64,000 nucleotides of DNA from NCBI RefSeq assembly GCF_008369165.1, contig NZ_VOBA01000001.1, positions 1,729,630-1,793,629 of the forward strand, in the 5' to 3' direction. The notes beneath the pieces are model-generated. The model saw nothing but the letters and a program-made list of their open reading frames with translations. It searched no databases and had not been told where the DNA came from. This DNA comes from Dietzia sp. ANT_WB102 (lineage in GTDB: Bacteria > Actinomycetota > Actinomycetes > Mycobacteriales > Mycobacteriaceae). This document shows positions 1-64,000 of this stretch, piece after piece. The stretch's first letter is position 1, and each line of letters begins with the position of its first letter. Both the position numbers and the translations under genes were made by a program.

Positions 1-198
1 GCGTTCGCCCAGCGCCGCAAGACCCTGCGTGCCGCCCTGTCCGGGTGGGCGGGCTCCGGCGCCGACGCCGAACTCGCGCTGACCGAGGCCGCGGTTGACC
101 CGAAGGCCCGGGGAGAGCAGCTCACCACCGCCGACTTCGTCCGTATCGCGGAGGCGGCGGTGCGGCTCGGGATCGGTCCGGCGCACCGCGAGCCGTAG
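1..198 (+). CDS. rsmA: 16S rRNA dimethyladenosine transferase RsmA/KsgA, C-terminal fragment
   Basis: Frame 1 is open from the window edge and ends at TAG 196-198, giving the last 65 residues. The segment begins [13 protein letters not shown] and contains a [16 protein letters not shown]-type stretch, which is typical of the C-terminal helical domain of RsmA (KsgA), the enzyme that dimethylates two adjacent adenines near the 3' end of 16S rRNA using S-adenosylmethionine. The catalytic Rossmann domain lies upstream of the window. ispE follows 10 bp later, and rsmA-ispE is the usual order in this bacterial order. Identification rests on the short tail plus this context. Confidence 0.82.
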
Positions 199-208
199 GC
201 TGGTGGTC

Positions 209-1282
209 ATGTCCCGCGACGCCTCCACCTCCGCCGGCGCGCGCGCCGTGACGGCCGTCGCCCCCGCCAAGATCAACCTCCACCTCGCAGTGGGGGACGT
301 GCGCGCCGACGGTTTCCACGACCTGCTCACCGTGTACCGGGCCGTGGACCTGTGGGAGCAGGTCACCGTCGAGCTCGTCGGTGAGCGTAGGTCCGGCGCC
401 CGTGGCGACACGGTCGCGGCAGAGCGCGGCGGGGTCGACGACGGCGACGACGACACCATCATCGTCACCGGACCCGGCGCCCCGCAGGTGCCCACGGACC
501 GGAGCAATCTCGCCGCGCGGGCGGTCGATCTGCTCCGCGAGGAAGCCGGGTCGGACGCCCGCATCGCGATCCGGATCCACAAGGGCGTCCCCGTGGCCGG
601 CGGGATGGCCGGCGGGAGCGCGGATGCCGCGGCCGCACTCGTGGCCACGGACCGGCTGCTCGGTCTGGGATTGGGTCGGGCGGCGTTGGAGGAGCGGGCC
701 GCCCACCTGGGCAGCGACGTGCCCTTCTGTATCCGCGGCGGTACGGCGCTGGGCACCGGGCGCGGCGAGAAGGTGGCCACGCTGCTGCACGCCCGCGCCG
801 AACAGCACATCGTGCTCGCCCTGGCAGACGGCGGACTGTCCACCCCGACGGTGTTCGCCGAACTCGACCGACTGCGCGCCGAGCGCGGTGAGGTCGACCC
901 GATCCACGCGGGTGACGCCCCTGCCCGCTCGGGCGCGCCCGGCCGCGGCCTGCCGCGCGCGGCCGGGGTCGAGCCGCTCGTCGAGGCCCTCGCCGGCGAT
1001 AACCCGGCCGCCGTGGCCGGGCTCCTGGCGAATGACCTGGAGCCCGCGGCGCTGGCGCTCATGCCCGCCCTGCGTAGGACGCTGCGCGCGGGCCGGGAGG
1101 CGGGAGCCCTCCGCGGCATGGTGTCCGGCTCCGGACCCACCTGCCTGTTTTTCTGCACCGACCGAGACCACGCGATCGCCGTCGCCGCCGAGATCAGCGA
1201 GCACGGCGTCGCCCGCGAGGTCCGCGTGACCCGCGGCCCGGTCGGCGGCGCACGCATCGTCGACGACCCCACAGGAAAGTAG
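209..1282 (+). CDS. ispE: 4-diphosphocytidyl-2-C-methyl-D-erythritol kinase
   Basis: GHMP-family kinase of the MEP isoprenoid pathway that phosphorylates CDP-methylerythritol. Predicted 357 residues. The N-terminal AKINLHL motif sits near residue 20, the glycine-rich ATP loop (PVAGGMAGGSADAA) near residues 128-141, and the C-terminal SGSGPT motif near residue 305. An upstream reading would add 38 arginine/serine-rich residues overlapping rsmA. I chose ATG 209 because the homologous sequence begins just after it. An acidic insertion (about residues 57-82, ending DDGDDD) makes it longer than typical IspE. The stop is 2 bp before the ABC-F start, so the genes are probably cotranscribed. Confidence 0.93.
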   Translation: MSRDASTSAGARAVTAVAPAKINLHLAVGDVRADGFHDLLTVYRAVDLWEQVTVELVGERRSGARGDTVAAERGGVDDGDDDTIIVTGPGAPQVPTDRSNLAARAVDLLREEAGSDARIAIRIHKGVPVAGGMAGGSADAAAALVATDRLLGLGLGRAALEERAAHLGSDVPFCIRGGTALGTGRGEKVATLLHARAEQHIVLALADGGLSTPTVFAELDRLRAERGEVDPIHAGDAPARSGAPGRGLPRAAGVEPLVEALAGDNPAAVAGLLANDLEPAALALMPALRRTLRAGREAGALRGMVSGSGPTCLFFCTDRDHAIAVAAEISEHGVAREVRVTRGPVGGARIVDDPTGK

Positions 1283-1284
1283 AG

Positions 1285-3216
<1,932 letters not shown>

Positions 3217-3225
3217 TCGCCCGCC

Positions 3226-3345
3226 ATCCCGCTCGCGGCACATCCCGCTCGTCGCATGTCCCGCTTGCCGCCCGTCCCGCTCGCCGCCCGTCCCGCTCGC
3301 CGCCCGTCCCGCTCGCCGCCCGTTCAGCTCGCCGCACGTCCAGCC
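3226..3345. repeat. 16-bp tandem repeat array (about 7.5 units)
   Basis: Units begin at 3226, 3242, 3258, 3274, 3290, 3306, 3322 and 3338 with an exact 16-bp period. Three consecutive units (3274-3321) are identical, GTCCCGCTCGCCGCCC, and the outer units diverge. The array starts 10 bp after the ABC-F stop codon and fills much of the intergenic region. It has no spacers, so it is not a CRISPR. I see no coding logic, since the period is not a multiple of three. Confidence 0.95.
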
Positions 3346-3353
3346 ATGGTGTT

Positions 3354-3428
3354 TTGGTAGCAATCACGGACATATTGGTGGCGTGCACGTAGCCCCCTCA
3401 GGCTTCTTGCCCCACTGAGTGCTACCAA
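3354..3428. repeat. Widely spaced inverted repeat upstream of the AbiEi/DUF559 gene
   Basis: TTGGTAGCA at 3354-3362 is matched by its perfect reverse complement at 3420-3428, with a 57-bp spacer that contains a GTGCAC palindrome. It lies in the lower-GC DNA between the 16-bp repeat array and the gene starting at 3521. It could be a looping operator, a long hairpin, or remnant ends of an insertion. The sequence alone does not decide. Confidence 0.5.
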
Positions 3429-3520
3429 TTTCACCTGAGCGTCTGTGGATGGTCGTCATCCCTTTTCACAGTCATCGCACCGGCCGGATTTGAGAGCGTT
3501 CCCCGCGGGAAGCTCATCAT

Positions 3521-4408
3521 GTGACCTCGAATGATCCGGCACGACCCTTTATCGGCAGCTACGCGCTGGCAGCGGGCCGTGTGACAAAACATGCCTTGCG
3601 CTCCTCGTACAGCAGAATCTTTCCGGACGTGTACACCGAAGCGTCCGCTCCGATAGACGCGTTGACCCGTGTCCGCGCGGCAGCGCTATGGGCGCCGCCC
3701 GGGTCGATCGTCTGTGGACTGGCGGCCGCGCACCTGCATGGTGAGCGGTGGTACTCCCCGGAGTCGCTGCTAGGCGAGGTCGACATTTATACAGTCGGCC
3801 CTACACACTCGCCTCCCGGAGTGCGTACACGCAGACTCAGGAGTTCGCTGCCCCAGGGGCAGCGTGACGTGCGCTCCGGCATCGCCTGCACCTCAGTCGC
3901 GAGGACGGCGATTGACATCGCGAGGTGGGAGGACGACGACGAGAGGGCAATCGCGAAGGTCGACGCCGTCTGCAACAGGGCTCGGATGAACGTGTCCGAG
4001 GTGCGGGCACTCGCGTCCACACTGAGCGGACTGCACGGACTGCGTCGAGTGCGGGACCTCCTGCGCGAGTGCGATCACAGTGCGGACTCGCCGCGGGAGA
4101 CGAGGCTGAGGCTCATCCTCAACCGATCCACGTTGCCGAACCCGATTCCGCAGTTGGCCATCTACAACGAGCACGGGGTGAGGGTGACAGTCGCGGACTT
4201 CGGGTATCCGGAATCGCGGGTAGCGATCTTCTACGACGGGGAGGTCCACCGTCGGCAGTCCACCTGGGAGCACGACGCGCGAGTCAACGCCGAGTTGGCT
4301 GAACTGGGCTGGCAGGTCATCCGCGTCACGGCGCAGATGCTGCGTAGCCACGCCACGGTCATCCGTCAGATCGAGGCGGCATTGTGTCGTGGGCGGGCCG
4401 CGCCGTAG
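3521..4408 (+). CDS. AbiEi-like / DUF559 (Vsr-fold endonuclease-like) protein
   Basis: 295 residues from GTG 3521, with a purine-rich GCGGGAAG ribosome site just upstream. The N-terminal third resembles the type IV toxin-antitoxin AbiEi antitoxin domain (a segment around IFPDVYTEASAPIDALTRV and a CGLAAAHLHG-type stretch). The C-terminal 60 residues resemble DUF559, with VADFGYPESRVAIFYDGEVHR and ELGWQVIRVT as the core of a small endonuclease-like fold. Such orphan genes are common in actinobacteria and their function is unknown. No AbiEii nucleotidyltransferase toxin lies next to it, so a working toxin-antitoxin pair is not supported. G+C content looks lower than its neighbours, consistent with acquisition. 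Confidence 0.72.
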   Translation: MTSNDPARPFIGSYALAAGRVTKHALRSSYSRIFPDVYTEASAPIDALTRVRAAALWAPPGSIVCGLAAAHLHGERWYSPESLLGEVDIYTVGPTHSPPGVRTRRLRSSLPQGQRDVRSGIACTSVARTAIDIARWEDDDERAIAKVDAVCNRARMNVSEVRALASTLSGLHGLRRVRDLLRECDHSADSPRETRLRLILNRSTLPNPIPQLAIYNEHGVRVTVADFGYPESRVAIFYDGEVHRRQSTWEHDARVNAELAELGWQVIRVTAQMLRSHATVIRQIEAALCRGRAAP

Positions 4409-4466
4409 CTTGAGCGCGACTCGGGAGGAGACTGTTCAATTTGGTCGCAGTCAGGGCGGCGCGATA

Positions 4467-4516
4467 CCTGATAGCGCGATCTGGCTGCTCCCAAACTCGG
4501 CGTATTTGCTATCAGG
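4467..4516. repeat. Inverted repeat downstream of the AbiEi/DUF559 gene
   Basis: CCTGATAGC at 4467-4475 has a perfect inverted copy, GCTATCAGG, at 4508-4516 with a 32-bp spacer. It lies 58 bp after the stop codon of the AbiEi/DUF559 gene. No T-run follows, so it is a poor intrinsic terminator. It may be a hairpin or a protein-binding dyad. The remaining bases up to 4666 show no gene. Confidence 0.45.
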
Positions 4517-4666
4517 CAGAAGGCATCACATAGCGAATGTCAGATATGGCGTGGGGCGTGGGCGGCGTGGTGCCTGGGCTGCTGAGTGCGGAGTGGGTGG
4601 CGGGGGACAGGGGCGGTTGGGGCCGCGTGGGCGGCGCAGAGGGCGGCCGCGGGGAGGGGCCGCAGG

Positions 4667-5368
4667 TCAGACGGTGGCGTGGATCGCGGTCAGCAGCGCG
4701 TCGGGGTCGGTGAGGTCCGGCAGGACTGCGTGGGCCCCGGCGGCGTGGAGGTCGTCGGCGGAGACCCTGCCGGTGGCCACGGCGACACACGCGGCGCCCG
4801 CGTCGAGTGCGCCGCGAACGTCGTGGACGTGATCGCCGACGATCACGGCCTGCTCGGGGCTGACGTCGAGGCCGCGGGTCCGGGCGGCAGCGATGGCGTC
4901 CCGGACGAGGAGGGCGCGGTCGGCGTGATGATCACCGAACGCGCCAAGGCCGGGATCGGGAAGTCCGTGGAAACCACAGAGCCGCAGCTTGAGAAGCGCG
5001 GTCCGGCGCATGTTGCCCGTGACGATCCCCTGGTGCAACCGCGGGTACTCGGCCAGAGCGGCGACCGCCTCGTGGGCGCCGGGTAGGGGACCGCCACCAC
5101 CGGCGAGGAGATCGTGCCCGAAGATTTCGCACCTCCGGGCAACAGCCTCCATCAGGGCGAAGACCATCTCGTCGTCGTGCAGCTCCACCCCGTTCCTCTC
5201 GAGCAGGTCGGTGAGGATCGCCCGGTCGGTCCGCCCGGCGAAGGACGCCCCCATGACGGGGTCGCGGCCGAGGAAGTCGGCGAGTGTCGGCGCGATCATG
5301 CGAGCGCCGAAGCCAGCCGGGTCGAGGAGGGTAAGGTCCAGATCCCACAAAACCAGTACGGTGGTCAT
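4667..5368 (-). CDS. HAD-family hydrolase (phosphatase-like)
   Basis: 233-residue haloacid dehalogenase-superfamily protein. The nucleophile motif appears as DLDLTLLD with Asp9 and Asp11. Later comes a phosphate-binding SFAGRTDRA region and a C-terminal motif IV (VIVGDHVHDV, near residue 185). The cap resembles the phosphoglycolate phosphatase/PGMB-type helical cap, so it is probably a small-molecule phosphatase; the substrate is unknown. ATG 5368 is preferred over upstream readings because GGAGG lies 9 bp before it and the conserved motif starts within 10 residues. It is transcribed alone, divergent from ppk2 across a tandem-repeat region. Confidence 0.85.
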   Translation of the reverse strand: MTTVLVLWDLDLTLLDPAGFGARMIAPTLADFLGRDPVMGASFAGRTDRAILTDLLERNGVELHDDEMVFALMEAVARRCEIFGHDLLAGGGGPLPGAHEAVAALAEYPRLHQGIVTGNMRRTALLKLRLCGFHGLPDPGLGAFGDHHADRALLVRDAIAAARTRGLDVSPEQAVIVGDHVHDVRGALDAGAACVAVATGRVSADDLHAAGAHAVLPDLTDPDALLTAIHATV

Positions 5369-5514
5369 TTCTCGAACGCCTCCACTAGCGGGGACAGCCA
5401 GGTGACGAGCAGGTGGCGTAGAGGACGGGGTCGCGGGGTCGCACCCCGCCAGTATTCCGGACTCCGTGTGCGAGTGCCTCACAAGGGACGGAACGCCCCG
5501 CGCCCGCGGGACCA

Positions 5515-5599
5515 GCGCCCGCTCCGCGCCCGCTCCGCGCCCGCTCCGCGCCCGCTCCGCGCCCGCTCCGCGCCCGCTCCGCGCCCGCTCCGCGCCCGC
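5515..5599. repeat. 11-bp tandem repeat array, GCGCCCGCTCC
   Basis: Seven perfect copies of an 11-bp unit run from 5515 to 5591, followed by a partial eighth to 5599. The array lies between the divergent HAD gene and ppk2, ending 95 bp before the ppk2 start, so it lies in or next to the promoter region. The copies are identical, which suggests recent expansion or active slippage. The unit length is not a multiple of three and no convincing gene crosses it. Confidence 0.97.
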
Positions 5600-5693
5600 G
5601 TCGCCCCCACAGGAGCCGCGGGAGAGGATGTACGAGAACTGTCATCTTCCGCGTCCGGACCGGAGAGACGGGTGGGGCTCGTAGGATCGGGCC

Positions 5694-6611
5694 ATGAGCA
5701 GCAAGAAGCCGGCTGGCAAGAACGGCAAGTCAGACAAGCACTCAAAGGCCTCCGCGTCCAAGAGCGGCCCGAACAAGAGCGGCCCCAAGAAAAAGGACCT
5801 GCTCCCCAGCGGTCTGGAGAAGCTCCCGAAGAAGGCGTACGAGAACGAACTCGAAAGGCTACAGGCAGAGCTGGTCGAGATGCAGGCTTGGCTCAGGGAG
5901 ACCGGGAACCGGCTGGTCGTCGTGTTCGAGGGGCGCGATGCCGCAGGCAAGGGCTCGGCGATCAAGCGGATGACGCAGTACCTCAACCCGCGGCACGCCC
6001 GGGTCGTGGCGCTGCCGGCCCCGACGGACGTGCACAAGACGCAATGGTATTTCCAGCGCTACATCGAGCACCTGCCGGCGGCCGGGGAGATCGTGATCTT
6101 CGACCGGTCCTGGTATAACCGGGCCGGCGTGGAGCGGGTGATGGGCTTCTGTACGCCCGACGAGTACCGCCGGTTCCTGCACCAGGCGCCGATCTTCGAG
6201 CGACTGCTGGTGGAAGACGGGATCATGCTGCGCAAGTACTGGTTCTCGGTGTCCGACGAGGAGCAGGAGCGCCGCTTCCAGTCGCGGCACGAGGACCCGA
6301 TGCGACGGTGGAAGCTCTCGCCGATGGACCTGGAGTCCATCAACCGGTGGGAGGAGTACAGCCGAGCCAAGGACGAGATGTTTGTCCACACCGACATCCC
6401 CGAGGCGCCGTGGTTCACGGTCGAGTCGGAGGACAAGAAGCGTTCGCGGATCAACGTCATCTCGCACCTGCTGTCCACGGTGCCGTGGGAGCAGCTCGAG
6501 CCGCCCGAGTTCGATATCCCTGAGCGGCCGGAGGGGTCGAACTACGAGCGTCCGCCGCGCGAGGAGTTTAAGTATGTGCCGGACGTGGCCTCGCAGTTGT
6601 TGGAGGAGTGA
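5694..6611 (+). CDS. ppk2: Polyphosphate kinase 2 family protein
   Basis: 305 residues. PPK2 enzymes transfer phosphate between polyphosphate and nucleotides. Residues 1-40 are a Lys/Ser-rich disordered tail. The core has Walker A GRDAAGKGSAIK (about 80-91), a lid region and Walker B FDRSWYNRAGVERVMGF (about 136), all diagnostic of single-domain PPK2. Length and the YWFSVSDEEQERRF region fit class I PPK2, but the class and preferred nucleotide cannot be assigned by eye. A Ppx/GppA homologue lies at 58426 in the same window, not adjacent. The upstream region contains the 11-bp repeat array. Confidence 0.92.
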   Translation: MSSKKPAGKNGKSDKHSKASASKSGPNKSGPKKKDLLPSGLEKLPKKAYENELERLQAELVEMQAWLRETGNRLVVVFEGRDAAGKGSAIKRMTQYLNPRHARVVALPAPTDVHKTQWYFQRYIEHLPAAGEIVIFDRSWYNRAGVERVMGFCTPDEYRRFLHQAPIFERLLVEDGIMLRKYWFSVSDEEQERRFQSRHEDPMRRWKLSPMDLESINRWEEYSRAKDEMFVHTDIPEAPWFTVESEDKKRSRINVISHLLSTVPWEQLEPPEFDIPERPEGSNYERPPREEFKYVPDVASQLLEE

Positions 6612-6691
6612 CCGCCCGCGCAGTGTCCGCGCACCGCTGGCGCAGTGCCCGCGCAGTGTCGCCCGTGCCGGACGCGCCGGGGGCAACGAAG

Positions 6692-6703
6692 TAGGAAATC
6701 CTA
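6692..6703. promoter_or_regulatory. Short dyad upstream of the HIBYL-CoA hydrolase-like gene
   Basis: TAGGA-AA-TCCTA is a perfect dyad in the 135-bp gap between ppk2 and the gene at 6747, 44 bp upstream of its start. It is A/T-richer than its surroundings and well placed for an operator, but no regulator is encoded next to it. Speculative. Confidence 0.3.
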
Positions 6704-6746
6704 GTATCTGCGCGCTGGCCTGGGCACGGCCTGACATTATGGAGCC

Positions 6747-7790
6747 ATGAGCGATTACGTCATCAGCCGGCGTGAAGGCCGGATACAGCACATCATCTTG
6801 GACCGCCCCAAGGCCCTGAACTCGCTGGACCTGCCCATGTGCCGGGCCCTGCACACCGCGCTGGACGAGGCCGCTGCCGACACGGGCGTCGAGGCCGTCG
6901 TCACCACCAGCACCTCGGAGAAGGCGTTCTGCGCGGGGGGCGACATCCGTGCGCTACGGGACGCGGCGGTGGCCGGCGAGCACGAGAAGAATCACGAATT
7001 CTTCTCCGAGGAGTACGCGATGGACGCCGCGTACCACTACCACCGCGTTCCCACCGTCGCCGTCATCCACGGGGTAGCGATGGGCGGCGGTCTGGGCATC
7101 TCGATCAACGGTTCGCACCGCGTCGTCACCAAGAAGGTCATGATGGCCATGCCGGAGACGGCGATCGGCTTCATCCCCGACGTCGGTGCCAGCCACTTCC
7201 TGCCTCGCCTGTGTGGAGGGGGCCCGCGTGGCCTGGCGGTCGCGATCTACCTGGGCACCACGGGCGTGCGGATGAACTCCGCCGACGCCCTCTACACCGG
7301 CCTGGCCACCCACCTGATCGACGACGACGAGCGCAACGCCTTCGTCGACGCCATTGCAGCCAACGGCGTGGCAGACGCGCTGGATCGATTCACCCTGGAC
7401 CACTCCGCAGCAGGGGAGTCCGCCGTCGAGGCGAACATCGAGCGCATCGAGGACGTCTTCTCCCGCGACACCGTGCAGGAGATGATCGCGGCGCTCGAGG
7501 CCGGAGAGCAGGACGAGTGGGCCACCTCCACGCTCGAAATGCTGCGATCGCACTGCCCGACGTCGGTCATCGCCACCATCGAGTTGCTGCGCGCTGGCGC
7601 GAAGGCCGAGGACCTGCGGGAATGCCTGGCAGGCGAGCTGGCCCTGGGTGCGTGGATTACCGCTCGCCCGGATTTCGTCGAGGGTGTGCGCGCCGTGGTG
7701 ATCGATAAGGACCGCAATCCCACCTGGGTTCCCGCGGACCTTGACGCCGTGGACGTTGATGGAATCCGTTCGGCGCTCGCGAGGAGCTGA
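6747..7790 (+). CDS. 3-hydroxyisobutyryl-CoA hydrolase-like crotonase-family enzyme
   Basis: 347 residues, the length of the HIBYL-CoA hydrolase branch of the crotonase superfamily rather than ordinary enoyl-CoA hydratase (about 260). The oxyanion-hole segments are FCAGGDIRAL (about 61-70) and HGVAMGGGLG (about 108). The ETAIGFIPDVGASHFL segment (about 138-153) matches the HIBCH pattern, with an acidic residue in the catalytic position. The likely role is hydrolysis of 3-hydroxyisobutyryl-CoA in valine catabolism. The extended C-terminal region is also typical. It appears monocistronic. Confidence 0.85.
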   Translation: MSDYVISRREGRIQHIILDRPKALNSLDLPMCRALHTALDEAAADTGVEAVVTTSTSEKAFCAGGDIRALRDAAVAGEHEKNHEFFSEEYAMDAAYHYHRVPTVAVIHGVAMGGGLGISINGSHRVVTKKVMMAMPETAIGFIPDVGASHFLPRLCGGGPRGLAVAIYLGTTGVRMNSADALYTGLATHLIDDDERNAFVDAIAANGVADALDRFTLDHSAAGESAVEANIERIEDVFSRDTVQEMIAALEAGEQDEWATSTLEMLRSHCPTSVIATIELLRAGAKAEDLRECLAGELALGAWITARPDFVEGVRAVVIDKDRNPTWVPADLDAVDVDGIRSALARS

Positions 7791-7847
7791 TCGGGCTACT
7801 CTGAGCAGCGTCCGGCGCATGGGACGCCGCCACCTGTGAGGAGAGCC

Positions 7848-8990
7848 ATGGCCACCATCGGTGACGGTACGCGCGACCCGGAGGTGTTCGCGCCCCACGA
7901 AGAGCCCAAAGGCTGGGGAATCGCCGGTGTCACGGTGGTGTCGTTGGCAGCCTTCTTCGTGGTGCTGTGGGGGATCTCCTCGTACTCCCACATCATCATG
8001 CCGGCGTTTCTGGCGCTCAACCTGGTCATCGCGGCCCAGCCCCTGCAGCGGTTGCTGGAGCGGGCCGGGCTGCCCCGGTGGGGCGCGATGATCGTCGTCC
8101 TGGTGGTCCTCTACCTGCTCCTGGTCGCGCTGGTCGGGATGCTGGTGTGGGCGCTGTGGGTTGCCGCTGACGAGATTCCGCAATACCAGGACAAGTTCGT
8201 CGATCTCTATGACCAGTCCCTCGCGTTTCTGGCCACGTTCGGCGTGAGTGCCGACCAGGTGGCGGCGAGCCTTCAGGGCGTGCTGGACCCCGGCACCGTC
8301 ATCGGGGCGGTGCAAAACGTGGCGGGGCAGCTGTCCGCGGCGGGCGGTCAGCTCGCCATTCTGGTGATCGCACTGACCTTCCTCGTCTTTGACCTCCCGG
8401 GGATCTCGAGTCGCCGCGCCGTGATCGCCCGGCAGAGACCGCGTCTCGCCGACGCCCTCGGCGCGTTCAGTGACGGTGTCAAGTCGTACTGGATCGTCTC
8501 CACCGTTTTCGGCCTCATCGTGGCTGTCATGGATGTGATCGCCCTGCTGGTCCTCGGCGTCCCGCTCGCCCTGGTGTGGGGCGTGCTGGCGTTCGTGACG
8601 AACTACATCCCCAACATCGGCTTCGTGCTGGGTCTGGTTCCTCCGGCGCTGTTCGCGCTTCTCACCGGCGGCCCCGTGGACGCCATCTGGGTCGTGGTCA
8701 TCTACTGCGTGGTCAATCTCGTCATGCAGAGTTTCATCCAACCCAAGTTCACCGGGGACGCCGTCGGGTTGACCCCGAGTGTCACGTTCCTGTCGCTGGT
8801 GTTCTGGTCCGTCGTGGCGGGCGCGCTCGGGGCGATCCTCGCGGTCCCGCTCACCCTCGCAGTCAAGGCGCTCCTCGTGGACGCCGACTCCAGGCTGTCC
8901 TGGCTGTCGATTTTCCTCACAGCTCCGGACGCGGAATCAAAGCGTGATCGGCGCCGCGCGATGCGATTGCAGGCGGCCCGGCGGCCGTAG
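7848..8990 (+). CDS. AI-2E family transporter
   Basis: Integral membrane protein of 380 residues with about eight hydrophobic segments in the AI-2E (PF01594-type) arrangement: helices near the N-terminus, a soluble segment (about 110-165), then paired helices including the conserved TNYIPNIGFVLGLVPPALFA stretch. Family members have been linked to export of autoinducer-2 or to Na+/H+ antiport, so the substrate is open. A GTG 12 bp upstream could also start the protein, but GAGGAG at 7838-7843 is placed to serve ATG 7848. The gene converges on the serine hydrolase at 9003. Confidence 0.85.
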   Translation: MATIGDGTRDPEVFAPHEEPKGWGIAGVTVVSLAAFFVVLWGISSYSHIIMPAFLALNLVIAAQPLQRLLERAGLPRWGAMIVVLVVLYLLLVALVGMLVWALWVAADEIPQYQDKFVDLYDQSLAFLATFGVSADQVAASLQGVLDPGTVIGAVQNVAGQLSAAGGQLAILVIALTFLVFDLPGISSRRAVIARQRPRLADALGAFSDGVKSYWIVSTVFGLIVAVMDVIALLVLGVPLALVWGVLAFVTNYIPNIGFVLGLVPPALFALLTGGPVDAIWVVVIYCVVNLVMQSFIQPKFTGDAVGLTPSVTFLSLVFWSVVAGALGAILAVPLTLAVKALLVDADSRLSWLSIFLTAPDAESKRDRRRAMRLQAARRP

Positions 8991-9002
8991 TCGAGGTCGA
9001 AG

Positions 9003-10703
9003 TCAGGCGCCGGGTTCGTCGACGTCGACGCGGGTGAAGGTGCCGAGGCCGTTGCTGTCGAGCAGTTCCACGGTCACCCTGTCGCCGTCGAAGGTGACGC
9101 TGCTGCGGGATCCCGGCGGCCAGTTCTCGCCGAGGGGACGCACGGCAAAGCTGTCACCGTCCCAGTGTTCGAGTGGCCACACGAGTGGGCCCGGGCCCAC
9201 GGCCACGGCCAGAGCGGGACCGGCGGCGGGGTCGTCGACCGGCTTCTGCCCGGGTGCCCCAGCGACGCGGCGGATCTCGATCTCGCCGAAGTAGTCGTTG
9301 CGGTACGTGCCTACCAGCCTGTCGACCGGCCGGGGCGGCGTCGGTGCGGAAGGCTGCCGCGTGGAGACCAGGTCGCCCACCGGGGCCATGAGCGGGCCCA
9401 ACGCCTCCGCGTACAGATCCCGCCACTGCAGGGTCGGGTCGCCGTACTGTGCGTAGTCGGCGATTCGTGCGTTGATCGTCTCGGCCACCCCGACCGGAGA
9501 GGCGTTGGTCAGGGTGATGATGCCCAGATCCAGCGCCGGCATCATGAGCATCGCGGTGCCTGCGCCGAGAGTGAACGCCCCGGAATGACTCCACTGGACC
9601 CGACCGGACGAACTGGTCGAGATGTCGAACCCGTAGCCGTAGCTTCCGGTGCGGTCCGCCGCGGACCGCGGGGGTGCGGACACTGCCTGCGGGGTCAGCG
9701 CCTGTCGGAGAGCGGGGGAGGGGACCACCTGCTGGCCACCGGGCGCCTTGCCGTCGTCGAGCACCATCGCCATCCACCGGGCCATGTCCGTCACCGACGA
9801 GCTCAGTCCACCCGCGGGGGCCTGGGCGTCCGGATCGCGGGCGGGGTCGGCCGGGACCCACTCGCCGGACGACTCGCCCGACTCGGCTGCGGGGGCCCGG
9901 ACGTGGCCGACGGCGCGGTTCTCGCGATCGACCAGGTCCTCGTGGGAGAACGAGGTGTCCCGCATCCCGAGCGGGTCGAAGATCCGTTGGCGGCCAAGCT
10001 CCGCCCAGGGGGTCCCGGCGGCGACGGCCACGGCCTCGGCCCCCGCGGTCAGCCCGAAATTGGTGTAGGCGTACGAGGTGCGAAAAGGCTCCAGCGGCAG
10101 GCGTCGGAGGCCGTGGAGGATCGCCGGCCGCTCGTATCCGACGTCCTCGAGGTCATCTCCCGCGTGCTCGGGCAGACCTGATCGGTGCGCGAACAGGTCA
10201 CCTACCGTGACCTCGGCCGTCACGCGCGGATCGGACAGTGCGAACCACGGCAGGTACTCGAGCACGGGCGTCGACCAGTCGACCTCGCCCGCGGCGGATT
10301 CGGCGGCCACGACCGTCGCGCTGACCGACTTGGAGATCGAGGCCAGCGGGAAGACCGTGCGTTCGTTCACGTTCTCGCCGGTCTCGACGCTGCGCACGCC
10401 GAAGCCCTCGGCCATCGACACCTCGCCGTCGTGCACTACCGCGACGGCAGCACCCGGCACGCCGGAGGCCTCGAGCTCCTCCTCGACGATGTCGGCGACC
10501 TTGCCGATCGCGTACTCGATGCGGTCCTCCGAGACCTCCAGTCCGGAGTACGCCGCGGGACTCTGGCCGGGTTCGGGCTTGGGCAGGGGGCTGCCGCACG
10601 CGGCTGCGGTCAGCGCCACGGCGACACCGGCGGCCACGATCCGTGAGGAACGCCCCGGCAGGTGACGTCTCCGCACGCCCGGCGCGGCCGAATCGCTGGT
10701 CAT
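9003..10703 (-). CDS. Beta-lactamase-fold serine hydrolase, probable lipoprotein
   Basis: 566 residues. An Arg-rich start and hydrophobic segment end in LTAAAC (Cys36), an imperfect lipobox, so it is probably a lipid-anchored extracytoplasmic protein. The class C beta-lactamase/esterase signature is present: S122-I-S-K125 as the SxxK nucleophile motif, a Tyr-x-Asn (YTN) motif in SYAYTNFG, and an HSG in place of KTG. HxG is usual in EstB/AmpH-like peptidases and esterases, so true beta-lactamase activity is not implied. An extra C-terminal domain of about 130 residues is likely a lipocalin-like beta module. It lies on the same strand as ccdA and dsbA but 103 bp away. Confidence 0.85.
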   Translation of the reverse strand: MTSDSAAPGVRRRHLPGRSSRIVAAGVAVALTAAACGSPLPKPEPGQSPAAYSGLEVSEDRIEYAIGKVADIVEEELEASGVPGAAVAVVHDGEVSMAEGFGVRSVETGENVNERTVFPLASISKSVSATVVAAESAAGEVDWSTPVLEYLPWFALSDPRVTAEVTVGDLFAHRSGLPEHAGDDLEDVGYERPAILHGLRRLPLEPFRTSYAYTNFGLTAGAEAVAVAAGTPWAELGRQRIFDPLGMRDTSFSHEDLVDRENRAVGHVRAPAAESGESSGEWVPADPARDPDAQAPAGGLSSSVTDMARWMAMVLDDGKAPGGQQVVPSPALRQALTPQAVSAPPRSAADRTGSYGYGFDISTSSSGRVQWSHSGAFTLGAGTAMLMMPALDLGIITLTNASPVGVAETINARIADYAQYGDPTLQWRDLYAEALGPLMAPVGDLVSTRQPSAPTPPRPVDRLVGTYRNDYFGEIEIRRVAGAPGQKPVDDPAAGPALAVAVGPGPLVWPLEHWDGDSFAVRPLGENWPPGSRSSVTFDGDRVTVELLDSNGLGTFTRVDVDEPGA

Positions 10704-10806
10704 GACCCCAGATTAGTCGCACCTAGGATGACTCCGGATCAGGCTCGCGTGGGAGTCCCAACGGCCGTCTACCGGACGGTGGCACTGCTGACTTTGCGCG
10801 GTCCGC

Positions 10807-11694
10807 TCACGCGTCGCTCCCGGTCCGGAGCGTCGGGGTCTCGGGTAGCTGCAGCCCGCCCGCCTCGGGGCGGGTCCGCCGGCGGCGGCGCACGATGAGC
10901 CAGCCGAGTCCAGCCACCGCCGAGGCCACCGCGACGACGGCCCAGTCGGGGACCCGGGAGGCCTCCTGCAATACGGCTCCCTCCAGTGCGGCCTGATCGG
11001 ATGCGCCGAGGATTCCGCCGAGCTCGGTGGTGCCGGCGGTGACCAGCAGCAGGACGCCGACGGCGATGGTCAGCGCGCCGCCGATCAGCCCGGTCCAGGT
11101 GTTGGTCCAGCGCCCGATCCTCACCTGGCGCGGTCGGACGAGGGTGCGGACCGCCGGCAGGCGTCCCCACAGCAGTGCGAGGACCACCAGCGGTAATGCC
11201 ATGCCGGCGGCGAACACCAGTACGATGATCCCACCGGTGAGTGCCGTCCCCGACACCGCTGCCACGGTCAGCACCGCCCCGAGCAGCGGGCCCGCGCAGA
11301 CACCGGCCAGCCCGTAGACCGTGCCGAGCGCGTAGACGGCCGTGACGGAAGTGCCACCCTCGGCCCCGCCCGAACCACTGGCGCGGCCGTTCGTGCGCAG
11401 GAATGGCACGGGGACGTTGAGCAGCATGACCGCGCCGAGCGCGATGACGATCACCGAGGCCACGGTCACGACCGTGAACCGGTGGGTGTTGACGAACGCC
11501 CCGAGCGTCCCGGCGAGCACGCCGAGCGGCACCAGGGTGGTGATGAGCCCCAGGTAGAACACTCCGGTTCGGGCCAGTAGCGCACGTGGGCTCACGAACG
11601 CGTAGGAGAAGAACGCGGGCAACAGCATTGCCGAGCAGGGGCTGAGCAGTGTCAGCGTCCCGCCGAGGAACGCCCCCAACAGTCCGATGTCCAC
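10807..11694 (-). CDS. CcdA/DsbD-like membrane thiol-disulfide transporter
   Basis: 295 residues with six hydrophobic segments. The CcdA cysteine pair is visible: Cys20 in TLLSPCSAMLLP in the first helix and a second Cys near residue 133 in GVCAGPLLGAV in the fourth. CcdA proteins carry reducing equivalents from cytoplasmic thioredoxin to extracytoplasmic thiol proteins. The charged Arg-rich tail after the last helix is probably cytoplasmic. GTG start; the gene begins 4 bp after the stop of the DsbA-like gene, so the two form an operon. The likely partner is that DsbA-like protein. It may also be under the BlaI-like operator at 12504. Confidence 0.87.
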   Translation of the reverse strand: MDIGLLGAFLGGTLTLLSPCSAMLLPAFFSYAFVSPRALLARTGVFYLGLITTLVPLGVLAGTLGAFVNTHRFTVVTVASVIVIALGAVMLLNVPVPFLRTNGRASGSGGAEGGTSVTAVYALGTVYGLAGVCAGPLLGAVLTVAAVSGTALTGGIIVLVFAAGMALPLVVLALLWGRLPAVRTLVRPRQVRIGRWTNTWTGLIGGALTIAVGVLLLVTAGTTELGGILGASDQAALEGAVLQEASRVPDWAVVAVASAVAGLGWLIVRRRRRTRPEAGGLQLPETPTLRTGSDA

Positions 11695-11698
11695 GGGG

Positions 11699-12463
11699 TC
11701 AGCCGGCGGCCGCGACGGCCTCGTCGAGGTACTCGCGGAACGTCGATGCGGGCTGGGCTCCGGACAGCGCGGTCTGGCCGGCGACGAAGAACGGCACCGC
11801 GGTCACGCCGAGCTGTTGGGCCTGCTGCGTGCCCGCGCGGACCTTCTGCTCGAGCGCCGGGTCGTCGAGGTCGGCGGTGAAGCGCGCGATATCGGGGACC
11901 CCGACCTGCTCGGCGAAGTCGATGAGCACGTCGCGGGTGAGGTCGGCGTGGCCCTTCTCGGGGGCGTCGCCGAAGATGGCGGTGGTGTATTCGACGTAGC
12001 GATCCTGGTTTGCGGCGGCCTGCGCCGCGACGGCGGCGTCCACGGACTGCTCGCCGAAGTAGGCGACGTCGATGAACTCGATGCGCACCTTGCCGGTGTC
12101 CACGTAGTCGGCGATCAGCCCCGGCAGTGTGTCGCGGCTGAAGGCGGCGCAGAAGGGGCAACGTAGGTCGATCCACTCGGTCATGACGACGGGCGCGTCG
12201 ACGTTGCCGATCGCCTTCGGGTCCGTCGCGTCGCGGCGGACGAACTCCATGTCGCCGGCGGCGCTCTGGGCCGGCTCACCGGACTCGCCGGTGTCGGTGG
12301 TCACCGCGGCTGGCTCCTCGGCAGCGGAGGAGCCCTCGACCATCTGGGCGACGACCACCACCGCGAGGAAGACGGCGACGGCGCTGAGGACCCAGTTCAG
12401 GATTCGGGATCGCCGGTAGTTGGCCTCCAGTGTGTGGCGTGACGGGGTGTTGGGGGTACTCAA
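11699..12463 (-). CDS. DsbA-like membrane-anchored thioredoxin-fold oxidoreductase
   Basis: 254 residues. An N-terminal membrane anchor (about 20-40) precedes a Ser/Glu-rich linker and a DsbA-family domain with active site CPFC (about 102-105) and the cis-proline segment GVTAVPFF. It should act outside the membrane in disulfide formation, isomerisation or reduction. I start it at TTG 12463 because AGGAGAGGG lies just upstream; longer readings would run into the operator dyads. It is cotranscribed with ccdA and reads away from the blaI operon. Confidence 0.85.
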   Translation of the reverse strand: MSTPNTPSRHTLEANYRRSRILNWVLSAVAVFLAVVVVAQMVEGSSAAEEPAAVTTDTGESGEPAQSAAGDMEFVRRDATDPKAIGNVDAPVVMTEWIDLRCPFCAAFSRDTLPGLIADYVDTGKVRIEFIDVAYFGEQSVDAAVAAQAAANQDRYVEYTTAIFGDAPEKGHADLTRDVLIDFAEQVGVPDIARFTADLDDPALEQKVRAGTQQAQQLGVTAVPFFVAGQTALSGAQPASTFREYLDEAVAAAG

Positions 12464-12503
12464 TGATCGGCCCTCTCCTGGGTCAGTCGTCCACCGGACC
12501 ACA

Positions 12504-12539
12504 CGACTATGGCACATAGTCGACTATCGCACGTAGTCG
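12504..12539. promoter_or_regulatory. Double dyad operator, probably for the BlaI-like repressor
   Basis: Two copies of CGACTA-N7-TAGTCG occupy 12504-12522 and 12521-12539, overlapping by 2 bp with a centre spacing of 17 bp. The junction forms a perfect ATAGTCGACTAT palindrome at 12516-12527. The site sits between the divergent DsbA-like and CPVC-protein starts, only 13 bp from the latter. A BlaI-family repressor is encoded in the rightward operon. BlaI/MecI/CopY dimers bind short dyads of this kind, so autoregulation plus control of the divergent ccdA-dsbA pair is a strong inference. Confidence 0.72.
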
Positions 12540-12551
12540 ATAGGTGGCATC

Positions 12552-13133
12552 ATGGTCGCCATGGACCGCCCCCGACGTTCACTTTCGTCTCCAGCCCGGA
12601 CTCTGACCCTGGCCGCGCAGGGCCTGCGGACGTGGGGCCCCCGCCAGGTTCTGGTCGCCGCCGGTGTGTCGGTCGCCTTCGGGCTCCTGCTGGGGCTGGC
12701 GACGGTGCTCATCCCCAACCCGGTGTTCACCCGGGAGATCCCGCCGGTGTGGTGGAACTACCCGGTGTGGATCCTCACCTCGGTGCTGTCGGGGATGCTG
12801 GTCGCCACGTACGTGCGGGGTGACGAGGGCGGGGCTGCGGAGGCGGCGGGCGGACGAGGAGCCGTGGGAGATGACGACGACGAGGCCCGCCGGACGAGTC
12901 GGGTCGGCGTCGTCGGGGCCGTCCTCGCGTGGTTCGCGGTGGGATGTCCCGTGTGCAACAAGCTCGCGCTGCTGGCCTTGGGATATTCGGGCGCGATCAC
13001 CTGGTTCGCGCCTGTGCAGCCCGTCCTGGCGATCCTGGCGCTGGCGCTGACCGGGGTGGCGCTGGCGATCCGGCTGCGCGGGCAGGTCGCCTGTGTGCTG
13101 CCTGCGCCTCGGACCACGGTGGCGACCCGATGA
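12552..13133 (+). CDS. Membrane protein with a CPVC motif
   Basis: 193 residues with about five hydrophobic segments split by an acidic loop (about 93-118, with a DDDDE run). The fourth segment contains GCPVCNKLALLALGYSG, a CxxC pair next to or within the membrane. I do not recognise a named family. The CxxC and the divergent DsbA-like/CcdA genes suggest a thiol-disulfide role, but CPVC could instead bind metal. AGGTGG at 12542-12547 supports ATG 12552; ATG 12561 is an alternative. It overlaps blaI by ATGA and heads the operon. Confidence 0.72.
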   Translation: MVAMDRPRRSLSSPARTLTLAAQGLRTWGPRQVLVAAGVSVAFGLLLGLATVLIPNPVFTREIPPVWWNYPVWILTSVLSGMLVATYVRGDEGGAAEAAGGRGAVGDDDDEARRTSRVGVVGAVLAWFAVGCPVCNKLALLALGYSGAITWFAPVQPVLAILALALTGVALAIRLRGQVACVLPAPRTTVATR

Positions 13134-13534
13134 CCGCAGACTCCGGGGACGTCACGATCGGGTCCGGGAGCGAGCCGCCCCGGCTTGGACCGCTGGAGAC
13201 CCAGGTCATGGACCTGCTGTGGGATGAGGGCGCGTCGACGATCCGGCACCTCATCGACCGGCTACCCGGCGATTTCGCGTACACGACCATCGCCACCGTG
13301 CTGTCCAACTTGCACCGCAAGGAGCTGGTGGACGCGGGCAAACGCGGGAGGTCGACCGTCTACTGCGCACGCGGGACACGGGAGGAGCACGTCGCCTCGG
13401 TGATGAACCACGCGCTGGGGACGAGCCGGGACCGGGCGGCGTCGATTCTGCACTTCGCTGAACGCATCCCGGACAGCGAGCTGGACCTGCTGCGTGACTA
13501 TCTGAACCGCCGCGACCATGGGAGCCGAGCGTGA
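13130..13534 (+). CDS. BlaI/MecI/CopY-family transcriptional repressor
   Basis: 134 residues. Winged-helix domain with LGPLETQVMDLLWDEG at the start, a YTTIATVLSNLHRKELV recognition region and an RGRSTVYCA wing, then a C-terminal dimerisation helix pair. This is the layout of BlaI-type repressors (Rv1846c in M. tuberculosis), which are inactivated by proteolysis. ATG 13130 overlaps the previous stop as ATGA and leaves a normal-length BlaI; an upstream reading would add 67 residues unlike the family. It overlaps the M56 gene by GTGA. The likely operators are the dyads at 12504-12539. Confidence 0.92.
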   Translation: MTADSGDVTIGSGSEPPRLGPLETQVMDLLWDEGASTIRHLIDRLPGDFAYTTIATVLSNLHRKELVDAGKRGRSTVYCARGTREEHVASVMNHALGTSRDRAASILHFAERIPDSELDLLRDYLNRRDHGSRA

Positions 13535-14523
13535 CGCACGGGGTACTGGCCGCGCTGCTCATCGGCGGACTGGTGGTCACGGCAGTGGCGGGCCCGCGCG
13601 TGCTGCGCGCCGCGGCGCCCCTGCTCATGCGGGTGCCGCGCCTGGCGGTGGGGCTGCTCTTGGCCGGGACCCTCGCGTGGGTGCTGAGCATGCTCGCGGT
13701 GGGGCCCGTGCTGGCCTGGGTGCTGACCGGCCCGGTGCTTCTGCCGTCCGGCGCGGCGCAGGTGTGCGAGAAGTGCCTGGCCGCGGCCAACCCCTTCGGC
13801 GGTCGGACGGTCGACGCGGGCGTCCCGGCGGCTCTGTTGCTGGCGGCGCCTATCGCGGTTACTGTGCTCTCGCTGGGATCGCTCGGCGGGCAGGTACGTC
13901 GGCGTCACCGGGGCACGCTGCGGTCGGCGCGCCAGTTTCGTGAGCGGGCACGCCGCCGCTCCGTGGCCGGCTACGACGTGCTGCTGGTGGAGGACCGGCA
14001 CCCGTTCGCGCTCAGTCTCCCGCGCCGTCACGGGGGCATCGTCGTGTCGACGGGGGCGGTGGCTCTGCTCGGCACCGACGAGCTCCGGGCGGTCCTGGCC
14101 CATGAGGACGCCCACCTGCGGCAACGCCACCACCTCCTCACCGCACTGGTCGATGGGCTGACCACGAGACTGCGGTGGGTCCCACTGCTGGGTGCGGCCG
14201 CTGACGCGTTCGGCCACTATCTGGAGATCGCCGCGGACGCCGACGCCCGTCGCGTGTCCGGCACCCCGGCGCTCGCCTCCGCTCTGCTGGTGCTGGGGCA
14301 GCACGGTCGGCCTCTCGACGCCGATGATGCTGCCGGACACGACGTCGAGGGTGTCCTGCACGCACTCGGTCCGGACCGGATTCGCCACCTTGTGCAACCG
14401 GGTCGCGGCACCGCGGGCGTGGTCGCGACGGTGACCGGGGTGGGCTGCCTGCTCGCTCTGACGGTGCTAGCCGGCATCGTGCACGTGCCCTACGTGATGG
14501 TGGTCCTCACCGGCTGTGTCTGA
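13531..14523 (+). CDS. M56-family membrane metalloprotease (BlaR1-like, no sensor domain)
   Basis: 330 residues with four hydrophobic segments. The zinc site is AVLAHEDAHLRQRHHLL with HExxH at about 191-195, typical of peptidase family M56. Classical BlaR1 is roughly 600 residues with an extracellular penicillin-binding sensor. That domain is missing here, as in Rv1845c. The inferred job is signal-dependent cleavage of the adjacent BlaI-like repressor, with the signal unknown. GTG start in a GTGA overlap with blaI. The 3' end overlaps the convergent glucosidase gene by 17 bp. Confidence 0.88.
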   Translation: MTHGVLAALLIGGLVVTAVAGPRVLRAAAPLLMRVPRLAVGLLLAGTLAWVLSMLAVGPVLAWVLTGPVLLPSGAAQVCEKCLAAANPFGGRTVDAGVPAALLLAAPIAVTVLSLGSLGGQVRRRHRGTLRSARQFRERARRRSVAGYDVLLVEDRHPFALSLPRRHGGIVVSTGAVALLGTDELRAVLAHEDAHLRQRHHLLTALVDGLTTRLRWVPLLGAAADAFGHYLEIAADADARRVSGTPALASALLVLGQHGRPLDADDAAGHDVEGVLHALGPDRIRHLVQPGRGTAGVVATVTGVGCLLALTVLAGIVHVPYVMVVLTGCV

Positions 14524-15952
14524 CCCGGTCGATGAGGTCGCGGTACCAGTACCACGAATTCTTGCGGGTCCGTTGGAGGGTGTCGAAGTCCACGTGGACG
14601 AGGCCGAACCGCTCGCCGTACCCGGCCGCCCACTCGAAGTTGTCCATCGCCGACCACACGTAGTAGCCGCGAACGTCCACCCCGGCAGCGATCGCCTCGC
14701 TGACCGCGGTCAGGTGCGCCCGCAGGTAGTCGATCCGCCGGACATCGTGGACCGCGCCGTCGGGGCCGGGCCCATCGTCGTACGAGCAGCCGTTCTCGGT
14801 GATGGTGACGGGCGGTAGGCCGGGGTAGCGCTCGTGCAGGGTGCGCAGGATCTCGGTCAGCCCGGACGGCACCACGGGCCAGTCGAAGTCGGTCCGTTCG
14901 ACGCCTTCGATCCGGACGGGGGAGAACGGCATGTCGGCGGGGAAGTCCACCTCGAGGATGCCCGAGTAGTCCTTGCCGGGTTTCGGGGCTTCGATCACCG
15001 TCGGTTCGTAGTAGTTGACGCCGTAGTGGTCCAGGGGCTCGGACATCACCCCGAGGTCGTCCTCGAGCTGGCCAGCGGTCAGGCCGGCGGAGGTCGCGAC
15101 GAGTTCGGCGACAAAGTCATCCGGGTAGCGGCCAGCTAGGACGGGGTCGGCGAACGTCCAGTTGGTGAGGATGCGGAACAGGTCGGCGGCCTCTACGTCT
15201 TCGGGGGAGTCCGATGCCGGGTGGACCGGGAAGTGCTGTTGGACCACCCCCACCTCGTGGTGGTCTCCGGCTGCCCGGATGGCGTGGACGGCGAGCCCGT
15301 GTGCACGCAGGAGATTATGGGCGACGGGCATGCAGTCCAGGCCCATCCCGAGGGCAGGGGCATGGTCGGTGAGCGCGTGCCCGTACAGGGTGTGAACGTT
15401 CATCTCGTTGAGCGTCCACCACTGGTGCACCCGGTCACCGAGGGCGTCAACCATGATGGCGGCGTAGTCGGCCAGCGCATCGGAGGTCGACCGTTCCAGC
15501 CAGCCGCCGGCCGACTGCAGGGCCTGCGGCAGATCCCAGTGGTACAGGGTCGGCACCGGTCGGATGCCGGCGGTCAGCAGTTCGTCGACGAGCCGTGAGT
15601 AGAAGTCCATGCCGCGCTGGTTGACGGTGCCGCGGCCCTCGGGCAGCACCCGCGACCACGAGATCGAGAAGCGGTATTCGTCGATCCCCAGTTGGGCCAG
15701 GTCTCGGACGTCGTCGGCGGACCGGTGGTAGTGGTCGCAGGCCACTGCGGGGGTGTGGCCGCCGCGAATCCGGCCGGGTTCGGTGGCGAAGATGTCCCAG
15801 ATGCTGGGTCCGCGGCCATCGGTCTCGGCGGCACCCTCGATCTGGGCGGCGGCCGTGGCGGTGCCCCAGCGGAAGCCGGAGGGCAGCACCGGGTCGGGGG
15901 GCGCGACCGGCATGGGGTCGGCGGGCGAGGTGACAGACGAGGCGGTCGACAT
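14507..15952 (-). CDS. Family 1 glycoside hydrolase, probable beta-glucosidase
   Basis: 481 residues, the usual GH1 length. It has the N-terminal FRWGTATAAAQIEGA motif, the acid/base segment WWTLNEMN (near residue 180) and the nucleophile segment TITENGCSYDDG (near residue 386). The acid/base motif reads NEM instead of the usual NEP, a mild oddity seen in some members. No signal peptide, so it is cytoplasmic and acts on imported beta-glucosides. ATG 15952 is chosen because the homologous sequence begins shortly after and ATAGGACCC precedes it; a longer reading overlaps the MFS gene. It is the last gene of an operon with the MFS transporter (6-bp gap). Confidence 0.92.
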   Translation of the reverse strand: MSTASSVTSPADPMPVAPPDPVLPSGFRWGTATAAAQIEGAAETDGRGPSIWDIFATEPGRIRGGHTPAVACDHYHRSADDVRDLAQLGIDEYRFSISWSRVLPEGRGTVNQRGMDFYSRLVDELLTAGIRPVPTLYHWDLPQALQSAGGWLERSTSDALADYAAIMVDALGDRVHQWWTLNEMNVHTLYGHALTDHAPALGMGLDCMPVAHNLLRAHGLAVHAIRAAGDHHEVGVVQQHFPVHPASDSPEDVEAADLFRILTNWTFADPVLAGRYPDDFVAELVATSAGLTAGQLEDDLGVMSEPLDHYGVNYYEPTVIEAPKPGKDYSGILEVDFPADMPFSPVRIEGVERTDFDWPVVPSGLTEILRTLHERYPGLPPVTITENGCSYDDGPGPDGAVHDVRRIDYLRAHLTAVSEAIAAGVDVRGYYVWSAMDNFEWAAGYGERFGLVHVDFDTLQRTRKNSWYWYRDLIDRVRHSR

Positions 15953-15957
15953 GGGTC

Positions 15958-17184
15958 CTATCTGATGGATCGTAGGGGCAGGGTGCACAGGGCGGCGGCC
16001 ACGGCGATCATCGCGCCGACTACGTACAAGGCCGGGTATCCGGCGGCGGACAGGACGATGGGCGCGGCGAGTGTGGGCGCAACGACCTGGGGCAGCGAGT
16101 TGGCGATGTTGGCGAGCCCCAGCAGCGTGCCGGAGGTGGTGTCGTCGGCGAGTGTGGAGGTGATGATCGCCATGTCGACGCCGATGAACAGGCCCCACCC
16201 GAGACCGAGGACCGTGGCGGCGGCCAGGACCATCGGCATCGTCGCGGCCACGGCGAGCAGGACCAGCCCACCGGCGGTGAGGAGTGCCCCGGCCAGTGCG
16301 AACACGCGTCGCCGGGCCAGCCGGTCGGAGATGGTGCCGGTCAGCCCGGCGCACAACGCGGACAGCGTCAGGGTGATCACGGTGACGAGGAGGACCGCGG
16401 CGGCGACGTCGTCGGCCTGCACCACCTCCTCGAGGAAGAAGTACAGGTAGATGAGCAGGATCGCGTTGGTGAGGTTCATGAGGAACCGCAGCATCCACGC
16501 CCACAGATAGTCGTGGGTGGGGCGGAAGTTCTGCACCCCGCGGCCGCGTGGAGCCTCCGGTGGTGGCGCGGGGTGACCGTGGTGGACCAGCACGATCGCG
16601 GCGAGCAGCACGGGGGTGAGCAGGGCCAGCACGAGGTAGCCGACGGTGCTGGCACCCACGGCCTCTGCAACCACGGTCCCGGCGATGACGCCGACGATCT
16701 GCCCGACCCCGAACAGGGAGCCGACGGTCCCTCGCTGGCTGCCCGGGACGCGGTCGGCGATGAGGGCGGCCAGTACGGCGAACGGTCCGTTGAGCCCCAG
16801 CTGCACGAGCACCCAGCCGGCGAGGGTGGCGGGGCCGGTGGTCGCGGTGAACAGCACTATCTGGCCGGCGACCCCGACGGCGGTGCCCACGTAGACCACG
16901 GGCATGCGGGTGCCGAACCGGGTGCGGCAGCGGTCGGAGACGAATCCCCACAGCGGGGTGGCGACCAGCGCGACCGCGGCGCCGACGCCGACCACCAGGG
17001 CGAGCAGCTTCTCCCGGTCGCCGGGGCCGGCGATCTGGTCGGCCTGGGCGGGAAGCAGGATCTGCAGCGGGCCGAACCAGGAGGCGAATACTGCCACCAC
17101 GCCCAGCGTGAGCGCGATGATCCAGATCGCCCCGACCGGACGGTCGGTGACGGGCGCGGCCGGTGCGGCCCCGCCTCTGCTCAT
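15958..17184 (-). CDS. MFS transporter, probable sugar or glycoside permease
   Basis: 408 residues with 12 predicted transmembrane helices. A typical MFS loop GFVSDRCRTRFGTRMP follows helix 2, and the corresponding SDRLARRRVF loop occurs in the second half. The RFGTRMP-type loop resembles sugar:cation symporter-like MFS proteins. ATG 17184 overlaps the previous gene's stop as ATGA, which decides the start over one 27 bp upstream. Placement directly ahead of a cytoplasmic GH1 enzyme suggests it imports a beta-glucoside; this is inferred from context. Confidence 0.87.
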   Translation of the reverse strand: MSRGGAAPAAPVTDRPVGAIWIIALTLGVVAVFASWFGPLQILLPAQADQIAGPGDREKLLALVVGVGAAVALVATPLWGFVSDRCRTRFGTRMPVVYVGTAVGVAGQIVLFTATTGPATLAGWVLVQLGLNGPFAVLAALIADRVPGSQRGTVGSLFGVGQIVGVIAGTVVAEAVGASTVGYLVLALLTPVLLAAIVLVHHGHPAPPPEAPRGRGVQNFRPTHDYLWAWMLRFLMNLTNAILLIYLYFFLEEVVQADDVAAAVLLVTVITLTLSALCAGLTGTISDRLARRRVFALAGALLTAGGLVLLAVAATMPMVLAAATVLGLGWGLFIGVDMAIITSTLADDTTSGTLLGLANIANSLPQVVAPTLAAPIVLSAAGYPALYVVGAMIAVAAALCTLPLRSIR

Positions 17185-18887
17185 CTGGCCTGTTCCCAGT
17201 TGGCAGTCCACGCCTCGGCGCCGCCCATGAGTTGGCGCTCCAACTCGGCGCGGTCAGCACCGGCCCGGTGCAACAGGTCGGCGGCCCAGTCGGCGTAGAG
17301 GCCGTACTGCGCCACCCCGTCGGTGTTGAGGTCGTACGTGCGCTCGCCGAACCGCCACCTGTCCATCACTTCGCCGCTGAGGGCGGTGAACGGGTAGACC
17401 AGCGGGTCACCGGCCGCACTCGGCCGCGGCTCGGCGAGTGGCGCAAGACCGTTGACGTCCGAACCGAATCCGTAGCCGTCGAACGGTCGGGTGGCGCCGG
17501 CGGTGGTGGCCCGCCACTGCTCGAGGAAGCCGGTCTCGAAGTTCTCTGTGGCCTCGGCGGGCCAGGCGAACGCGGCGACGAACCCGCCCTGCTCGTGCAC
17601 CCGGCGAGTGATGCCCTGGGTAGCCCAGTTGTGGTCCACAACGAGGCCGGTGTATCCGGCCTCTGCGGCCATGTCGAGGGTGCGGTGGGCGGTCTTGACG
17701 CCCATGTGGTCGATGTTGATCACCATGCCGCGCGCCATCAACCCGCGGATCGCGTGTTCACCCAGCGGGGTCAGGCCGCGGACGTTGCACAGCGGGGTCT
17801 CGGGATAGACGGGCAGCGCCACGCCCGCCGGAGCTCCCGAGGATGCCGTGGCTAGTCCGTCGGCGACGGGCGTGCTGGCCAGGGGCTGATCGTGGTCGGC
17901 GTCGGGGCCGGTGCACGGTTCGGTCTCCCAGAAGCGTTGCGTGCCGAGCTTGTTGCCGATGTTCACCGCCAGCCCGGCCAGTTCCTCGTCCATGCGGGCG
18001 CCGCCGAGGGCATTGTCGAACTTGTGGACCGGGAACACCGTGGACACACCCCATGAGGCGAATTCGTCGAGTCCGCGGTCGATGTCCTCGGCTGTGCACA
18101 TCGGCACGTCGTCGACCTCTCGGCAGCCGAACGGCTCGGATGCCTCCACTCCCAGCGTCACGGCGAGTTTTCCCTCGGCGGCGATCGTCCGGACGTCGGC
18201 CGGGGAGCGGGCGATCCGGAACCACCCCTGCCCGGGCCCGCCGTTCTCGGCGTCGATGTGGGCTTCCATCCTGTTGAGATAGTCCACCTGTCGGCGCAGC
18301 TGGGCCATCTCGTCGCACGAGGACCGCGCGGGGACCCCGAGGCCGACGAGGGTCTCGCACAGCACTCGATTGGCGACGAGATGGTTGTTGAGTACCCGTA
18401 GGCCGCCCCGCCAGGCCCGCTCGATACCGGTGTAGTAGGCCTGCTCGTGGAGTTGGGAGTCGTGTGTCGGCCACTGCTCGAACGTGGGGAACCCTTGCGT
18501 CCCGCCGGGTAGCGCGGTGCCACCGAGGATGGATTCGAGCAGTGAGAAGGGCCCGGTGCCCGAGTGGGTGGGGCAGTCCGCCATCGCTTCCGCGAGGCCT
18601 CCCGGCGCGAACGGTTCGCCGCAGCGCAGGGCACCGCCGAACGCCTGCGATGCCGCGATATGGGTGTGGGCGTCCACCATTCCTCTGATCGGAGTGCTGC
18701 CGATGGGAGCGCCGTTGATGGGAGTGCCGCTGTTCGGTTCGGCCGCCGTGGCAGGCGGGGAACCGACGGTGGTGACCGCCGCGGTGAGGGGTGTTGCCAG
18801 GGCGACGACGGCGAGGACCGCCATCGCCGCCCTCGCCCACGTTCCGGAGTGTGCCGATCGTGCTGTCGTCGCACCGGGAGCCGCCAT
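17181..18887 (-). CDS. Secreted metal-dependent hydrolase (M19/amidohydrolase-like)
   Basis: 568 residues. A signal peptide (about 1-45, ending near ATAAEP) implies export. The mature start VDAHTHI is a metal-binding motif of amidohydrolase/renal-dipeptidase-like TIM barrels. Later motifs include EQAYYTGIERAWRGGLRVL, GVEASEPFGC, VINIDHMG and VDHNWATQG. This matches a family of secreted actinobacterial proteins often labelled peptidase M19-like; the substrate is unknown. Cysteines come in several spaced pairs, consistent with exported disulfides. It is first in the operon with the MFS transporter and GH1 enzyme, though why it belongs there is unclear. Confidence 0.75.
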   Translation of the reverse strand: MAAPGATTARSAHSGTWARAAMAVLAVVALATPLTAAVTTVGSPPATAAEPNSGTPINGAPIGSTPIRGMVDAHTHIAASQAFGGALRCGEPFAPGGLAEAMADCPTHSGTGPFSLLESILGGTALPGGTQGFPTFEQWPTHDSQLHEQAYYTGIERAWRGGLRVLNNHLVANRVLCETLVGLGVPARSSCDEMAQLRRQVDYLNRMEAHIDAENGGPGQGWFRIARSPADVRTIAAEGKLAVTLGVEASEPFGCREVDDVPMCTAEDIDRGLDEFASWGVSTVFPVHKFDNALGGARMDEELAGLAVNIGNKLGTQRFWETEPCTGPDADHDQPLASTPVADGLATASSGAPAGVALPVYPETPLCNVRGLTPLGEHAIRGLMARGMVINIDHMGVKTAHRTLDMAAEAGYTGLVVDHNWATQGITRRVHEQGGFVAAFAWPAEATENFETGFLEQWRATTAGATRPFDGYGFGSDVNGLAPLAEPRPSAAGDPLVYPFTALSGEVMDRWRFGERTYDLNTDGVAQYGLYADWAADLLHRAGADRAELERQLMGGAEAWTANWEQAR

Positions 18888-18945
18888 GGCCTGACCATAA
18901 TCCGGAGGTCCGACGGTCGGGGCGGTTTCGCGCGCCGGGCGAGCG

Positions 18946-19911
18946 CTAGAGCTGTCGCGCCACCTCGGAGGCGACGAGCTCGAGGTGGTCGAGATCGGAC
19001 ATGTCTAGCACCTGCAGGTAGATGCGCCGTGCGCCGACCGCTGCGTACCTGCCGATCGTGTCCACGACCTCCTCCGGGGTCCCGGCGGCCCCGTTCGCGC
19101 GCAGCTCGTCGACCTCGCGGCCGATGGCGTCCGCGCGGCGGGAGAGCTCCGCCTCGTCGCGTCCACAGCACAGGACGAGCGCGGCCGAGCGGACGATCTC
19201 TTCGGGTGCCCGTCCGCGGGCGGCGCACGCCTCGTCGACGCGGCGGTACTGGGTCGCGACGGTGTCGACGTCTGCGAATGGCACGTTGAACTCGTCGGCG
19301 AACCGGGCGGCCAACGCGGGGGTGCGGCGCTTTCCGTGCCCGCCCACGATGACCGGCGGCCGCTGCTGCACCGGTTTGGGCAGTCCGGGAGAGTCCGTCA
19401 ACGACACCCGTTTTCCGGGAACGGTGACGGTCTCACCCGCCGGGGTGGACCAGAGGGTCTCGAGCGCACCGAGGGTGTCCTCGAGCAGGTCGAACCGTTC
19501 ACCGAGCGGCGGGAAGGGGATGCCGTACGCGGTGTGCTCGTCGGAGTACCAGCCGGCACCGAGGCCCACATCGAGGCGCCCACCGGACATCTCGTCGACC
19601 TGGGCCATCGAGATTGCGAGCGGTCCGAGGTGGCGGAATGTCACCGAGGTGAGCAACGTGCCGAGCCGGATGGAGGAGGTCTCGCGTGCCAGGCCTGCCA
19701 GGGTGAGCCACGCGTCGGTGGGCCCGGGCAGACCGCTGACGTCGCCCATCTTGAGGTAGTGGTCCGAGCGGAAGAAGGCCTCGTATCCGAGGTCCTCGGC
19801 GGCGCGGGCGACGGCGAGTTGGTCCCCGTACGTCGCGCCCTGCTGCGGCTCGACGAAGACGCGGAGGCTCACCGCGGTATCGGCGTGGTGCGGGGTGGGA
19901 TCGGCTGGCAT
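18946..19911 (-). CDS. LLM-class (luciferase-like) F420/FMN-dependent oxidoreductase
   Basis: 321 residues in the bacterial luciferase-like TIM barrel family. FFRSDHYLKMGDVSG and RLGTLLTSVTFRHLGPLA are the N-terminal signature, GGRLDVGLGAGWYSDEH the central loop, and PPVIVGGHGKRRTPALAARFADEFN the C-terminal one. This pattern is typical of coenzyme F420-dependent members in Mycobacteriales; the substrate is unknown. Longer readings run into prfC, and neither ATG 19911 nor ATG 19923 has a clear ribosome site, so the start is uncertain. It follows prfC by 20 bp on the same strand. Confidence 0.86.
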   Translation of the reverse strand: MPADPTPHHADTAVSLRVFVEPQQGATYGDQLAVARAAEDLGYEAFFRSDHYLKMGDVSGLPGPTDAWLTLAGLARETSSIRLGTLLTSVTFRHLGPLAISMAQVDEMSGGRLDVGLGAGWYSDEHTAYGIPFPPLGERFDLLEDTLGALETLWSTPAGETVTVPGKRVSLTDSPGLPKPVQQRPPVIVGGHGKRRTPALAARFADEFNVPFADVDTVATQYRRVDEACAARGRAPEEIVRSAALVLCCGRDEAELSRRADAIGREVDELRANGAAGTPEEVVDTIGRYAAVGARRIYLQVLDMSDLDHLELVASEVARQL

Positions 19912-19931
19912 GACGTCCAGCATGCCAGCCG

Positions 19932-21614
19932 TCAGTTGGTGTCGGCGACCAGTGGCTCGATGGTGAGGTGGTCCATCTCCTTGGTGATGTACTGCAGGCG
20001 CCACTTGTCACCGAACAGGGCCAGCAGTTCGCCGTCGGTGCGCTGAAAGACTTCGACTCCGCGTTGGCGCCCGAGCTCGTCTGCGGAGTCGGCGTCGGTG
20101 CGGCGGGCGATCGTATACGGCAGGTTGTCCACCAGGACCTCGACGTTGAACTCGGCCTTCATCCGGGCAGTGACGACCTCGAACTGCATGGGACCGACCG
20201 CGGCCATGACCGGGTTGGCGTCGCCGCGGGTGTCGTTGCGCAGGATCTGCACCACGCCCTCGGCGGCGAGCTGGTCGATGGCCTTGCGGAACTGCTTGTA
20301 CTTGCCGAGCGACTGGGCGCGGACCACCGCGAAGTGCTCGGGAGCGAACTGCGGGATCGGCGGGAACTGCACCTTCTTGCCGCTGTAGAGGGTGTCGCCG
20401 GGGGCCAGGGCAGTGGCGTTGACCAGTCCCACTACGTCGCCGGGGTAGGCGGTCTCGACGGTGGTGCGGTCGCGGCCGAACACCGTCAATGCGTACTTGG
20501 TGGTGAACGGCTTGCCCGTCTGCGCGTGCTGGACCACCATGCCGCGCTCGAATTCCCCGGAGACCACTCGCATGAACGCCAGGCGGTCGCGGTGGGCGGC
20601 GTCCATGCCAGCCTGCACCTTGAACACCATGGCAGAGAACGGGTCGGTGGTCTGGCGCGGCTCGCCCGAGATGGTTGGCCATTCGCGGGGCGGCGGGGCC
20701 AGCTCGACGAGCGCGTCGAGGATCTGGTGCACGCCGAAGTTGAGCATCGCCGAGGCGAAGATCACGGGGCTGGTCTCGCCGGCCAGGTAGAGCTCCTGGT
20801 CGTGGTCCTGGCCCATCGCCGACAGCAGTTCGGACTCCTCGACCGCGGTCTCCCACGCGTCTCCCTCGCGGGCGGCGGCGGTGTCCGGGTCGTAGTGCTC
20901 CTCGGGCGCGATTGTCGACCCGCCGGCGGTGCGGGTGAAGTGAACGTACTCCTCGGGTGCGCCGTCGGGGCCGCGCCGTAGCAGCCCGCGGTAGTCGCCC
21001 GCGATGCCCACTGGCATGAACAGCGGGGTGGGGACCAGGCCGATCTGCTCGGTGATCTCGTCGAGGAGTTCGAGCGGTGCCTGGCCGGGGCGGTCCCACT
21101 TGTTGATCACCGTGATGATCGGTAGGCCATTGTGCTTACATACCTGGAACAGCTTGAGCGTCTGCGGCTCCAGGCCTTTGGCAGCGTCGATGAGCATGAC
21201 CGCCGCATCCACCGCGGTCAGGACACGGTAGGTGTCCTCGGAGAAGTCGGCGTGCCCGGGGGTGTCGACCAGGTTGATGACGTACGGGTCGTCGTGGGGA
21301 TCCGAGCCCTCCGGCGCGTACGTGAACTGCAGTGCCGTGGAGCTGACGGAGATGCCGCGGGCCTTCTCCATCTCCATCCAGTCCGACACCGTGGAGCGCC
21401 GCCCGGACTTGCCGTGGACTGCGCCGGCCTCAGTGATGACGCGGGCGTGCAGCGCGAGCGCCTCGGTGAGCGTGGACTTACCGGCGTCCGGGTGAGCGAT
21501 CACGGCAAAGGTGCGGCGCCTGGCGACCTCGGAGCGTACGTCGGTGCCGGCCCCGGACCCGTTCGGACCTGCAGCTAGTCCGGTCGCCCCAGTGTCCTCG
21601 GCGGTCTCCGTCAC
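19932..21614 (-). CDS. prfC: Peptide chain release factor 3
   Basis: 560 residues. Translational GTPase that recycles RF1/RF2 from the ribosome. The G domain has AHPDAGKST (P-loop), the GISVSSTA switch region, DTPGHADFSEDT and NKWDRPG. Domains II and III follow (LAPGDTLYSGKKVQFPPIPQF, MQFEVVTARMKAEFNVEV), as in RF3 rather than EF-G. GTG 21614 is chosen because GGAGGAGG lies 5 bp upstream, and because a further 120 upstream residues are low-complexity Arg-rich sequence unlike the family. Residues 1-32 are a short disordered extension. Confidence 0.95.
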   Translation of the reverse strand: MTETAEDTGATGLAAGPNGSGAGTDVRSEVARRRTFAVIAHPDAGKSTLTEALALHARVITEAGAVHGKSGRRSTVSDWMEMEKARGISVSSTALQFTYAPEGSDPHDDPYVINLVDTPGHADFSEDTYRVLTAVDAAVMLIDAAKGLEPQTLKLFQVCKHNGLPIITVINKWDRPGQAPLELLDEITEQIGLVPTPLFMPVGIAGDYRGLLRRGPDGAPEEYVHFTRTAGGSTIAPEEHYDPDTAAAREGDAWETAVEESELLSAMGQDHDQELYLAGETSPVIFASAMLNFGVHQILDALVELAPPPREWPTISGEPRQTTDPFSAMVFKVQAGMDAAHRDRLAFMRVVSGEFERGMVVQHAQTGKPFTTKYALTVFGRDRTTVETAYPGDVVGLVNATALAPGDTLYSGKKVQFPPIPQFAPEHFAVVRAQSLGKYKQFRKAIDQLAAEGVVQILRNDTRGDANPVMAAVGPMQFEVVTARMKAEFNVEVLVDNLPYTIARRTDADSADELGRQRGVEVFQRTDGELLALFGDKWRLQYITKEMDHLTIEPLVADTN

Positions 21615-21816
21615 GCGTCCTCCTCCAGCTCCGCCGGCGCCTCGCCGTCGTCTTTCCAGGGTACGTGCGCGCACGTTCGACCACCCAATCCGGCGGTGCA
21701 CCGCGCGGAGACGGCGCACGCGCGGGAAAGTCGAGGTCACACGGGCGCGCTGTCGGACTCGGGCGCTACGGTGCGCACCAGCAGCGTCACGGGACGCGCG
21801 GGAGCGGAGACGGCGT

Positions 21817-22272
21817 ATGGGCGCGAGCAGGGACAGATCAGTAGTCGAGGACGGACGGGTACGGCAGGAGCGGAGGGCGGCGCTTCGGGACCTGGTCCCG
21901 GCGATCGAGCGGTTGCGCGGGCACGGCGAGGTCGAGTGGTCAGGGGGTGACCAGCAGGAGGACGGCTCGTTCACCTTCCGGTATCCGATCTACGACCGCG
22001 ACACGCAGAAGGTCATGGAGGTCTGCAATGGGGGAGCGCTGACCGACTTCGACTACAGGCGAACGCTGGAACGTCATGGTGGGCACGGTCTGGGGAGTCA
22101 GGCACCTGACTTCGTAGCATTGGCGCGCGACTCGGACGAGGATCTCATCGTCGCGTTGCTCACCTGGATCATGCGATCCGAGAGGTTCGGCGCAGGTGAC
22201 GTCGCGGCGGCGCTGGAGAACGGGGCGCTCGTGGCGCTCCTCGACCGGCTGCGGGAACTGTACGGGGAGTGA
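21817..22272 (+). CDS. DUF6508 family protein
   Basis: 151 residues. ALRDLVPAIERLRGHGEVEWSGG at the start and a LLTWIMRSERFGAGDVAAAL-LLDRLREL C-terminal block match my recollection of DUF6508, a family with no known function that is scattered in actinobacteria and firmicutes. The sequence is soluble and mixed alpha/beta. ATG 21817 is preceded by GGAGACGG. Upstream in-frame sequence is low-complexity Arg-rich and overlaps the prfC start, so it is not included. It is divergent from prfC, alone on the plus strand. Confidence 0.7.
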   Translation: MGASRDRSVVEDGRVRQERRAALRDLVPAIERLRGHGEVEWSGGDQQEDGSFTFRYPIYDRDTQKVMEVCNGGALTDFDYRRTLERHGGHGLGSQAPDFVALARDSDEDLIVALLTWIMRSERFGAGDVAAALENGALVALLDRLRELYGE

Positions 22273-22302
22273 CTGTGTCGGCGGGACGCCGCACGCGCCC
22301 CC

Positions 22303-22761
22303 TCAGCGCTCCTCGCGGAGTGCGTCGAGGTATCGGCGGGTGATCCGCTTCTGCTCGGCGCGAGCGACGGGCGCGGCGAGTCGAGGCAGGAGCGAAGCGT
22401 GCGCCGACTCGCCGGTGATGGTCAGCGTCACGGCGTCGGTGGCGCGATCGTGCTGTACGAGGAAAGTTTCCCAACCGCGTTCGGGGTGGCCGGGCAGGGC
22501 GCGATAGGTGAACCCGCGCGCGTCGGGCCGGTTGGTCACGGCGGTGACCTCGCACGGGGCGGCGAGTCGGAGCCAGGCGCCGGGACCTGTTCGGGGTCGG
22601 AGAGTGACGGTGCGGCCGGGGGTCGCGGGTCCGGTGGCAACGACGACGAGGCCCGCCCGGCGGTGCATGTCCCAGTTGACGAGGGCGCGGCTCGCGCGTT
22701 CGAAGAGGTCGGCCCCGGCGCCCAGGTGGGCCTCGTGCTCGAACCTCCGGGACCGCGTCAC
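22303..22761 (-). CDS. DUF1990 family protein
   Basis: 152 residues. SRALVNWDMHRRAGLVV, GFTYRALPGHPERGWETFLVQHD and PVARAEQKRITRRYLDALR match DUF1990, a small family of unknown function (plant and actinobacterial). The N-terminus is somewhat shorter than typical members. The GTG start at 22761 overlaps the pth stop codon as GTGA, so the two are translationally coupled. No signal peptide or membrane segment. Confidence 0.82.
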   Translation of the reverse strand: MTRSRRFEHEAHLGAGADLFERASRALVNWDMHRRAGLVVVATGPATPGRTVTLRPRTGPGAWLRLAAPCEVTAVTNRPDARGFTYRALPGHPERGWETFLVQHDRATDAVTLTITGESAHASLLPRLAAPVARAEQKRITRRYLDALREER

Positions 22762-23366
22762 ACCGAGTGGACCTGGTTCTGCGCCGTCTCCAGCCCGTGT
22801 TTGAGTAGGAGCTCGACGGCATCGGCCGCGTCCTGGACGAGGAACGGCACATCGGGCTGCTCGAGCTTGGAGAAGCGCTTGAGGACGAAGTCGGCCACTG
22901 CCATACGGCCGGGCGGTCGGCCGACACCGGCGCGGACCCGGATGTAGTCCTTCGTCCCCAGCGAGGTGGACATCGAGCGCAGTCCGTTGTGCCCGCCCTC
23001 CCCGCCGCCGCGCTTGAGTCGGACCTGGCCGAAGTCGATATCGATCTCGTCGTGGATCACGATGATGTCGGTGGGGTTGACGGAAAAGTACTTGGCCACG
23101 GCCGCGACCGGCCCGCCGGAGAGGTTCATGTAGCTGCGGGGGCGTGCCAGCACCACCGCCGTGTCGGCGAGGCGGGTCTGGGCGATCTCGCAGTTCGTCC
23201 GTTTGTGCGTGGAGAAACTTGCCGGCATAGGCAGGGCGCGGGACGCCAACTCCCGCAGGACGTCCCAGCCGATGTTGTGGCGGGTAGCCTCGTAGTCAGG
23301 TCCGGGGTTGGCCAGACCCACGATGAGCGTGGGGCCGGACGGCTCAGCGGTAGTCACACGGCCCAT
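22758..23366 (-). CDS. pth: Peptidyl-tRNA hydrolase
   Basis: About 202 residues. Releases peptides from stalled peptidyl-tRNA. Hallmarks are LIVGLANPGPDYEATRHNIGW, containing the catalytic His, RPRSYMNLSG, IIVIHDEIDIDFGQVRLKRGGGEGGHNGLRS and DYIRVRAGVGRPPGRMAVADFVL. The start is uncertain between ATG 23366 and GTG 23357; neither has a strong ribosome site. In relatives pth sits next to rplY. Here a lysG/lysE block separates them, on an otherwise preserved gene order. Confidence 0.95.
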   Translation of the reverse strand: MGRVTTAEPSGPTLIVGLANPGPDYEATRHNIGWDVLRELASRALPMPASFSTHKRTNCEIAQTRLADTAVVLARPRSYMNLSGGPVAAVAKYFSVNPTDIIVIHDEIDIDFGQVRLKRGGGEGGHNGLRSMSTSLGTKDYIRVRAGVGRPPGRMAVADFVLKRFSKLEQPDVPFLVQDAADAVELLLKHGLETAQNQVHSV

Positions 23367-23411
23367 GATCCCAGACGCCGCCGCCCGGCAGCCCGGGTGC
23401 ACCGGGTCGCC

Positions 23412-24308
23412 TCAACTGCGCAGCTCGATGCGGGCCGTGTCGAGGACCGCGGCGGTGAGGGCGTCGAGGTCGGGCGACTGCAGTTTCCAGTGCTGCCAGA
23501 ACAGCGGGACGTCGAGGACGCGGTCGGGGGAGACGTCGACGATCTCTCCGGAGACCAGCCATGGGGTGGCGAGTTGCTCGGGGATCAGGCCCCAGCCCAG
23601 TCCTGCGACGATCGCGCGGACGTGATCGTGTGAGCTGGGGATGTAGTGGCGCGGCCCGGTGGGCTCGCGGCGGGCGAGGCGGCGGTAGTGGTGGTTCTGG
23701 TGGCCGTCGCTGCGGTCGAAATCGACGATGGGGGCCCGGCCGAGCGCGGCGGTCATCGACCCGTCCCGCAGGTGCCGCGACACGAAACCCGGGCTCGCAC
23801 ACGCCCGATACCGCATCGAGCCGAGCGGTTCTGAGCGGCACCCCTGGACCACCCGGGACTGGCTGGTCACCGCGGCCATCACCTCACCGCGGCGTAGCAG
23901 CTCGCTGGACAGCGACTCGTCCTCGCGGCGGATATCGAAGACCACCCGGCCCGCCCCGTGGACCTCGGTCATGGCGTCGAGGAACCACGTGGCCAGCGAG
24001 TCCGAGTTGCACGCCACGGCCAGCAACACGTGCTCCTGGGCGGATGCGGACGGGTCGAGTTCGCCGGCCAACGACTCCTCGAGATGAAGCATCTGGCGAG
24101 CCGTGCGCAGCACGATCTCGCCGGAGTCCGTCGCAGTGATCGGTCGCTCGCGGCGGACCAGGATCCGCCCCGCCGACTCCTCGAGTGCCCGGATCCTCTG
24201 CGACACCGCCGACTGGGTGAGGTGCAGGTGGGTCGCGGCCGCCTCGAACGAGCCAAGGTCCACCACGGCCACGAGGGTGCGGAGGTGATCAAGCTGAAGT
24301 GAGTTCAT
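23412..24308 (-). CDS. lysG: LysR-type regulator LysG (ArgP family)
   Basis: 298 residues. The N-terminal HTH reads LDHLRTLVAVVDLGSFEAAATHLHLTQS in two parts, typical of LysR regulators, followed by a periplasmic-binding-like effector domain. It is divergent from lysE with a 68-bp gap, the classical arrangement in Corynebacterium, where LysG senses Lys, Arg or His and switches on the exporter. ATG 24308 is used; a GTG two codons upstream is an alternative. No obvious ribosome site, so it may be leaderless. Confidence 0.92.
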   Translation of the reverse strand: MNSLQLDHLRTLVAVVDLGSFEAAATHLHLTQSAVSQRIRALEESAGRILVRRERPITATDSGEIVLRTARQMLHLEESLAGELDPSASAQEHVLLAVACNSDSLATWFLDAMTEVHGAGRVVFDIRREDESLSSELLRRGEVMAAVTSQSRVVQGCRSEPLGSMRYRACASPGFVSRHLRDGSMTAALGRAPIVDFDRSDGHQNHHYRRLARREPTGPRHYIPSSHDHVRAIVAGLGWGLIPEQLATPWLVSGEIVDVSPDRVLDVPLFWQHWKLQSPDLDALTAAVLDTARIELRS

Positions 24309-24336
24309 AAGCACAGCTAATGCTAGTGCAAATCGT

Positions 24337-24349
24337 GTAGTGGAACTAC
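24337..24349. promoter_or_regulatory. Dyad in the lysG/lysE intergenic region, candidate LysG site
   Basis: GTAGT-GGA-ACTAC is a perfect 13-bp dyad inside the 68-bp lysG-lysE gap. It contains the T-N11-A pattern common in LysR-type binding sites and lies 28 bp from both start codons. Assignment to LysG rests on its position. Confidence 0.5.
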
Positions 24350-24376
24350 TGGGTCTCGCGCTCCTAATCTGAACCC

Positions 24377-24994
24377 GTGACCATTACTTCCACACTTCTC
24401 ATGGGCGTCGGCATGGGCCTCGGGCTCATCGCCGCCGTCGGCGCGCAAAACGCCTACGTGTTGCAACGATCGATCCGTGGCGACGTGTCGATGATGCCGA
24501 TCGTCGCGTTCTGCGTGGGGTCCGAGGCGGCGCTCATCCTGCTCGGGGTCGCCGGTGTGGGCGTGCTCACCGAGACGGCGCCCGGGGCGATCACGGTGAT
24601 GAAGTGGATCGGGGTCGTGTTCCTGTTGGCCTATGGGGTGTTCGCGGCGTCGCGCGCGATCCGCCCCGGCGACGGATTGAAGGTTGATGGCGGTGGACGG
24701 GTCCCGTCGACGCTCGGGGCGGTGGCGGCATGCGCGGCGTTCACCTGGCTCAACCCGCACGCCTACCTCGACTCGGTGGTGTTTCTCGGGACGCTCGCCA
24801 ATCAGCAGGGCGCCGACCTGCGGTGGGTGTTCGCGGCCGGGGCCTTTATCGCGGGCGTGCTGTGGTTCACGCTCATCGGCTTTGGGGGCAAGGCACTGCG
24901 GGGGCTTTTCTCCACCCCGGGGGCGTGGCGGGTGCTCGACGCCGGCATCGCCGTGATGATGCTCGTTCTCGCGATCGGTCTCGTCCGCGGCTGA
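24377..24994 (+). CDS. lysE: LysE-family L-lysine/L-arginine exporter
   Basis: 205 residues with six hydrophobic segments. The N-terminal signature LLMGVGMGLGLIAAVGAQNA and the FTWLNPHAYLDSVVFLGTL motif are those of the LysE family, which exports basic amino acids to prevent toxic accumulation. GTG start at 24377. The divergent lysG makes true LysE function likely, as opposed to other RhtB/LysE relatives. It converges on rplY, with a hairpin at 25061-25108 between them. Confidence 0.93.
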   Translation: MTITSTLLMGVGMGLGLIAAVGAQNAYVLQRSIRGDVSMMPIVAFCVGSEAALILLGVAGVGVLTETAPGAITVMKWIGVVFLLAYGVFAASRAIRPGDGLKVDGGGRVPSTLGAVAACAAFTWLNPHAYLDSVVFLGTLANQQGADLRWVFAAGAFIAGVLWFTLIGFGGKALRGLFSTPGAWRVLDAGIAVMMLVLAIGLVRG

Positions 24995-25060
24995 GTCCGC
25001 GCAGTCTCGGACGACAGTGCGCCGCCGCGGATGCGGGGCGGCTGCGGGCACGGAAGTCGG

Positions 25061-25108
25061 AAAAATACAGAACGGGCCCGGATCGACACCGTGGTCGACC
25101 CGGGCCCG
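25061..25108 (-). terminator. Intrinsic terminator downstream of rplY
   Basis: The 15-bp arms 25073-25087 and 25094-25108 pair with one mismatch around a 6-base loop. Read on the minus strand, the GC-rich stem is followed by TTCTGTATTTTT. This is the clearest rho-independent terminator on the minus strand in the window and ends rplY transcription. The hairpin may also slow lysE transcripts from the other side, but there is no T-run on that side. Confidence 0.88.
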
Positions 25109-25164
25109 CGGCCCCTCGCCGCCTCTCAGGCGGCATACGCGTGTATCACGCGCGGGGATCGGTG

Positions 25165-25791
25165 TTACTCGCCGGCCTTGCCGGAGTCCTCGGCGGACTC
25201 GCCCTCTTCGTCCGACTCCTCATCGTCGCCCAGGTCGTCGCCCGTCGGGGCCTCGATGACGTTGACCAGCAGGGTCTCCGGGTCGGAGATCAGGGTGGCA
25301 CCGGACGGCAGCGTGATGTCGGCGGCAGTGAACTGGGTGCCGGCCTCGACGCCCGCGACCGAGAGCTCGAAGTCCTCGGGGATGTCGGTCGCCTCGACCT
25401 CGATCTCGATGAAGTCGGCATCGGTGGTGACGAGAGTGCCGGGGGCGGCCTCGCCGACAACCAGGATGGCGATCTCGACGACGACCTTCTCGCCCTTCTT
25501 CACCACGAGCAGGTCGGTGTGCTCGATGACGCGCGTCAGCGGGTGCACATCGATCTGCTTGGGAAGCGCGAGCTGCTCCTTGCCGTCGACCTCGAGCGTG
25601 AGGAGCGAGTTGGTGCCGTGGTTACGCAGAACGGCAGCAAAGTCGAGCGCATTGAGCAGCAGGTGGCGCGGCTCGGTGTGGTGGCCGTACAGCACCGCGG
25701 GGACCTGGCCCTCGCGGCGGGCGCGGCGGGCGGAGCCCTTGCCGAACTCGGTGCGGGTGATGGTCTTGAGGTTGTTGATTTCCTTGGCCAT
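25165..25791 (-). CDS. rplY: 50S ribosomal protein bL25 (CTC form)
   Basis: 208 residues. The N-terminal 5S-rRNA-binding domain ([15 protein letters not shown] region) is followed by the CTC-type beta domain and an acidic tail (about 180-208, rich in Asp/Glu), as in general stress protein CTC/bL25 of actinobacteria. Binds 5S rRNA in the large subunit. It has its own 200-bp upstream region after the terminator of the glmU operon and ends in a strong hairpin terminator, so it is probably monocistronic. Confidence 0.95.
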
Positions 25792-25984
25792 GACTGCCTT
25801 TTCGTCGGGGTGGGAGCGCGTGACGCTCTGCGGGTGGTGACCTCCTCGGTGACCGAAACGATCGCCGAGGGCGGTCCACCGGGGACCACGCCGACAATGA
25901 TCGCGTCGATAACGGAGCGACCCGGGTTGATTCGGGTCCTCCCTCGCCGAGATGACCCGCCCAGCCTAGCCCCGCGCGGTGCTG

Positions 25985-26037
25985 CACCCAAAATCGCCGG
26001 AACCCGCCGCTCCCGGGATAGAGGCGGCGGGTTCCGG
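25985..26037 (-). terminator. Intrinsic terminator of the glmU-prs-arsC operon
   Basis: Perfect 14-bp stem: CCGGAACCCGCCGC at 25997-26010 pairs with 26024-26037 around a 13-base loop. On the minus strand the stem is followed by CGATTTTGGG, a short T-run. It lies 36 bp past the stop of the ArsC-like gene. Confidence 0.8.
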
Positions 26038-26073
26038 TGCCGAGCACTGCAGCGCGATGTCAGCGTCGAGGCG

Positions 26074-26415
26074 TCAGAGGATCTCCTCGACCGCCGCCGT
26101 GGGGCGCGCGAGGCGGGTGCCCTTGTCGGTGACGACGAAAGGCCGCTCGATGAGCCGGGGGTGCGCGACCATCGCCGCGAGCAGATCCTCATCGGACGCA
26201 TCGATGAGATCGAGTTCGGTGAACTCGGCTTCCTTGACACGCACCGCCTGCCGCACCGTCAGGCCGGCGTCGGTGATGAGTGTGCGCAACTGCTCGACGT
26301 CCGGGGGAGTGTCGAGGTACTTGATGATCGTCGGCTCCACACCCCGCTCCCGCAGCAGTTCCAGCGCCTGACGGGACTTGGAGCAGCGGGGGTTGTGGTA
26401 GATCGTCGCGTCCAT
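26074..26415 (-). CDS. ArsC/Spx-family glutaredoxin-like reductase
   Basis: 113 residues. YHNPRCSKSRQALELL carries the single N-terminal catalytic Cys (residue 9) of the ArsC family, and a later RPFVVTDKG segment supplies the conserved Arg-Pro. The sequence matches glutaredoxin-coupled arsenate reductases, though no other arsenic genes are nearby, so the physiological substrate is open. ATG 26415 is chosen with GAGGCGG upstream. It is the third gene of glmU-prs-arsC, starting 10 bp after prs. Confidence 0.86.
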   Translation of the reverse strand: MDATIYHNPRCSKSRQALELLRERGVEPTIIKYLDTPPDVEQLRTLITDAGLTVRQAVRVKEAEFTELDLIDASDEDLLAAMVAHPRLIERPFVVTDKGTRLARPTAAVEEIL

Positions 26416-26425
26416 CGTCACCGCC

Positions 26426-27403
26426 TCAGGCAACACCGTTGAATAGGCTGGTCACCGAGCCGTTCTCGAACACCTCGTGGATGGTCCGGGCCAGCAGCGG
26501 CGCGATGGACAGCACGGTGAGGTTCTCGAACCGCTTCTCCGGCGGGATCGGCAGCGTGTCGGTCGTGATGACCTCCTTGGCGCCGCAGGTGGCGAGACGC
26601 TCGGCGGCCGGGTCGGAGAAGATGCCGTGGGTGGTGGCGATGATGACGTCACCGGCACCGGCATCCTTGAGCACCTTGACCGCGCCGGCGATGGTGCCGC
26701 CGGTGTCGATCATGTCGTCCATGAGGACGCACGTGCGGCCCTCGACGTCACCGACGACGCGGTTGGACTTGACCTGGTTGGGCACGTTGGGATCGCGCGT
26801 CTTGTGGACGAACGCCAGCGGTGCACCGTCAAGGGCGTCGGCCCACTTCTCGCCCACCTTGACGCGGCCGGCGTCGGGGGAGACCACGACGATGTTGTCC
26901 GTGCCGTAGTGCTGACGCACGTAGTCCGACAGCTGGCCCTGCGCGTGCATGTGGTCCACGGGTCCGTCGAAGAAGCCCTGGATCTGGTCGGTGTGCAGGT
27001 CGACCGTGATGATGCGGTCGGCGCCGGCAGCCTTGAGCAGGTCCGCGATGAGGCGAGCCGAGATGGGCTCGCGTCCGCGGTGCTTCTTGTCCTGGCGCGC
27101 GTACGGGTAGAACGGCAGCACGGCGGTGATCCGCTTGGCGGAACCCCGCTTGAGCGCATCGATCATGATGAGCTGCTCCATGATCCACTTGTTCAGTGGA
27201 GCCGGGGCGCTCTGGAGGACGAACGCGTCGCACCCGCGGACGGACTCCTCGAAGCGGACGAAGATCTCTCCGTTGGCGAAGTCTCGGGCAGTCTGAGGAG
27301 TGACCTCGACTCCCAACTCGGCGGCTACCTGATCGGAGAGTTCGGGGTGCGCGCGACCCGCGAAAAACATCAGATTCTTCTGGTTGTCGATCCACTCGCT
27401 CAC
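26426..27403 (-). CDS. prs: Ribose-phosphate pyrophosphokinase
   Basis: 325 residues. Makes PRPP from ribose 5-phosphate and ATP. Visible motifs are FYPYARQDKKHRGREPISARL (catalytic flexible loop), TVDLHTDQIQGFF and the PRPP-binding loop VLMDDMIDTGGTI. Starts with GTG that overlaps the glmU stop as GTGA. The glmU-prs pair is conserved in the order and links cell-wall precursor and nucleotide synthesis. Confidence 0.97.
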   Translation of the reverse strand: MSEWIDNQKNLMFFAGRAHPELSDQVAAELGVEVTPQTARDFANGEIFVRFEESVRGCDAFVLQSAPAPLNKWIMEQLIMIDALKRGSAKRITAVLPFYPYARQDKKHRGREPISARLIADLLKAAGADRIITVDLHTDQIQGFFDGPVDHMHAQGQLSDYVRQHYGTDNIVVVSPDAGRVKVGEKWADALDGAPLAFVHKTRDPNVPNQVKSNRVVGDVEGRTCVLMDDMIDTGGTIAGAVKVLKDAGAGDVIIATTHGIFSDPAAERLATCGAKEVITTDTLPIPPEKRFENLTVLSIAPLLARTIHEVFENGSVTSLFNGVA

Positions 27404-28881
27404 TGCGTGAACCCGTCCTTCTGGGAGTCGTTCCGGGCACGACGGGCGGCCTCCGCCGAACCGGAATCCGGCCGGTTCTCGATCACCCAGTCGTCGATGT
27501 TCCTCTGCCGTCCGCCCGAGACCGCGAGGGCCCCGGGAGGGACGTCGTCCTTGATCACGGTACCCGCGCCCGAATAGGCGCCGTCTCCGACGGTCACCGG
27601 TGCGACGAACATGGTGTCCGAACCGGTGCGGCAGTGATCGCCGATCACTGTACGGTTCTTGCTCACCCCGTCGTAATTGACGAACACGCTCGATGCCCCG
27701 ATGTTGGTGTGCTCACCGATCGTCGCGTCACCCACGTAGGTCAAGTGCGGGACCTTGGTGTGGGAGCCGATCGTCGACTTTTTGACCTCAACGAAGGCGC
27801 CGATCTTGCTCTGTTCGCCCAGGTCCGCCTCGGGCCGTAAGTACGCGAACGGACCGACTTCCGCGCCGGCCCCGACTATGGCGTTCACTGCATGTGAACG
27901 CACGACGGACGCGCCCTCGCCGACCACAGTGTCCTGCAGGGTGGTGTCCGGACCGACGGTCGCGCCGTCGCCGATCGCCGTCGCGCCGGACAGATGGGTA
28001 CCGGGCAGGATCGTCACGTCGCGGCCCACACGCACATCCACGTCGAGCCACGTACTGGCCGGGTCGACGATCGTCGCTCCGGCCCGCATCGCCGACTCGC
28101 AGAGGCGACGGTTCATCTCACCTGCCAGCGCCGCCAGCTGTACGCGGTCGTTGACGCCCGCAACCAGATCGGCGTCCTCGATGCGGTGTCCGCGGATGAG
28201 GCCGTTTGCCCGCCGGGCCAGCTGGATGACGTCGGTGAGGTACAGCTCGCCCTGCGAATTGTCGGTGCTCAGTTTTCCGAGCTTGTCCCGCAGGACCTGC
28301 GCGTCGAAGGCGTAGATGCCGGAGTTGACCTCGTCGATGGCCCGCTCGTCCTGCGAGGCGTCCTTATGCTCGACGATCCTGAGCACCTCGCCGTCGTCGT
28401 TACGCACAATGCGGCCGTACCCCGTGGGGTCGGGAGCGGTCGACGTCAGCACGGTGACCGCGGCGCGCGGGCGCATGTCGTGCCGGGACACCACCTCTCG
28501 CAGGGTGTCGGCGTCAAGCAGGGGGATGTCCGAGGTGGTGACCAGGACGGTCCCCGAGAAATCGACGGGCAGCCCGGCTAGCCCGGCGGCGACCGCGTCG
28601 CCAGTGCCCTTCTGCTCGTGCTGCACCGCGGTGGAAACCGGCACGCCGATCTCGACCGACAGCTGCTCGACCGCCGCAGAGACCTGCTCGCGCTGATGCC
28701 CGACAACCACGACGATCGCGTCCGGCTCGAGCCCCGCCGCGGCGTGCAGCGCGTGGCCGAGCATCGTCCGCCCGCACACGCTGTGCAGCATCTTGGGGGT
28801 GGCGCTCTTCATCCGGGTGCCGGAACCGGCGGCCAGGACGATGACCGCGGTGTGCGCGCGATCGGTCTGCGGTGTCGTCAT
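27400..28881 (-). CDS. glmU: Bifunctional GlmU: GlcN-1-P acetyltransferase / UDP-GlcNAc pyrophosphorylase
   Basis: 493 residues. The N-terminal uridyltransferase has VIVLAAGSGTRMKS and HEQKGTGDAV. The C-terminal left-handed beta-helix acetyltransferase shows hexad repeats (IGDGATVGPDT, AEVGPFAYLRPEADLGEQSKIG) and the SSVFVNYDG active-site region. Makes UDP-GlcNAc for peptidoglycan and arabinogalactan linkage. ATG 28881 has GGAG just upstream; a much longer in-frame reading has low-complexity sequence unlike the family. Heads the glmU-prs-arsC operon. Confidence 0.97.
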   Translation of the reverse strand: MTTPQTDRAHTAVIVLAAGSGTRMKSATPKMLHSVCGRTMLGHALHAAAGLEPDAIVVVVGHQREQVSAAVEQLSVEIGVPVSTAVQHEQKGTGDAVAAGLAGLPVDFSGTVLVTTSDIPLLDADTLREVVSRHDMRPRAAVTVLTSTAPDPTGYGRIVRNDDGEVLRIVEHKDASQDERAIDEVNSGIYAFDAQVLRDKLGKLSTDNSQGELYLTDVIQLARRANGLIRGHRIEDADLVAGVNDRVQLAALAGEMNRRLCESAMRAGATIVDPASTWLDVDVRVGRDVTILPGTHLSGATAIGDGATVGPDTTLQDTVVGEGASVVRSHAVNAIVGAGAEVGPFAYLRPEADLGEQSKIGAFVEVKKSTIGSHTKVPHLTYVGDATIGEHTNIGASSVFVNYDGVSKNRTVIGDHCRTGSDTMFVAPVTVGDGAYSGAGTVIKDDVPPGALAVSGGRQRNIDDWVIENRPDSGSAEAARRARNDSQKDGFTQ

Positions 28882-29047
28882 CAATACTCCTCGGCGCGCC
28901 CCGCGCGCACGGTGGTGGGTGATGGGGTGGGTGGTGAGGCGGGTGACGGATAGATGTTCCGGGTGCGTCCGGCGAGCGGACCGCATCCCAGAATAGAGGG
29001 TCACTCCGACGATCCGAATCGGTTCGCTGCGGGGTAGCCTGCCCGGC

Positions 29048-30340
29048 GTGTCAGTTCTGAGGCGCCAGCTGGCAGATACCCGACCGCTACAGGAGCCGGA
29101 CTTTCGCAGACTGTGGTTCGCCAACATCATCACGGTCATCGGCTCGCAACTTTCGGTCGTCGCGGTGCCGCAGCAGGTCTTCGAGATCACCCGCAGCTCC
29201 GCGTACGTGGGGCTTACAGGCGTGTTCGCTCTCGTGCCCCTGGTCGTCTTCGGCTTGTGGGGCGGCGCCCTGGCCGACGCGCTCGACCGGCGGCGCCTGC
29301 TCATGGTCACCACCGTCGGGCTGATCGTCACCTCGCTGCTGTTCTGGGCGCAGGCCGCGGCCGGCAACCGGAACGTATGGGTGGTGATGGTGCTGCTCTC
29401 GGTGCAGCAGGCGTTCTTCGCGGTCAACCAACCCACCCGCTCGGCGATCATCCCGCGGATCGTCCCCTCCGACCAGTTGGCCTCCGCCTCGGCGTTGAAC
29501 ATGACCGTGATGCAGTTCGGCGCGATCGTTGGGCCACTGTCTGCGGGCATCCTCATCCCTGTCCTGGGACTGTCGACGATGTACTTGTTCACCGCCGTCG
29601 CGCTCCTGGCCACCCTGTACGCGGTGTTCCGGCTCCCACCGCAGCCGGTCGCGGGGAAGGGCAAGTCCGTGGGGCTCAGGTCGGTGATCGACGGGTTCGC
29701 CTACCTCGCCACCCGCCGCATCCTGTTGGCCTCGTTCCTCGTGGACATCATCGCGATGGTCTTCGGCATGCCACGGGCACTGTTCCCGCAGATCGCCGCC
29801 GACTCGTTCGGCGACCCCGCGACCGGCGGGACCGCCCTCGGGCTGCTCTTCGCCGCGATGAGCGTGGGAGCCGTACTCGGTGGCGTGTTCTCCGGCTGGA
29901 TCCCACGAGTGCGCCGGCAGGGGCTGGCGGTACTGGTGTGCGTGGCGCTGTGGGGCCTGGCGATGGTGGCGTTCGGAGTGGTGGTGGCCGCGTCCTCACC
30001 GGGTGGCTCCGTCTGGTGGCTGTGGCTGGCCCTGGCCGCGCTCGCGTTCGGCGGCGCCGTCGACATGATCTCGGCTGCGTTCCGGCAGGCGATCCTGCTG
30101 GACTCGGCCACCGACGAGATGCGAGGTCGCCTGCAGGGCGTGTTCATCGTCGTGGTGGCCGGCGGCCCACGGCTCGGCGACGTGGCCCATGGTGTCGCCG
30201 CGGCCTCACTCGGCACCGCGGCCGCCGCGGCCGGGGGCGGCGTGCTGGTGGTGATCGGCGTCGTGATCTGCGCGATCGCCTTCCCGGCGTTCCTGCGCTA
30301 CACCGTCCGCAGCGCGATCGAGCGGGGAGCACAGGGGTAG
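29048..30340 (+). CDS. MFS exporter, EntS-like (MFS_3)
   Basis: 430 residues, 12 hydrophobic segments. FRRLWFANIITVIGSQLSVVAVP at the start and ADALDRRRLL after helix 2 match the MFS_3/enterobactin-exporter-like group that includes drug and siderophore efflux proteins. GTG start. It is divergent from glmU (166-bp gap), with no siderophore genes nearby, so the substrate is unknown. Confidence 0.85.
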   Translation: MSVLRRQLADTRPLQEPDFRRLWFANIITVIGSQLSVVAVPQQVFEITRSSAYVGLTGVFALVPLVVFGLWGGALADALDRRRLLMVTTVGLIVTSLLFWAQAAAGNRNVWVVMVLLSVQQAFFAVNQPTRSAIIPRIVPSDQLASASALNMTVMQFGAIVGPLSAGILIPVLGLSTMYLFTAVALLATLYAVFRLPPQPVAGKGKSVGLRSVIDGFAYLATRRILLASFLVDIIAMVFGMPRALFPQIAADSFGDPATGGTALGLLFAAMSVGAVLGGVFSGWIPRVRRQGLAVLVCVALWGLAMVAFGVVVAASSPGGSVWWLWLALAALAFGGAVDMISAAFRQAILLDSATDEMRGRLQGVFIVVVAGGPRLGDVAHGVAAASLGTAAAAAGGGVLVVIGVVICAIAFPAFLRYTVRSAIERGAQG

Positions 30341-30517
30341 AGCGCCGAGTTCCTCGACAGTGACCGGTGGAGGGGCCCGGAGGCAGCCCCTACGGTGAGG
30401 GCAACGATGACTGCCGAGCGGAATGGGGCACAGCGTGTGGCGGCGGGTGTGCTGCCGTCTACGCGCCGAGTGCACCGGGTCGACGTGGACAACCCGGAGG
30501 GAACAGGAGCGAGTCAC

Positions 30518-30688
30518 GTGACTGGAATAAACGGACCGGGTCGGCCCGAGGACGATCCGGACTTCCGACCCGACGCCGAGGTGGAGCGGGTTCCGCGGCG
30601 CGCGCGTCAGCCGGCGCTGACGGTCCTGGCCATCGGCCTCGTGCTGCTGCTCGTGCTGGCGGTGGGCATCTTCGGCGGGATCTTCTGA
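30518..30688 (+). CDS. Small single-pass membrane protein
   Basis: 56 residues from GTG 30518, which has AGGAG 8 bp upstream; in-frame readings from 30395 would be 97 residues. An N-terminal charged region rich in Asp, Arg and Pro is followed by a single C-terminal helix (TVLAIGLVLLLVLAVGIFGGIF region). A tail-anchored small protein of unknown function. Codon usage looks like that of neighbouring genes. It is between the MFS exporter and tRNA-Gln. Confidence 0.6.
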   Translation: MTGINGPGRPEDDPDFRPDAEVERVPRRARQPALTVLAIGLVLLLVLAVGIFGGIF

Positions 30689-30817
30689 TCCGCCCCCCAC
30701 GGCCCGGCCTGCGGCCCCGCGCGGCTCTCCCGCCCCTGCGCGGAGTCACTGCGTGCAGCGTTTTCCCAGGGACGCCGAGCCAGGGGCTGGACAGAGTGAC
30801 TCGGCGTGAAAATGGAG

Positions 30818-30889
30818 CTCCCCCGCCAGGACTCGAACCTGAAATGCCTGAACCAAAATCAGGAGTGTTGCCGATTACACCACGGGGGA
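30818..30889 (-). tRNA. tRNA-Gln (anticodon TTG)
   Basis: 72-nt cloverleaf on the minus strand. Acceptor TCCCCCG (5' end at 30889) pairs with CGGGGGA. The anticodon stem CCTGA/TCAGG encloses loop TTTTGGT with anticodon TTG. The T arm contains TTCGAGT. The discriminator base is G and CCA is not encoded. Anticodon UUG reads CAA, and CAG by wobble. Confidence 0.95.
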
Positions 30890-31008
30890 CCGGCCCGCGA
30901 ACGAGCCGCTACCAGTGTGGCATACGCGGGAGTGCTGACCGGAGCGGGCTGTGACCGGTGCGGGCCATTGGCCCGTCTAGGCTCGGGGGATCAGCGGAAG
31001 GGTGGAAC

Positions 31009-31716
31009 ATGACGGGCGAGGATGTGCCGGCGCCGAGGGTGAGAATGCCGGCAGCCAAGCGGCGGCAGCAGCTGGTGGAGGTCGGGCGACGGATCTTTGC
31101 CGAGAACGGCTACGACGCCGCGACGGTGGAGGACATCGCCGCGGCGGCGGGAGTGTCCAAACCCGTGGTCTACGAGCACTTCGGCGGCAAAGAGGGGCTG
31201 TACGCGGTGGTATGCGACCGCGAGTTGGCCTACCTGGGCGCGGAGATCACCGAGGCTTTGCAGGGCGAGGGTTCACGGCGGCGCATCGAGCGTGCGGCAA
31301 TGGCGCTACTGCGTTATGTCGAAGAGCGGACGGACGGCTTCCGGATCCTGGTGCGCGAATCATCCCCGGCGGGCGGAAGCTCGTATTCGACCCTGCTCAA
31401 TGACGCCACCGCGAGCGTGACCTACATCCTCGAGGAAGAGTTCGTCGTCCGCGGATTCGATCCCGTCACCACGAGCGTCTACGCGCAGGCGCTGGTGGGG
31501 ATGGTCTCAGGCACGGCCCAGTGGTGGCTCGACGTCCGCACGCCCCCCAAGGAAGCGGTGGCGGCGCACATCGTCAATCTCTGCTTCAACGGCTTGTCGC
31601 ACCTCGACCCGGCGCCGTCGCTGGAGGGCGAGGTGCTGGCCAAGTATTCCGAGGAGAGCCATCAGGACGGAATCTCGGCCGGTCGCGATCTTCGCCCGGG
31701 GCCGGGCCAACCGTAG
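31009..31716 (+). CDS. TetR-family transcriptional regulator
   Basis: 235 residues. N-terminal HTH: RIFAENGYDAATVEDIAAAA then GVSKPVVYEHFGGKEGLYAVV, the classical TetR motif. Position between glmU and mfd equals that of Rv1019 in M. tuberculosis. ATG 31009 follows GGAAGGGTGG. The last residues lie inside a 22-bp direct duplication that includes the stop codon. The ligand and targets are unknown. Confidence 0.88.
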   Translation: MTGEDVPAPRVRMPAAKRRQQLVEVGRRIFAENGYDAATVEDIAAAAGVSKPVVYEHFGGKEGLYAVVCDRELAYLGAEITEALQGEGSRRRIERAAMALLRYVEERTDGFRILVRESSPAGGSSYSTLLNDATASVTYILEEEFVVRGFDPVTTSVYAQALVGMVSGTAQWWLDVRTPPKEAVAAHIVNLCFNGLSHLDPAPSLEGEVLAKYSEESHQDGISAGRDLRPGPGQP

Positions 31717-31744
31717 GCCGAGGCCGGGCCAACCGTAGGCCGAG
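31701..31744. repeat. 22-bp direct duplication spanning the TetR stop codon
   Basis: Two perfect adjacent 22-bp copies, 31701-31722 and 31723-31744. The first copy contains the TAG stop at 31714-31716, so the second is untranslated. The stop lies in the first copy, so the duplication does not lengthen the protein. Confidence 0.95.
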
Positions 31745-31746
31745 GC

Positions 31747-31783
31747 AGAGGCCGGGTGCCGCGTTCGGCGGCACCCGGCCTCT
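31747..31783. terminator. Strong hairpin between convergent TetR and HdeD-like genes
   Basis: Perfect 16-bp stem (31747-31762 with 31768-31783) around a 5-base GTTCG loop, located between the stop codons of two convergent genes. No T-run on either side, so it may act as a bidirectional terminator of the U-less actinobacterial type or as an RNA-stability hairpin. Confidence 0.7.
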
Positions 31784-31795
31784 GGGCGACGGGTC

Positions 31796-32362
31796 TCAGG
31801 CTGCGTCGGTCCTGCGCGCTCCCAGCTGGCCGGTGTCGGCGCGGAGACGGAACGCCACCGCGACCATGATCGCGCCCACGGCGAGTCCGAACCATCCGGC
31901 AAAGTTGACGAAGGTGGTGATCGCGTCCGGGCCCACCAGGGCGAGTCCGATCCCCAGCACGACCAGGACCGCTCCCAGGACCGCCATCATCCACGAGTTG
32001 GAGATCTCGGCGCTCAACGTGCGGGCACCGACGATCACAAGCACGCCGGAGGCCACCAGCCAGGCGGCGAAGAGCAGTGTCAGAGCGGTGGTTGTGAGCC
32101 CGGGCCAGAACAGGACGACCAGGCCGAGAATGATGAAGCCCACGCCAGCGAAAATCATGCCATTGCGGCCGTTGGCGCCGTTGGGCATAGCCAGCCCCGT
32201 CGTCACAGCCATGGCGCCGTCCCCGATTGCGAATGCAGCGACGAGGAATATCGCGAGAGTCATACTCGTGCCGGGGGAAACGAGAGCGGTCGCGCCGAGG
32301 GCGATCGCCAGCGCGCCGCGGATGAGCTGCACCCACCAGTTCCGGACGAGGGTTTCGATCAT
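31796..32362 (-). CDS. HdeD/DUF308 family membrane protein
   Basis: 188 residues with six hydrophobic segments in two similar halves: WWVQLIRGALAIALGATALV and the corresponding WMMAVLGAVLVVLGIGLALV. This is the HdeD/DUF308 repeat pattern; E. coli HdeD is linked to acid resistance, but function in actinobacteria is unknown. ATG 32362 with GGTGG upstream. It has its own 142-bp upstream gap and faces the TetR gene. Confidence 0.85.
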   Translation of the reverse strand: MIETLVRNWWVQLIRGALAIALGATALVSPGTSMTLAIFLVAAFAIGDGAMAVTTGLAMPNGANGRNGMIFAGVGFIILGLVVLFWPGLTTTALTLLFAAWLVASGVLVIVGARTLSAEISNSWMMAVLGAVLVVLGIGLALVGPDAITTFVNFAGWFGLAVGAIMVAVAFRLRADTGQLGARRTDAA

Positions 32363-32504
32363 TGGTCCACCTTTCTGAGGCGGGCAGGGCGCGTGCGCGG
32401 ATGCGATCGGGCCCTGCCACGGGTTTCGGTAATGATCACTACAGTAACTGGCTGTACACGCCGGGCATCTGCTCAACGCAGCACCGGACCCGCCGGTCGA
32501 GTGG

Positions 32505-33077
32505 TCAGTCGCGCCGGAACACGTCCAGGAGGAAGCCCTCTTCCCGGTGGTGGACGAGCCGAGTGAGGTCGGTCCGGCGCGCCAGTGCGGCGTGGACGTC
32601 CTCTCCATGGCAGGCGTGATCCTCCGAGCGCCCCAGCCAGTGGCACGCCGCGACCGTCCCGCCGGGTTCTGCCAGTTGCAGTAGCGCGGTGATGAGCTCG
32701 TCGAGTCCGTCGACCGGCGTGTAGTAGAGGAACTCCGAGAGCACGAGCAGGTCGCAGGACTGTCTCGGCCACGGGTCCAGCGCGTCGGCGGTACGCACGT
32801 GGACGTGGTCCAGCCCCGCCCCGTCGGCGCGGCGGCGGGCCTGGTCCGCGGCGGTGTCGATAACGTCCACCGCATGGACCTCGTCGCACCGCCCGGCAAG
32901 CATCTCGGTGAGTACCCCCACCGAGCAGGCGGGCTCGAAGCACACCCGGTAACGCTGGTCGGGCAGGGAGGCGAGCAGCAGTCCGTAGCGTCGCAGTTCG
33001 TACCAGGAGCCGGCGAAGTCCCAGGGGTCGTCCGCCCCGGAGTACATCTGCCGGAAGTAATGGCCCGGGGTGCTCAC
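32505..33077 (-). CDS. NodS-like SAM-dependent methyltransferase
   Basis: 190 residues. The start GHYFRQMYSGADDPWDF and SAM-binding loop FEPACSVGVLTEMLA with VHAVDV match the NodS group, which N-methylates chitooligosaccharide amines in rhizobia. No nodulation context here. The GTG start overlaps the PIG-L stop as GTGA, so it is the fourth and last gene of a coupled operon GT2-ACAD-PIG-L-methyltransferase. N-methylation of a sugar amine released by the PIG-L enzyme is an attractive but untested idea. Confidence 0.8.
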   Translation of the reverse strand: MSTPGHYFRQMYSGADDPWDFAGSWYELRRYGLLLASLPDQRYRVCFEPACSVGVLTEMLAGRCDEVHAVDVIDTAADQARRRADGAGLDHVHVRTADALDPWPRQSCDLLVLSEFLYYTPVDGLDELITALLQLAEPGGTVAACHWLGRSEDHACHGEDVHAALARRTDLTRLVHHREEGFLLDVFRRD

Positions 33078-33874
33078 AAGAAGATCGTCTCCTCGCGGGT
33101 GATCAGCCGGTCGAGGATCCAGTCGGGGAGGATCGCCTCATCCCCGGGTTGGTCGGACAGGGGAGCGATCTGAGTGCGGAACTCGCTGACGGCCGTGTGC
33201 TTGGCGGCGAGTTCGGCAGCGGTGAGCACCACACGGTGCCGGCGGTGCCACGGCACGCGCGGATCGGCTGGTGCGGCCCAGTGCCACGTCCACACGGGGT
33301 ATTCCGCGAGGCGCGCCCCGGTGGTGGCGCACGCCCGGGCGGCTGCGCGGCCGGAGGCCTCGTGGTCCGGGTGGCCGTCTCCGCTCCAGGTGCTCAGCAC
33401 CAGGCAGTCGGCGCCGCCACCACGGCCGATGACGTCGGTGATCGCGTCTGTCAGACGCGATTCCTGAGTACGGACACCGCCGTCGGGGAGGCCGAGACGC
33501 ACTGGCTCGGGTAGTCCCAGTACGGAGCAGGCGCGCCGGCTCTCGGAGACCCTCAGGGACGCGAGGCGCTGCGGGCACACGGTGGGGGACTCAGGGTGCG
33601 AGGCGTCGCCGTCGGTGACGGCCACGATCTCCACCTCGACCCCGGCGGCGGCGAACCGGGCTGCGGTGATGCCCACGCCGAGGATCTCGTCGTCGGGGTG
33701 AGGCGCGACGACGACCAGCCGCCGGATCTCGGACGGGATATCCAGCTCGGCGTCCGGGGGCCGATCGCGCAGCCAGGTGTCCCACCGGGCGTGGGGCGTG
33801 CCGCGGTCGCCGGGTCCGATGCCGGCCCAGTCCGTGGAACCGTCCCCGGCGGCTCCTGCCGCCCCGCCGGTCAC
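33074..33874 (-). CDS. PIG-L family N-acetylglucosaminyl deacetylase-like hydrolase
   Basis: 266 residues. The zinc and catalytic motif APHPDDEILG lies near residue 57 and a second HPDHE near 167, diagnostic of PIG-L/LmbE deacetylases such as MshB. These remove acetyl groups from GlcNAc-linked substrates. GTG 33874 overlaps the acyl-CoA dehydrogenase stop as GTGA; GTG 33883 is an alternative. Third gene of the four-gene operon. A deacetylase followed by an N-methyltransferase suggests modification of an amino sugar. Confidence 0.86.
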   Translation of the reverse strand: MTGGAAGAAGDGSTDWAGIGPGDRGTPHARWDTWLRDRPPDAELDIPSEIRRLVVVAPHPDDEILGVGITAARFAAAGVEVEIVAVTDGDASHPESPTVCPQRLASLRVSESRRACSVLGLPEPVRLGLPDGGVRTQESRLTDAITDVIGRGGGADCLVLSTWSGDGHPDHEASGRAAARACATTGARLAEYPVWTWHWAAPADPRVPWHRRHRVVLTAAELAAKHTAVSEFRTQIAPLSDQPGDEAILPDWILDRLITREETIFL

Positions 33875-34866
33875 CGCGCCCACCCGCCGTGGGTGGCGGC
33901 GGTGGCGCCCAGTCCGGCCAGGTCCCGCTCGGCGTGGAACTGCCGGATGTACACCTGGGCGTCGAGCACGTTCTGTGCGTGCCGCGGGTCCATCGCGAGT
34001 GGCCCGGCGCCGAGTGCCCGGCCGACGCGCCGGATGGTCTCGTCTACCGCGGCCTCGACCAGCGCCCGCACGCGCACGGCCCGGTGGCGGGCGGTGGCGA
34101 GGTCCGCTCCGGGCCCGTCGCGGTCGACCTCCGCAGCGGCCGCGTCCAGCGCCCACGAGGCCCCGCCCAGGGCCACGTCCACCCCGCCGAGGTGGGCCAG
34201 GGCGTGGGCCTCGGCGTCGGGCCGGGTCGCCCGCGCGAGGAGGGGCCGGGCCACGGCGATCCCGGCACCGAGCCAGCAGGCGGCCACCCCGATCCCGCCG
34301 TGCCAGAACCCGGGCCGGTCGAGGTAGGAGCGGTGGTCGCCGATGGTGCGGGCCGCCGCGTCGGTGAACTCCACGCTGGTGGTGCGGCTTCCGGACATCC
34401 CCGGGTGCGCCCAGCCGCCGCCCCGGGGCGCGACACCGGGCTGGCGCAGGTCGACGGCGAAGAGGCGCGGCTCGTCGTCGTCGAGCGCGGTGACCAGGGC
34501 GTGCGTGCACACGTCGCCGCCGGAGCACCAGGCCTTGACCCCGTCGAGCACCCACCCGCCGTCCGCGCGGCGGGCGGTGAGTACTGGTGTCGGCGGCTCG
34601 GCCGCCCACACGCCCCACAGTTCGTCGCGTCCCACGCGGGTGCCGTCGATCTCGGCGAGGATCGCGTCGGCGTCGGCGTGCGCCTCCGCCAGGCGGCCGG
34701 CGGAGACGTCGGTCGCGCACATCACGGTGAGCTCGGACCACCGGGTGCGGGTGTCGCCGCGGGCGGGCAGCGGCAGGTCGGCGCGTCCCGCGCGCACCCA
34801 GTCGCGGGCCAGGGCGGCGGATCGTGTGGGGTCGGGGGTGGCCGGGGAAGCGTGGGGCACGGTCAT
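33871..34866 (-). CDS. Acyl-CoA dehydrogenase-like protein
   Basis: 331 residues, shorter than usual acyl-CoA dehydrogenases (about 380). A central beta-domain region (GWVLDGVKAWCSGGDVCTHALV) and helical C-terminal domain are present. It is diverged: I do not see the usual catalytic Glu segment clearly, so dehydrogenase activity is uncertain. It is ATGA-coupled to the upstream glycosyltransferase and GTGA-coupled to PIG-L. In this uncharacterised gene set it might oxidise an acyl or amine group, or it may have lost activity. Confidence 0.75.
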   Translation of the reverse strand: MTVPHASPATPDPTRSAALARDWVRAGRADLPLPARGDTRTRWSELTVMCATDVSAGRLAEAHADADAILAEIDGTRVGRDELWGVWAAEPPTPVLTARRADGGWVLDGVKAWCSGGDVCTHALVTALDDDEPRLFAVDLRQPGVAPRGGGWAHPGMSGSRTTSVEFTDAAARTIGDHRSYLDRPGFWHGGIGVAACWLGAGIAVARPLLARATRPDAEAHALAHLGGVDVALGGASWALDAAAAEVDRDGPGADLATARHRAVRVRALVEAAVDETIRRVGRALGAGPLAMDPRHAQNVLDAQVYIRQFHAERDLAGLGATAATHGGWAR

Positions 34867-35573
34867 GGTGTGGTGGTCCCTTCCGTGGCGGCGAGGTGTG
34901 CGGCGAAACCCGCGGGGGCGCGGGCGGACCGTCGGGCCGAGGTCGTCACGGGTGTGGCCGTGGACCAGGCCACCGCCAGGCCGGCGTCCTGCGCGCGCCG
35001 GATCAGTTGGACGTCCTCATGGACGGGGAGCGGGTCGAAGCCGCCGAGGTCGCGGTAGGCGCGGGCGGAGATCCCGAGGTTCGCGCCGTGGATGTGCCGG
35101 TGGCCGGGGCCCGGGTGGTAGCCCTCGAGGTAGCGCAGCCGGGTGGCGGGGGTCCAGTCCGACCAGTCGTCGACTCGCACCAGCCCGGCCACCACCTCGG
35201 CGCCGGAGCGGGCCAGGTTCAGCTGGTCGGTCAGCCATGTTCGGGGCACGCGCGAGTCGGCGTCGGTGGTCGCGTACCAGCGCCGCCCGGTGGGATGCGG
35301 CGAGGATGCCGACGACGACGACGAGGACTGCTCCGCCTGGTCGAACCCGCGCGCGCGGGCGATGCCGACGTTGCGGGCTGTTGTGCGCACGAGGCGGGCC
35401 CGCCCCCGCGCGAGGTCCTCGGTGGCGTCGCTGCAGGAGTCCAGGACGATGGTCACGGTCACCGGGATCGGGGTGGCGGCAATGCAGTCGTCGAGCGCGT
35501 CGAGGCAGCCGGGCAAAAGATCCTGCTCGTCGTGGGCGGGGATCACCACGTCGACCCCTGCATATTCCGTCAC
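34863..35573 (-). CDS. Family 2 glycosyltransferase
   Basis: 236 residues. GT-A fold: VDVVIPAHDEQDLLPGCLDAL at the start, ATTDADSRVP carrying the DxD metal/UDP-sugar motif, then HGANLGISARAYRDLGGF and HEDVQL near the acceptor base. No membrane helix. A Ser-run (about residues 82-91) interrupts the loop before DAD. GTG start. It is the first gene of the four-gene operon and probably adds a sugar to a lipid or small molecule. Confidence 0.86.
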   Translation of the reverse strand: MTEYAGVDVVIPAHDEQDLLPGCLDALDDCIAATPIPVTVTIVLDSCSDATEDLARGRARLVRTTARNVGIARARGFDQAEQSSSSSSASSPHPTGRRWYATTDADSRVPRTWLTDQLNLARSGAEVVAGLVRVDDWSDWTPATRLRYLEGYHPGPGHRHIHGANLGISARAYRDLGGFDPLPVHEDVQLIRRAQDAGLAVAWSTATPVTTSARRSARAPAGFAAHLAATEGTTTP

Positions 35574-35586
35574 GGGCCCGGCCGCC

Positions 35587-36315
35587 TCAGAGGTTGCCGA
35601 AGAAGTCAGCCCAGTAGAAGTCCCAGAACGCCCACAGGATCACACCTGCCAGAGCGAGGAACCACACCACGACGGGCACCAGGTGCCACTGCTGGAGCCC
35701 GCGGACCCAGCGCGCCGGGGTGAGCTTGGCCACCACGTGCAGCAGGGTGTACCAGAACATGGGGATGGTGGCGGACCACACGACCATGCACCACGGGCAC
35801 AGCACCTGGATCACGAAGATCGACTGGAACGCCAGCCAGTGGACGAACACGGTGGCGAAGGTCAGCCCGAGCAGTGCGCCCACCCAGTACCAGCGCGGGA
35901 ACCGCACCCCCGAGGCGGCGGCGACGCCGATGGCGATCACGATGCCGAACCCGATCAGCCCGATGAACGGGTTGGGGAATCCGAACGCCGTCCCCTGCTC
36001 GGAGTTGATGACGCTCTTGCAGCTCATGAGGATGGAGAAGTTGCACGCCGGCGTGTAATCCGGGTTCTCCAACAGTCGGATCTTGTCGAGGCTGAGCTGG
36101 AACGAGGCGACCAGCGCGATGGCCGAGCCGATCGTCAACAGCACACCGATCCACCGGTCGGTGAACACGCGCGCGCCGATCGTGTGGGCGGCGTCGGCGC
36201 GGGGGGCGGTGGCGGGAGTTATCGTCACCGGGCCGGCGGGGGCACCCGAGTCGTCGACGCGCTCAGGGTCGGCGTGCTCAGGGTCGACGTGCTCGGCGTC
36301 TGTGGTCTCGCGCAT
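35587..36315 (-). CDS. Vitamin K epoxide reductase (VKOR) family protein
   Basis: 242 residues. After an acidic cytoplasmic tail of about 45 residues there are five hydrophobic segments. The active site CPWC is near residues 172-175, and the loop pair occurs as [13 protein letters not shown]. Bacterial VKOR reoxidises DsbA-like proteins using quinone, so it is the likely electron sink for extracytoplasmic disulfide formation, perhaps serving the DsbA-like protein at 11699. ATG 36315. It ends just upstream of the glycosyltransferase (13-bp gap) on the same strand, so co-transcription with the four-gene operon is possible. Confidence 0.92.
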
Positions 36316-36414
36316 ACGCACAGGCTACCGGGGCGGGCGCGCGGTTAGAGTGGGTGTTCTGCGGCCCCCAGGTGTGCGTCCCACCACCGGTGCGACCCGC
36401 ACGACCCCGCTCGA

Positions 36415-36463
36415 CGAACCTCGAACCCCGAACGCCGAACCTCGAACGCTGAATTCCGAACCC
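36415..36463. repeat. 7-bp tandem repeat array directly upstream of mfd
   Basis: Seven units with an exact 7-bp period begin at 36415, 36422, 36429, 36436, 36443, 36450 and 36457. Consensus CGAACCY; the sixth is degenerate (TGAATTC). It abuts the GGAGG ribosome-binding site of mfd (36464-36468), so it lies in the 5' leader or promoter. Confidence 0.93.
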
Positions 36464-36478
36464 GGAGGATCCACACGC

Positions 36479-39400
36479 GTGACCACCACCGCCACCGCCA
36501 CCACACCTGCGACCGCCGCGCTGTCCGGTCTGGCGGGTGCGGTCCTGGCCAACCCGGCACTGGCCGACCTGCGCGAGGGCCTGGACCGGGACGCGGCGGT
36601 GGTGCGCTCGCCCGAGGCGATGCGGCCGTTCCTGGTCGCCGCGCTCGCGCAGCGCACCCCGTTGCTGGTGGTGACGGCCACCGAGCGCGAGTGTGAGGAA
36701 CTGGCCGACGAGCTGTCGGGGTTGTACGACGACGAGGTGGCGCAGTTCCCCAGCTGGGAGACATTGCCGCACGAGCGTCTCTCGCCGGCCGCGGACACGA
36801 TCGGACGCCGGTTACAGGTACTGAACTCGGTGCTGTCCGGTCGGCCGCCGGGGATCGTCGTGGCGGCGGCGCGGTCGGTGGTGCAGCCGATCTCTCCCGG
36901 AGCGGCCCGCCGGGAGCCGGTGCGGTTGGCCAAGGGCGCCGAGCTGGACCCGACCGATCTCATCGTGCGGCTCGCCGAGTTCGCCTACCTCCGCGAGGAC
37001 ATGGTGGCCCGGCGCGGCGACGTCGCGGTCCGCGGCGGGATCGTCGACGTCTTCCCGACCACCGCCGACCATCCGCTGCGTATCGAGTTCGACGGCGACA
37101 CCATCGCCGAGATCCGCGAGTTCTCGGTCGCCGACCAGCGATCGCTGCCCGACGGCGAGGTGGAATCGGCACTGCTGTTCCCGTGCCGCGAACTGCTACT
37201 CGACGACACCGTGCGGGCCCGGGCGGGGGAGTTGGCCGCAGAGCACCGCGCCAACCCCACTCTGGCCGAACTGCTGGACTCACTGGCCGAGGGCATCCCC
37301 CGCGACGGCATGGAGGCCCTGACCTCGGTGCTCGTGCCGGAGGACATGACCACCCTTCCGATGCTCATGCCCGCCGACACCCGCGTGGTGGTGTGCGACC
37401 CGGACAAGGTCCGCCGCCGCGCCGCCGACCTGGCGTCCGCCGGCCGGGAGTTCCTCGAGGCCTCGTGGACCGCCGCGACCATGGGCGGCGACGCCCCCGT
37501 GGACAGCGAGACCCTGGACCTGTCCGGCTCGGGCTACCGCACCTTCTCCGCCGTCCGTGAGGAAGCGACCGCCGCGGGCCGCGCCTGGTGGCAGCTGGTC
37601 CCGCCCGGATTCCTCACCGACCCCGAGGACGGCCTGCTGGTGACCGTCCCCGCGGGCGACCCGCCGGCCCCGCGCGGCAAGGACTCCGAGATGGAGGCCA
37701 TGTTCGTCCGGCTCCGGGCGCTGGTCGGCGGCGGCGGCCGGGCCGCGGTGGTGGTGCCTGGCCACGGCACCGTCACCCGCATCCTGGAACGCCTGTCCGA
37801 GGCGGAGGTCCCCGCCACGGCCGCGACGGCGGGGGCCGAGCCCGCCGCCGGACTGGTGTCGGTCTACGAGTCGGTCCTGCACGGCGGGTTCTCGCTCACC
37901 GGCGGCGCCGACGGGGTGTCCGACGACCTCGTCGTCGTCTCCGAGACCGACCTCACCGGCAACCGTCTCGGCTCCACCACCCGCCCCAAGGCGCGCCACT
38001 CCAAGCGGCGCAACCAGGTCGACCCGCTGGCGCTCAAGGCCGGCGACTGGGTGGTGCACGACCAGCACGGCATCGGCCGGTTCGTGGAGATGGTCGAGCG
38101 GCAGGTGCGCGGCGGCGACGGCTCCTCGCGGCGCGAGTACCTGGTGATCGAGTACGCGCCCGGCAAGCGCGGCGCGGCCGGTGACCGGCTGTACGTGCCC
38201 ATGGAGTCGCTCGGGCAACTCAGCCGCTACGTGGGCGGTGAGGCCCCGACGTTGTCCAAGATGGGCGGCGCCGACTGGCAGAACACCAAGCGCAAGGCCC
38301 GCAAGGCCGTCCGGGAGATCGCCACCGAGCTGGTGCAGCTGTACGCCAAGCGGCAGTCCGCGCCCGGCCGCGCCTTCGGCCCCGACACCCCGTGGCAGCT
38401 CGAGATGGAGGACGCGTTCCCCTTCACCGAGACCGTCGACCAGCTCACCGCGATCGAGGACGTCAAGGCGGACATGGAGAAGACCGCCCCCATGGATCGC
38501 GTGGTGGTGGGCGACGTGGGCTACGGCAAGACCGAGGTCGCGGTGCGCGCGGCGTTCAAGGCCGTGCAGGACGGCACCCAGGTGGCGGTGCTCGTGCCCA
38601 CCACCCTGCTCGCGCAGCAGCACATGGCCACGTTCGCGGAGCGGATGACAGGTTTCCCCGTGACCATCAAGGGACTCAGCCGCTTCACCTCGGACGCGGA
38701 GGCCAAGAAGGTCATCGCGGGCCTCGCCGACGGCACCGTGGACGTGGTGATCGGCACTCACCGGCTGCTCGCGACCGGCGTGCGGTGGAAGAACCTCGGC
38801 TTGGTGATCGTGGACGAGGAACAGCGCTTCGGCGTGGAGCACAAGGAGCACATCACCTCCCTGCGCACCCACGTGGACGTGCTCACCATGTCCGCCACGC
38901 CGATCCCGCGCACGCTCGAGATGTCGCTGGCCGGCATCCGCGAGATGAGCCAGATCCTCACCCCGCCCGAGGAGCGGCTGCCGGTGTTGACGTACGTGGG
39001 CGCGTACTCGGATAAGCACGTCGCCGCCGCGATCCGCCGCGAGTTGCTGCGCGAGGGGCAGATCTTCTACGTGCACAACCGCGTGCGGACCATCGACGCC
39101 ACCGCGGCGAGGATCCGCGACCTGGTGCCCGAGGCGCGCGTAGTGGTGGCGCACGGGCAGATGGGGGAGGAGCAGCTCGAGCAGACCGTCGGCGGCTTCT
39201 GGAACCGCGACTACGACGTGCTGGTGTGTACGACCATCGTCGAGACCGGCCTGGACATCTCCAACGCCAACACGCTCATCGTGGACCGCTCCGACCAGCT
39301 CGGACTGTCGCAAATGCATCAGTTGCGCGGCCGTGTGGGCCGGTCCCGCGAACGTGGATACGCCTACTTCCTGTACGACCCGGAGAAGCCGCTCACCGAG

Positions 39401-40147
39401 ACAGCCTACGAGCGGCTCGCCACCATCGCGCAGAACAACGAACTGGGCGCCGGCATGGCCGTGGCGATGAAGGACCTCGAACTCCGCGGCGCCGGCAACG
39501 TCCTGGGAGCTGAACAGTCCGGGCACATCGCGGGCGTCGGATTCGACCTTTACATCCGCCTTGTGGGTGAGGCGGTGGAGGCGTACCGCGCTATCGCCGA
39601 CGGCGAGACCGTCGAGGTCGAGGAGGAGCTCGGCGAGATCCGCATCGAGTTGCCCGTCGACGCCTACATCCCCGTCGACTACGTCGACGGGGACCGACTG
39701 CGGTTGGAGGCCTACCGCAAGCTCTCGCAGGCGCGCGAGCCCGGCGACATCGATGCCGTGGTCGAGGAGCTCATCGACCGCTACGGGCCGCTCCCCGTCG
39801 AAGCCCGCCGCGTGGTGTCCGTGTCGCGTCTGCGGCTGGTCGCCCAAAAGTATCGGGTCCGCGAGATCGTGCTGGCCGGTTCGCGACTGCGAGTGGGGCC
39901 GCTCGACCTGCTGGACTCGCAGCAGATGCGACTCAAGCGCATGTATCCGGCCGCCCAGTACCGGGCCACGCAGAAGACGGTGCTCCTGCCGCTGCCCAAG
40001 GCCGCCGGGGCCCGCGCCGGTGCGGGCGGAGAGAAGGCGCGCGACGACGAGATGCTGCAGTACGCCGCAGACTTCCTCACCGCGATGGCAGGGGATCCGG
40101 AGGGATCGAACCCGGTGATCCAGCCGGAGACGGCGCCCGCGGGATGA
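36479..40147 (+). CDS. mfd: Transcription-repair coupling factor Mfd
   Basis: 1222 residues. Removes RNA polymerase stalled at DNA damage and recruits UvrA. An N-terminal UvrB-homology region is followed by the CarD/RID RNA-polymerase-interaction domain ([15 protein letters not shown], near residue 520), the RecG-like helicase (Walker [10 protein letters not shown] near 678, DEEQ box near 778, [15 protein letters not shown] motif VI) and the C-terminal TRCF domain. GTG 36479 has GGAGG 10 bp upstream; further in-frame residues belong to the intergenic repeat. Co-transcribed with mazG (ATGA overlap). The leader holds a 7-bp repeat array. Confidence 0.97.
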
Positions 40148-40962
40148 GCTCCGGCTCGGCGGAACCCGGCCGCGAGCGCGCAGCCCCGGCGAGACCCGAC
40201 GGGACTCGCTCCGGCGGCGACCGACTGGTCGAGGCGGTCGAGGTGATGGCGCGGATCCGCCGCGACGGCAAGTGGGAGTCCGCCCAGACTCACGCCTCGC
40301 TCCTGCCGTACCTGCTCGAGGAGTCGTGGGAGTTGGTCGATGCGGTGGCCGATGGCGACCGCGCCGAGCTGGTCTCCGAGCTCGGCGACCTACTTCTGCA
40401 GGTGCTGTTCCATGCGGCGATCGGCGCCGAGCATCCCGAGCAGCCGTTCGACATCCAGGACGTGGCTGGCGCGCTGCTCGACAAGCTCCGCCGCCGGGCC
40501 CCGTACTGGTTCACCGACGACGCCGGCGCCAAGAAGCTCGACGCGGCGGAGCAGGACCGGCTGTGGCAACAGGCCAAGGCCGGCGAGCGGGCGGGGCGGA
40601 CACCTCGGGGCGTGGTCGAAGGGATCTCCTGGGATATGCCCGCTCTGGCGCTGGGGCAGAAGGTCCTGGCGCGAGTTCGCTCGGCAGGCGTCCCCGAGGA
40701 CCTGGTGCCCGCCGAGATGCGGGTCGTCCATGTGGAACCCACGGGCCTGTTCCGCGACCGTGCCACCGGCACCGGCACCGCCACCGACACTGGCTCCGAC
40801 ACTGACCCTGACACCGCCACGGCGGGCTCGGGCTCGGCAGAGGTCGATTACCGGCGGGTGGTTCGACGGTTCGCTCGCTCGGTCAGCCGGGCCGAGGCGC
40901 TTCTGGCGATGCCGGTCGCCGAGGCGACTGCTGCCGACTGGCGCGCGGCGTGGCCGCACTAG
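40144..40962 (+). CDS. mazG: Nucleoside triphosphate pyrophosphohydrolase MazG
   Basis: 272 residues. MazG fold: [25 protein letters not shown] with the metal-binding EExxE-type helix, and [16 protein letters not shown] further on. Hydrolyses NTPs/dNTPs to monophosphates, cleansing pools or lowering ppGpp stress signals in relatives. A low-complexity Thr/Asp/Gly insert (about residues 208-234) separates the core from a C-terminal helical part. ATG overlaps mfd stop as ATGA, the conserved mfd-mazG pair. Confidence 0.93.
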
Positions 40963-40983
40963 CTGCGAGGCGCGGCTACTCGG

Positions 40984-41010
40984 TCTCACTAGGTGAGATC
41001 GTAATCTCAC
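40984..41010. promoter_or_regulatory. Array of three TCTCAC/GTGAGA half-sites
   Basis: TCTCAC (40984-40989), GTGAGAT (40993-40999) and ATCTCAC (41004-41010) give two overlapping dyads: TCTCAC-TAG-GTGAGA and GTGAGAT-CGTA-ATCTCAC, the latter an 18-bp perfect dyad. A TTGACG -35-like hexamer follows at 41018-41023. It lies 22 bp past mazG and 350 bp upstream of the symporter. It looks like an operator for an unidentified regulator controlling the symporter. Confidence 0.6.
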
Positions 41011-41073
41011 ACTTAAGTTGACGCCGTTTCCATTGTTGAGTTCCTGGGTTATTGGGAGCGGCGCCATGCGCCC

Positions 41074-41109
41074 CCGCGATCGAATATCTGCAGACCAAAC
41101 GCGGTTTTT
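41074..41109 (+). terminator. Weak hairpin with U-run in the symporter leader
   Basis: A short CCGCG stem (41074-41078) can pair with CGCGG (41100-41104), followed immediately by TTTTT. The 5-bp stem and 21-base loop make it a weak terminator, but it could end mfd-mazG transcripts or attenuate a symporter transcript starting upstream. The remaining leader up to 41364 shows no gene. Confidence 0.35.
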
Positions 41110-41364
41110 CTTGCATCGTGGTGAAATTTATTGGGGCCGTCAATAGTGTGGGTCTTCATCCACAACAGAACCTGAGCAACACCGGCGGTTTGGAGTTTCC
41201 CTCCATTCGGACCCCGTCGCTTCGGGCGCAATACGGGAAAATCGGCCCCTCGCGTTGGACGGTCGGACAACCGCGATCGCCACAACGATTCTCAGTTTGC
41301 GCCCAGAATTCTCTATGCTCGCTGGGGTTGGTCGAAACAAACGAAGAGGGAAAGGGCAGAGAGG

Positions 41365-43146
41365 TTGCTTGGGACTACCGCATTGAGCGCGACCGCTGTC
41401 GTGCTACTTCTGTTGTTGTTTTACGGCGGAACGATGTTCGCGTCCATGCGGATCGCGCAGAAGGACGAGAACGCTGACGACTTCATGACGGCCGGACACA
41501 AGATCGGCTTCGGCATGTCGGCGGCATCGATGACCGCCACGTGGATCTGGGCGTCGTCCATGTACGCCTCGGTGAACTCGGGCTACCTCTACGGGGTGTC
41601 CGGCCCGATCCACTATGGGCTCTGGGGTGCCCTGATGATCCTGTTCATCTACCCCTTCGGGCGGCGCATCCGGAAGGTCGCGCCGCAGGCGCACACCCTG
41701 GCCGAGGTCATGTTCGCGCGCCACGGCCGATCCTCCCAGCTGATGCTGGCAGGATCCAACATCCTCGGTTCCGTCATTTCCTTGACGTCGAACTTCATCG
41801 CCGGTGGCGCACTGATCTCCATGCTGAGCCCGTTCAGCTTCATCCAGGGCGTGATCGTGATCGCGGGCGGTGTGCTGCTCTACACCCTGTGGTCGGGTTT
41901 CCGCGCCTCGGTCCTGACGGACTTCGGTCAGGTGCTGGCGATGCTCGGTGCAGTGGTCATCATCGTGCCGGCCATGTTCTTTTTCCTCGGCGGAACAGAA
42001 CTGTTCGAGTCGGGCGTGCAGAACGTCACCCCGCAGCAGCAGTCGTTCTTTTCGTCCGAGGCGTTCCTCAATCAGGGCGCGCCGTACATCGCCGCCGTGC
42101 TCGCCTACGCGATCGGTAACCAGACCATCGCGCAGCGGCTGTTCGCGGTGCGCGAGGACCTGATCAAGCCGACGTTCATCACCGCCACGATCGGTTACGG
42201 TGCCACGATCATCGGCATCGGCATGGTGGGTGTGCTCGCGCTGTACGCCGGGATCGATCCGGTCGAGGGCGACCCCAACAACCTGTTGCCGCAGGTCGCC
42301 GCCGAGTACCTGCCTGGCGTCCTTGTTGCGTTGTTCTTCATCATGATCATCGGGTCCCTGTCCTCGACCGCGGACTCGGATCTGGCGGCTATGTCCTCGA
42401 TCGCGATGACGGACATGTACGGCCAGAGCCTGCGCGGCCGTGGAAAGATCCCCAACCCGCGCACGATGCTCATTATCGGCCGGTTGACGATGATCCTTGC
42501 GACGACAGCGGCGTTGATCTTCGCCAACATCCGGTTCAACATTCTGGATCTGCTGGTGTTCGTGGGTGCCCTGTGGGGTGCGCTGGTGTTCCCGGTGATC
42601 GCCAGCTTCTACTGGAAGAAGGTCACCAACTCGGCGTTCACGGTGTCCGTGTTGGTGGCGTTGGCGGTGTTCATCCCGACCCGTTTCGGGCTTGTCCCGG
42701 ACACGGGTGTGCTGCCGATCGTGATCGAGGCGCTGGCAGTTGTCGGCGTGGGCGTGGTGCTGGGGCTGATGGTGTTCGGCTTCGTCGGGCTGCGTCCGGC
42801 GCTGCTGGTCGGCGGGCTCGCCGCGTTGGCCAGTGCACCGTTCGTCTTTAACTTCCTGCGCGATTACGACACGCTGACAGCCTCGCTGGTGGCGTACGCG
42901 GTGAGCACGATCGTCTGCTATGCCATGTCGGTGCGTAGCTCGATGGACTTCGACTTCGCCAAGATCGCCCGCCGCACCGCCGATTACGACACGGAGGAGG
43001 TCGCGGAGGTGCTCGAGGCAGAGGCCGAGGCCGACGCCGAGCGGGATGCCGCGGCGGGGGCCGACAACGCGCCGGTCGCCGCCGGTAGGGATCGGCGCCG
43101 TGGCGATGACGACGACGACAACGACGACGACCTGGTCCGGGTCTAG
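41365..43146 (+). CDS. Sodium:solute symporter family protein
   Basis: 593 residues with about 13 hydrophobic segments, LeuT-fold SSS family. Segments such as ATWIWASSMYASVNSGYLYG and the SSTADSDLAAMSSIAMTDMY sodium-site region match urea/DUR3-like and related symporters. The tail (about 545-593) is acidic with Asp runs (RGDDDDDNDDD). The substrate is unknown. The TTG start follows purine-rich GGGAAAGGGCAGAGAGG. The next gene encodes a 43-residue partner, and the pair ends in a strong terminator. Confidence 0.87.
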   Translation: MLGTTALSATAVVLLLLLFYGGTMFASMRIAQKDENADDFMTAGHKIGFGMSAASMTATWIWASSMYASVNSGYLYGVSGPIHYGLWGALMILFIYPFGRRIRKVAPQAHTLAEVMFARHGRSSQLMLAGSNILGSVISLTSNFIAGGALISMLSPFSFIQGVIVIAGGVLLYTLWSGFRASVLTDFGQVLAMLGAVVIIVPAMFFFLGGTELFESGVQNVTPQQQSFFSSEAFLNQGAPYIAAVLAYAIGNQTIAQRLFAVREDLIKPTFITATIGYGATIIGIGMVGVLALYAGIDPVEGDPNNLLPQVAAEYLPGVLVALFFIMIIGSLSSTADSDLAAMSSIAMTDMYGQSLRGRGKIPNPRTMLIIGRLTMILATTAALIFANIRFNILDLLVFVGALWGALVFPVIASFYWKKVTNSAFTVSVLVALAVFIPTRFGLVPDTGVLPIVIEALAVVGVGVVLGLMVFGFVGLRPALLVGGLAALASAPFVFNFLRDYDTLTASLVAYAVSTIVCYAMSVRSSMDFDFAKIARRTADYDTEEVAEVLEAEAEADAERDAAAGADNAPVAAGRDRRRGDDDDDNDDDLVRV

Positions 43147-43166
43147 GGAAAGGAGGTCAGTTACTC

Positions 43167-43298
43167 ATGACACCGATTCTTCTCACGATCTATGTGCTCA
43201 TCTGGCCGGTGATCGTGGCCGGCGTCCTGGTCGTGCTCGTGCGCGGTTTCGTCAAGGAGGTCGCGGAATCCAAGCGCGACGGCGAAGCGATCATCTAG
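43167..43298 (+). CDS. Putative transporter small subunit (43 residues)
   Basis: 43-residue single-pass protein: MTPILLTIYVLIWPVIVAG, then a hydrophobic stretch and a basic/acidic tail (FVKEVAESKRDGEAII region). It matches my recollection of the small subunits encoded behind sodium:solute symporters in corynebacteria. Strong AAAGGAGG at 43149-43156 and a 20-bp gap after the symporter stop support translation. Probably binds or stabilises the symporter. Confidence 0.85.
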   Translation: MTPILLTIYVLIWPVIVAGVLVVLVRGFVKEVAESKRDGEAII

Positions 43299-43317
43299 CT
43301 CGTTCACGAACAACGAC

Positions 43318-43354
43318 CCCCCGGTCGGCACTCGCCGACCGGGGGTTGTTGTTT
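43318..43354 (+). terminator. Intrinsic terminator after the symporter operon
   Basis: Perfect 12-bp stem: CCCCCGGTCGGC (43318-43329), loop ACTC, GCCGACCGGGGG (43334-43345), then TTGTTGTTT. The clearest plus-strand terminator in the window. Confidence 0.95.
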
Positions 43355-43400
43355 ATGCAGGAGTCACCAGGTCAGGTGATGGGATCACCAGATCGCCAGA

Positions 43401-44720
43401 TCACACGGTCAACAGTGAGCTGTCGACCTCGTCCCACGAGCTCGCGCCGCTCAGCGACATGGTGAGGTCGATCTCGGCGAGCAGATTGTCGAGCACCTCG
43501 CCGACGCCACGCTCGCCGGCGATGGCCAGGCCGTAGATGTGGGGCCGACCGATCGTGACGGCGTTCGCCCCGCAGGCCATGGCTTTGACGACGTCGGTGC
43601 CGTTGCGGATGCCGGAGTCGAGCAGCAGGGTCGGCTCTGGGCCGACGGCCTCGCGGACCCGGACGAGGGCGTCGAGGCTGCCGATCGACCCGTCGACCTG
43701 CCGGCCTCCGTGATTGGAGACCATGACCGCGTCGACGCCCGCGTCGAAGGCCCGCTGCGCGTCGTCGGGGTGCAGGACGCCCTTGAGCACGATCGGCAGT
43801 CGCGTCCGAGCCCGCAGGGTCGACAGGTGGTCCCAACTCAGGGCCGGGTTGGAGAAGGTGTCGAGGAACGTCTCGACGGCCGCGCGGGTCTCGGGGGCGC
43901 GGAGGTTTGTCCGCAGGGTGCCCGGGTGGTTTCGTGCCATCTCGAGCAGGGTGAGTACCGCCCGCGGGGTGATCGTGACCGGGTCGGGGTTCGTGCCGGC
44001 GCCGGCCGCGCGGGACACCCGCTCGGCGACCATCTCACGGAAGCGGGGGTCGGAGGTGTACTGCGCGATCCCAACGCCCCGGGTGAACGGTAGCGAGCCG
44101 AGGTCGAGGTCCCACGGCCGCCAGCCCAGGGTGGTGGTGTCGAGGGTGACGACCAGCGCCTCGGCGTTGATGGCCTCGGCCCGGGCGATGAAGCTGTCGA
44201 CCAGGTTTTCGTCGCTGCTCCAGTACAGCTGGAACCATCGGGGGCCGTCCTGCATCGCGGCCGCGGTGGCCTCCATTGGGGAGGAGCCCTGCGAGGAGAA
44301 GATGTACGGCAGCCCTCGTCGGGCGGCGGCTTTGCCGATGAGTACGTCGGCGTCGCGGCGCACCAGTCCGGCGGCGCCGATCGGGGCGACCAGGACGGGG
44401 GCGGGGAGCCGCTGTCCGAGCACGGTGGTGGAGATGTCGCGCCGGGAGGTGTCGCGGAGCATGCGCGGGACGATCCGGCGCCGGTCGAACGCTTCGCGGT
44501 TGGCGTCCATGGTTGTGCCGGAGCCGGCGCCGCCGTAGACGTATGCCCATGCCTTCCTCCCGCCCGGCCTGCGCAGGAGTGCGCGCTGGGCGGCGGCTTC
44601 GAGTTTCTCGGCGCTGGTCGGCACCGCCGGGGTGATGCCGGAGATGCCGGATCGGTAGATGACGTTCTGGCGGGCTCGGCCCAGGGCCTCTGTGATCGGG
44701 GCCGCGAAGTCAGCTGTCAT
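43401..44720 (-). CDS. FMN-dependent alpha-hydroxy acid oxidase (lactate 2-monooxygenase-like)
   Basis: 439 residues. FMN barrel with APVLVAPIGAAGLVRRDAD, IFSSQGSSPMEATA, RLPIVLKGVLHPDDAQRAFDAG, the catalytic SNHGGRQVDG segment and LLLDSGIRNGTDVVKA. Length and N-terminal region resemble lactate 2-monooxygenase, which converts lactate to acetate and CO2, rather than L-lactate dehydrogenase. The exact substrate is unproven. Monocistronic in appearance; the GNAT gene begins downstream in the other direction of numbering, on the same strand. Confidence 0.87.
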   Translation of the reverse strand: MTADFAAPITEALGRARQNVIYRSGISGITPAVPTSAEKLEAAAQRALLRRPGGRKAWAYVYGGAGSGTTMDANREAFDRRRIVPRMLRDTSRRDISTTVLGQRLPAPVLVAPIGAAGLVRRDADVLIGKAAARRGLPYIFSSQGSSPMEATAAAMQDGPRWFQLYWSSDENLVDSFIARAEAINAEALVVTLDTTTLGWRPWDLDLGSLPFTRGVGIAQYTSDPRFREMVAERVSRAAGAGTNPDPVTITPRAVLTLLEMARNHPGTLRTNLRAPETRAAVETFLDTFSNPALSWDHLSTLRARTRLPIVLKGVLHPDDAQRAFDAGVDAVMVSNHGGRQVDGSIGSLDALVRVREAVGPEPTLLLDSGIRNGTDVVKAMACGANAVTIGRPHIYGLAIAGERGVGEVLDNLLAEIDLTMSLSGASSWDEVDSSLLTV

Positions 44721-44807
44721 GCGGGTGAGGGTACTGGCAGGGGCGACGCCCGGGGTCCGACTGTGGGACCACGCCTGCCGGACCTTGCCGGTGCTACCCC
44801 GTCTGCT

Positions 44808-45416
44808 TTACCGCGCGTTGCCGCCGGACCGGCGGATCATCGCGGTCGAGGCTTCCCCGGGAAGGGTCGGGACCGAGCCCACCGCCTCGAATCCGAACCG
44901 CTCGTAGAGGCGGCGGCTGCCCGGGGTGGTGGATTCGAGGAAGGTCAGCGGGGTGGGGGACCGGTCGACGATTCTCAGGCGGTGCTCGAGCAGGGCCGAT
45001 CCGACGCCCTTGCCGCGCGCGTCCGGGCCGGTGCCGATGTCGCGGAGGTACCAGTGCGGTTCGTCCGGGCGGTACGCCTCGATCTGTTGGGTGTGGCGGA
45101 TGCCGTGTCCGCCGGGGAGTCGTCCCAGGACCTGCCGCGCCGCTGCGGTCACCGCGCGCCGAGCCGTGTCGAGCACTCCGGGGCTGGCGGGTGGCTCCCA
45201 CAGGATGGCGCCGACGATGCGACCGTCGTCCACCGCGACATCGACCCACTCGGGGTGCCGCCGCACCCGGCGGCCGTAGTGGGCGGCCAGTGTGGCGACC
45301 TTGTTCTCCTGGCGCGTCAGGCTAACCGACCACGCGGGATCGTCGCGGAAGGCCTCGCTGAGGATGCCGGCGATCGCGGGCGCGTCGGCGCTGGTGGCTG
45401 AGCGGATGGTCAGCAT
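44808..45416 (-). CDS. GNAT family N-acetyltransferase
   Basis: 202 residues. The acetyl-CoA motif DARGKGVGSALLEHRL (R/QxxGxG/A) is near residue 137, followed by FLESTTPGSRRLYERFGF. The substrate is unknown. ATG 45416 sits 50 bp after the stop of the small membrane protein gene on the same strand. Confidence 0.88.
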   Translation of the reverse strand: MLTIRSATSADAPAIAGILSEAFRDDPAWSVSLTRQENKVATLAAHYGRRVRRHPEWVDVAVDDGRIVGAILWEPPASPGVLDTARRAVTAAARQVLGRLPGGHGIRHTQQIEAYRPDEPHWYLRDIGTGPDARGKGVGSALLEHRLRIVDRSPTPLTFLESTTPGSRRLYERFGFEAVGSVPTLPGEASTAMIRRSGGNAR

Positions 45417-45465
45417 GGGGTGTCCTTGGGGTGCGGTGATGACGATGCTCTGGTGGTCGCGGTTG

Positions 45466-45906
45466 TCAGGTGATCGCGTGCAGGAGGGCCAATCCGGCGG
45501 CCCCGCACGCTGCCGCGACGAGCAGAGAGGCGAGCGTACCGATGATGAACCGCTCGCTCACCGCGGGGTTCTCCCGGATCTCGGGGTATCGGCCGAGCGC
45601 TTTGATGGCCACCACCACGGCGGCGAGCTCGAACCGTCCGGCGAGGATGGCGGCGGTGAGTCCGACGCGTTCGAGGATGCCGATCCACATTCCGCCGCGC
45701 AGCACCTCGCGGACGTGAGGGGCGGGGTCGTCGCGTTTGCGTACCACCGGCCGGCGGGAGTCGCCGCTGATCTCGACGGTGGGTGGCTCGGGGACGCGGG
45801 CCGAGCGCAGCACCAGCGAAGCGATGGGCGACCCGAGCCCCGCCGAGGCGATGAGGCTGAGCGTGACAACGATCGCGACGAGGATCCAGTCAGGCCAGGT
45901 GCTCAT
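45466..45906 (-). CDS. Small membrane protein paired with SatD-like gene
   Basis: 146 residues with about three hydrophobic segments and a charged loop (RKRDDPAPHVREVLR). Unrecognised family. ATG 45906 overlaps the SatD-like stop as ATGA. In other bacteria SatD is commonly accompanied by a DUF3307-type membrane protein. This may be a functionally similar partner without obvious sequence match. Confidence 0.72.
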   Translation of the reverse strand: MSTWPDWILVAIVVTLSLIASAGLGSPIASLVLRSARVPEPPTVEISGDSRRPVVRKRDDPAPHVREVLRGGMWIGILERVGLTAAILAGRFELAAVVVAIKALGRYPEIRENPAVSERFIIGTLASLLVAAACGAAGLALLHAIT

Positions 45907-46589
45907 TCCGCACCTTCTGTCGCCGCCCTGTGAGCGCCCGCGAGCAGCCGGTCGAGCACCGGGTAGGCGGCGCGTTCCTCCCGGATGCGTGACAGGCGCA
46001 GGGCTCCGGTCACCGAGGCGGGGGCGATTCCCAGCTCTTCGGCGGCGGCGACCTGGGTGGGGGAGCGGTCGACGGCGTCCACCACCCGCCACTGTGCCTC
46101 GGTGCGGCCCAGTACGAGCGGCGCGACCAGCGCCCAGACCGCTTCGCAGTCGGCGGCCCACGCCGTGGCCGAACTGCCGTCGTCGTGCCGGTCGGCGCTG
46201 GCGCTGGCGCCGGCGCCGGTGGCGGGGTCCGGATCCGCGGCGGCGTCGTCGGCGACCCGTATCGCCACCGAGCCGGGCAGGCTCTTCGCGGCGTCGACGG
46301 CGTCGCGGGCCGCGATATAGGCGCGTCCGCGACCGGCTCTGGTCCCAGATAGGTAGGACTCGTCGTCGACGTCTCCCACCCCTACCCCGCAGTGCCAGTC
46401 ACCCGAGCGCAGCGTGATGAGTAGTGCGGACCGAACCGCGCCAGGGTCGGTGAGCAGACCCTGGACCTCGTCGCCGGCCGTGCGCTCGAACGCGGCGGCG
46501 GTCGGGACCGCAGCCAGGGCGTCGAGCAGGGCGGGTACCCGGTCGGCGCTGCTGCGGCTGCGACGTTGATCGATGGTCACGACGTACAT
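45903..46589 (-). CDS. SatD-like protein with C-terminal HTH
   Basis: 228 residues. The start YVVTIDQRRSRSSADRVPALLDAL and ERTAGDEVQGLL motif match SatD (PF16264-type), named for acid tolerance in Streptococcus mutans and of unknown mechanism. The C-terminal part (QVAAAEELGIAPASVTGALRLSR) reads as a helix-turn-helix, implying DNA binding. An Asp/Ala-rich linker lies between. ATG 46589 is preferred to a start six residues upstream because the conserved domain begins there. A dyad sits just upstream. Confidence 0.77.
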   Translation of the reverse strand: MYVVTIDQRRSRSSADRVPALLDALAAVPTAAAFERTAGDEVQGLLTDPGAVRSALLITLRSGDWHCGVGVGDVDDESYLSGTRAGRGRAYIAARDAVDAAKSLPGSVAIRVADDAAADPDPATGAGASASADRHDDGSSATAWAADCEAVWALVAPLVLGRTEAQWRVVDAVDRSPTQVAAAEELGIAPASVTGALRLSRIREERAAYPVLDRLLAGAHRAATEGAE

Positions 46590-46619
46590 GAGGCGATCGT
46601 GCCACACCCCGCCGACATA

Positions 46620-46633
46620 AGGCGTAAGCGCCT
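46620..46633. promoter_or_regulatory. Dyad upstream of the SatD-like gene
   Basis: AGGCG-TAAG-CGCCT is a 14-bp dyad 30 bp upstream of the SatD-like start, in a locally A/T-rich stretch. CGCCTAA recurs at 46657-46663. It could be an operator for the SatD-like protein's own HTH. Confidence 0.45.
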
Positions 46634-46691
46634 AAAAGTGACAAATGAGCCGTTATCGCCTAATTTCACCGGTTGAGGCTCTGCGGCCTCA

Positions 46692-48017
46692 TTAGTCGCT
46701 GTCGCTAGCGAGGCGGGTGTCGTCGGCGTGCGGGCCGCTTGCAGGTCGTTGACGAGCAGCGAGGGCGGGCGATGTTGTCGGCGAGGCGGGCCTGCCGATG
46801 TCGGGTCGGGCGTCACCAAAAGTCTCTTTGCGCTCGCGGACGCGGACCCGCTCGCCCCATGCTTCGAGCCGGGCCCGGCCGACCGGGGTGCGGTACCGCA
46901 GGGTGTTCAGCGCGATGAGGTAGGCGTGTGCCCACGGCGGCCGGACGGGCAGACCGAACTCGCGCATTGACTCGCGGCCGAGGAGCACGGTGAGCATGCT
47001 CAACAGTCGCTCGTGGCCTACGCGGGCGCGGAGCCGGGGGAGCGGCCCGCTGCGGTGGCGGCGGCGTTGCGCCGCCACCAGCGCCTGGGTGAGCTGCGGT
47101 CCGGCTTCGGAGAGTCCGGCCTGCGCGAGGAGGACGTGGTAGTTCATCCGGTGTCGCTCGCTCTCGCGCTCGACCAGGAAGTCGTCGTCCACTCCGAGCA
47201 GCCAGCCGACGTAGCGCCACATGTGCATGATGTCCGCCGAATCCTGGCGGCTCACCGCTACGCCGAGCGTTCGGGACCCCAGCAGGACGACGGCGTCAAA
47301 GAGGCCGAGGGTGGCGGCGAGGTCGCTCTGGCTGATCGGTAGGCCCCAGCGGTCGATGTCCCAGCGCGGCTCCATGGCGTGATTGACCACGGCGTGCATC
47401 GCGCGCACGTGGCCGGTGAGTCGCCATGCCTCCCCGTGGGGCCGCAGCCCGTCGGGGAGGGTCAGGGACATGGTCCAGTGGCTGGTCTCGGCGAGCCGGC
47501 GCAGCGTGGTGTTGCCCGTCAGGCCGCCGGTGGCCACGAGGAGGTCGGTGGGGCCGCCGAACCGGTAGCCGCCGATGAGGGAGAGCTGCAGCAGGATGTC
47601 CGCGGCGTTCTGCCCCAGGCGCAGGTAGGCCTTCTGTCCGCGTTCGATCCGGTCCCAGTCGACCCAGTCCGGGGTGTCCTCGAGTCGCTCGAGGTACCTG
47701 CGCAGTACCGGTGGCGCGTCCTCGCCGAGCCCGGCGGTGCCGGTGGTCAGCGCCTCGTCGAGTTGGCGGCGGCTCACGGCGCCCGGTTCGCCGGAACGTA
47801 GTCGCATGGCCGCGGCCAGTTCGTTGCCGAGTTCGTCGCGCTCGAGGTAGCCGCGGCCGAGGCGGTCCATGAGCTGCTCGTCCACCTCGTCCACGCCGGC
47901 GATGCGCTTGAGGGGGCGGCCGATGCGCCGCGAACGCTCCTCGGCCTCGCGGAAGCGGGTCGGGTAGCGCGCGACGGTGACGGGGTCCGGGGTGGGCCGT
48001 TCGGGTGCGGTGGTCAT
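46692..48017 (-). CDS. Oxygenase MpaB/DUF2236 family protein
   Basis: 441 residues. DUF2236/MpaB core: GHVRAMHAVVNHAM, GLPISQSDLAATLGLFD and MWRYVGWLLGVDDDFLV, with the conserved Arg/His residues that bind heme b in Lcp and MpaB-like proteins. Members include rubber-cleaving oxygenases and fungal MpaB; most bacterial ones are uncharacterised. The C-terminal 45 residues are low complexity. ATG 48017. Divergent TetR gene with an operator palindrome between, so it is probably repressed by that regulator. Confidence 0.86.
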   Translation of the reverse strand: MTTAPERPTPDPVTVARYPTRFREAEERSRRIGRPLKRIAGVDEVDEQLMDRLGRGYLERDELGNELAAAMRLRSGEPGAVSRRQLDEALTTGTAGLGEDAPPVLRRYLERLEDTPDWVDWDRIERGQKAYLRLGQNAADILLQLSLIGGYRFGGPTDLLVATGGLTGNTTLRRLAETSHWTMSLTLPDGLRPHGEAWRLTGHVRAMHAVVNHAMEPRWDIDRWGLPISQSDLAATLGLFDAVVLLGSRTLGVAVSRQDSADIMHMWRYVGWLLGVDDDFLVERESERHRMNYHVLLAQAGLSEAGPQLTQALVAAQRRRHRSGPLPRLRARVGHERLLSMLTVLLGRESMREFGLPVRPPWAHAYLIALNTLRYRTPVGRARLEAWGERVRVRERKETFGDARPDIGRPASPTTSPALAARQRPASGPHADDTRLASDSD

Positions 48018-48026
48018 GCCACCACT

Positions 48027-48054
48027 TTGACGCGAGTATTTACTCGCATACAAT
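48027..48054 (+). promoter_or_regulatory. Promoter with embedded palindromic operator for the TetR gene
   Basis: TTGACG (48027-48032) and TACAAT (48049-48054) are spaced 16 bp. The spacer contains a perfect palindrome GCGAGTA-TT-TACTCGC (48032-48047). The expected transcription start falls within about 2 bp of the ATG at 48063, so the TetR mRNA should be leaderless. The same site can control the divergent MpaB gene, whose ATG is 10 bp from the -35. Confidence 0.85.
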
Positions 48055-48062
48055 TCGCGTTC

Positions 48063-48656
48063 ATGCGAAGGGTTCCCCAACAGGCAAGATCCCGGGAAAT
48101 GGTGCGCCGGATCGAGGAGGCTGCTCGCGTCGTGCTCGTGCGTGACGGCTACGAATCGTTCACCACCAACCGCGTCGCCGACGAGGCCGAGGTCAGCCCG
48201 GGGTCGCTGTACCAGTACTTCCCCGACAAGTCCGCGCTGGTCACGGTGGTGATGGACCGCTGGACTGCCGAGATCTCCGACCAGGTGGCGGCGTCGCTGG
48301 CCGGCGCCGGGCCGATGGAGGTCCAGGATCCCGCCACCGTGCGGGCGATCGCCGACGCACTGCTCGCCGCCTTGGAGGCGGACGCGGGGCTGCTGCGGAT
48401 CGTGTGGGAGGAACTGCCGGCGGCCCGGCACCGGGCCGCGCAGCACGCGCTGGAGCGGCGGGTCCGCGAACTGCTGACCGTTTACCTCTCCGCCGCGGGC
48501 CTGCGCTCGGCCGACCCGGCGGCGCGGGCGTGGGTGATCGTCATGGCCGTGGAGAACATCGCCGTGCGCTGGGTGCTTGACCGTCCCGCCATCAGCCGCG
48601 AGGCGTTGCTCGACGAGTTCACCGCGCTGGCCCGGGGATTGGCGTCCCGCGGTTGA
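48063..48656 (+). CDS. TetR-family regulator
   Basis: 197 residues. HTH: ARVVLVRDGYESFTTNRVAD then AEVSPGSLYQYFPDKSALVTVV. Probably represses itself and the divergent MpaB/DUF2236 gene through the palindrome at 48032-48047. The start ATG 48063 has no ribosome-binding site, consistent with a leaderless transcript. The effector is unknown. Confidence 0.9.
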   Translation: MRRVPQQARSREMVRRIEEAARVVLVRDGYESFTTNRVADEAEVSPGSLYQYFPDKSALVTVVMDRWTAEISDQVAASLAGAGPMEVQDPATVRAIADALLAALEADAGLLRIVWEELPAARHRAAQHALERRVRELLTVYLSAAGLRSADPAARAWVIVMAVENIAVRWVLDRPAISREALLDEFTALARGLASRG

Positions 48657-48726
48657 GTTCGCCCCGCCCCGAATCAGGGAGGACCCCGAGGCGTGGCGTA
48701 TCCCGGCTCGGGCAGACTTGCAGGCG

Positions 48727-49476
48727 ATGCCCACCCTGACCCCCCGCGCCACCGCGAGTATCGCGGGCCTGCTCGCGATCGCCGTGTTGTCGTCGTCGTG
48801 CTCCTATGGGCCCACCCGCCAGGCGCCGATCCCGATCCCCCCGGGCATCCCGCCCGCGGCCGGCGCCCCGGTGCCGACCATCGACATCAACGCGCCCGGC
48901 CGCACCTCCGACCAGTTGCGCGAGTGGGCGGCGGGCATCAACGAGGCGATGAACATCCCCGTCGCCGCGCTCGCCGCGTACGGCAACGCCGCCGAAACCA
49001 TGCGGCAGACCCGGCCTGAGTGCAGCCTCGCCTGGACCACGCTGGCCGGCATCGGGCACGTGGAGACGCGGCACGGTCGGTACCAGGGGGCGTCATTGAG
49101 CGACGACGGCTACGCCCTGCCGCCGATCATCGGGATCAAACTCGACGGTTCACCCGGTTTCGCAGACCTGCCCGATACCGATGACGGCGAGTGGGACGGC
49201 GACACCGAGCACGACCGGGCTGTGGGACCCATGCAGTTCATCCCCGAGTCGTGGCGCAAGTACGGCCGCGACGCCAGCGGCGACGGCCGCGCCGACCCCA
49301 ATCAGATCGACGACGCCGCCGTGGCCGCCGCCCGCCTCCTGTGCGACGCCGGGGGAGACCTGAGCCAGGCCGAGAACTGGCAGCGGGCAGTGCTCGCCTA
49401 CAACGCATCCCGCGAATACGTCATGGACGTGCGCGACGCGGCGGCCGCGTACTCGGTGGGGACCACCGCGCCATAG
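48727..49476 (+). CDS. LpqU-like lytic transglycosylase, probable lipoprotein
   Basis: 249 residues. Signal peptide ends in LSSSC (Cys 25), a lipobox. The lytic transglycosylase fold is recognisable: LAGIGHVETRHGRYQGA with the catalytic Glu, GPMQFIPESWRKYG and VLAYNASREYVMDV. Cleaves peptidoglycan glycan strands. Position between mazG and eno matches LpqU (Rv1022) in M. tuberculosis, although here a symporter-to-MpaB block lies between. The short linker after the signal is Pro-rich. ATG 48727 follows GCAGGCG and is the only start preceding a good signal peptide. Confidence 0.85.
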   Translation: MPTLTPRATASIAGLLAIAVLSSSCSYGPTRQAPIPIPPGIPPAAGAPVPTIDINAPGRTSDQLREWAAGINEAMNIPVAALAAYGNAAETMRQTRPECSLAWTTLAGIGHVETRHGRYQGASLSDDGYALPPIIGIKLDGSPGFADLPDTDDGEWDGDTEHDRAVGPMQFIPESWRKYGRDASGDGRADPNQIDDAAVAAARLLCDAGGDLSQAENWQRAVLAYNASREYVMDVRDAAAAYSVGTTAP

Positions 49477-49512
49477 GTCGGGGCGCTCGCGGCCGATCCC
49501 GCGTTGATGCCG

Positions 49513-50733
49513 TCATCGCAGTGGCACCGACCACCGCACCACGGTGCCCGTGCGCTGGGCCGGGGTGGTCAGCGTCCCGCCGAGGCTCTCGGCGCGTCGT
49601 CTGAGATTGGCGAGTCCGCTCCGGTCGGTCGTCGGATCGAGACCGACCCCGTCGTCGGACACCTCCACCACGATGTCGTCCCCGATCCCGACGGTGACCG
49701 TCATCGACTCGGCCCAGGCGTGGCGGACCACGTTGCTCACCGATTCGCGAACCACCGCGACCAGGTGCTCTGCCGTGTGCTGGTCCACCACGGACAACGG
49801 CCCGGATATGCGGAGGTGCGTGCGGAGCGGGGAGTCGCCGAGCTGCTGGTCGATCACCTCGTGGATGCGTTGGCGCAGACCGGAGGTCTGCGTGTCGCCG
49901 GACTGGAGGTCGAAGATGGTGGTGCGGATCTCCTGGACGATGCTCTGGAGGGTGTCTATGGTTCGCGTCAACCGTTCACGGATGTCGGGGGACTGGGTGC
50001 GCTGGAGGGTGGCCTGCAAGGTCAGGCCCTCGGCGAAGATCCGTTGGATGACATGGTCATGGAGATCGCGCGCGATGCGTTCCCGTTCGGCGAGCACTTC
50101 CACCTGGCGGGCCTGCGCTGCTGCCGCACCCAGGTGTACGGCGAGGCTCGCCTGATCCGCGAAGTTTGCGGTCATGTCCACGACGTCCTCGGTGAAGCCG
50201 GGCCGTCCGTCCGCACGCAGCGCGACGAGCACTCCGGTGGTGGAGTCGACCGCACGCATCGGCACGGCCAGGACCGGCCCGAAACCGTCGCCGACATCGC
50301 GCGTGACCGCGTACTCGAGGCGGTCTCCGTGGACGGGCTGCCGTGACGTGAATGCTCTCCCTGTCGTCGACCCCGCCACGGGGATCGCTTCGCCTTCGAG
50401 CAGGTCGGCCCGCGAGCCGGACGCGACGGTGACGACGAGATGCCCCACCAGGTGGGCTGGGTGCTCGGGATCGTCGGGTTGTGCGATGAAGACCAGGTCG
50501 GCGTCCGCGAGTACCAGGACCTTCCGAGCGATCAGGTTCAACACGTCGCGGTCGCCGGCGTCGGCGAGGAGCTCGGTGCGGACATCACGCGTCGCCTCGA
50601 TCCAGCGGAGCGTCGTCTCCAGCCCGAGATCCGACGTGTCCGCGAGCATGGCCTCGATGATCTCGCCCTGCTCTGCCCGGAACGGCGCGGCCGGAGGCAA
50701 GCGATCGCCTGCCCTGCCTGACTCCGTGCCCAT
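49513..50733 (-). CDS. DevS-like sensor histidine kinase with one GAF domain
   Basis: 406 residues. A single GAF domain (about residues 55-200) and then the HisKA_3 box ERERIARDLHDHVIQRIFAEG (phospho-His near 222) and HATPase region (GLANLRRRAESLGGTL). The kinase core resembles DevS/DosT, but these have two GAF domains, the first binding heme. The single GAF looks like the second (FTEDVVDMTANFADQASLAV), so oxygen or redox sensing may have been lost or altered. The likely partner is the DevR orthologue 1.3 kb away. Confidence 0.88.
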   Translation of the reverse strand: MGTESGRAGDRLPPAAPFRAEQGEIIEAMLADTSDLGLETTLRWIEATRDVRTELLADAGDRDVLNLIARKVLVLADADLVFIAQPDDPEHPAHLVGHLVVTVASGSRADLLEGEAIPVAGSTTGRAFTSRQPVHGDRLEYAVTRDVGDGFGPVLAVPMRAVDSTTGVLVALRADGRPGFTEDVVDMTANFADQASLAVHLGAAAAQARQVEVLAERERIARDLHDHVIQRIFAEGLTLQATLQRTQSPDIRERLTRTIDTLQSIVQEIRTTIFDLQSGDTQTSGLRQRIHEVIDQQLGDSPLRTHLRISGPLSVVDQHTAEHLVAVVRESVSNVVRHAWAESMTVTVGIGDDIVVEVSDDGVGLDPTTDRSGLANLRRRAESLGGTLTTPAQRTGTVVRWSVPLR

Positions 50734-50833
50734 TTCCAGAGCCTAGGCGGGCAGCCCGCGAACCACACCGAGTTCTGCACAGTCGTAGCCCGGCGGGAGG
50801 CTCCCACACGGTGGAGACCGACCCGTGTGCCGC

Positions 50834-50869
50834 GTGACCGAAGTCCCCCGACACAGGGTCCTGTGGCCC
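50834..50869 (+). promoter_or_regulatory. DosR-box-like sites upstream of the alcohol dehydrogenase
   Basis: 50834-50847 matches the DosR core GGGACTWWAGTCCC at 11 of 14 positions (GTGACCGAAGTCCC). A weaker candidate (9 of 14) starts at 50856, 22 bp further, a spacing seen between paired DosR boxes. The sites are about 90 bp upstream of the dehydrogenase start and about 100 bp from the divergent kinase start. Functional assignment rests on the DevR orthologue at 52019. Confidence 0.6.
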
Positions 50870-50933
50870 TCCCGGCGACGCCTCGCGGGCAGGATCCTCA
50901 CCAGATGACGTCGACGACACTGCGGAGGGACCG

Positions 50934-51968
50934 ATGACCGGGACCTCGGCGACGATGAAGGCCTGGACCGTCACGACCCCGGCCCCGGTCTCGCAGGCGC
51001 CCCTGCACTATGTGGAGGTCCCGATACCGTCCCCGTCCACGGGCGAATTGCTCCTGCGGGTGGAGGCGTGCGGAGTGTGCCGTACCGATCTCCATGTCTG
51101 CGAGGGCGATCTGCCCGTCCACCGCGCACACGTGATCCCCGGTCACGAGATCGTGGGGGAGGTCGTCGGGATCGGCCGTGGGACCGAGACGAGCCTCCGG
51201 ATCGGCGATCTGGTCGGTGTTCCGTGGCTGCGCGGGACATGCGGTGAGTGCACGTACTGCCGACGTGGCGCGGAGAACCTGTGCCCAGCCTCGACGTACA
51301 CCGGGTGGGATGCCGACGGGGGATACGCAGAGTACGTCGTCGCGCCCGCCGCGTATGCACTGTCTCTGCCCGAGGGATACGACTCTGACGAGCTGGCCCC
51401 CTTGTTGTGCGCGGGGATCATCGGCTTCCGCGCTCTGCGCCGCACCGACCTGCCCGCGGGCGGCCGGCTGGGGCTCTACGGTTTCGGCGGCAGCGCGCAC
51501 CTTGTCGCCCAGGTCGCCCTCCACCGTGGCGCCACCGTCCACGTGATGACACGCGAACCCGACGCCCGTCGCCTCGCTCTCGAACTCGGGGCGGCGTCGG
51601 CAGCGGAGGCCTACGCCGAACCGCCCGAGCCCTTGGACGCCGCGATCATCTTTGCCCCCGTGGGTGATCTCGTGCCCGTCGCGTTGTCCGCCCTCGACCG
51701 CGGGGGGATTCTCGCCCTCGCGGGCATCCACATGAGCGACACACCGCCGCTGGACTACCGTCGCCACCTGTTCCACGAACGGCAGATCCGCAGCGTCGAA
51801 GCCAACACCCGGGACGACGCGGTGGACTTCCTCGCCTTTGCCGGACGGCACCGGTTACGGGTGACGACGAGGCGATATCACCTCGATGACGCACTGTCCG
51901 CGCTACGTGATCTCGCCGCCGGTCGGTTCTCCGGAGCCGCAGTCCTGCATCCCGACCCTGCGGCGTGA
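50934..51968 (+). CDS. Zinc-dependent alcohol dehydrogenase family protein
   Basis: 344 residues. Medium-chain reductase with catalytic zinc ligands in [10 protein letters not shown] and [10 protein letters not shown], structural zinc cysteines [15 protein letters not shown], and NAD(P) loop [11 protein letters not shown]. Related to AdhA-type enzymes such as Rv1862. GGAGGG sits just before ATG 50934. DosR-like sites upstream and the neighbouring DevS/DevR genes suggest induction in hypoxia, perhaps to dispose of reducing equivalents as an alcohol. Confidence 0.9.
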
Positions 51969-52018
51969 ACCGCTCGTAGACTGTCAACGCACCATCATCC
52001 GCCTCGGGAGGCGCCGCG

Positions 52019-52663
52019 ATGACGACCGTATTCCTCGTCGACGACCATGAGATAGTGCGTCGTGGCCTGATCGAGGTGCTGGACGCGGACCCCACCCTGA
52101 CCGTCGTCGGTGAGGCGGACTCGTGCTCCCAGGCATTGGCACGGATACCAGCGCTCCGCCCGGATGTCGCCGTCCTCGATGTCCGGCTCCCCGACGGCAA
52201 CGGCATCGAACTGTGTCGCGAACTGCTGGACAAGGTCGAGGGGCTGCGCTGTCTCATCCTCACGTCGTACACGGAGGACCAGGCAATGATGGACGCCATC
52301 CTGGCCGGTGCCAGCGGCTACGTGGTCAAGGACATCACCGGGATGGAACTGGCAAAGGCCGTCTCCGACGTGGGGCAGGGCCGGTCCATGCTGGACAACC
52401 GGGCGGCGGCCGTCCTCATGGACCGGCTGCGCCGCCGTCAGGGCGAGGAGACAGGGCCGCTGGCGGGACTGACGCCGCAGGAACACACCCTGCTCACCCT
52501 GCTGGGTGAGGGGCTGACCAACCGACAGATCGCCGAGCGGATGCATCTCGCGGAGAAGACGGTGAAAAACTACGTCTCCCGTCTCCTGACCAAACTGGGG
52601 ATGGAACGTCGGACCCAGGCCGCGCTCTACGCGGCGCGGGTCGTCGACCGGGGCCGCGAGTAA
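52019..52663 (+). CDS. devR: DevR/DosR response regulator
   Basis: 214 residues. NarL-type regulator strikingly similar to M. tuberculosis DosR. Acidic pocket Asp8/Asp9, phospho-acceptor Asp54 ([16 protein letters not shown]), switch Thr82 (LILTSYT) and Lys104 (GYVVKDI) are in the DosR positions. The recognition helix [13 protein letters not shown] and GMERRTQAA are nearly identical to DosR, so the same DNA motif is expected. ATG 52019 has GGGAGG upstream. The dehydrogenase ends 51 bp upstream on the same strand. Confidence 0.95.
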
Positions 52664-52682
52664 GGAACCCGCGGCGGCGGGG

Positions 52683-54998
52683 TCATGACCTGAGCGCCGC
52701 CTCGGTCAACAGCCGGCGCTCCGCCTGCGCGATGTGGCGGCGGGCTGCGGGCACCGCGTCGGGGTTGACGGAGATCGAGGTGATGCCCATCCGGACCAAA
52801 TGCTCGGCGAACGTCGGGTCGGTCGAGGGGGCCTGTCCGCACAGCGAGGACGTGATGCCGCGCGAGCGGGCGATACCGATGATGGTCGAGATGGCGTCGA
52901 GGACGGCCGGATCACTACTGTCGAACAGTTCCGCGCAGGTTTGCGAATCCCTGTCGACCCCGAGGATCAACTGGGTGAGGTCGTTGCTCCCGATGGACAC
53001 CCCGTCGATACCCGCGTCGATGTAGGCGGGCAGCCAGTACGTCACCGAGGGCACCTCGGCCATCACCCACCGGTGGAGCCCGCGCTGCCGGCCGAGGGGA
53101 CTCGCATCGAGGAGCCCCAGGCAATGTTCGAGCTCCCACCGGGTGCGGACGAACGGCAACATCACGTGGAGGTTGGGGTGCCGTTCGCGGGCCAGCGCCA
53201 GCGCCTCGAGCTCCAGGTTGAACACCTCCGGGTCGCGGATGTAGCGGTAGCAGCCCCGGAAGCCGATCATCGGGTTCCGTTCTGCCGGCTCGTAGGCTTC
53301 GCCGCCGTCGAGCTTGGCGAACTCGTTGGTCCGGAAGTCGGTGGTGCGGTAGATGACCGGGCGGGTGCCGAACGGGCCCGCGATGGCGCTGAGCGCCTCG
53401 GACATGGTCGCGACGAAGTCGGCCGCCCCGCCGTCGGCGATCACCGCCCGGGGGTGTCGCCCGGACAGTGCCTCGGTGAGCAGGAATTCCGCCCGGAGTA
53501 GTCCGCCGCCGTCGACGTCGGTCGCCGCCACCTCCGCGGCCCGGTCGACCGTGGCGAGGTTGACGTAGATCTTCGTTGCCGTGGTTTCCGGTCCCGCCGA
53601 GGCGACCCCGGCGGGACGAGTGTGGGGCACGTGGATGGGGCTCGGGTCCGCGCCGAGCCGGACCTCGCCGATGTCCCCGTCGACGGTGACGATGTCGCCG
53701 TCGACGAGCTTCTCGGTCGCCGAGACCGTGCCGACGACGCACGGGACCCCGACCTCACGGGCGACGATCGCCGCGTGGCACGTGATCCCGCCCTGGTCGG
53801 TCACCAGCGCCGAGGCTCGTCGGATGGCGGGTAGCCAGTCCGGATCGGTCATCGGCGCGACGAGCACCTCGCCCTCGGCCAACCGGTGCCCCTCGGACGG
53901 TGAGGTCAGCAGGCGCACTGGGCCCGTCACCACACCGGGCGATGCGGGCAGGCCGGACACGACTGTCCGGTCCGCGGCGGCGTGTCGCCGCGTCCCGGAA
54001 TGAGGGGTCGCCGCGGGGGATGCCCCGGAGGGCGTGCCGTCGAGGGTGGTGATCGGCCGGGACTGCAGGATCCACGTCTCCCCGTCCGGGTCGATGATCC
54101 ACTCCATGTCCTGGGGACATCCGTAGTGGGTCTCGGCGGTCACCGCCATCGAGGCGATGGACCGCAGGGATTCCTCGTCCAGGATCGAACCGGAATTCAC
54201 GGCTTCGGGTGTGGGTTCTCGGCGGTCGCGCCCGTCGGCGCCCCGAACGATCTGGAAGTCCTGTCGTCCCGCGGATCTGGAAACCACGGAGAGGTCCGAC
54301 TTCGACACCACGAAAGTCTCGGGGATGACCGCGCCCGAGACCACCGCCTCTCCCTGACCGCGAACGGCTTCGACCATCAGGTGTTCGCGATTCCCGGTCA
54401 CGGGATCAGCGGTGAAGACGGTCCCGGCGATCACCGAGGGGATCATGCGGTGCACGACGACCGCCATCACCGGATCGGCGGTGAGGCCCCGGCCCGTGCG
54501 GTAGGCGATGACACGTGGGGTGAACAGCGAGGCCCAGCATCGCCCGACGGCGTCGATGACCTCGTCCTCGCCGGAGACATTGGTGAACGACTCGTTCATC
54601 CCGGCGAACGATGTGGTCGCGCCGTCCTCGCCGATGGCCGACGAGCGCACCGCGACGGGCACCGGCGCGTCGTCCCCCAGCGCGCGGTACGCCTCGAGCA
54701 GCGCCAGCCGCACGTCCGGTGCCATCCCGGCCCGCTCCACCAGCCCTCTCATCTCTGAACAGGCCTCGTCGACCGCCGTGGGGTCGTCGTGCACGTCGAG
54801 TGCCCGACGGTGGGTGTCGAGGAGCTCACCGCGGACGCCGGCGTGATCCATCGAGACGGTGAAGGCGTCTGCGGCCAGGACGAAGCCGGTCGGGACCCGC
54901 AGCCCGATCGACGTCAGTACCCCGAGATTGGCTCCCTTGCCGCCGACGGTGCCGGCGGCGTCGAGGTCGAGGTCCGAGAAATCGAGTACGTAGTCCAC
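52683..54998 (-). CDS. ppsA: Phosphoenolpyruvate synthase
   Basis: 771 residues. N-terminal ATP-grasp domain ([36 protein letters not shown]-like [17 protein letters not shown]), the phospho-His domain with [13 protein letters not shown] (His near 406) and the PEP-binding barrel ([29 protein letters not shown]). Converts pyruvate and ATP to PEP, AMP and phosphate. GTG 54998 gives a family-like start; longer readings from TTG 55046 cross into the first DosR-like box. Two DosR-like boxes lie upstream, linking this gluconeogenic enzyme to dormancy. Confidence 0.93.
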
Positions 54999-55055
54999 AG
55001 GTTCATCGTGGGCGCTTTCGGCCCCGGCCGGCAGTCCCTTGCGCAACCGGCACCG

Positions 55056-55092
55056 GGGACTTTGGGCCCACGAGACCAGGGACTTCCGGCCC
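55056..55092 (-). promoter_or_regulatory. Paired DosR-box-like sites upstream of ppsA
   Basis: GGGACTTTGGGCCC (55056-55069) matches the DosR core at 12 of 14 positions and GGGACTTCCGGCCC (55079-55092) at 11 of 14. The second is embedded in a perfect CCAGGG...CCCTGG dyad. They are 23 bp apart, about two helical turns. They lie about 60-95 bp upstream of the ppsA GTG. Confidence 0.72.
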
Positions 55093-56913
<1,821 letters not shown>

Positions 56914-56990
56914 CGGCCCCCGCAGCGCCGTCAGGCCCGCAGGCTGACAGCTCGGCAGACTGATAGCTCAGTAGTCGGAAAGGATGGCTT

Positions 56991-57881
56991 ATGGCCCGCC
57001 CGCCTCGCCCCTCGGACCGTCGGGGAGACGCACGCGATCGTGCGGCGTCCCGGCGGCCAGGGGAGGGGTCGGGTGCCATCCGGCGCCGGGCCGGCGGGGC
57101 GGGTCACGGGGCCGCCGCGGACCGGGGGAGTGCCACGGGTCGTGGCACCGCACCTGAGGGTCGGGCCGGGGCCGACCATCCTGCTGGCCCCTCCCGCCGG
57201 GAGACGCCTCGCCGGCGCACGCCGGGCCGCGAACGGGACCGGCCCGTCCCGGCGTCTGCCCGGTCCGGCCGGGTCGGCACCACCGCGCATCCGGAGGCCC
57301 ATCGCCTCACTACGCGCACCGACCTGTCCGACACCCTGTTGGGTCCGCGAAACTACACCCCGCGGCGGATCGGGCTCCTCGCCGTCGTCGCCATGATGCT
57401 GCTCGTCACCGTGTCGTTCCCGTTGCGTAACCACTACCAGTTCCTGCGGGACGAGAAGACCGTGGCGCAGGAACGGGCCGCGCTGGAGGCGACGATCGCC
57501 GAGCTCGAGGCCGAGGAGCAGATGTTGGCGGACCCGGCGTACATCGAGCAGCAGGCCCGCATCCGCTTTGGCGCGGTAAAGCCGGGGGAGACCCCGTACC
57601 GGGTGTCGATGGTCGACCCGGTCGAGCAGGCGGCGGCCGAGCAGCGGGCAGCCGAGTTGGCGGCGCTGCCGTGGCAGACGCGGGTGTGGAACTCGATCGC
57701 CGAGCCCGCCGAACCGATCATGCCGGAGGATTCGACAGTGCTCGAGGGCAGGTCCATCCCCGGCGGCCCTGACACCCCGCCGGTGCCGGTCGTTCCCGGC
57801 GCGCCCGGAGGCGAGGGCCCGGCCGCCCCCATCCCGGGCGGCGTCCAGCAACAGCAACCACAGGAGGACCCCCCAGCGTGA
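56991..57881 (+). CDS. FtsB/DivIC family septum formation initiator with long N-terminal tail
   Basis: 296 residues. One transmembrane helix (about 124-146: IGLLAVVAMMLLVTVSFPL) followed by an extracytoplasmic coiled coil (about 150-185), the FtsB/DivIC layout of the divisome. FtsB usually has a very short cytoplasmic tail; here about 120 Arg/Gly/Pro-rich residues precede the helix, and a Pro-rich C-terminal tail follows the coiled coil. AAAGGATGG precedes ATG 56991. GTGA-coupled to the DUF501 gene. Confidence 0.9.
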   Translation: MARPPRPSDRRGDARDRAASRRPGEGSGAIRRRAGGAGHGAAADRGSATGRGTAPEGRAGADHPAGPSRRETPRRRTPGRERDRPVPASARSGRVGTTAHPEAHRLTTRTDLSDTLLGPRNYTPRRIGLLAVVAMMLLVTVSFPLRNHYQFLRDEKTVAQERAALEATIAELEAEEQMLADPAYIEQQARIRFGAVKPGETPYRVSMVDPVEQAAAEQRAAELAALPWQTRVWNSIAEPAEPIMPEDSTVLEGRSIPGGPDTPPVPVVPGAPGGEGPAAPIPGGVQQQQPQEDPPA

Positions 57882-58429
57882 GCGCGGAACAGAGCGTGTC
57901 CCAAGCCGACCTCGATGCGATCCAGGCCCAGCTGGGCCGGCCGCCGCGAGGCGTGCTGGAGGTGTCCTACCGCAGCCCCGACGGCCAGCCCGGGGTGGTC
58001 AAGACCGCGCCGCGGCTGGAGGACGGCACCCCGTTCCCGACGTTGTACTACCTCACCGATCCACGGCTCACCGCCGAGGCGAGCCGGCAGGAGTCGGCGG
58101 GGATCATGAGGGGGATGACGACGAGGCTCGCCAACGAGCCCGAACTGGACGCCAACTACCGGCAGGCGCACGAGCGGTTCCTCGCTAAACGCAATGAGAT
58201 CGAGGACTTGGGCACGGACTTCTCCGGAGGCGGCATGCCCGAGCGGGTCAAGTGCCTGCACGTGCTCATGGCGTACGCGCTGGCCGAGGGGCCGGGCGTG
58301 GTGCGGCTGGGCGATGAGTCCGTGGCGCTGGCCTGCGAGGCCGGGCTTCGCGGCAATGCCCTGCCCGCCGACTGGCCGACGCCCGAGGAGCTGGGTGTGC
58401 CCGACTACATCGCGATGGACCAGCAGTGA
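57878..58429 (+). CDS. DUF501 domain-containing protein
   Basis: 183 residues. LGRPPRGVLEVSYRSPDGQPGVVKTAPRL in parts, FPTLYYLTDPRL and GGMPERVKCLHVLMAYALAEG match DUF501, a family of unknown function always found beside ppx/gppA and ftsB in this order. GTG start overlaps the FtsB-like stop as GTGA and its own stop overlaps ppx as GTGA. No membrane segment. Confidence 0.92.
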   Translation: MSAEQSVSQADLDAIQAQLGRPPRGVLEVSYRSPDGQPGVVKTAPRLEDGTPFPTLYYLTDPRLTAEASRQESAGIMRGMTTRLANEPELDANYRQAHERFLAKRNEIEDLGTDFSGGGMPERVKCLHVLMAYALAEGPGVVRLGDESVALACEAGLRGNALPADWPTPEELGVPDYIAMDQQ

Positions 58430-59439
58430 GCGCCTCCGATCCGGTTCTCGGCTCGTCCCGTCCGGGCGCTGTGCGCGTGGGGGCTGTGGACTGCGGTACC
58501 AACTCGATCCGGCTTCTCGTGGCCGAGGGCATCCCCGGTGAGGCCGGGCTGGTGGACGTCACCCGAGAGATGCGGATTATCCGGCTGGGCGAGGGAGTCG
58601 ACGCGACGGGCAGGCTCTCGGACGGCGCGCTGTCCCGGTGTCGGACGGCTCTGACCGACTACACCTCGACCATGGCTGAGCTCGGTGTGCAGTCGGTGCG
58701 GATGGTCGCCACCTCCGCTACCCGCGATGCTGAGAACAAGGACGAGTTCTTCGGCATGACCGCCGAGGTGCTGGGTGAGCATTTTCCGGGCGCGCAGGCG
58801 GAGGTGATCTCGGGGCAGACCGAGGCCGAGCTGACTTTTGCGGGCGGGGTCGCGGACCTGTCGCCCGAAGATGGGCCATTCGTGGTGACCGACCTCGGCG
58901 GCGGGTCCACGGAGATCGTGGTGGGGGAGCTGGTCGACGGACAGCCGCGGCTGTTGGGTGCGCGCAGCACTGACGTGGGTTGTGTGCGCATCACGGAGCG
59001 GACGTTGCATTCCGATCCGCCGACCGCGGCCGAGATCGCCAATGGCCGGGCGGCGATTGCAGAGGAGTTCGCTGGGGTCGCCGACCTGCCGCTGGGTTTG
59101 GCCTCGCGGTGGGTGGGTGTGGCCGGGACCTTCACGACGCTCTCGGCGCTGGCGCAGGGAATGACCGAGTACGACCCCGAGCGCATTCACAACTCCGTGA
59201 TCACCGTGGAGCAGATGCGCGAGGTGTGCGATCGGATGGTGGCCGCGCCGGTGGCCGAACGCAGGGGTCTTGGCCCGATGCATCCGGGCCGCGTGGACGT
59301 GATCGGGGGCGGGGCGCTGGTCGCCTCTGCGCTGTGTGATGTGATGGCGGAGCGGGCCGGGATTGGTGAGCTCACGGTCAGCGAGAAGGATATTCTGGAT
59401 GGGATCGCTATGTCGGTGCTGGCGCGCTTAGCCGGCTGA
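58426..59439 (+). CDS. Ppx/GppA-family exopolyphosphatase or pppGpp phosphatase
   Basis: 337 residues, the short Ppx/GppA type without the C-terminal HD domain. ASKHA-fold motifs: VGAVDCGTNSIRLLVAEG at the start, VVTDLGGGSTEIVVGE and VAGTFTTLSAL. The orthologue is Rv1026 (Ppx2) by position. The substrate could be polyphosphate or pppGpp. GTG start. It ends the eno cluster, 81 bp before a tRNA. Confidence 0.93.
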   Translation: MSASDPVLGSSRPGAVRVGAVDCGTNSIRLLVAEGIPGEAGLVDVTREMRIIRLGEGVDATGRLSDGALSRCRTALTDYTSTMAELGVQSVRMVATSATRDAENKDEFFGMTAEVLGEHFPGAQAEVISGQTEAELTFAGGVADLSPEDGPFVVTDLGGGSTEIVVGELVDGQPRLLGARSTDVGCVRITERTLHSDPPTAAEIANGRAAIAEEFAGVADLPLGLASRWVGVAGTFTTLSALAQGMTEYDPERIHNSVITVEQMREVCDRMVAAPVAERRGLGPMHPGRVDVIGGGALVASALCDVMAERAGIGELTVSEKDILDGIAMSVLARLAG

Positions 59440-59520
59440 TGGAGCGACTCTGGGCGCCTAGCGCGTCACCCGGCCCCGCTTCGGCGAGGCCGGAAGGCTC
59501 ACACCACGTGTGGGCCGCAA

Positions 59521-59594
59521 GCCCCCATAGCCCAATTGGCAGAGGCAGACGGCTTAAAACCGTCACAGTGTCGGTTCGAGTCCGACTGGGGGTA
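59521..59594 (+). tRNA. tRNA-Leu (anticodon TAA), short variable arm
   Basis: 74-nt cloverleaf. Acceptor GCCCCCA pairs with TGGGGGT (position 1-72 as a G-U wobble). Anticodon stem GACGG/CCGTC encloses loop CTTAAAA with anticodon TAA. T arm GTCGG-TTCGAGT-CCGAC. The variable arm is only ACAGT, unlike the long arm of canonical tRNA-Leu. Discriminator A; CCA is not encoded. DNA beyond it differs in composition. Confidence 0.9.
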
Positions 59595-59627
59595 CGGGAT
59601 TGCTGGTTCGGAACGAGAGGTACGAAA

Positions 59628-60341
59628 GTGCCCGTAACGCTCGACACGCGGTTCGATTTTCGGAGAGACACCCCAGTGGGCAAGGATCCCGATTCGTGGA
59701 GCCCGACGCTACGGCGATATCACAAGGCCCTGTGGAGTCGCGAACTTCCATCTGGGCAGGTCTTCACCCTCATGGACGATGTTCCAAAGCGGTACTTGAG
59801 TCACGACTCGCATCTCGGGTCTTTCGCGCTCTCCAGCGACTCGGTGATCCCAACGTATCTCGGGTGGAAGCGGATGGGGCCGATCGTGTCACGGGCGCCC
59901 TTTTGGAAGACGCAGAAGATTCAACGGGAGTGCTACACCATCGGAGGGATGATGATCTGGCCGAGCACCACGGTGCCCGGGGCTGGGACCATCAACGGAA
60001 TGCGAGGTCTGAACCTCAAGATTGCTGATAGGTTCGACCTGACCCTTGAGTGTGTTCGACGGCACTATAGTGGTGATGAGAGTCCGCTGTCGGCTGTCAT
60101 CGACGCCAATGCTGAATTTTTCCAGCTCTTCTGCGACTTCGGTGGATTCGTTGACTTCTTTCTGCTCCAAGATTTAGTCGACCCAGATATGCAAAAGGTC
60201 CGATTCATGACGTGTTTTAACGGCTTCAGCCGCACCGGATTACCGGACACTTTAGAAGCCTATAAGAGCTACTTGGATAACGCGCGAACATTCGTCAACG
60301 CTCGAAACCGGCGTATAGCAGCGTTGGAGATTACGGTATAG
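59628..60341 (+). CDS. DUF6994 family protein
   Basis: 237 residues. DTRFDFRRDTPVGKDPDSWS, SPTLRRYHKALWSRELPSG, DSVIPTYLGWKRM and RECYTIGGMMIWP match my memory of DUF6994, a family without known function. It is soluble, aromatic rich and lower in G+C than upstream genes. GTG 59628 has GAGAGG upstream; an in-frame extension would run over the tRNA and is rejected. It converges on the helicase with a 204-bp gap. Confidence 0.78.
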   Translation: MPVTLDTRFDFRRDTPVGKDPDSWSPTLRRYHKALWSRELPSGQVFTLMDDVPKRYLSHDSHLGSFALSSDSVIPTYLGWKRMGPIVSRAPFWKTQKIQRECYTIGGMMIWPSTTVPGAGTINGMRGLNLKIADRFDLTLECVRRHYSGDESPLSAVIDANAEFFQLFCDFGGFVDFFLLQDLVDPDMQKVRFMTCFNGFSRTGLPDTLEAYKSYLDNARTFVNARNRRIAALEITV

Positions 60342-60545
60342 AAATCGGTCCAATTTTCCTGGGCTGGGAACCTTAATTGGTACTGCAGAACCGGTAGTTC
60401 ATCGGCCTTCACAGGTCGTGTTGCGCATCTGAGGAGCATGGAGAGAGCGTTTGAATCGGGTCCTGGGGCGCTCGATGCTTGCCGCGAGCATGCGTGTTCA
60501 CCCGTCCCAGGGCGCGTATACAAGGGGTCTTCTCCAACAGGATGA
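60342..60545. other. Intergenic region between convergent DUF6994 and helicase genes
   Basis: 204 bp of lower-GC sequence between stop codons. A short imperfect repeat (GAACC...GGT...GAACCGG region around 60368-60400) is visible, but I see no gene, clear terminator or tRNA-derived attachment repeat. Confidence 0.55.
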
Positions 60546-63500
60546 TCAGATCGCACTAGTCTCGGATGTCTCTCCAGCCAGGTCGGTGTGGGTGACGGTT
60601 GTATATGACCGCAGCTGATCAAGAAGACGTAGGGCGTCTTGACGACTTAAAACTTCGTGGTCGCGGTCGTTGAACGCGTTTCGTAGGCAACCAAAGCAGC
60701 TGGTTTCGATACCGCAATCGCAGGCGCTTACGCGACGGTGCGCTTCGTCCATCACCTGGGTGATGTTCTCTGTGATGCTCTTCGCTGCACCAGCTCCTGC
60801 TGGAACGGTGTCGTAGAGAACGATCGACCTCACGCCTTTTGACCAGGAAAGAGTCGCGTCAATGTCATCGCGCGAAATTTCCAACCCCTCAGATGCTCCC
60901 TCTAAGAGCGCGTACATCAAGGAAAGCATCGCGTCATGGCCAGCATCAATCAATCCCCGAGCAACAATCTCGGCGCTGTCAGTTTGGTAGCGGTGGCCGA
61001 GTGATACCAGGTCAAAACTGCCACGGCAATCTGAGCCGGAAAGCGGGTTTGTGTGAGAAGTAGACCTGTCCTGGTCCTGAGGTCGTCCCCACCCGCACGT
61101 CGTACAAATCCGGAAACCACCGCCGATACCTTCAGAGAGGACAACCATCTTTGCGCGAACTCCCGCCGTAACTGTAGTGGTTGCGGTGCCTCCGACGAGC
61201 TCGACTATGAAACGAGAATGGCCGGGATCTTCAACATGGGACGATCCAACGGTCCTCCTCTTGGGAGGGGCTGAACCCACCGAATCTGGTTCGGGGTCCG
61301 CAATGAAGCCCCACTCCGGGATGATGAATTTGCGAAGGTTGTTGGCGCGGAATTCGTTGCCGCAGACCTCACAGTTCGGAGCTGCATTGGACAGATCCAG
61401 ACCGGCTTGAAACGCGCTGCAATACTTGCAGACTCGATAGTCGTTCCGCTCGAATGCTTTACCAGGTCTTTTCGCTACGGCACGCGAGGTCCATAGCTTG
61501 CCGGCTGCAACGACCTGGTTCCCGGGAGCGTAGTCGAGAATTGCAAGCGAAAGATCGCGGTCGAGTTCAAGCTTTTGGCCAGCGGGATCCGGAGAATGGT
61601 TTGTGCGTAGACCGACTGTGTCCACCGGGAATCCGTACTTGGGCAGGACATTTCGCTGAGCCAGAACGGCGAGCGTTTGGCGGCTTTCGACGGTACGCAG
61701 TGTCCGATCAAGTAAATCGGCGAACCGATACTGTTTCTCTCCTACTGCGCTTTCGCGAAGTTCGGTCAATTGATGCCGCTCGACGCGAATCTCATCTGCG
61801 ATCTGATCGAGAAGATCGAGCAGGGGCGCTACCCAGGTGTTGTCTGCCACACCGAGTTCATCATGAAGTTGCACTGGTACAGACCGGGCTACAGAATCGG
61901 CGATGGCCTGTGGCACCGGGTCGAGGAATAGACGGATCTCCCTCCACATTTCCTGTGCGGGATTCTCGGCACAGAAAAGATCCGCGATCGTGCGGAACTC
62001 AATCCCGCGCTCAACGAACATGTGGCGAAAGAACTCAGCAAAGACGATTGAGTGGATGTGTCGTCGCGCGATCCGCTCGTTGGATATCGGCACCCAGGGA
62101 ACGCGCATGATCCCACTGATCATGTCGGTCGGATCCTGGAACCGCGACAAATCTCGAGAACGCCGCTGGGCATAAGTGGTGACGAACGCCGCGGAATCGG
62201 TCCGTCGCCCGGCGCGACCAGCTCGCTGAACGTAGTTCGCGGTCTTTGGCGGCATGTTGCGAAGCACTACTGCCTGCAGGTCGCCCACATCCACGCCAAG
62301 TTCGAACGTCGTCGAGCACGATAGAACGTTGAGATTGCCCCGAATGAAGTCATTCTGGACCTCTAGGGCTTGTTCGGCGGTCCACTGCGCGGTGTGCTCT
62401 TTAGCCGATAACGGAGCAATCTGAAGTGACCGGTATAGGTGCCGGTAGTGATTCCACTCATCTGCGAGGTCAGGTACGCGGGCGTCAACCAGCGTTCCCG
62501 CACAGTTCAAGGTAGGACAGATATTTGCGGCGTTGTGCGCAGTGAGGGCGCGGCACACATTGCATCGCCACCACGATGCCGACGTTCCGGCGCGAAGTTC
62601 AAGCTTGCGATGGTCGAGTTGAAATGCCCCAGTTTTGGGCGAGTTGGGGCGCAGCCACCCGAACCCTGGACGTTGCGGGGCTTCTGGCGGAGTTAGGAAA
62701 TCCCACAAGCGGGCGAGGAACTCAGAAGCCAGATCTTTTTTGCCTACGGTATCGAGGACACGCTGGAGATAGTTCAACCGCTTGTTGGTGCCACGAGTGG
62801 GTTCCCACGAAAGTAGCTGTGCTCGACGGTCTGACCCTCCCTGATTGATGGAAACGATGACGTTCCGGGGCGCAAAGATCTGGTCTTTGGCGTTGACACC
62901 GTCGGGCATCGTGAGCGCGCCTTGCCGACGCGTCATCGCAGCCAACTGTTGCAGTACCGCTACTGCCGCTTCTTCACCCAGAGCGGAAACGAGTGGGCTG
63001 GGAAGCGGCGCATCAGCGGGGATGCGGAAAGAAGCGTGTAGAAGTCCAAGCCCTTCGAGCGATTGGCGAACGTCGGTGCCGACCAGGTCCGCCATCAACC
63101 AATTACCGACTTCGCGGTCCATAGTCCGCTTGGTGTCCGCCGGATCGAACAGATGGGCCGCTTCGCCACGGGCAACACCGTCACTGATGACATCGGCGAC
63201 GCTGCCGCCATGTTCGGCGTAATGCGGATATTCGAGCACCTGTGCAAGCAACCTTCGTTGCATCAGTCGCGAATAGCTTGAGTCTAGGTAAGGCGCAGCG
63301 TATGCCGCAGCCTGACGAGAGTCGCTGAACATGAGCAGCTTGCGTCCTTCGCCGACTAGCTCGCGCGACGAGTCACGTGCGACAGGGAGTTGCTGGTAGA
63401 GGGATGTGGTCACGACGGCGGAGGGCGCGTCGTTGCCTAGGTCGAGTCGACGAATGAGGTTGCTCTTCCGTGCGCCGCAGTGGTTGCAAGTGGACAGTCC

Positions 63501-64000
63501 GGCTTTAGATACCTGAAGTGAAGTAATCGGTCGGATCTCGCCTTTGCCGCATTCGCGTCCACACGTTGGCACAGGGACGTCTGACACATGCCCGCATCCC
63601 GTGCAAAGAAAATTAAGCCGGGGGTTGATCTCCGCGGCGTCCTTTTCCAGCAAATCGTCGTCCTCGTCGACGATGACCTCGTCGGAATCGAGAAGTGCAA
63701 ACCACTGGGCTTTGAGCGCTCGGGCGTTCACCGGGACCAAACTGTGAGTTTCATCGATCTCACCGGCCAGATATACGGTTCCGCAGGACGTGCACGTCGC
63801 GAACTCAAATGCCGCTGCATCACATTCTGGGCACTGTTCGTGCCGAGCCAGTCGCACATGGGGCCCAGACGGAGACAGACATGTGAACGCGCCCTCGGTG
63901 GCGCGGACGAAGTAGTGGTAGCGGGCGGAAAGTACCGGATGCCCATTGGGGAGCTTCACTTGCCCACAGAGTCGTACCAGCCCCTCGAGTAGACGCTCTG
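60546..64000 (-). CDS. Large DEAD/DEAH-box helicase with DUF1998, N-terminally truncated by the window
   Basis: The frame is open to the window edge, giving at least 1150 residues of the C-terminal part. It contains a zinc-type CPECDA...CTSCG cluster near the visible start, then the helicase C lobe (STTFELGVDVGDL, YVQRAGRAGRR at about 62204-62232), and a C-terminal DUF1998/MZB domain with VLYDTVPAGAGAAKS and cysteines CDCGIETSCFGC (about 60690-60730). Helicase motifs I-III must lie beyond 64000. A full length near 1700-2000 residues suggests large defence helicases such as Druantia DruE, rather than the compact MrfA. That is a family-level inference; the rest of the system is not visible. Confidence 0.83.
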   Translation of the reverse strand, partial: ERLLEGLVRLCGQVKLPNGHPVLSARYHYFVRATEGAFTCLSPSGPHVRLARHEQCPECDAAAFEFATCTSCGTVYLAGEIDETHSLVPVNARALKAQWFALLDSDEVIVDEDDDLLEKDAAEINPRLNFLCTGCGHVSDVPVPTCGRECGKGEIRPITSLQVSKAGLSTCNHCGARKSNLIRRLDLGNDAPSAVVTTSLYQQLPVARDSSRELVGEGRKLLMFSDSRQAAAYAAPYLDSSYSRLMQRRLLAQVLEYPHYAEHGGSVADVISDGVARGEAAHLFDPADTKRTMDREVGNWLMADLVGTDVRQSLEGLGLLHASFRIPADAPLPSPLVSALGEEAAVAVLQQLAAMTRRQGALTMPDGVNAKDQIFAPRNVIVSINQGGSDRRAQLLSWEPTRGTNKRLNYLQRVLDTVGKKDLASEFLARLWDFLTPPEAPQRPGFGWLRPNSPKTGAFQLDHRKLELRAGTSASWWRCNVCRALTAHNAANICPTLNCAGTLVDARVPDLADEWNHYRHLYRSLQIAPLSAKEHTAQWTAEQALEVQNDFIRGNLNVLSCSTTFELGVDVGDLQAVVLRNMPPKTANYVQRAGRAGRRTDSAAFVTTYAQRRSRDLSRFQDPTDMISGIMRVPWVPISNERIARRHIHSIVFAEFFRHMFVERGIEFRTIADLFCAENPAQEMWREIRLFLDPVPQAIADSVARSVPVQLHDELGVADNTWVAPLLDLLDQIADEIRVERHQLTELRESAVGEKQYRFADLLDRTLRTVESRQTLAVLAQRNVLPKYGFPVDTVGLRTNHSPDPAGQKLELDRDLSLAILDYAPGNQVVAAGKLWTSRAVAKRPGKAFERNDYRVCKYCSAFQAGLDLSNAAPNCEVCGNEFRANNLRKFIIPEWGFIADPEPDSVGSAPPKRRTVGSSHVEDPGHSRFIVELVGGTATTTVTAGVRAKMVVLSEGIGGGFRICTTCGWGRPQDQDRSTSHTNPLSGSDCRGSFDLVSLGHRYQTDSAEIVARGLIDAGHDAMLSLMYALLEGASEGLEISRDDIDATLSWSKGVRSIVLYDTVPAGAGAAKSITENITQVMDEAHRRVSACDCGIETSCFGCLRNAFNDRDHEVLSRQDALRLLDQLRSYTTVTHTDLAGETSETSAI

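Follow-up and report, generated by a model that had tools for sequence, protein, structure and literature searches.

A candidate BlaI-controlled thiol-stress divergon in Dietzia whose protease lacks a penicillin sensor and carries invariant cysteines predicted to lie on the outer face

The BlaI regulon of Mycobacterium tuberculosis was reportedly the subject of work by Sala et al. in 2009. Pairs of BlaI with a BlaR protease devoid of a sensor have been described in mycobacteria, with BlaI reported at the cytochrome bd and ATP synthase promoters, and how the M. tuberculosis BlaR without a penicillin domain responds is stated as an open question (passages of PMC5473688). In the staphylococcal BlaR1/BlaI system, the protease includes a penicillin-binding sensor. 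A section of PMC9834060 describes BlaR1 as N-out/C-out, with a loop (EL1, residues 56-96) thought to signal, and places the cleavage point of S. aureus BlaI at Asn101-Phe102; the half-sites of the staphylococcal BlaI operator are given as TACA/TGTA in part of PMC7253601. Two other kinds of system are close: the CopY/TcrY copper repressors, which belong to the same repressor superfamily as BlaI and have a C-terminal CxC metal site, and actinobacterial copper-type islands (csoR-copA-DUF305-multicopper oxidase).

The window analysed here is a stretch of 64,000 nucleotides from Dietzia sp. ANT_WB102 (contig NZ_VOBA01000001.1). It encodes a module which, compared with the staphylococcal one, has no penicillin-binding sensor but outer cysteines instead, stands with thiol-exchange genes, and has ACTA-N7-TAGT and not TACA/TGTA as its conserved candidate operator. 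As the original prediction had it, a dsbA-like gene and ccdA are read one way and the genes of a CPVC membrane protein, BlaI and a membrane zinc protease the other way, with two dyads (12504-12539) between them. On the minus strand, a membrane-anchored DsbA/thioredoxin-4 protein with a CPFC motif (11699..12463; PF13462 5.8e-28, PF01323 1.5e-17) and a CcdA-type thiol-disulfide transporter (10807..11694; PF02683 6e-12, PF13386 2.8e-07) form a thiol-exchange pair, that is, a DsbD_TM membrane protein and a thioredoxin-fold CxxC partner. The dsbA start is a TTG at 12463, with GGAGAGGG upstream of it, and an alternative ATG at 12517 falls within the dyad. The last gene on the ccdA side (9003..10703, minus strand) encodes the anticipated serine hydrolase lipoprotein of class C beta-lactamase fold (PF00144 9.4e-64), which adjoins ccdA in the window and in loci L004 and L139 and is a candidate regulon member only. 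On the plus strand, the CPVC protein gene (cpvc, 12552..13133; CPVC codons of C132-C135 at 12945..12956) is followed by blaI (13130..13534) and by the gene of a 330 aa BlaR1-like zinc protease (13531..14523).

The repressor belongs to the BlaI/MecI family (PF03965 3.1e-22, cut-off passed) and its nearest solved relative is 2g9w, which we take to be Rv1846c; in this, and in the pairing of BlaI with a sensorless protease, the locus resembles the mycobacterial BlaR (Rv1845c)/BlaI (Rv1846c) pair. In a profile alignment to 1sd4, codons H108-F109 (13451..13456, plus strand) are the equivalent of the Asn101-Phe102 cleavage site, F109 being aligned with Phe102, and a Phe is kept at this position in 26/27 module BlaI, on which basis we regard cleavage by the protease as putative. 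Module relatives stand among copper genes; unlike CopY/TcrY, however, the window BlaI has a single cysteine and no CxC metal site, and its match to TIGR02698 (CopY/TcrY; E 2.5e-07, 31 bits) is far under the cut-off of 121.95. Direct copper sensing by BlaI was therefore rejected; any sensing of metal would need to take place outside BlaI, and the signal would here pass through the protease.

The two CGACTA-N7-TAGTCG dyads, which we propose as BlaI operators from their sequence and from comparison, occupy 12504..12522 and 12521..12539, the second lying 17 bp beyond the first and TAGTCGACTA being common to both. Genome-wide, the exact dyad was found at this locus only, and the core ACTA-N7-TAGT at 3 sites versus 43 for the reversed control; the third of these core sites was rejected as a regulon member. 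A protein search of genome contigs gave 50 loci with cpvc relatives, 32 of which hold cpvc, blaI and the protease gene. The core is present in 30 of the 31 with enough upstream sequence (L052 was too short and stayed outside the test), with 62 sites observed in the tested regions versus 0.025 expected from dinucleotide shuffles, and the sole miss, L013, has dyads at 4937 and 4954 beside cpvc, outside the region chosen. With spacers of 0-15 searched, 61/62 matches upstream of cpvc have a spacer of 7, and neighbouring dyads are 16-17 bp apart in 28/32 cases, as in the window. The module loci come from Dietzia, Leucobacter, Nesterenkonia, Isoptericola, Rhodococcus and Amycolatopsis, and their proteases reach down to 38% identity. 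Among 23 genomes of the genus, a module-type cpvc (E below 1e-60) with an adjacent BlaI occurs in 10; paired dyads occur in exactly the same 10 and in 0/13 of the others, 5 of these 13 being <90% complete. Finally, 16 whole genomes with the module (L014 left out of the count) contain 39 strict dyads versus 5 for the control. By their coordinates, 31 of the 39 are placed at the module or its linked dsbA/c4 genes; among the remaining 8, one stands 285 bp from a c4 lipoprotein homologue (L281) and 6 share one Amycolatopsis contig with csoR, copA, DUF305, cpvc and a BlaI/protease pair. Given this conservation across related loci and the rarity of the dyad in the genome, we rejected a chance palindrome. 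The original prediction would have fallen had relatives with this gene order lacked the paired dyad; the opposite was found.

The protease is a membrane zinc protease of the BlaR1 fold (HExxH at 14101..14115, plus strand) in which Pfam finds no extracellular penicillin-binding domain, the protein ending after its last transmembrane helix. In the 27 rows of alignment A1, its invariant residues include HExxH, C79 and C82 (a CxxC, 13765..13776) and C329 (14515..14517). Four near-duplicates (L009, L030, L040, L041) and two incomplete proteins (L004, L005) were left out of this alignment, and all six show the CxxC. Seven further compact loci, six of them distinct (L138 duplicates the L003 record), keep all three cysteine positions in 6/6. 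In the predicted structure, C79 and C82 belong to a short helix, modelled with low confidence, of the TM2-TM3 loop, the equivalent of BlaR1 EL1, and C329 comes just past the last helix. All three are predicted to be outside because of the Arg-rich stretches after TM1 and TM3 (4 and 10 K+R) and of the N-out/C-out topology of BlaR1. The predicted link between BlaI/protease pairs and thiol chemistry thus goes further than anticipated, as the protease itself has invariant cysteines at positions predicted to face outward.

As controls we took the 30 loci with the best PF03965 scores from 150 genomes of the order (L057-L086), of which L081 gave no protease. None of the 29 control proteases has the CxxC, and 23 lack a cysteine pair (EL1 plus C-terminus). 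These 23, which we infer to be of the Rv1845c type, also have no ACTA-N7-TAGT within 1.5 kb, and on both counts the module differs from the mycobacterial type. The other six have a single cysteine at each place (L057, L071, L079, L082, L084 and L085, identical to L150, L146, L147, L151, L152 and L149, respectively). In wider flanks they sit in island-like loci with copper/thiol-type genes: cpvc and a multicopper oxidase in L146 and in L147, csoR and copA in L151, DUF305 and copA in L152 and, weakly, DUF305 (27%) in L150 and dsbA (28%) in L149. We consider that the outer cysteines probably serve as the sensor in place of the penicillin domain.

Copper or another soft metal could be the physiological signal, with Cu(I) coordinated by the outer cysteines and the module being a compact relative of copper-resistance islands; we judge this reading plausible, if on balance doubtful. 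In its favour, many of the 20 regions (L117-L136) in which distant cpvc relatives were followed (41-59% identity across the matched segment) are islands that combine several of csoR, copA, DUF305, multicopper oxidase, YkuD L,D-transpeptidase, NlpC/P60, lnt, lgt, extra ctaD, redoxin/TlpA, CcdA, dsbA, ccsB and BlaI/protease pairs. ACTA-N7-TAGT dyads precede many island genes, and in L132 the start of a multicopper oxidase frame lies at 18 and 99 bp from two dyad centres; L120, L134 and L135 have neither dyads nor BlaI. In these regions, chosen by cpvc alone, 12/12 proteases have at least one EL1 cysteine and a C-terminal cysteine; they are the fair island sample, L146-L155 having been partly chosen for a loop cysteine or dyad. 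The islands resemble the module in having cpvc, dsbA/ccdA, the dyad and a BlaI/protease pair whose protease bears outer cysteines, but the CxxC is found in 0/12 of their proteases and the compact modules stand without copper genes. Indeed, a marker search extending up to about 5 kb on each side of the 32 cpvc, blaI and protease loci found no copA, DUF305 or multicopper oxidase, and a single weak csoR-like gene (L013, 35%). Four loci have a rhodanese/metallo-lactamase protein instead (L013, L020, L027 weakly, L040). In the further compact loci, the only copA-like match (L144, 37%) is about 5 kb away.

The association between cysteines and neighbours was followed in 60 additional BlaI loci, 4 of which gave no adjacent protease. 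Forty (L205-L244) were taken down a list with some skipped and 20 (L245-L264) were hand-picked, L245-L257 being wider cuts of 13 controls, which makes the set overlap the controls. In the resulting 56 partly hand-picked loci, with L225 and L259 counted as pairs in spite of odd positions under a loose cysteine criterion, a copper/thiol marker lies in the fetched stretch of 16/22 loci with the cysteine pair versus 1/34 without it (Fisher p 2.6e-8), and an N7 dyad in 12/22 versus 5/34 (p 0.0026). Without the 20 hand-picked loci, the marker table, counted by eye, becomes 13/19 versus 1/17 (Fisher p 1.4e-4). One exception, L216, has cpvc, ccdA and dsbA nearby and a loop cysteine but no C-terminal cysteine. 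In a 94-row tree the proteases of the compact modules group as a single clade (SH-aLRT 99), and no more than 4 changes of the pair are counted among the 56 labelled rows; the association therefore lies between subfamilies and is not independent of descent.

It is unlikely, in our view, that the cysteines form a structural disulfide and that the protease responds to a partner, for instance the c4 beta-propeller lipoprotein or the hydrolase lipoprotein, or to cell-wall cues. Homologues of c4 occur in 17/50 loci, mostly beside ccdA, one of them accompanies the lone dyad of L281, and the hydrolase adjoins ccdA in the three loci named above. Against this, c4 is absent from the window and none is labelled in the Dietzia loci, and the compact and island proteases differ in how many loop cysteines they have, with both positions retained in each class.

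The original prediction also held that both sides of the divergon are co-regulated, and the comparison supports this strongly through the conservation of the dyads, their near-exclusive 7-base spacer, their exact co-occurrence with the module in the genus and the concentration of strict dyads at the module. Furthermore, the five genes of Leucobacter L007 and L033 are collinear, with a dyad upstream of dsbA, which places the dsbA side in the regulon, and L036 has a second, separate dsbA gene with its own dyads. As the window's genome encodes a single BlaI, this protein is by far the likeliest reader of the dyads. From sequence comparison, we thus hold it very probable that BlaI, through its predicted binding to the dyads, connects both gene sets. 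That the dyads only autoregulate cpvc-blaI-protease, with an independent and merely adjacent dsbA-ccdA, would fit the window, where 12 bases separate them from the cpvc start and 40 bases from that of dsbA, but the dyads before dsbA in L007, L033 and L036 make this very improbable. Least credible of all is a beta-lactam or cell-wall response of the staphylococcal kind with thiol genes serving hydrolase folding: although in the window, L004 and L139 the gene after ccdA encodes a lipoprotein of class C beta-lactamase fold, the protease has no penicillin-binding domain, no hydrolase match was found in the non-Dietzia loci compared, and the window hydrolase has no dyad of its own.

The CPVC protein has no Pfam or NCBIfam match, and C132, C135, C181 and K137 are invariant among its 36 members in alignment A2. 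A known fold was rejected for it (best Foldseek E 0.71; one chance-level PDB sequence match, E 0.82), and since its model has a pLDDT of 78.8 these weak matches do not show a new fold. Elsewhere, cpvc adjoins cydAB (L045) or lnt and lgt (L046), or stands beside varying combinations of rhodanese/metallo-lactamase, TauE and CsoR-type genes (L019, L024, L043), neighbours which also point to persulfide chemistry.

We propose to read the locus as a self-contained divergon for thiol stress under BlaI repression, a mechanism that we regard as reasonably probable when taken as a whole. It draws on computed results, namely the genes present, the conservation of the operator, the topology and fold as predicted, the invariant cysteines and a conserved cleavage residue; BlaI binding, the cysteines as sensor, the ligand and the feedback are its inferred parts. 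BlaI dimers on the two overlapping dyads would repress both promoters (dsbA-ccdA and cpvc-blaI-protease). In a protease of BlaR1 topology without penicillin sensor, the CxxC of the EL1 equivalent and the outer C-terminal cysteine would form a thiol site, and the trigger would be its oxidation, its persulfidation or its binding of a soft metal, Cu(I) for example. The inner zinc domain would then cut BlaI next to F109, releasing the repressor from DNA, and the DsbA, CcdA and CPVC proteins thus made would pass electrons to extracytoplasmic thiols and repair damage. Resetting of the same protease cysteines would turn the system off, in a negative loop. A shortened switch with outer cysteines, wired to extracytoplasmic thiol genes, suggests that thiol or copper stress is sensed and not penicillin.

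The proteolysis-triggered redox control originally put forward is therefore supported by comparison as regards the thiol-gene wiring and the outer cysteines, whereas the pairing itself is not new, sensorless BlaR/BlaI being already known in mycobacteria (part of PMC5473688). Among the matches listed in the open-licence literature, mostly judged by title or the start of the abstract, we found no BlaI regulon of CcdA/DsbA/CPVC, no ACTA-N7-TAGT tandem operator for such a regulon and no cysteine-bearing BlaR class. What is new here is the CxxC in the outer signalling-loop equivalent together with the outer C-terminal cysteine in proteases of the compact modules. The trigger of BlaR proteases without a penicillin domain being an open question, this defined class offers an obvious candidate sensor, with three residues to mutate and a defined candidate operator to assay, and the regulon content (thiol exchange, and copper-type islands in relatives) predicts the inducer. 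If the switch reading holds, the CPVC family would gain its first function. More tentatively, a widespread class among the sensorless BlaR-type proteases of actinobacteria may detect thiol oxidation or soft metals directly, through a cysteine site formed by the EL1-like loop and the outer C-terminus; BlaI systems would then act in general as switches for envelope thiols, with penicillin sensing as one special case, and CPVC proteins would be a new thiol-relay family of this regulon.

The regions in which distal relatives of the CPVC membrane protein gene (cpvc) lie among csoR, copA, DUF305 and multicopper oxidase-type genes, here called copper-type islands (L117-L119, L128, L132, L133, L136 and L282-L284), are rich in ACTA-N7-TAGT dyads, the proposed BlaI operator, with up to nine in a single stretch of 16-20 kb. 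These dyads precede genes for multicopper oxidase, Lnt, L,D-transpeptidase, DUF305, NlpC/P60 and CcdA proteins. Within the islands, counts by spacer between half-sites gave 62 dyads at spacer 7 and a second peak of 47 at spacer 10, which suggests that island dyads may carry an outer repeat such as ACTACTA-N7-TAGTAGT. In the genus, G266 combines the compact module with a second, distal-type cpvc that has its own BlaI and dyad (G266:C1:3485054-3487012), and an additional BlaI is encoded elsewhere in five genomes (G179, G212, G260, G261 and G266). A second dsbA gene about 4.5 kb from the module in locus L036 likewise has its own dyad pair (L036:9512-9543).

The beta-propeller-like lipoprotein c4, whose PQQ_2 match is slightly under the cut-off, was found in 17 of the 50 loci with cpvc relatives, mostly adjoining ccdA; related positions are L281:7575, L030:1959-3221 and L013:1646. 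Since a single dyad lies 285 bp from the c4 match in L281 and another is situated between ccdA and c4 in L013, c4 looks like an additional regulon member outside Dietzia.

CPVC genes also occur without the module (L019, L024, L043 and L044), in varying company that includes rhodanese or metallo-lactamase/rhodanese proteins, TauE exporters or a CsoR-family repressor, and these neighbours suggest a part in persulfide handling. After the window protease, and convergent with it, lie one glycosidase-like and one major-facilitator-like frame (14507-17211, minus strand, named by eye), which gave no indication of module membership.

Within the genus the module is patchy (10 of 23 genomes). In Leucobacter UT-8R (L007), dsbA and ccdA share 62% and 73% identity with their window counterparts, far more than in other Micrococcales loci, and on the tree only one other protease lies closer to that of the window than the L007 protease does; these sequence relationships make horizontal transfer likely.
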